From positions 1 to 20,825 of the IMG/VR virus record IMGVR_UViG_3300025127_000357: DNA of 20,825 bases. The stretch is one strand, 5' to 3'. The notes below the pieces were generated by a model. The model was not told where the DNA came from. It worked only from the letters and a program-made list of their open reading frames with translations, and did no database searches. The stretch comes from a virus. This document shows positions 1 to 20,825 of the stretch, piece after piece (positions within the stretch are counted from its first letter, which is position 1; every line of letters begins with the position of its first letter). Made by a program: the position numbers and the translations under genes.

Positions 1-15
1 TTGTATACTCGCCAT
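1..15 (-). CDS. Start of a leftward gene, cut by the window edge
   Basis: On the minus strand an ATG at 15-13 opens a frame reading M-A-S-I-Q before the window ends. A GAGG Shine-Dalgarno element lies at 26-23, seven bases before the ATG, and a sigma70-like promoter lies just upstream (42-69). Only five codons are visible, so no function can be given. It is called because promoter, ribosome site and start codon are all correctly spaced and repeat the arrangement of the next leftward gene. Confidence 0.6.
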
Positions 16-41
16 TTTATTACCTCGCTATATTTAAACCT

Positions 42-69
42 AGTATGACACAACCATTTTAAAAGTCAA
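42..69 (-). promoter_or_regulatory. Leftward sigma70-like promoter (copy 1)
   Basis: On the minus strand TTGACT (69-64) and CATACT (47-42) are separated by 16 bases. Transcription would start near 35 and reach the ATG at 15 after a short leader. The whole 28-base element, spacer included, matches the promoter at 348-375 with five differences. A TGTCACA-TTC-TGACGCA dyad (70-86) abuts the -35 box. Confidence 0.65.
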
Positions 70-86
70 TGTCACATTCTGACGCA
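70..86. promoter_or_regulatory. Operator-like 17-base dyad beside a leftward promoter
   Basis: TGTCACA-TTC-TGACGCA has the same 7-3-7 layout as the site array at 530-801 and lies directly upstream of the -35 box of the leftward promoter at 42-69. The position would suit a repressor or activator of that promoter. This is an inference from motif and placement; the left half departs from the array consensus. Confidence 0.4.
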
Positions 87-94
87 CCTAGCAA

Positions 95-325
95 TTATCT
101 GCTAGATGCTAATTTCATAAATTTTTCGTAATCGGGGTGGGCTTGAGCCTTGCGAAGCAAAGCAACACGACCACCATCTGAAAGCCTTTGTTTTTCAGAT
201 TTAAAGACATAACCTGTAAAAACAGATTTTGCCGAACTCTCATATTTATCTTTTTGACCATTGAAAATCGGTGCTTTGCCAATCGGTAAAAAGCCACGAC
301 CAATAATCCCCATTCTTGATTTCAT
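95..325 (-). CDS. Hypothetical 76-residue leftward protein
   Basis: Unrecognised small protein beginning MKSRMGIIGRGFLPIGKAPI and ending FMKLASSR. It is moderately basic, with no membrane segment or known motif visible. The open frame extends to an upstream ATG at 388, but the promoter at 348-375 lies inside that extension. The ATG at 325 has a GAGG element (334-331) five bases before it, so I take 325 as the start. The gene lies in the leftward unit, opposite to the structural genes, which in phages often means early or regulatory genes. The C-terminal text (RKAQAHPDYEKFMKLASSR) looks like a soluble helical tail. No function is assigned. Confidence 0.65.
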   Translation of the reverse strand: MKSRMGIIGRGFLPIGKAPIFNGQKDKYESSAKSVFTGYVFKSEKQRLSDGGRVALLRKAQAHPDYEKFMKLASSR

Positions 326-347
326 AACAACCTCACAATCTTTAACC

Positions 348-375
348 ATTATGGCACAACCAATCTGAAAGTCAA
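348..375 (-). promoter_or_regulatory. Leftward sigma70-like promoter (copy 2)
   Basis: On the minus strand TTGACT (375-370) and CATAAT (353-348) are 16 bases apart. The expected transcript start is near 341, giving a leader of about 16 bases with GAGG before the ATG at 325. It is nearly identical to the promoter at 42-69, including the spacer. Confidence 0.7.
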
Positions 376-407
376 GAAGTATTTTCATAGTGCGACCAAA
401 ATGTACA

Positions 408-421
408 AAGTAATAAATTAT
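408..421. repeat. 14-base direct repeat, copy 1
   Basis: AAGTAATAAATTAT occurs here and identically at 998-1011, on either side of the dyad array. Both copies are followed within a few bases by a GACC. The second copy is part of a perfect palindrome (GTAATAA-A-TTATTAC, 1000-1014). Purpose unknown. Confidence 0.6.
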
Positions 422-529
422 GACCGACTAATTAACTTAAATAATCTAAATTAATAACATCAGATTAGTTGTTTAAAGTAGGTTAATTCTGACAGAATAA
501 AAAATTAAATCAAGTAAAAAACGCATTTG

Positions 530-617
530 TGCGACATTCTGCCACACTGCGACAATTTGCCGAGTAAATGCGACACTATATCCTGCGACAAAATGCCTCA
601 TGTGACATATTGTCGCA
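530..617. repeat. Cluster of operator-like 17-base dyads (first block)
   Basis: Four copies of a 7-3-7 element start at 530 (TGCGACA-TTC-TGCCACA), 548 (TGCGACA-ATT-TGCCGAG), 584 (TGCGACA-AAA-TGCCTCA) and 601 (TGTGACA-TAT-TGTCGCA); a half copy starts at 569. The copies at 584 and 601 abut. The copy at 601 is the most symmetric (six of seven positions pair). A 17-base dyad is the usual size for a dimeric phage repressor site. Iterons for a replication initiator are the main alternative. Confidence 0.7.
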
Positions 618-668
618 CCTTATTTTGGGCGTGGGGTGCCCTACGATTTACACGCATCATTTTTTCTT

Positions 669-705
669 CCTAGATAACTCTAGGCATTAGCCCCCGAAGG
701 GGCTA
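669..705 (-). other. Tandem hairpins, one with a UUCG loop on the minus strand
   Basis: CCTAGA-TAAC-TCTAGG (669-684) is followed by TAGCCCC-CGAA-GGGGCTA (688-705), both with perfect stems. Read on the minus strand the second loop is UUCG closed by C-G, an unusually stable RNA tetraloop. Neither strand shows a clear T run right after the stems, so a simple intrinsic terminator is not certain. They lie between the two blocks of dyads. Confidence 0.5.
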
Positions 706-730
706 GTGTCTAAATTTATCTTTGTTCGTG

Positions 731-801
731 TGCGACAATTCGCCCACACCAATGTGTGTCAGTTTGCCACAGTTTCCATACAGGTGCGACTTTTTGCCCC
801 A
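731..801. repeat. Cluster of operator-like 17-base dyads (second block)
   Basis: Three further copies of the 7-3-7 element start at 731 (TGCGACA-ATT-CGCCCAC), 755 (TGTGTCA-GTT-TGCCACA) and 785 (TGCGACT-TTT-TGCCCCA). The left half is better kept than the right half, as in the first block. Confidence 0.6.
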
Positions 802-857
802 TGTAGATTTGACTTTTATTTTTAACCCTACGCTTAAACCAAGAGTAAGATTTTGAA

Positions 858-884
858 GATACAAAAACTGTATCAGATTTTTTT
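858..884 (+). terminator. Possible intrinsic terminator
   Basis: GATACA-AAAAC-TGTATC (858-874) is a perfect six-base stem followed by AGA and seven Ts (878-884). The stem is AT-rich and short, so termination would be weak. The T run is itself the loop of a second dyad (AGATT and AATCT, 875-889). Confidence 0.35.
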
Positions 885-930
885 AATCTAACCATGTTAA
901 AATTGTAGCACGATTTAAAAAATAAATCAA

Positions 931-947
931 ATGGTCAGATTGTCGCA
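931..947. promoter_or_regulatory. Lone operator-like dyad
   Basis: ATGGTCA-GAT-TGTCGCA keeps the exact right half of the array consensus in the same 7-3-7 spacing. It lies apart from the two main blocks. Confidence 0.4.
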
Positions 948-997
948 GGTGTTTTGGGGTGGTGTTCGTAGTTTGTTCTTTTTTGGAGAGTCCTAGT

Positions 998-1014
998 AAG
1001 TAATAAATTATTAC
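998..1014. repeat. 14-base direct repeat, copy 2, inside a palindrome
   Basis: The second copy of AAGTAATAAATTAT (998-1011) overlaps the perfect 15-base palindrome GTAATAA-A-TTATTAC (1000-1014). Function unknown; a protein-binding site is possible. Confidence 0.55.
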
Positions 1015-1023
1015 GACCAGCAA

Positions 1024-1078
1024 CTAGGTTATAGTATATGGCTTTCGTATACCTAGACGGGGTTTAAGGATATACCCC
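1024..1078 (+). other. Two consecutive hairpins
   Basis: CTAGGT(T)ATA pairs with TATACCTAG (1024-1056, one bulged base). Next, GGGGTTTA pairs with TATACCCC around an AGGA loop (1059-1078, one T-T mismatch). A C-rich run follows. They form the left part of a structured block that ends just before the terminase promoter. Confidence 0.45.
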
Positions 1079-1164
1079 CCACCCCCAAAAACTTGCCTTG
1101 CCGTGCACATACATATGCATCAAAAAAAATTTTAGCAAAAATTTGGACCTTGAGATTTCGCGTG

Positions 1165-1241
1165 CCCCCTTTTTGCGAGGGGGTATGCCCGAAGGCATTT
1201 CTAACCCCCTCTTCTTACAGGAGACACCCTCGGGGAGAGGG
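1165..1241 (+). other. GC-rich structured element with alternative pairings
   Basis: CCCCCT (1165-1170) can pair with AGGGGG (1178-1183). The same strand, read as GAGGGGG (1177-1183), can instead pair with CCCCCTC (1205-1211), enclosing a perfect ATGCC-CGAA-GGCAT hairpin (1185-1198). A last hairpin, CCCTC-GGGGA-GAGGG, lies at 1227-1241. The element sits just upstream of the terminase promoter. It could be a regulatory RNA of a longer transcript or a packaging-site structure; no promoter of its own was identified. Confidence 0.45.
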
Positions 1242-1267
1242 ATGCTGTAATGCTACCATAAGAACCC

Positions 1268-1296
1268 TTGTTTATGCAAGAGGTGTATGTTATAAT
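1268..1296 (+). promoter_or_regulatory. Extended -10 promoter for the terminase/head operon
   Basis: TTGTTT (1268-1273), a 17-base spacer and TATAAT (1291-1296), with TG at 1288-1289 giving the TGnTATAAT extended -10 form. The expected start site is at about 1303, only about two bases before the ATG of the terminase small subunit, so the transcript would be essentially leaderless. Confidence 0.75.
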
Positions 1297-1304
1297 TTTT
1301 TTAC

Positions 1305-1766
1305 ATGGATACAAATAAACCCTTGACAGGAAGACAAGAACTCTTCTGTCAGGAATACATCAAAGATCTAAATTCAAAGGCTGCGGCTAAACGGGCAGGC
1401 TACTCTGATAAAGTAGCTGATGCAAAGTCCTATCAGTTCTTGAGAATGGAACGTATTAAGAATAGAATCTCAGAACTTAAACAGGAATCAATGCGTAGAT
1501 TACAGCTTGATGCAGATGATATATTGAGAAGGTTAGTACGTATCGCAGATCAGACAGAACAGACAGGTGACTATAATGCTGCTATTAGAAGTCTAGAATT
1601 ATTAGGAAAACACAAAGCATTGTGGACTGATAAGACTATAAACGAAACAACTTTAGTAAATGCATTTGCATCTGGTAACTCTGAAGAAGATATACAGCGA
1701 GATGTAGAACGCTTAAAAAGAATAGCTACACCTAAACTAAAAGTCATACCAGGAGACAAGAAATGA
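1305..1766 (+). CDS. terS: Terminase small subunit
   Basis: DNA-recognition subunit of the packaging motor: it binds the viral packaging site and hands the concatemer to the large subunit at the portal. The 153 residues begin LTGRQELFCQEYIKDLNSKA then AAKRAGYS, the N-terminal helix-turn-helix signature of the Terminase_2 family (PF03592). A helical oligomerisation region follows (about 45-115), then a charged tail. Length is typical. The start ATG lies about two bases from the predicted transcript start and has no Shine-Dalgarno, so a leaderless message is likely. A long interrupted dyad lies inside the 5' coding region (1322-1353). The stop codon overlaps the ATG of a 33-codon ORF. Family assignment is from motif recognition; its place before terL supports it. 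Confidence 0.9.
   Translation: MDTNKPLTGRQELFCQEYIKDLNSKAAAKRAGYSDKVADAKSYQFLRMERIKNRISELKQESMRRLQLDADDILRRLVRIADQTEQTGDYNAAIRSLELLGKHKALWTDKTINETTLVNAFASGNSEEDIQRDVERLKRIATPKLKVIPGDKK
1322..1353. other. Interrupted dyad within the 5' end of terS
   Basis: TGACAG-G-AAGA pairs with TCTTCTGTCA across a CAAGAAC loop (1324-1351), with a C-G and a T-G pair extending the stem outward. One bulged G is the only interruption. As RNA this would be a strong hairpin right behind the leaderless start. As DNA it could be a TerS recognition site, since the P22 pac site lies inside its terS gene (established for P22 only). Confidence 0.4.
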
Positions 1767-1864
1767 TTTTAACACCTAAGCTCGAGCCGTACGCAGGACA
1801 AACGAATATAGATATTTATTCACAGATAGTTTTGTGGGGCGGAGTTGCATACATCAGAAGATAG
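1763..1864 (+). CDS. Small ORF of 33 codons between terS and terL
   Basis: The ATG overlaps the terS stop as ATGA and has AGGAG (1751-1755) seven bases upstream, one of the best ribosome sites nearby. It reads MILTPKLEPYAGQTNIDIYS then QIVLWGGVAYIRR and ends at TAG, 17 bases inside terL. Its codons (CTC GAG CCG TAC) are less AT-rich than its neighbours. Terminase large has a TTG start with a poorly spaced SD, so translation through this ORF probably feeds terL by coupling. A +1 shift at the terminal AGA-TAG would fuse it to terL, which is possible but unproven. No known domain. Confidence 0.5.
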   Translation: MILTPKLEPYAGQTNIDIYSQIVLWGGVAYIRR

Positions 1865-3398
1865 AGACGCAGCCACAAGGCTAGCAGTTAAGCAAGCGCG
1901 CGAAGATTTACTAGCATTTGTAATGCTAATGAATCCTAGTTTTAATGTAGGACCACATCATCGTTTACTTTGTGACCAACTCATGCAGTTGGAACAAGGA
2001 GAAACTGATAGACTTATGGTTTTTGTTTCTCCGCGTTCTTCTAAGTCACTAATCACATCAACATATTTCCCCGCTTGGGCGCTAGGTCGTAATCCTTATT
2101 GGCAAGAAATAGCAGTATCTCACTCAGATGACCTAGCAACTAAGTTTGGTAGAGCTATTCGTGATATAATAAATACTACAGCATACAATACAATCTTTCC
2201 AAAAGTAAAAATTAGAAAAGATAATAGAGCTGCAAACTCTTGGGCACTAGAAGAAGGGGGCAAACAAGCGGGAAGTTTCTTAGCAGCTGGTTCTGGATCT
2301 GGTATTGCAGGTTTTGGTGCGCACTTAGCTATCATTGATGACCCTATATCAGAGCAAGATGCGTTTTCAAAGACCAGAAGAGAGCAATTAAACGAGTGGT
2401 ATTCCTCTGGTTTGCGTACAAGACTCATGCCAGGAGGAAAAGTTGTGCTAGTTATGACAAGATGGCATGAAAATGACCTAGCTGGTCACCTTTTAAAGCA
2501 ACAAGAAGCGTCACCACTAGCAGATAAGTGGTCTGTTGTGCGAATACCTGCAATAAATACTGCAGAATCTGCAAAACAATTAGAAAAAGCCAGAAATTTT
2601 TTGATAGATCAAGGGTATTTACAGGAATCTTACCCCAAACCTAAGTTAGGTCACTCTTTTTGGGAGGCACCTGACCGTGAAAATGGTTTTTGCTGGGCAA
2701 CAGAGGACATAATACGTACAAAAAACAATACACCTGCTTTTAAATTTGATGCATTGTACTTACAAAACCCATCATCAGAAACTGGGGGCATAATACAAGT
2801 AGATTATTGGCAAGATTGGTCTAGTGAAGACCCTCCTCAGTGTGATTTTATAATACAATCATGGGATACTGCGTTTTCTACTAGAACAACAGCAGATTAT
2901 TCTGTAGTTACTACGTGGGGTATATTTAAAAAAGATGAACTTAGTTTAGCTAACATGGTTTTACTTGGTATGGAGAAAGGTCGCTGGGATTTTCCTACAC
3001 TCAGACAGAAAGCCGTGGATAAATTTATAAAACACAAGCCAGATTCTGTGGTTATTGAGAAAAAAGCTTCTGGTCAATCATTAATTCAGGATTTAAGATT
3101 AGCAGGTTTACCAATTCAAGAGTATCAACCTGATAGAGACAAAGTAGCTAGAGCATATGCAGTAAGTTCTTTGTTTCACAACTCTAGAATCTTTGCTCCT
3201 TTATTAAAAAACTGGGCAAAAGAAACTGTAGAAGAGTGTAGGCAGTTTCCATCAGGACCCCATGACGATATTGTAGACTCTGTTACACAAGCAATATTAT
3301 ACGTTAGAAATGGTGGTTACTTAGAACACAGTGATAATTCATGGCTTGACTTAGATGAGTCAGCAGTGTATAATAGAAAACGCAGACGTTATTATTAA
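1845..3398 (+). CDS. terL: Terminase large subunit (packaging ATPase/nuclease)
   Basis: Motor ATPase that pumps DNA into the prohead and cuts it. The 517 residues show an ATPase domain with a Walker A-like loop SPRSSKS (62-68), Walker B LAIIDDP (161-167) and the coupling motif VLVMTRWHEND (201-211). A RNase H-fold nuclease follows, with acidic residues in SWDTAF (D341), VVIEKKASG (E405) and GPHDDIVDS (D474/D475, D478). The Walker A loop lacks the usual glycine before the lysine (commonly PRHGKS). The frame is closed upstream by TAG at 1827-1829, and the first usable codon is TTG 1845; the next ATG would remove conserved-looking N-terminal sequence. GGAG sits directly against the TTG, so coupling to the overlapping small ORF is likely. 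Confidence 0.95.
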   Translation: MHTSEDRDAATRLAVKQAREDLLAFVMLMNPSFNVGPHHRLLCDQLMQLEQGETDRLMVFVSPRSSKSLITSTYFPAWALGRNPYWQEIAVSHSDDLATKFGRAIRDIINTTAYNTIFPKVKIRKDNRAANSWALEEGGKQAGSFLAAGSGSGIAGFGAHLAIIDDPISEQDAFSKTRREQLNEWYSSGLRTRLMPGGKVVLVMTRWHENDLAGHLLKQQEASPLADKWSVVRIPAINTAESAKQLEKARNFLIDQGYLQESYPKPKLGHSFWEAPDRENGFCWATEDIIRTKNNTPAFKFDALYLQNPSSETGGIIQVDYWQDWSSEDPPQCDFIIQSWDTAFSTRTTADYSVVTTWGIFKKDELSLANMVLLGMEKGRWDFPTLRQKAVDKFIKHKPDSVVIEKKASGQSLIQDLRLAGLPIQEYQPDRDKVARAYAVSSLFHNSRIFAPLLKNWAKETVEECRQFPSGPHDDIVDSVTQAILYVRNGGYLEHSDNSWLDLDESAVYNRKRRRYY

Positions 3399-3408
3399 GG
3401 ATTGATAC

Positions 3409-5823
3409 ATGGCAGTAGAAAAACAAATTGATATTACAGAAGGAGATAACCTATCTCTTTTTGAAGATTTACCAGAACAAGCAACAGAAGTAACAGAAAC
3501 ACCTGATGGGGGTGCTGAAGTTACAATAGAAAACAAAGCGTTAATGGAAGAAGCAGACGCTATGGGTTTATTTGATGATAATGAAACAGATCCAGAAGCA
3601 ATGCAGCATGATGCTAATCTTGTAAAATTTATAGATGAAAAAGAATTAGGATCTATTGCAAGTGAGTTACAAGATTCTTTTGAAAGAGATAAACAATCAA
3701 GAGATGAATATGATTCTATAGCAGAAGAAGGTATAGACTTATTAGGTTTTAAATCAGAAGATAGTGATGAACCATTTCCTGGAGCATGTGCATCTTCACA
3801 TCCAGTATTATCACAAGCAGTCGTAAAGTTTCAAGCAAAAGCTTATAAAGAATTATTTCCTACAGAAGGACCAGTACGTACTCGTATAGTTGGTTTACAA
3901 ACACAACAAAAGATGGAGCAGGCTAATCGTGTGCGCCATTTTATGAATTATCAAACACAAATTCAAATGCCAGAGTATGGTCCTGAATTAGATCGTTTAT
4001 TATTTTACGTAGCGTTGTATGGTTCTGCTTTTAAGAAAACATATTGGGATGTTAATTTAGGTAGACCAAGAACTGAATATATTAAAGCACAAGATTTTTA
4101 TATAGACTATTATGCATCTGATTTAGAAAACGCTGAAAGATTTACTCACAAGTATTCAATGTCTATGAATGAAATTAAAAAATTTCAAATGGCTGGAACA
4201 TTTGCAGACATAGATGTTAATTCAAGTCAGATAGATGAAACATCAGCAGAATCTTCATCTGATGAAATACTAGGTGTTACAAAACCTTACGGTGATACAG
4301 ATCGTGTAGAAATTTTAGAGATGCATGTTAACTTAGACTTACCAGGATTTGAAGATCCTAATGGTTTAAAACTTCCATATGTAGTGCACATGACTGATGA
4401 AGGAAAAGTTTTAGCAATCAGAAGAAACTGGAATGTTGAAGACATGAAGAAAGAAAAGAAAATGTACTTTACACATTACTACATGATTCCTGGTTTAGGT
4501 TTTTATGGTTACGGTTATCTACATTTAATTGGTGGTTTAACTAAAACAGCAACTTCATCAATGAGACAATTAATAGATGCTGGAACATTTTCAAATTTAC
4601 CTGGTGGTTTTAAAGCTCATGGACTTAGAGTATTAGCACCAGATGAACCTATTGCTCCTGGTGAATGGAGAGAGGTTAACAGTCCTGCAGGTGATTTAGG
4701 TAAATCATTACAACCTTTACCATTTAAAGAACCTTCAGGAACTTTATTTAATTTAATGCAGTATGTAGTAAATGCTGCTAAAGAGTTTGCTGACTCGACC
4801 GACAATATAGTAGACCAAGCTTCAAACTATGGTCCAGTCGGTACAACTATGGCTCTGCTTGAACAGAGTTCTAAGTTGTTCAGCGCTGTGCACAAGCGTC
4901 TGCATAACGCTCAATCCAAAGACCTGCGAATCTTAGCGAGACTAGATTTTGAGTATCTTCCTGATCTGTACCCGTATGAAGTCGCAGGTGGTGCACAGCA
5001 AGTTTTTAGAAATGATTTTAATTTAAAATCAATTGATGTCTTGCCAGTATCAGATCCTAATATGCCAACTGAAGCACATAGGATTGCTAAGATAAATGCT
5101 ATTATGCAAATAGCTCAACAAAATCCACAAGCATATAACATGGAACAAATTGGGATGGAACTATTTGCAGCTATGGGTATTGACGAACCACAAAGATATT
5201 TAAAACAAAGTATGCAACCTATAACAGCTGACCCTGTTACTGAAAATATGGCAGCTATGAAGGGGGCACCTTTAGCGCCAAGACAAGATCAAAACCATGA
5301 TGCACACATTGTAGCGCATGCTGCTATGCTTAATAACGTAGCATATAAAGAAAATACTGTAATGCTTCAAGCTTTATCCTCACATATACAAGATCATATG
5401 GCTATGAAATATAGAGGTGCGGTAGCTCAAATGATAGGCGATCCGCAAATAGTTCAAGCTATGATGTCAGGACAACCATTACCTCCTGATTTAGAAAACC
5501 AAGTAGCATTACTTACAGCTAATGCTTCTGATTCTATTATGAAGTTAGATGAAGAAAAACAAAAAATTATGTCTGGTGAAAAGAAAGATACAGCAGAACA
5601 ACAATTAGATTTACAAAGACAAGATTTAGAATTACGTAAAGCTAAGTTAGCATTAGATGCTAAAAAACATCAAGATGAAATATCTTTAGAAGAAGCTAAA
5701 GTTATGATTAATGATGAAAATACAGACTTAGAAAGAGATCGTAAGATGGCAGCAGATGCTATGGATATGGCTAAGTCTGGAATAAAAGATGCAAAGATAA
5801 TGATTAAGAAAGATATGATGTAA
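3409..5823 (+). CDS. Portal protein, P22-like
   Basis: Dodecameric vertex ring through which DNA enters and leaves the capsid, docking the terminase and later the neck proteins. The 804 residues are close to P22-type portals (about 725). Residues 1-85 are acidic and probably disordered. The core contains a segment typical of this class (PFPGACASSHPVLSQAVVKF, then YKELFPTEGPVRT). The C-terminal 100 residues are a long charged coiled coil (QQLDLQRQDLELRKAKLALD and onward), comparable to the portal barrel. It starts 10 bases after terL; the upstream AAGGATTG is a modest ribosome site. Bases 4795-4996 have a different codon style from the rest. The assignment rests on length, position after terL and sequence character. 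Confidence 0.85.
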   Translation: MAVEKQIDITEGDNLSLFEDLPEQATEVTETPDGGAEVTIENKALMEEADAMGLFDDNETDPEAMQHDANLVKFIDEKELGSIASELQDSFERDKQSRDEYDSIAEEGIDLLGFKSEDSDEPFPGACASSHPVLSQAVVKFQAKAYKELFPTEGPVRTRIVGLQTQQKMEQANRVRHFMNYQTQIQMPEYGPELDRLLFYVALYGSAFKKTYWDVNLGRPRTEYIKAQDFYIDYYASDLENAERFTHKYSMSMNEIKKFQMAGTFADIDVNSSQIDETSAESSSDEILGVTKPYGDTDRVEILEMHVNLDLPGFEDPNGLKLPYVVHMTDEGKVLAIRRNWNVEDMKKEKKMYFTHYYMIPGLGFYGYGYLHLIGGLTKTATSSMRQLIDAGTFSNLPGGFKAHGLRVLAPDEPIAPGEWREVNSPAGDLGKSLQPLPFKEPSGTLFNLMQYVVNAAKEFADSTDNIVDQASNYGPVGTTMALLEQSSKLFSAVHKRLHNAQSKDLRILARLDFEYLPDLYPYEVAGGAQQVFRNDFNLKSIDVLPVSDPNMPTEAHRIAKINAIMQIAQQNPQAYNMEQIGMELFAAMGIDEPQRYLKQSMQPITADPVTENMAAMKGAPLAPRQDQNHDAHIVAHAAMLNNVAYKENTVMLQALSSHIQDHMAMKYRGAVAQMIGDPQIVQAMMSGQPLPPDLENQVALLTANASDSIMKLDEEKQKIMSGEKKDTAEQQLDLQRQDLELRKAKLALDAKKHQDEISLEEAKVMINDENTDLERDRKMAADAMDMAKSGIKDAKIMIKKDMM

Positions 5824-6101
5824 TGGCTGCAGATCCTAGACTAAAACGTGCAGGAGTAAGTGGTTATAATAAACCTAAAAGAACTCCTAATCATCCTAAA
5901 AAATCTCATGTTGTTGTAGCAAAAGAAGGTAACAAAGTTAAAACAATTAGATACGGACAACAAGGCGTATCAGGCGCTGGCAAAAATCCAAAGACTGCAA
6001 AAGACAAAGCAAGAAGAAAATCTTTTAAAGCAAGACACGCAAAGAATATAGCAAAAGGAAAAATGTCAGCAGCTTACTGGGCTAATAAAAGTAAGTGGTA
6101 G
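5823..6101 (+). CDS. Small basic protein of unknown function
   Basis: A 92-residue, very basic protein (AADPRLKRAGVSGYNKPKRT at the start, KARRKSFKARHAKNIAKGK near the end). The ATG overlaps the portal stop as TAATG, so translation is coupled. I recall near-identical short proteins in other marine phages but cannot name a family with confidence. The charge and the place beside the portal suggest a DNA- or RNA-contacting virion or assembly component; this is inference. The repeated small, basic, Gly/Lys-rich motifs argue against an enzyme. Confidence 0.8.
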   Translation: MAADPRLKRAGVSGYNKPKRTPNHPKKSHVVVAKEGNKVKTIRYGQQGVSGAGKNPKTAKDKARRKSFKARHAKNIAKGKMSAAYWANKSKW

Positions 6102-6649
6102 TGAAAGAGTTTAGATTATTATTTTTTATATTGTTAGCTTTTGGATTTGTAGCAATAGCTACAGATACAAGAGCTGAGACGAATACCGTGTCGAGCACGG
6201 TTGTAACTAACTCGACCCCGCCTACTGCAAATGCACCTTCTATAATAAATTCTAATAGTGATATATGTAAAGTGGGTGTTGGAGGAAGTGTACAAAATAA
6301 CGTATTAGGTTTAGCTACAGGAATATTAGTAGACGATGAACTTTGTCAAAGTTTAAAACTATCTCGTTCTTTATACTCAATGGGAATGAAAGTTGCAGCA
6401 GTATCAGTCTTATGTCAAGATCCACGAGTGTTTGATGCAATGACTGATGCAGGAACCCCGTGTCCATATAATGGTATGATTGGTGCCGAAGCACAACAAG
6501 CTTGGTTAGATAATGCAGATGAAATTCCAAATGGTAGTAAATACAAAGCAGATTATATTGAAGCAAGAGTAGAAGAACAACCAAAAGGAGATAATGATGC
6601 TCTTAAGAATTTTGGTCTTATGGCTCTTTCTTTGTTACTCTTATTCTAA
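6101..6649 (+). CDS. Secreted protein of unknown function with hydrophobic C-terminal tail
   Basis: The 182-residue product starts with a classical signal peptide: MKEFR, a hydrophobic core (LLFFILLAFGFVAIA) and a likely cleavage site after DTRA (residue 25). The mature part has four cysteines (DICK, DELC, VLCQ, PCPYNG) that could form disulfides in the periplasm, then a charged stretch, and ends in a hydrophobic tail (FGLMALSLLLLF). I chose GTG 6101, which overlaps the upstream stop as TAGTG; GTG 6095 would add two residues. The last 53 bases overlap the next gene in another frame. A small dyad (ACCGTG-TCGAG-CACGGT, 6185-6201) lies just after the signal peptide. A lysis or envelope role is conceivable but unproven. 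Confidence 0.8.
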   Translation: MKEFRLLFFILLAFGFVAIATDTRAETNTVSSTVVTNSTPPTANAPSIINSNSDICKVGVGGSVQNNVLGLATGILVDDELCQSLKLSRSLYSMGMKVAAVSVLCQDPRVFDAMTDAGTPCPYNGMIGAEAQQAWLDNADEIPNGSKYKADYIEARVEEQPKGDNDALKNFGLMALSLLLLF

Positions 6650-8048
6650 AGCAGATTGCTTACCTGACGTAGAAGGTCTTTGTACTCCAGGTGTAACGAT
6701 TACAGAAGAAGAAAATGTTGTCATTACAGAAGAGGATAAAGGCACAGAAATAGTAACTACTACCACAACCACCACTACAACTACTACTACAACTGTTACT
6801 AACGAAGACTCAGGTAATATTTTAGATAGCTCAAATGGTTATGTAGGTACTCAAGATGATGGTGATATGCGAACAGATTGGGGTGGGCAAGGTCCTGCCT
6901 CTATGCCAACTGGCAATACATGCGGAGAGCTAGGAGCAGATAGATGCGCACAGATTACTGGATCTGGTAATAGCACCTCAACAATGGGTGTGCCAGGTAT
7001 GGGTACAACCTTTATAATTAATAATATTAATATTTCTGATTTAGAAATAGATAAAGGTGGTGAGGTAAGATATACAATAGAAGTAGATAAACGAGATGCT
7101 CAAGATAGAATATACATGCACATCACGGGGCGTAATGGATCTAACACAGTTTTTCAAGGAACTGATATTTTGTCTGAATCTGGAATTGCATCAGGTTACC
7201 AGTCATACAGTGGGTCTTTTGATTTCAGTGGTGTTTTAAATAGAATAACTGTTGAAGTAGGTGGGCGAGATATTAATCTTGGTATTGGACCTTTATTTGA
7301 TGATGTAACTGTTAATGTATTTTATAATGTTATAAATACAATTATTACACAGCAGATAACAACAGTAGAAGAAATATATTATTTAAATATATTTGATCCT
7401 ATAGAGATAGAGTTTGTAGAAGAAGTATTTGAATATAACGATATTAGTTTAGATGACGCAGGTGAAATAGAATTTGTTCCTATTGAACCACAACCAGAAG
7501 AAGTATCGTATGAAACTGTAGAGTTAGAAATACAAGAGTTTGAAATAGACATCCCTGAACCAGAAGTAGCTAATATAGAAGTGGAAGCTGAAATGGAAAT
7601 AGAGATGGAGATGGAAATGGAAGTAGCACAATTAGAAGAGACAGTAGATGAACAACCAACAGAAGAAGAAACAACCGAACCCGATAGCGAAACTACTGAA
7701 GAACCCGTTATGGAAGTTGAGGATAGTACCGAGCAAGAAGATATACAACAGGAAGAAGTTGAAGAACCCAAAGAACCTGTAAAAGAACCTAGTGCAAAAG
7801 AAAAAGCTGCAACTAAAATAGTAAAAAAGATGGATGATAAAGCAAGATATGATGAATCTAATCAAATGAAAACTTTAATTGTAATGCAAATACTAGGGAA
7901 TACTAAAACATTTTTTGATACTCAGTCAACAATACAAGATACAAATGTTAATGAGTACTTAAATAAAACAATAGATGATCAATATGGTGATCTATTTATA
8001 GCAGAACAAGGACAAATAATGGAGGATATAATAAATGCCCAGTATTGA
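6597..8048 (+). CDS. Large secreted acidic protein with poly-threonine tract
   Basis: A 483-residue product with an N-terminal signal peptide (LLRILVLWLFLCYSYS, cleavage near SKA-DC). Then come a run of 13 threonines (about 54-66), a Gly/Ser/Thr-rich linker, and a beta-rich domain (about 138-245) ending GPLFDDVTVNVFY, a pattern reminiscent of carbohydrate-binding beta sandwiches. A very acidic Glu/Pro stretch follows (about 265-400, with EMEIEMEMEMEV), and finally a helical C-terminus (AKEKAATKIVKKMDDKARYD onward). AAGGAG (6585-6590) is six bases before ATG 6597, better than the ATG at 6594. The signal peptide is encoded over the tail of the previous gene. Function is unknown; binding outside the inner membrane or on the virion is inference. 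Confidence 0.8.
   Translation: MLLRILVLWLFLCYSYSKADCLPDVEGLCTPGVTITEEENVVITEEDKGTEIVTTTTTTTTTTTTTVTNEDSGNILDSSNGYVGTQDDGDMRTDWGGQGPASMPTGNTCGELGADRCAQITGSGNSTSTMGVPGMGTTFIINNINISDLEIDKGGEVRYTIEVDKRDAQDRIYMHITGRNGSNTVFQGTDILSESGIASGYQSYSGSFDFSGVLNRITVEVGGRDINLGIGPLFDDVTVNVFYNVINTIITQQITTVEEIYYLNIFDPIEIEFVEEVFEYNDISLDDAGEIEFVPIEPQPEEVSYETVELEIQEFEIDIPEPEVANIEVEAEMEIEMEMEMEVAQLEETVDEQPTEEETTEPDSETTEEPVMEVEDSTEQEDIQQEEVEEPKEPVKEPSAKEKAATKIVKKMDDKARYDESNQMKTLIVMQILGNTKTFFDTQSTIQDTNVNEYLNKTIDDQYGDLFIAEQGQIMEDIINAQY
6756..6794 (+). repeat. ACN triplet tract encoding 13 threonines
   Basis: Thirteen consecutive ACN codons (ACT, ACC and ACA mixed) form a low-complexity tract. The mixed third positions suggest selection for the threonine run rather than simple slippage, although length variation between relatives is likely. 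Confidence 0.8.
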
Positions 8049-8493
8049 ATATAGCGGAATGAAGGTATCTGGAGGAAAGGTGTTTGCTATCCTTACTCTT
8101 TTATCTGCACTAGGTGGTGCTGCATGGACTGGTTTTACTTTTTATCAGGATTACCTTGATATGAAGGAAAAGATAACTCTGTATACCGAGCCAGACCTCT
8201 CGCAATATGATGAGGGTATGGCAGTATTAAAATCAGAGATAGATATGATACTTCAAGAAATAACCATAATATCAGATGTAGCTCGTGATATGCGTTCAGA
8301 TATGAAAGCTGATTTACGTCAGATGAACGGAGACATACGACACATAACTGAGATTGTGAATGACGTGGAAGATAGGCAGAAAGAAGACGCTAGAGAACTT
8401 TTAGATGAAATGAAGTTACTTGAAGAAGGCCTAGATATTAAAATAGATAAAGCTTTAAATAATCCCTTATCGGGGTTGACATCTAAGAAATAG
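8035..8493 (+). CDS. Membrane-anchored coiled-coil protein
   Basis: The 152 residues show a short N-terminal region, one membrane segment (about 15-37, FAILTLLSALGGAAWTGFTF) and a long helical charged region (about 55-145) with heptad-like spacing, including repeated DMRSDMKADL-type sequence. Type II insertion would put the coiled coil in the periplasm. Topology resembles an inner-membrane spanin, and it follows two secreted proteins, but no family was recognised and a virion role is equally possible. The ATG overlaps the previous stop by 14 bases. Its 3' end contains the -35 box of the next promoter. Confidence 0.8.
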   Translation: MPSIEYSGMKVSGGKVFAILTLLSALGGAAWTGFTFYQDYLDMKEKITLYTEPDLSQYDEGMAVLKSEIDMILQEITIISDVARDMRSDMKADLRQMNGDIRHITEIVNDVEDRQKEDARELLDEMKLLEEGLDIKIDKALNNPLSGLTSKK

Positions 8494-8505
8494 TTACTAT
8501 ATAAT
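8476..8505 (+). promoter_or_regulatory. Perfect-consensus sigma70 promoter for the chaperone cassette
   Basis: TTGACA (8476-8481), an 18-base spacer and TATAAT (8500-8505): both boxes match the sigma70 consensus exactly. The -35 lies inside the end of the preceding gene. The -10 sits in a dyad TAGTTA-N8-TAACTA (8491-8510), which may be an operator. The expected start, near 8512, begins a hairpin. Confidence 0.85.
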
Positions 8506-8511
8506 AACTAT

Positions 8512-8558
8512 AGCTGCCGTAAGGAGCTAATAAACTTCGCTTGCAAAGGAGGTATATT
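8512..8558 (+). promoter_or_regulatory. Structured leader of the small heat-shock gene
   Basis: The leader opens with AGCT-(G)-CC-GTAA-GG-AGCT (8512-8528), a hairpin with a GNRA-type loop at the expected 5' end, which can protect mRNA. Further on, ACUUC (8534-8538) can pair with GGAGGU (8549-8553, one G-U) and mask the strong SD AAAGGAGG (8545-8552). Many bacterial small heat-shock genes use such pairings as RNA thermometers; whether this one melts with heat is untested. Confidence 0.4.
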
Positions 8559-8957
8559 ATGACAAGCTTAGAACAATACAATCCGTTTTGGATAGGATTT
8601 GATGATATATTCAAGAGGATGAACTCATTCGAGTACACATCATTCCCACCATACAACATAAAAAAAGTAGACTCTGAAAACTATGAGATCGAAATGGCTA
8701 TCGCTGGTTTTACCAAAGATGATGTAAAAGTTAAGTATGCAGAAAATACTTTAACAATTACAGGTAAAAAGAAAGATAAACAAGACTCAAAAGAACTTCT
8801 ACATAAAGGAATATCTGAAAAGAACTTTACTAAAAAGTTTGAATTAGCTGATGACTTTGTAGTAGAAGATGCAGGGTTGCAAGATGGATTACTTTGTGTT
8901 AAACTTAAGAAGATAATTCCTGAAGAAAAAAGGGAAAAGATTATCGACATTAAGTAA
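8559..8957 (+). CDS. Small heat-shock protein, IbpA-like (Hsp20 family)
   Basis: ATP-independent holdase that keeps unfolding proteins soluble in large oligomers. The 132 residues have an IbpA-style N-terminus (FWIGFDDIFKRM), a full alpha-crystallin domain (about 30-120: PPYNIKKVDSENYEIEMAIA, GFTKDDVKVKY, KGISEKNFTKKFELAD, LQDGLLCVKL) and a C-terminal I-x-I motif (IDI, 129-131) used for oligomer assembly. AAAGGAGG ends six bases before ATG 8559, so the in-frame ATG at 8541 is not used. It is the first gene after a consensus promoter and precedes a GroES-like gene and the capsid genes, suggesting service in virion protein folding. Small heat-shock genes are known in cyanophages and other marine phages. 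Confidence 0.95.
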   Translation: MTSLEQYNPFWIGFDDIFKRMNSFEYTSFPPYNIKKVDSENYEIEMAIAGFTKDDVKVKYAENTLTITGKKKDKQDSKELLHKGISEKNFTKKFELADDFVVEDAGLQDGLLCVKLKKIIPEEKREKIIDIK

Positions 8958-8967
8958 TCTCACTTTC

Positions 8968-8994
8968 GGGGGTGCTATAAAGGTGCCCCCTTTT
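8968..8994 (+). terminator. Intrinsic terminator-like hairpin after the hsp20 gene
   Basis: GGGGGTGC (8968-8975) pairs with GTGCCCCC (8983-8990), including two G-U pairs, around TATAAAG, and is followed by TTTT. The T run is short, so partial read-through to the two following genes is likely, leaving hsp20 most expressed. Confidence 0.65.
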
Positions 8995-9006
8995 ACAGGA
9001 GAATAA

Positions 9007-9225
9007 ATGTTAGATCAAGTTAAAGTATACAAAGAACGTATGCAGAAAGTTTTGGCTGAAGCAATACAAGCCAATAATCAGCAACTACTAAGTGGTAGTA
9101 CTGATGACTATGCTGGCTACAAATTTTTAGTTGGCATAGGTCAGACATTAAACGATATGTCTGATAGATTAGAAACTGAGTATAAGCAATTATACAAAGA
9201 TATTGCAGGAGGAACAGATGAATAA
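9007..9225 (+). CDS. Hypothetical 72-residue helical protein
   Basis: Short, probably all-helical protein (MLDQVKVYKERMQKVLAEAI to YKQLYKDIAGGTDE) with no membrane segment. AGGAG lies just upstream at the expected spacing. Its stop overlaps the start of the GroES-like gene by eight bases, so the two are co-translated. No family recognised. Its place inside the chaperone cassette suggests an accessory factor for folding or head assembly, which is inference only. Confidence 0.75.
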   Translation: MLDQVKVYKERMQKVLAEAIQANNQQLLSGSTDDYAGYKFLVGIGQTLNDMSDRLETEYKQLYKDIAGGTDE

Positions 9226-9547
9226 ACTACCAAAACCACAAGGTTATCGTATGTTACTTAAACCTTGGGAACCACCAGCAGCTACATCAGGCGGAATACT
9301 TTTGTCGGATCAGACTAGAGAACTAGCCAAATTTGCATGTGTGGTATCACAAGTAGTAGATATGGGTCCAGAATGTTATAAAGATATGGACAAATCATCT
9401 ACCACATGGTGTAAAGTAGGAGACTATGTTTTAACAGGTAAGTATGTAGGACTTAAATTTAAATATGAGAATGAAGATTATTCTGTCATAAATGATGATG
9501 AAGTCGTTGCTATAGTTCCTGAACCAGATAAAATAAAGCATAGATAA
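9218..9547 (+). CDS. GroES-like co-chaperonin
   Basis: Lid of the GroEL chamber; phage versions (T4 gp31, RB49 CocO) replace host GroES so that GroEL can fold the large capsid protein. The 109 residues match the Cpn10 fold (PF00166): an N-terminal strand (KPQGYRMLLKPW, 6-17), a mobile loop (about 18-34) with SGGILL at its tip, the part that docks on GroEL, then beta strands (VGDYVLTGKYVGLKF) and the closing DEVVAIV (94-100), like DILAIV in bacterial GroES. AGGAGG (9207-9212) is five bases before ATG 9218; the in-frame ATG at 9203 lacks this. It stands just ahead of the scaffold and capsid genes, fitting a capsid-folding role. Confidence 0.9.
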   Translation: MNKLPKPQGYRMLLKPWEPPAATSGGILLSDQTRELAKFACVVSQVVDMGPECYKDMDKSSTTWCKVGDYVLTGKYVGLKFKYENEDYSVINDDEVVAIVPEPDKIKHR

Positions 9548-9551
9548 GTAC

Positions 9552-9587
9552 TTGCAATATGACCACAAAATGTGGTATTATATTGCA
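9552..9587 (+). promoter_or_regulatory. Promoter within a nested dyad, upstream of the scaffold gene
   Basis: TTGCAA (9552-9557), an 18-base spacer and TATTAT (9576-9581). The element is almost fully symmetric: TGCAATAT (9553-9560) pairs with ATATTGCA (9580-9587), and inside it ACCACA (9562-9567) pairs with TGTGGT (9571-9576) around AAA. The dyad therefore covers both promoter boxes. A regulator site is likely; as RNA in read-through transcripts it would form a strong hairpin. Confidence 0.6.
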
Positions 9588-9591
9588 CATA

Positions 9592-9614
9592 GCGTGAAAC
9601 GCAGTTCGCAACTG
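9592..9614 (+). other. Tandem hairpins in the scaffold-gene leader
   Basis: GCGT-GAA-ACGC (9592-9602) and CAGTT-CGC-AACTG (9602-9614) are perfect short stems sharing one base, at the 5' end expected from the promoter at 9552-9581 and just before the GGAGG ribosome site. They may stabilise this late mRNA. Confidence 0.45.
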
Positions 9615-9626
9615 ACGGAGGTATAA

Positions 9627-10616
9627 ATGATAGAAGACCCAAAAAAAGAAGAAGATCTTAACGAAGAAATAGAAGTTGAGATTGATGAAGAGGGGCACAC
9701 AGAAAGCCCATCTGAAGAGCAGCCAGCTCCAGAACCAGAAACTCCCGAAACAGAAAAGGAAGAAGAAGAAGAGCTAGATGAAGAGCCTGAAAAGGAAGAA
9801 GACTCTACGGAACCTGAATCTGAAGAAGAAGAATCTGATGATAAAAAAGTATATGGCAAACGAGCTGAAAAACGCATAAAGCGTTTAGTAAAACAGCGTA
9901 AAGAACTACAAGAAAAGCTTGATGCACTTGAAAAAGAAAAACAAAAGTTTCAAGAAGAGCGTGAAGAACTAGCTGGTAGAACTGCTGAGTCTGAACTTGA
10001 AGCTGTAAAGCAATATGGTAATAGACTAAAAGCTCAAGAGAAAGAAATATTAGCTACTTTAAAAGATGCTAAAGCACAAGGTGATGTAGACAAAGAAATA
10101 GAAGCAACAGATAAATTAGCTTCTGTAAAAGCTGAAGCCTTAATTGTAAAGCAATACGAACAAAGAGCTAGTAAAACTTCCACAACTAAAAAAGTTTCTG
10201 CTGAAGAAACTGCTAGTAAGCCAGAAGAAAAAGCTACTGTTCCAGATAGAAGAGCTATTCAATGGCAAAAAAGAAACTCTTGGTTTGGTGGTAATGACCA
10301 AAGCCAAAAGATTATGACTCAAGCTGCTATGGTAATACATAAGGAGTTAATAGAAGAAGGAGTTTATCCTGACGCTGATCCTGATGAGTACTATAGTGAA
10401 TTAGATGCTAGAATCAGAAATGAGTTTCCTGAAAAATTTAAAGCAGAAAAGTCAGCGAAAAAAGTACAGGTAGTTGCGGGGGGAACGCGTACTTCCCCAA
10501 GTGGCAAACAAAAAGTCACATTGACTAAATCAGAAGTAGAGACTGCTAATAAATTAGGAGTATCTTTACAAGAATACGCGAAACAAAAAATGCGCAGAGA
10601 TCAAGCTGCGGGATAA
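9627..10616 (+). CDS. Capsid scaffolding protein
   Basis: Internal assembly chaperone that shapes the prohead and is later lost. The 329 residues have an extremely acidic, disordered N-terminus (about 1-72, rich in Glu, Pro and Ser), a long coiled coil (about 75-190, KRIKRLVKQRKELQEKLDAL and onward), a linker, and a basic C-terminal part (about 270-329) ending in a helix (KSEVETANKLGVSLQEYAKQ). Elongated, helical, with a basic tail for capsid contact, it matches scaffolds of P22-like and related phages in composition, not by a conserved motif. It is placed two genes before the decoration and capsid genes. ATG 9627 has GGAGG seven bases upstream. Confidence 0.8.
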   Translation: MIEDPKKEEDLNEEIEVEIDEEGHTESPSEEQPAPEPETPETEKEEEEELDEEPEKEEDSTEPESEEEESDDKKVYGKRAEKRIKRLVKQRKELQEKLDALEKEKQKFQEEREELAGRTAESELEAVKQYGNRLKAQEKEILATLKDAKAQGDVDKEIEATDKLASVKAEALIVKQYEQRASKTSTTKKVSAEETASKPEEKATVPDRRAIQWQKRNSWFGGNDQSQKIMTQAAMVIHKELIEEGVYPDADPDEYYSELDARIRNEFPEKFKAEKSAKKVQVVAGGTRTSPSGKQKVTLTKSEVETANKLGVSLQEYAKQKMRRDQAAG

Positions 10617-10627
10617 GGAGTAGATGA

Positions 10628-11095
10628 ATGACACAGGCTACTAAGACAACTCGAAAGACGCGAGCATCGGGTACTCGCAAGAAAACATGGGCACCACCAA
10701 GTCGATTGGAAACTCCAAAAGCTCCTGATGGTGTACATTATAGATGGGTTCGAAATGAACTATTAGGTGAGGATCACTCAGGTAATGTTCACGAAAGAAG
10801 CCGTCAAGGATACGAACCAGTTAAACCAGAAGAGCTTGGCGTTGGCTGGCAAGCGGATGTTTTAGACACAGGTAAACATGCGGGAACTGTTAGATCAGGT
10901 GATTTGATTCTAATGAAGGTTGACCAAGAAATTGCAGACCAAAGAAACGATTACTTCTCTAACAAGACCAAAGCTGCAGAGGGAGCGGTCAACTCTGAGT
11001 TGCAGAAAAACAATAGCGCTGTTGCACCTATAAGCCAAGACGAACAGTCCTCAGTCTCAGTAGGCGGAGGAAAAGAAGCAAAGTTCGAGGATTAA
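10628..11095 (+). CDS. Putative virion-associated protein of unknown function
   Basis: A 155-residue soluble protein with a basic N-terminus (TKTTRKTRASGTRKKTW), a mixed central part with GVHYRWVRNELLGEDHSGNV and VLDTGKHAGTVRSGDLILMK, and a Ser/Gln-rich tail. The gene lies between scaffold and decoration genes, so a head or assembly role is likely. AAGGAG ends seven bases before ATG 10628; an ATG at 10624 in another frame closes after six codons. I do not recognise a named family. Confidence 0.8.
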   Translation: MTQATKTTRKTRASGTRKKTWAPPSRLETPKAPDGVHYRWVRNELLGEDHSGNVHERSRQGYEPVKPEELGVGWQADVLDTGKHAGTVRSGDLILMKVDQEIADQRNDYFSNKTKAAEGAVNSELQKNNSAVAPISQDEQSSVSVGGGKEAKFED

Positions 11096-11141
11096 TTTAT
11101 TTGCCTCTAGCTTTGCATAACACTAACAAACGGAGGTAAAC

Positions 11142-11747
11142 ATGGCAGGTTTTGGATTAAGTCCAGTAAAACATGCGAAAGGTGGAATTGTTAGAACTAA
11201 CAATTTTGTCGGTCAAAATGGTTATAGAATCGCCACTACTGCTCCAACTGCATTCTTCGAAGGTGATCTCGTGACTCTAAGCTCAGGTAATATCGTAACA
11301 GATATGGGAGCTGCAAGTCCAGGCGCAGTCGTAGGTGTTTTCTGGGGTGCAGAATACCAAGACAACTCAACTGGTGAAGTTAAGTTTGTCAGAAGTATTC
11401 CTAACGGCACTGTAGCCAAAGAGAAGTACAAGTGTTATGTATATGATGACCCCGATGTAATCTTTAAGATTCAAGCGGATCAGGCATCATCTGCAATAGC
11501 AGCTACTAATGTAGGTAATAATGTACAGATCGTTGCTTCACCAACAGGTGATGCAATCACACATAAATCAGGTCTTGTTGCTGACTCATCAACAGTTGCT
11601 ACAGGAAACGCAGGTTTCCCATTACAAGTATTAGGTAGTGCTGAAATAGATGACAGCTTCACATCTGCAGGAACCACTATGGACATTTTGGTGAAAATTA
11701 ATACTCATCAGTTTGGCAATGGTGGCACTGGCGTAGCAGGTATATAG
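11142..11747 (+). CDS. Probable capsid decoration/structural protein
   Basis: A 201-residue Gly/Ala/Ser/Thr-rich protein with alternating beta-strand pattern (GYRIATTAPTAFFEGDLVTL, SPGAVVGVFWGAEY, GFPLQVLGSAEIDD). It sits 11 bases before the major capsid gene, the usual place of a decoration or head-stabilising protein. The start has CGGAGG at good spacing. There is no enzyme motif. The assignment is from position and composition, so moderate in strength. Confidence 0.75.
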   Translation: MAGFGLSPVKHAKGGIVRTNNFVGQNGYRIATTAPTAFFEGDLVTLSSGNIVTDMGAASPGAVVGVFWGAEYQDNSTGEVKFVRSIPNGTVAKEKYKCYVYDDPDVIFKIQADQASSAIAATNVGNNVQIVASPTGDAITHKSGLVADSSTVATGNAGFPLQVLGSAEIDDSFTSAGTTMDILVKINTHQFGNGGTGVAGI

Positions 11748-11758
11748 GAGGATAAACT

Positions 11759-12667
11759 ATGGCTATAACTAGAGCACAGATCCTCAAAGAACTTGAGCCA
11801 GGTCTTAATGCGATTTTCGGTACTGAGTATAACAGATACGAAAATGAGCATGCCGTCTTGTTCGATGAGGAAACATCAAACAGAGCATTTGAAGAAGAAG
11901 TACTCTTCCCAGGCTTTGGAACAGCAGGTGAGAAATTTGAAGGCGCACCAGTCTCTTACGCAGAAACAGGTGAAGGCTTCGTATCACGATACACTCACAA
12001 AACTGTTGCATTAGCATTCTCATTAACTGAGGAAGCTATGGAAGATAACTTATATGATAAGTTGTCAACCAGACTAACCAAAGCATTAGCAAGAGCTATG
12101 GCTTCTGCAAAGCAGTTAACAGCTGCTAACGTTTATAACAACGCTTTTAGTACAGACTTTAAAGGCGGTGATGGACAACCATTAGTATCTAATGCGCACC
12201 CATTACAAAACGGTAGCACTGGTTCCAACAGACCAGCAACTATGGCTGACTTATCTGAAACATCTTTAGAAACAGCGTTAATTGATATCGCTGGATTTAC
12301 AGATGACAGAGGAGTACCAGCAGCAATCGTTGGTAAAACATTGCACATTCCAAGACAGTTAGTATTTGTCGCTGAAAGACTTATGAAGTCTCCAAGCAGA
12401 CCAGGTACTGCTGACAATGATATTAATGCAATCAACAACATGGGTATGTTACCTGGTGGTTACTATGTAAACCACAGGTTTAATGATACCGATGCTTTCT
12501 TTATTAGAACTGATTGTCCTAACGGAACAAAGATGTTCAATAGAGCTGCATTAACAACTAAAATGGAAGGTGACTTTGAAACAGGTAACGTAAGATACAA
12601 AGCCAGAGAGAGATATTCATTTGGATTCTCTGACTGGAGAGCTGTCTACGGTAACCAAGGAGCCTAA
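11759..12667 (+). CDS. Major capsid protein
   Basis: Forms the icosahedral shell. The 302 residues look like the Mu gpT-like/HK97-fold capsid group: helix at the start (RAQILKELEPGLNAIFGTEY), then FSLTEEAMEDNLYDKLSTRL (87-106) leading into a long spine-like helix (KALARAMASAKQLTAANVYN, 108-127), then PLVSNAHPLQNGSTGSN (141-157), a peripheral domain, and a beta-rich end (VRYKARERYSFGFSDWRAVY). Length fits. AGGAGG lies eight bases before ATG 11759. The order scaffold, decoration, capsid and the phage GroES-like gene upstream agree. Family name is from memory of similar sequences. Confidence 0.88.
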   Translation: MAITRAQILKELEPGLNAIFGTEYNRYENEHAVLFDEETSNRAFEEEVLFPGFGTAGEKFEGAPVSYAETGEGFVSRYTHKTVALAFSLTEEAMEDNLYDKLSTRLTKALARAMASAKQLTAANVYNNAFSTDFKGGDGQPLVSNAHPLQNGSTGSNRPATMADLSETSLETALIDIAGFTDDRGVPAAIVGKTLHIPRQLVFVAERLMKSPSRPGTADNDINAINNMGMLPGGYYVNHRFNDTDAFFIRTDCPNGTKMFNRAALTTKMEGDFETGNVRYKARERYSFGFSDWRAVYGNQGA

Positions 12668-12681
12668 TAAACTTATAGGTT

Positions 12682-12700
12682 GGGGGCTTAGTGCCCCCTT
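12682..12700 (+). terminator. Terminator-like hairpin after the capsid gene
   Basis: GGGGGC-TTAGT-GCCCCC is a perfect six-base stem directly after the capsid gene, followed by only two Ts. It may partially terminate or protect the 3' end of the abundant capsid mRNA. Confidence 0.5.
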
Positions 12701-12716
12701 CCACTATTAACATTGA

Positions 12717-12730
12717 CTAGCGAAAGCTAG
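12717..12730 (+). other. GNRA-loop hairpin before the next gene
   Basis: CTAGC-GAAA-GCTAG is a perfect stem with a GAAA tetraloop, 18 bases before the ATG at 12749 and just upstream of its AAAGGA ribosome site. It may stabilise the 5' end of a processed message. Confidence 0.45.
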
Positions 12731-12748
12731 ATTATGAAAGGATAAACA

Positions 12749-13273
12749 ATGGGAAGAACAACATTTTCAGGTCCATTAAGAGTAGGAAAAACTCAAAAAA
12801 CAAGCGATGCAGAGTTTGCTGGTGCAGTATCTCTTGTCGCAACAGCCTATATGGCTGACCCAACAGCAGCAACTACAACAGTTCTTCGTAGAGGATCTAG
12901 TGCAACTGGAAGCTCTGCTGAAGCAGTTATCTTGCCTGCTAACGCAATCATCACAAAGATTGAAGCAGAAGCAGATGCAACTGGCGGTACAAACCCGACT
13001 TTTGATCTTGGCTTTATTGAAGTAACAACCGATAGCCCTACTTCAGATACTGATGGTATTATTGATAATGGTGACGCAGATGCAGGTCACACAGTCTTTG
13101 ATTTTTCAACAGCAACTGTTGGAAATGACTTTGGCTTTGTAATGAGCTCAGACCATCCTGTTAAAATTACAGGTGGTGTAGGTGCTTCTGCTGCAACTGG
13201 TGGAAACATTAATCTAAGGATTCACTATCATGTTTACGATACTTCATTCGGAACTGATATAAGCGGAACCTAA
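12749..13273 (+). CDS. Beta-rich virion structural protein
   Basis: The 174-residue protein is rich in Ala, Thr, Gly and Asp with a strongly beta pattern (SSAEAVILPANAIITKIEAE, GNINLRIHYHVYDTS). It follows the capsid gene and has its own ribosome site (AAAGGA). I recall similar proteins next to capsid genes in marine phages but no named family. A second decoration protein or a head-to-tail component is plausible. Confidence 0.75.
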   Translation: MGRTTFSGPLRVGKTQKTSDAEFAGAVSLVATAYMADPTAATTTVLRRGSSATGSSAEAVILPANAIITKIEAEADATGGTNPTFDLGFIEVTTDSPTSDTDGIIDNGDADAGHTVFDFSTATVGNDFGFVMSSDHPVKITGGVGASAATGGNINLRIHYHVYDTSFGTDISGT

Positions 13274-13292
13274 TAATTAAATATTAACTCGG

Positions 13293-13314
13293 TGGTGGGG
13301 TGTAATGACCCCAC
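13293..13314 (+). terminator. Terminator-like hairpin between structural genes
   Basis: GGTGGGG (13293-13299) pairs perfectly with CCCCACC (13308-13314) around TGTAATGA. No T run follows, so it is more likely an mRNA-stability or processing element than a full terminator. Confidence 0.4.
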
Positions 13315-13335
13315 CCTTAAAAAGGAGAATATAAC

Positions 13336-13746
13336 ATGGCTTTAGTAACATATTTAGATGGTGCTAGAAAACTATTAAATCAGTACGTAATAGCTGCAGG
13401 AGATGCTACTGGTGCACAAAGTTTAAGTATAGATGTATCAGCTCTTGCTAAAAATAATGGCAAAGAATGTACACATGTATCTTTAAACAAAGTTTATTTT
13501 AATGTTCAAGTAACTGATAATGCAGATGCTGTAGAAATGCAGTGGGATGCGGATACTCAAAGACCATTCATAGTTTTGAATGGATATGATGATTATGACT
13601 TCAGCTCTGTAGGTGGTATATCACCAACAACTGCTGATAAAGCTGCCAGTGGTTATACTGGTGATGTTACAATTGTAAATCCAGCAAGAGCAGCTGGAGA
13701 TACTATCTTCATTAAAATGGAGTGGATTAAACATTACGCTAACTAA
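13336..13746 (+). CDS. Small structural protein
   Basis: A 136-residue soluble protein, beta-rich (HVSLNKVYFNVQVTDNADAV, GDTIFIKMEWIKHYAN). AAGGAG precedes the ATG. It sits between the capsid and adaptor genes and its stop overlaps the next ATG (TAATG), so it is probably a virion component made in fixed ratio with the adaptor. No family recognised. Confidence 0.75.
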   Translation: MALVTYLDGARKLLNQYVIAAGDATGAQSLSIDVSALAKNNGKECTHVSLNKVYFNVQVTDNADAVEMQWDADTQRPFIVLNGYDDYDFSSVGGISPTTADKAASGYTGDVTIVNPARAAGDTIFIKMEWIKHYAN

Positions 13747-14459
13747 TGGCAACATCTGGCACACATACGTTCAATTTAGACGTTGCTGAGATTATACAAG
13801 AAGCCTACGAAAGAGTAGGCTTCGATGTTAAATCAGGATATGATTTAGTTACAGCAAGACGGTCTTTAAATTTATTATTAACTAAATGGGTTAATGAAGG
13901 TGTAAATTTATTTACACTAGATCTAACTACTCTAACTCTAACAAAAGATACAGCTACTGTAAATCTAGCAGCTAATCAGTATCTAGATATTATTGATGCT
14001 ACTACAAGAGATACAAATTCATCTCCTGTGACTGACACAGAATGTGAAAGAATTAGTTTATCAGAATATCTTAACTATCCAAATAAAACAACTAGCGGTA
14101 AGCCTGTGCAATTTGCTGTTGAAAGAAACAGTCAATTTGATAATTCAGGTACAGCTAATCATAAAATTTATTTATTTCCTGTTCCAGATCAAACTTATTA
14201 CCAACTACATTGTTGGACTATTAGGTATCCTCAAGATATAACAGATACCTATACACAAAATCCAGATGTACCTAGAAGATATCTGCCTGCTTTAATTAGT
14301 GGATTAGCTTTTGAATTAGCAAATAAAAATTCAGACAAAGTAGATGCTACAAGAAGAGCAGAACTAAAAGGTATATACAATGAAGAATGGCAGTTTGCAA
14401 AAGAAGAGGATAGAGAAAGAGCAAGTTTTTATATACAACCTAAGATTCGCGGGTACTAA
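13746..14459 (+). CDS. Head-to-tail adaptor/neck protein (P22 gp4-like)
   Basis: Predicted to bind under the portal and seal the filled head. The 237 residues start with a helical segment (DVAEIIQEAYERVGFDVKSG, then ARRSLNLLLTKWVNEGVNLF), the pattern seen in P22 gp4-type tail accessory factors. A beta region (LDLTTLTLTKDTATVNLA) and a helical C-terminus follow (PDVPRRYLPALISGLAFELA, RRAELKGIYNEEWQFAKEED). It is longer than P22 gp4 (166 residues). The start overlaps the preceding stop. The assignment rests on pattern and position after the capsid genes. Confidence 0.65.
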   Translation: MATSGTHTFNLDVAEIIQEAYERVGFDVKSGYDLVTARRSLNLLLTKWVNEGVNLFTLDLTTLTLTKDTATVNLAANQYLDIIDATTRDTNSSPVTDTECERISLSEYLNYPNKTTSGKPVQFAVERNSQFDNSGTANHKIYLFPVPDQTYYQLHCWTIRYPQDITDTYTQNPDVPRRYLPALISGLAFELANKNSDKVDATRRAELKGIYNEEWQFAKEEDRERASFYIQPKIRGY

Positions 14460-14464
14460 GAGCG

Positions 14465-15307
14465 ATGGCTAAAAGAGCTTCAGGTAAATATGCATATCTG
14501 ATAGATGATCGTTCAGGCAGGAAGATACGATACAAAGATGCGCGAACAGAGTGGAATGGGCTTCGAGTTCACAAAAAAGATTGGGAGCCCAAACACCCAC
14601 AACTAACTCCACCAAAGTTAGGACCAGAAGCAACTTCATTATACAATCCAAGACCAGATGCAGATGATGATAAAGTCACAGTAAGACTTGGTTCTTTATT
14701 TGGCAGAGGTACACCTAATACAGTAGCATCAATTGGCACTATTAATATAAACGTAGCTGAAGCTGTAGACAGTACTGTATTAACAACTGCTTTCACTTTA
14801 CCAACATTTGCTACAGGTGTAACAACTGTTGGTTTAGGGTTGTCTTCTGCTGTAGGTTCTGCAGATGTAAGCACAGCGGAGAATGCAGATTCACAACTAT
14901 TACAAGTAGCATTTACACTTCCAAACATAAGTGTTCTTGAAGAGGCAGATGGTTTAGCTTTATCTTCAGCATTTACAAGTCCGACATTTAGTGCTAGCTC
15001 TAATATAATATTAACAGGTCAATCTTCTGCTTCGGCTCATGGGGGCACTGGATTAAATTTTAATCTTACAGAAGTTCCTATAGGACAACCACTGTCAACT
15101 GGCATAGGATCGCTAACATTCCAAGCTAGTTCTCAGTTAGCTATAACAAGTCCAGCGGCTGCTACTGGAATTGGAACTATAAATATTAGCACAGAAGAAG
15201 ACGTAGGCGGGTTGTCTTTAACATCAGCTCATGGTACAATATCAATTAGCATTGATAGCTCAGGCTGGGGTATCCAGACTTGGGGTCAGAATGTTTGGGG
15301 TACATAA
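14465..15307 (+). CDS. Virion protein with conserved N-domain and beta repeats
   Basis: The 280 residues have two parts. Residues 1-60 form a compact domain (YLIDDRSGRKIRYKDARTEW, NGLRVHKKDWEPKHPQL) that I recall in many marine phage structural proteins. Residues 85-262 are Ser/Thr/Ala-rich beta repeats, visible as AFTLPTF (109-115), AFTLPNI (149-155) and AFTSPTF (169-175), and as IGTININVAEA and IGTINISTEED. It ends with a Trp/Gly tail (GWGIQTWGQNVWGT). It lies between two adaptor-like genes, so a neck or tail position is likely. No enzyme motif is visible. Confidence 0.75.
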   Translation: MAKRASGKYAYLIDDRSGRKIRYKDARTEWNGLRVHKKDWEPKHPQLTPPKLGPEATSLYNPRPDADDDKVTVRLGSLFGRGTPNTVASIGTININVAEAVDSTVLTTAFTLPTFATGVTTVGLGLSSAVGSADVSTAENADSQLLQVAFTLPNISVLEEADGLALSSAFTSPTFSASSNIILTGQSSASAHGGTGLNFNLTEVPIGQPLSTGIGSLTFQASSQLAITSPAAATGIGTINISTEEDVGGLSLTSAHGTISISIDSSGWGIQTWGQNVWGT

Positions 15308-15309
15308 TT

Positions 15310-15999
15310 ATGGGTTTAACATTTAATCAATTAAAACAAGGTATTCAGGATTTTTTAGAAAATTCTGCAGCTTCTTTTACTACTGCTACAGGTTCTGGCA
15401 AAGCACCTATAGAAGTATGTATAGAACTAGCAGAGCTTAGAATTGCCAAAGAAGTAGATCTTACAGCTTTCAGAAAAATAAATACTTTTAGTCTTACACA
15501 GAATGTATCTACAAAAGCAGTGCCTGAAGACATGGTAGTGCCCAGATATTTACGTATTCAAAACGGAGATTTTTTACTACAAAAAGACGAAACATTTATA
15601 AAAGAGTTTAACAAGAATCCTACTACTACAGGAACAGTTAGATTCTATGCTTTAAATCAAACTGGTTCTACTTACACCAGTAGTAACAGACAAACAAATT
15701 TCTTATTTGGACCAACTCCATCCCTTGCAACAACGATAGAAATAGGGTATACTATGAGAGTTCCAGGATTATCATCAAGTAATCAAAACACTTATCTTGG
15801 TGATAGAGCCCCAGATGCTATTCTGTATGGATCATTAATAGAAGCAGTAGCTTTTATGAAAGAGATCCCACAACAGATAGAAATGTGGAATGGCTATTAC
15901 AGTCGTGCATTACAAACATTAGCAAATGAGGAACAAATAAGAATGCGAAATGATGAGTTTCGTAACGGTGAACTAAAAACAATGACGAGAGGACAATAA
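15310..15999 (+). CDS. Phage adaptor protein (SU10 adaptor-like)
   Basis: Neck component expected to join the portal to the tail. The 229 residues show an N-terminal helix (LTFNQLKQGIQDFLENSA), a helical pair with IELAELRIAKEVDL, a beta section (KAVPEDMVVPRYLRIQNGDF) and a closing helical part (DRAPDAILYGSLIEAVAFMK, IEMWNGYYSRALQTLANEEQ), the architecture I associate with SU10-type adaptors. ATG 15310 has GGGG nine bases upstream; the in-frame ATG at 15280 would overlap the previous gene by 28 bases and add 10 residues of its shadow, so I prefer 15310. Confidence 0.7.
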   Translation: MGLTFNQLKQGIQDFLENSAASFTTATGSGKAPIEVCIELAELRIAKEVDLTAFRKINTFSLTQNVSTKAVPEDMVVPRYLRIQNGDFLLQKDETFIKEFNKNPTTTGTVRFYALNQTGSTYTSSNRQTNFLFGPTPSLATTIEIGYTMRVPGLSSSNQNTYLGDRAPDAILYGSLIEAVAFMKEIPQQIEMWNGYYSRALQTLANEEQIRMRNDEFRNGELKTMTRGQ

Positions 16000-16001
16000 G
16001 C

Positions 16002-16457
16002 ATGGCTATTACATCAGCAATCGCTAATAGCTTTAAACAGGAAATCTTAGTAGGCACTCACAACTTCACAGCAAGTTCTGGGCACACTTTTAAGTTAGCC
16101 CTTATTAAAGCGAACGCATCGCAATCTGGTACATACAATGCTAGCACAACAAACTACTCGGATGTTACAGGAAACAGTGATGAACTTCCAAACGGCAGTG
16201 GTTATACTACAGGAGGAAATACTTTAACAAGTTCTACTCCAGTATTAGATAGCTCTACAGCTGTTTGTGATTTTGCAAACACATCGTTTTCAAGTGCTAC
16301 ATTTACTACAAGAGGTTGCATAATTTACAATACATCAGCATCTAACAAAGCCGTAATGGTATTAGATTTTGGTGCAGACTATTCGGTTTCTAATGGTACG
16401 TTTACCATTGAGTTCCCAACAGCAAACGCTAGTAACGCAATCATAAGGATTAGTTAA
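16002..16457 (+). CDS. Beta-rich structural protein, common marine-phage type
   Basis: A 151-residue protein opening AITSAIANSFKQEILVGTHN and containing FTASSGHTFKLALIKANAS and a closing FTIEFPTANASNAIIRIS. I recognise this pattern from structural proteins of cyanophages and other marine phages, though its exact site in the virion is not known to me. Asn/Ser/Thr richness suggests a surface or fibre location. Its stop overlaps the next ATG as TAATG. Confidence 0.75.
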   Translation: MAITSAIANSFKQEILVGTHNFTASSGHTFKLALIKANASQSGTYNASTTNYSDVTGNSDELPNGSGYTTGGNTLTSSTPVLDSSTAVCDFANTSFSSATFTTRGCIIYNTSASNKAVMVLDFGADYSVSNGTFTIEFPTANASNAIIRIS

Positions 16458-16951
16458 TGGCTTCTACTTGGAGTGCTGGTGGATTAAACGTACGTTTAAT
16501 GACCACAGGTGAAAATGATGGAACCTGGGGTGATCAAACTAATGACAATTTAAAACGTTTAGAAAATAAAATAACAGGTTTTGCAACTGTTAGTTTATCA
16601 GGAACTTCACACACTCTAACATTTACAAGTAACCCTACATCTTATACAGATGAAGACGGAAGAAACTTTGTCCTTAACTTTACTGGTTCACCAGGGGGCA
16701 CTTGTACAGTAACTATACCAGCGCGTGAAAACGTATACTTGGTACAAAACAATACTGCTAACAGTTTAATTTTTACTGTAGGTAGTGGCACAACATTTAC
16801 TGTTCCTGCAGCAAGAGATGCATTTATAACTTGTGATGGTTCAGGTGTATTTAACGCACTAGCTGATTTACAAGTAACAACTGTAAATGGTGTAGATGTT
16901 GGCAATGCAGCAACGAAAGGATTCGCTATAGCTTTAGCTGTGGCATTATAA
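16457..16951 (+). CDS. Tail-fibre-like protein with N-terminal attachment motif
   Basis: The 164 residues start ASTWSAGGLNVRLMTTGEND then GTWGDQTNDNLKRLENKI, a motif found at the N-terminus of many phage tail-fibre or fibre-adaptor proteins where it probably mediates attachment. The rest is beta-rich (VYLVQNNTANSLIFTVGSGT) and ends in a small hydrophobic stretch (GFAIALAVAL). The protein is short for a full fibre, so it may be one part of a multi-gene assembly. Coupled to the preceding gene by TAATG. Confidence 0.7.
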   Translation: MASTWSAGGLNVRLMTTGENDGTWGDQTNDNLKRLENKITGFATVSLSGTSHTLTFTSNPTSYTDEDGRNFVLNFTGSPGGTCTVTIPARENVYLVQNNTANSLIFTVGSGTTFTVPAARDAFITCDGSGVFNALADLQVTTVNGVDVGNAATKGFAIALAVAL

Positions 16952-16961
16952 GGAGGAATAG

Positions 16962-17318
16962 ATGGCACAAGATTTTGAGAGAGCTGTAGCATTTGACTCT
17001 AGTGGTGATGTTAATATAGGCACAACTGCTAGAAGTATCATCACCTCAAACTCTGACGATGCAATCATAGGAATTAGATTATCTAATATTACAAACGCTA
17101 CTATCAAAGCTGATGTTTATATAACATCTTCTGCTAGTGGTGGTTCTGCTGATTCTTATATTGTAAAGAACGCCCCTGTACCAGCAGGTGGTTCATTAGA
17201 GTTAATTGATGGGGGCGCGAAAGTGGTCCTTCAAAGTGGTGATGTTTTAAAAGCTAAGTCAGACACAGCAGACAGTTTAAACGTGTGGGTATCTTTTATA
17301 GATAGCATAAGCACATAG
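16962..17318 (+). CDS. Small structural protein
   Basis: A 118-residue beta-rich protein (DFERAVAFDSSGDVNIGTTA, GIRLSNITNATIKADVYITS, GGAKVVLQSGDVLKAKSDTA). AAGGAGG precedes its ATG, one of few good ribosome sites in this part. The form resembles small phage tail or baseplate-associated beta-sandwich proteins. No specific function is assigned. Confidence 0.7.
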   Translation: MAQDFERAVAFDSSGDVNIGTTARSIITSNSDDAIIGIRLSNITNATIKADVYITSSASGGSADSYIVKNAPVPAGGSLELIDGGAKVVLQSGDVLKAKSDTADSLNVWVSFIDSIST

Positions 17319-17325
17319 GAGTAAC

Positions 17326-17763
17326 ATGGGATATTTAGGTAATCCAGTAACAAAAGATTTCACAAGCAGTACATCTGTTCAAACTATATCAGGTGATGGT
17401 TCTTCTGCATATGCACTATCAACAAGTGTAGCTGTGCCAGAAGATATTGCAGTTCTTCGTAATGGTGTTCGCCAAAAACCTACGACTGACTATACAGTAG
17501 CAGGCAGTCAAATAACTTTTACAACAGCTTTAGCAGGTACCGATACTTGTTTTGTTATATTTTTAAATAGTGTTGTTGGTACAAACGTACCAGGCAACGA
17601 TTCAATAACAGCACCTATGATGACATCATTTAATGGTGTATATGAAAACCTAGCAACAATAACATCAACTGTATCAGTGGGTGCAAGTGATAATGCATTC
17701 TTGGCAGGACCTGTAACCTTTACAGGAACAGTCACGGTGGAGGGTAATCTTACTGTAGTATGA
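17326..17763 (+). CDS. Fibre-like protein, paralogue of the gene at the right edge
   Basis: A 145-residue protein beginning MGYLGNPVTKDFTSSTSVQT. It has a central beta unit (LRNGVRQKPTTDYTVAGSQI) and ends in a strand-rich stalk (VTFTGTVTVEGNLTVV) typical of trimeric fibre shafts. The partial gene at 20620 starts MGYIGNP and has the corresponding HINGVYQVPGTAFTAGS unit, so the two are related. The stop overlaps the next start as ATGA. Confidence 0.7.
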   Translation: MGYLGNPVTKDFTSSTSVQTISGDGSSAYALSTSVAVPEDIAVLRNGVRQKPTTDYTVAGSQITFTTALAGTDTCFVIFLNSVVGTNVPGNDSITAPMMTSFNGVYENLATITSTVSVGASDNAFLAGPVTFTGTVTVEGNLTVV

Positions 17764-18371
17764 GCACACTTGAAGTAAATAGCATTGCACCAGTTACAGG
17801 AAGTTCAGATGTCACTCTTGGTGGTTCATCTAAAAATATTAAGTTTGCTAGTGGTACAACCGTAGACTTTTCTACTAATACACCAACACTAAGTGGCATA
17901 CCTTTAAGTGGCACAGGTAATGGATTTTACAGTAGACCAAATAATAGTGGCTCATGGAGTTCTACACAATCAATTAGTGCGGGATCTTTTACTAAAATTA
18001 CAGCTTGGGAAAATCCAACTACTATTGGTTCAGGTGTATCTTATAACAGTGGTACTATAACTGTTACTAACGCAGGATTATATCTTGTTCATTGTGAAGC
18101 AGAATCAAGCACAACTTCTCAGACAGGACAAGTAATTAAAATGACAATAGAAGGATCTAATAATTTTTCTGCTGGTGGTAGAAATGAAATATGCAGTTTA
18201 AAATGTTATGCAGACATGGGCGATAATTTAAGAATTGGTGGTGCTAAAGTAATATCGTGTGACGCTAGCGATACAATAGAGTTTGCATACAGGCACGATA
18301 ATGGACCAAGCACTGTAGTAGTGAGAAACGGGAGTTGTTCAGTCATACAACTGACCAACAATATATCATAA
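17760..18371 (+). CDS. Modular fibre-like protein with C1q-like head
   Basis: The 203 residues combine an N-module (MSTLEVNSIAPVTGSSDVTL), a short Thr/Ser stalk, and a head (about 70-203) with SAGSFTKITAWENPTTIG and GTITVTNAGLYLVHCEAE, the strand order seen in C1q/TNF-like jelly rolls, which often form trimers and bind surface ligands. The N-module recurs in the next three genes. Receptor binding is inferred. Two cysteines near LKC and DAS add possible disulfides. Coupled to its neighbours through ATGA and TAATG overlaps. Confidence 0.7.
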   Translation: MSTLEVNSIAPVTGSSDVTLGGSSKNIKFASGTTVDFSTNTPTLSGIPLSGTGNGFYSRPNNSGSWSSTQSISAGSFTKITAWENPTTIGSGVSYNSGTITVTNAGLYLVHCEAESSTTSQTGQVIKMTIEGSNNFSAGGRNEICSLKCYADMGDNLRIGGAKVISCDASDTIEFAYRHDNGPSTVVVRNGSCSVIQLTNNIS

Positions 18372-18916
18372 TGGGAACAATATTCGTAGATAAATTAGAT
18401 CCGCAATCAGGCACTACTTTAACTTTAGGATCTAGTGGTGACACAGTAACCTTAACTTCAGGAGCAAAGACTTCTGGATTTGGTAAGGTCGGACAAATAA
18501 TTCAGGGATCAGCCTCTACAGCAGTAAATGTAACATCGAGTAGTTTTACTGATACAGGATTATCTGCATCTATCACACCTACTAGCACATCGAGTAAAAT
18601 AATGATTCACGTATCTCAAATGTTATCTTCTGATAGAGATAATGAAGATTGTTGGTCTAGATTAAGATTAGTAAGAGATGGATCAGGATTAACAGGTCTT
18701 GAATGGTCAAAATTAGAATGGGATGAAGCTGGAGGCGTAGGTGCTGTAAAAGCTGGTGGTATAACAACTTTTTGTTACCTTGACTCCCCATCAACAACAA
18801 GTGCTGTAGAATATAAGTTACAAGGTAGCATAGGAGCTAGTGGTAGTAATGCTACTGCAAGGTTTCAAATGGGTAATGAAAGTTCATTTATACAATTAAT
18901 GGAGATTTTAGATTAA
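18371..18916 (+). CDS. Modular fibre-like protein, type-A head
   Basis: The 181 residues show the N-module (MGTIFVDKLDPQSGTTLTLG), the linker SGAKTSGFGKVGQ and a C-terminal head with ASITPTSTSSKIMIHVSQML, YLDSPSTTSAVEYKLQGS and the ending FIQLMEILD. The linker and head recur in the genes at 19491 and 20051. I use ATG 18371 (TAATG with the previous stop) rather than the in-frame ATG at 18335, which would overlap the previous gene. No ribosome site is evident, so translation is presumably coupled. Probable tail-fibre or receptor-binding component. Confidence 0.7.
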   Translation: MGTIFVDKLDPQSGTTLTLGSSGDTVTLTSGAKTSGFGKVGQIIQGSASTAVNVTSSSFTDTGLSASITPTSTSSKIMIHVSQMLSSDRDNEDCWSRLRLVRDGSGLTGLEWSKLEWDEAGGVGAVKAGGITTFCYLDSPSTTSAVEYKLQGSIGASGSNATARFQMGNESSFIQLMEILD

Positions 18917-19491
18917 TGTCAAAGATACTCGTAGATACAATAGACACTAGAAGCGGAACTTCTAACTTAACTATCGGTTCAAGTAATACTTCTCAAATTA
19001 CTTTAAAATCAGGAGCAACACTTACAAACTTTCCTAACAATACTCCAGCTTTTGCGGCTAATTTAGCAAGTGATTTTACAGCAACAGAAGACGCTGCTGT
19101 TAAAGTTGCTTTTGCTACAGAAAAATTTGACACTGATGGTAAGTACGATAATAGTACAAACTACAGATTCACACCTGGAGTAGCAGGTAAATATTATTGT
19201 TATTTAAGAATTGGTTTTAAAGAACATAATACATCAACGGGAAGCGTTTCAGCCGATGCTGAGATAGATGCTAGAATATACAAGAATGGTTCATCTATTT
19301 CTCACTCAGGTAATCACTCAGCAGTAAGTAGTTTACAAGGAGTTATAAGCGTGTTTACTGCTGTAATAGAAGATTTTAATACAACTGATTATATTGAAGC
19401 ATATGTAGGATTACAAAACAATGATGTCAACGCAAACTTATTATCTAATGCGGCATATAATGAATTTGGAGCATTTAGGATAGGAACATAA
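18916..19491 (+). CDS. Modular fibre-like protein with C1q-like head
   Basis: The 191 residues join the N-module (MSKILVDTIDTRSGTSNLTI) to a head resembling the one at 17760 and general C1q-like domains: VAFATEKFDTDGKYDNSTNY, FTPGVAGKYYCYLRIGFKE, then the closing NEFGAFRIGT. It lies between two type-A paralogues, so head types alternate. The start overlaps the previous stop (TAATG). Receptor or surface binding is an inference. Confidence 0.7.
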   Translation: MSKILVDTIDTRSGTSNLTIGSSNTSQITLKSGATLTNFPNNTPAFAANLASDFTATEDAAVKVAFATEKFDTDGKYDNSTNYRFTPGVAGKYYCYLRIGFKEHNTSTGSVSADAEIDARIYKNGSSISHSGNHSAVSSLQGVISVFTAVIEDFNTTDYIEAYVGLQNNDVNANLLSNAAYNEFGAFRIGT

Positions 19492-20051
19492 TGAGCACAT
19501 TAAAAGTATCAACAATCTCGCCTCTTGGCACAGACGCTACGAAGACAATCACTCTTGGTGAAAGTGGTGGAACATTAGGTATTGCCTCAGGTGCAAAGAC
19601 ATCAGGTTTTGGTAAGGTGGGTCAGGTCGTCTCAACTTTTAAAAATGACACCTTTGGTACATCATCATCTTCATTAGTAGATATAACTGGTTTTAGTGCA
19701 TCTATAACACCTAGTTCAACAAGTTCTAAAGTATTAATTTATGTATGTGGTGGCGTAAGTTCAGGAACTGGTGGACATAATGTTTTATTAAGTTTATTAA
19801 GAGGATCTACAGAAATAGGTCAAGGCACGGGTGGTGGCACAAGTAATAATTTTTTAATTACTAATATGGCTGCAAACTCTGATGTTATATTTTTTGGTCA
19901 TCATTTTTTAGATAGCCCATCAACAACTAGTTCTACCACATACAAATTGCAAATGGCATCTACAAGTGGAACTGCACAATTAAATAGAAGAGCAGACACA
20001 AGTGCAAGAACTATGGGTTCATCAATTACACTAATGGAGATATTAGACTAA
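19491..20051 (+). CDS. Modular fibre-like protein, type-A head
   Basis: The 186 residues have the N-module (MSTLKVSTISPLGTDATKTI), the linker SGAKTSGFGKVGQ identical at protein level to that of 18371, and a type-A head (ASITPSSTSSKVLIYVCGGV, FLDSPSTTSSTTYKLQMA, ITLMEILD). DNA in the linker is close to that of 18371, a possible site for recombination. TAATG coupling on both sides. Confidence 0.7.
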   Translation: MSTLKVSTISPLGTDATKTITLGESGGTLGIASGAKTSGFGKVGQVVSTFKNDTFGTSSSSLVDITGFSASITPSSTSSKVLIYVCGGVSSGTGGHNVLLSLLRGSTEIGQGTGGGTSNNFLITNMAANSDVIFFGHHFLDSPSTTSSTTYKLQMASTSGTAQLNRRADTSARTMGSSITLMEILD

Positions 20052-20620
20052 TGGCAGTAACAACAATACCAACAGCGGGAATAACAGATAGTGCAGTTAC
20101 AATAGCTAAGGCTTCAGGCTTTGGTAAGATTGGTCAAATGGTAACTACAACATTTACTGGCACAGAAAGCACTACAGTTAATTTATCTAGTAATGACAGT
20201 TACACAAACAGTTCTGTTGCTGCAACTATTACACCTACAGCTACATCTAGTAAAATTCTTGTTTTATGCACTATAAATGCTGGATCATCTAGTGGTAGTA
20301 ATGGCTGTCATATTGGTAGATTTACTATGAATATAGGTGGTACTATTACTGCTGAATTTAGAGGAGATGCTGCTGGTAGTAGAAAAAGAAACTCATCAGG
20401 TAGAGGTAATGAATCTGCTGGTTCTGCGACAATTCTTACAAAGAATTTTAATTTTGTATTAAGTCCTAATACGACATCAGCTACTACAATAACATATCAG
20501 TTTGCAACTAGAGGTGGAGGTTCAGGAACTTCTTATATTAATAGATCGCATGATGACGGAGATTCTACAGAAGATGGCAGAACTGCATCAGCTATAACAT
20601 TATTGGAGGTGTTAGCATAA
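20051..20620 (+). CDS. Modular fibre-like protein, type-A head, different N-terminus
   Basis: The 189 residues lack the shared N-module and begin AVTTIPTAGITDSAVTIAKA, then carry the linker as ASGFGKIGQ and a type-A head (AATITPTATSSKILVLCTIN, PNTTSATTITYQFATRGG, ITLLEVLA). It is the most diverged of the three type-A copies. The missing N-module may mean it attaches differently or partners with another copy. TAATG coupling on both sides. Confidence 0.7.
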   Translation: MAVTTIPTAGITDSAVTIAKASGFGKIGQMVTTTFTGTESTTVNLSSNDSYTNSSVAATITPTATSSKILVLCTINAGSSSGSNGCHIGRFTMNIGGTITAEFRGDAAGSRKRNSSGRGNESAGSATILTKNFNFVLSPNTTSATTITYQFATRGGGSGTSYINRSHDDGDSTEDGRTASAITLLEVLA

Positions 20621-20825
20621 TGGGATACATCGGAAACCCTGCAGTACAGGGAAACTTTTCAATAATTGACGATATTAGCGGAAGCTTTAATGGTTCCAAC
20701 ACACAGTTTACTATAGCTGTAGGGGGCACCACACAAACAATAGGTTCACTAGCATCGCTAATGATTCATATAAATGGTGTCTATCAAGTACCAGGAACAG
20801 CCTTTACAGCGGGCTCAACATCTGG
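20620..20825 (+). CDS. Fibre-like protein, 5' part only
   Basis: The ATG overlaps the previous stop as TAATG, with GGAGG 11 bases upstream, and 68 codons are visible before the window ends. It starts MGYIGNPAVQGNFSIIDDIS and continues to MIHINGVYQVPGTAFTAGS, matching the layout of the gene at 17326 (MGYLGNP, then LRNGVRQKPTTDYTVAGS). The full length is unknown. Confidence 0.75.
   Translation, partial: MGYIGNPAVQGNFSIIDDISGSFNGSNTQFTIAVGGTTQTIGSLASLMIHINGVYQVPGTAFTAGSTS

Follow-up and report, generated by a model that had tools for sequence, protein, structure and literature searches.

The divergent control region and its boxes

The window, by which we mean the whole 20.8-kb stretch of DNA analysed (an IMG/VR record of a marine phage), opens with a divergent region. 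The leftward genes exit its left end, and the rightward genes encode the small and large terminase, portal, capsid, and tail proteins, with Hsp20 and GroES genes inside the structural module (8541-9547). A reading made from the sequence alone (the sequence-only reading) had described, in the control region, an array of operator-like dyads of the form TGCGACA-N3-TGCCACA, and all of its copies are present where it placed them (Table 1). With up to three mismatches this motif matches the window 10 times, where 1.2 matches would be expected. The palindrome TGCGACA-N3-TGTCGCA describes the sites better. Allowing four mismatches, nine sites fall in bases 1-1304 (starts at 70, 530, 548, 569, 584, 601, 755, 785, and 931), compared with 0.37 expected and a maximum of three in 300 shuffles, and just four fall in the other 19.5 kb. 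The motif is infrequent in coding parts. The right half is weak in many window boxes, which counts against the RegA interpretation developed below, and additional half-sites lie at 391 and 569.

Table 1. Promoters, boxes, and the small leftward gene in the control region (window coordinates)
Feature	Position	Strand	Remarks
Early promoter TTGACT-N16-CATACT (TG-extended)	42..69	-	Serves the gene starting at 16
Box TGCGTCA-GAA-TGTGACA	70..86	-	Abuts the -35; centre ~-43 from the predicted start; conserved in relatives
Second promoter-like sequence TTGACT-N16-CATAAT	348..375	-	Adjoining half-site only, at 391
Putative promoter TTGATT-N16-CAGAAT	486..513	-	Downstream of the array; weaker; inferred via alignment to TGTCATACT in relatives
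Array box 1	530..546		TGCGACATTCTGCCACA
Array box 2	548..564		TGCGACAATTTGCCGAG; weak right half
Array half-site TGCGACA	569..585		Right half degenerate
Array box 3	584..600		TGCGACAAAATGCCTCA
Array box 4	601..617		TGTGACATATTGTCGCA; best palindrome (1 mismatch); best conserved copy
59-aa gene	716..895	-	Promoter 902-930; near-leaderless
Box-like sequence	731..747		Within 716-895; not kept beyond closest relatives
Box	755..771		Within 716-895; third codon positions invariant
Box	785..801		Within 716-895; GTC GCA codons invariant
Promoter TTGATT-N17-TACAAT (TG-extended)	902..930	-	Start predicted beside the ATG of the 716-895 gene
Box TGCGACA-ATC-TGACCAT	931..947	-	Abuts the -35 of 902-930

The placement of the array within a control region holds for 530-617 and fails for the copies at 731, 755, and 785. 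These three lie inside the leftward ORF 716-895, so the intergenic cluster is 530-617. At 59 codons this ORF is just below the 60-codon default of the ORF tool. Eleven of the 13 aligned loci keep it open, with indels that preserve the frame, and its product has no match in PHROGs or Pfam. Third positions of the GTC, GCA, CAA, and GAC codons are invariant at 755 and 785 while neighbouring conserved codons vary; these two boxes may therefore be dual-use DNA under a second, DNA-level constraint. Coding does not explain the array itself: one relative (G005:9271-9471, 66 aa) has a minus-strand frame that stays open across it, but in most others stop codons or frameshifts interrupt that frame.

Several further elements flank the boxes. 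At 618-712 a conserved block, TACGATTTACACGCATCA, precedes a strong hairpin (681-712) with a T-rich tail, possibly a terminator or small RNA; an Rfam search of window 1-1400 returned no match. Upstream of the small terminase gene, at 1174-1304, lies a block that is nearly invariant in relatives (TCTTACAGGAGACACC...CTGTAA followed by a near-leaderless TATAAT promoter); it may be a leader, or a packaging or cos site. Most relatives carry a small leftward gene (MKESHRI...) at the position of window 1151-1174, which is absent from the window and from two other loci (L006 and L012).

Boxes and early promoters in the phage family

The two single boxes of the window, 70-86 and 931-947, are leftward, and each adjoins, with no gap, the -35 hexamer of a promoter-like sequence that also points left. 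No box accompanies the rightward terminase promoter (TATAAT at 1290-1295). A search with the large terminase (TerL) yielded 80 loci, and the array region was aligned for 13 sequences that share roughly 70-92% DNA identity there. The motif is conserved in these relatives, most strongly at 601-617 in this alignment. As it is also infrequent in coding parts, neither of the observations that would have refuted the operator array of the sequence-only reading was made. Relatives also have a box (TGCGACAGTTTGCACAT) beside the counterpart of the 348-375 promoter, where the window has just the half-site at 391. In G001, G003, G004, and the 19.8-kb G005 the boxes recur on the early strand upstream of early genes, and the long relatives contain 11-13 TGCGACA per 52-61 kb compared with about 3.6-3.9 expected.

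Boxes and promoters are coupled at a set distance. A promoter-like sequence (score of at least 9 of 13) accompanies 45 of the 62 nonredundant early-strand TGCGACA sites, compared with 26% in shuffles, and in 37 of these 45 promoter-linked sites the -35 begins 16-18 bases past the box start (2% in shuffles). Promoters at this offset mostly have a 16-base spacer. Both window pairs, 70-86 with TTGACT-N16-CATACT and 931-947 with TTGATT-N17-TACAAT, obey the same rule. In the fixed-offset cases the box centre lies ~43 bases ahead of the predicted start, which is where class II activators bind. These data support the proposal of an operator array, since a single spacing between box and early promoter holds throughout the phage family.

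Box-free relatives also exist. G008, with 74% TerL identity, has no boxes, so such phages can manage without them, a point against the RegA interpretation. The closest isolates, the Pelagibacter phages HTVC023P and HTVC027P (~38% TerL identity), have a late block like that of the window (TerL, portal, GroES, capsid) but differ from it in having no box with up to two mismatches in the 50 kb examined of each.

The palindrome in unrelated phages and bacterial genomes

The exact motif of the sequence-only reading mixed relatives with chance matches when searched in IMG/VR, and we used the box joined to TTGACT instead. This exact string occurs in at least 120 IMG/VR stretches, unrelated phages among them. 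Of 118 loci (the examined ones together with four taken from relatives of the window), 103 fall into a single linked group to which those relatives belong, and the remainder are other phages. Five near-complete unrelated phages have 3-5 palindromes each and 0 control hits, at GC contents of 0.54 (G011 and G015), 0.62 (G012), 0.41 (G013), and 0.39 (the 165-kb G014). No DNA-binding gene is common to the unrelated box-carrying phages, and that they have converged on a single operator suggests a protein of the host.

Box plus TTGAC occurs in only 45 stretches among 85,000 bacterial and archaeal species genomes, mostly in Pandoraea, Nitrosomonas-like bacteria, Porticoccus, and other Beta- or Gammaproteobacteria. 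Six of these bacterial genomes have 3-17 boxes each, the clearest being two Nitrosomonas-like genomes with 11 and 17 versus 0 control hits. Nearby genes, read by eye, include TonB/ExbB, TonB-dependent receptors, PepSY proteins, and a SCO1-like gene. Literature searches on the half-site strings returned only unrelated papers, and a search for a copper regulator returned only an unrelated Bacillus operon.

The box resembles the binding sites of the RegA family. Consensi quoted in PMC5506826 are SSGNVRDNHYSNCSS for RegA, GNGRCRTTNNGNCGC for RegR, and YSCGGC(5)GWCRMA for PrrA. All nine window sites match at 10-11 of 12 positions for RegA, 8-11 of 11 for RegR, and 9-11 of 12 for PrrA, where the RegA consensus scored is that of R. 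capsulatus. No more than 0.02% of the remaining window 17-mers score as high as the median site on these consensi. Against this, RegA consensi in the literature are degenerate, and ChIP-seq of R. sphaeroides PrrA gave no strong consensus (PMC4263372).

A second line of evidence comes from the regBA operon itself, of which regB is the first gene. With the PrrA HTH as query, identical to PDB 1umq, RegA was found in 8 of 8 box-selected bacterial genomes compared with 11 of 55 random class members (Fisher p = 2e-5). Within two mismatches, a box lies close to where regB begins in 10 of 16 regBA loci; the proportion is five of eight among box-selected loci and also five of eight among evaluable loci from a random draw made regardless of box. 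The chance of such a box is ~1e-3 per 250-bp window, and the regBA stretches contain no other boxes at this threshold save an overlapping second site at L479. Quite apart from the published consensi, the boxes at regB connect the palindrome with RegB/RegA autoregulation.

A tentative view of the host comes from a Pelagibacteraceae single-cell assembly that encodes RegA. It also contains a 27-kb phage contig with four boxes (L456 and L457; contig C20 of G027), from a box-carrying relative, which is either a possible host link or possible contamination. In 146 other Pelagibacteraceae genomes there is no box with up to one mismatch, though the group has RegA. If the host is SAR11, these box-free chromosomes count against the RegA interpretation.

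A proposed host RegA-family regulator and competing explanations

We propose that the array and the single outlying boxes are operators through which a host RegA-family response regulator acts on the leftward (early) genes of the phage, and we estimate the probability of this reading at roughly two in three. RegA, PrrA, RegR, and ActR are Fis-type HTH response regulators of the redox two-component system RegB/RegA. The boxes, their fixed promoter spacing, their recurrence in related and unrelated phages, the consensus match, and the regBA link are computed; that the RegA of the actual host binds here is what we infer from them. In the proposed mechanism, the host regulator would bind the phage boxes and the phage would thereby control its early genes. 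The single boxes, touching the -35 and centred ~43 bases before the predicted start, would occupy the class II activator position. The cluster at 530-617 would offer several adjacent sites for multimerisation, and RegA does multimerise on DNA (PMC5506826). Phosphorylated RegA would probably be mainly activating, about 60:40 over repression, in which case early expression would follow the host redox state. The sequence data suggest that the window phage and several unrelated box carriers may couple the control of early genes to the energy state of their host cells. A bolder extension is that several unrelated aquatic lineages independently wired many early promoters to RegB/RegA, such that the pace or onset of infection would follow the state of the host's respiratory chain; we consider this possible, at somewhat less than even odds.

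The sequence-only reading had instead assigned the array to a phage regulator or a replication initiator, with a switch or an origin as its function. Multiple operators per genome are indeed typical of phage repressors, and two candidates deserve mention. One is a phosphoesterase encoded where the early operon ends, the product of the one Fis-type HTH gene in this phage group; its Pfam HTH_8 domain belongs to the DNA-binding family of RegA. Its gene, however, is present in the box-free G008 and absent from the box-carrying G009, G010, G011, G013, and G014. The other is an 88-aa protein (G001:14300) found in G001, G003, G004, and G005 and not in G008. Within the window's group it thus tracks the box, but like the other small early proteins searched it has no PHROGs or Pfam match. 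No repressor was recognised beside the array or in the early operons of G001, G003, and G004, no DNA-binding family is common to the box-carrying lineages, and no candidate for a phage-specific repressor tracks the box across them. A phage-encoded RegA fares no better, with nothing credible in 15 phage records searched with the PrrA HTH; the sole weak match, in G010, runs through stop codons. Bacterial chromosomes, moreover, carry the same palindrome upstream of regB. The assignment to a phage regulator is not supported; the box fits the RegA family and precedes regBA operons, and we consider a phage-encoded regulator unlikely.

Somewhat less likely again is a different host regulator that recognises the same palindrome; the box targets of the Nitrosomonas-like genomes could form a metal-uptake regulon. 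Bacterial box targets do look more like metal limitation than the classic photosynthesis and respiration regulon, yet the box marks regB in 10 of 16 loci and the presence of RegA tracks the box. Iron-uptake genes of Methylomonas also depend on RegA (PMC13274454), although direct binding there was seen only at feo and not at the tonB or receptor promoters, which counts against the RegA interpretation. Least probable, to our minds, is that the repeats mark a replication origin or a packaging site and are bound by an initiator or by the small terminase from the neighbouring gene. The 530-617 cluster is iteron-like in look, and many box-carrying contigs have their boxes close to the genes for both terminase subunits. 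Iterons of an origin would be confined to one locus, together with an initiator gene or an AT-rich unwinding element, but these repeats are spread over the early promoters; single boxes at fixed promoter spacing extend over early genes up to ~6 kb from the terminase genes, and in unrelated phages and in chromosomes the box is likewise used at promoters. We found no evidence for an origin role: most boxes are single and sit beside promoters distributed over several kb, and neither an origin nor packaging accounts for single boxes locked to promoters.

A host RegA-family regulator would place the window among systems that are partly familiar. Operators of the RegB/RegA system of Proteobacteria (PrrBA, RegSR, ActSR) likewise have inverted GCG half-sites in a 15-17 base layout, and the window palindrome is also found in front of regB. 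Unlike known RegA operators, the boxes here sit in phage early control regions, beside the -35, and form a palindrome stricter than the published consensi. We found no report of RegA operators in phages in the open-access literature. Lambda cI operators are 17-bp imperfect dyads in multiple copies, and a box centred near -42, as at OR2, can activate. The window array shares this 17-base imperfect dyad layout and copy number, but no repressor gene was identified in the phage and the factor is apparently host-encoded.

Phage use of a host two-component regulator has a known precedent: cyanophage genes are under host PhoB (Zeng and Chisholm 2012, as cited in PMC10976474). The cyanophage Pho boxes (PhoB/PhoR) are operators of a host two-component regulator on the phage's own promoters, and the window boxes are candidates for the same role. 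The differences lie in a redox rather than a phosphate signal, the fixed box-promoter geometry, the many early genes, and the several unrelated lineages. Predicted Pho boxes in a cyanophage proved unreliable without binding assays (PMC10976474), and the window sites are predicted operators of the same type, with consensus fit and promoter geometry as the observations. If the proposal holds, the little-known early-gene control of uncultured marine phages would gain a testable link to a host global regulator in several phage families. TGCGACA-N3-TGTCGCA would be a sharp operator model for RegA, the consensus of which has been described as degenerate, and the box could serve as a sequence tag in searches for phages whose hosts carry RegA.

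On bacterial chromosomes, the box regulon in Nitrosomonas-like and other genomes (L395-L414) adjoins the TonB, PepSY, and SCO1-like genes noted above, which suggests that within the RegA regulon it forms a branch for metal uptake. The box with TTGAC is present in many Pandoraea species (L336, L338, L343, L344, and others), in several of them upstream of the same gene for a small 61-aa protein.
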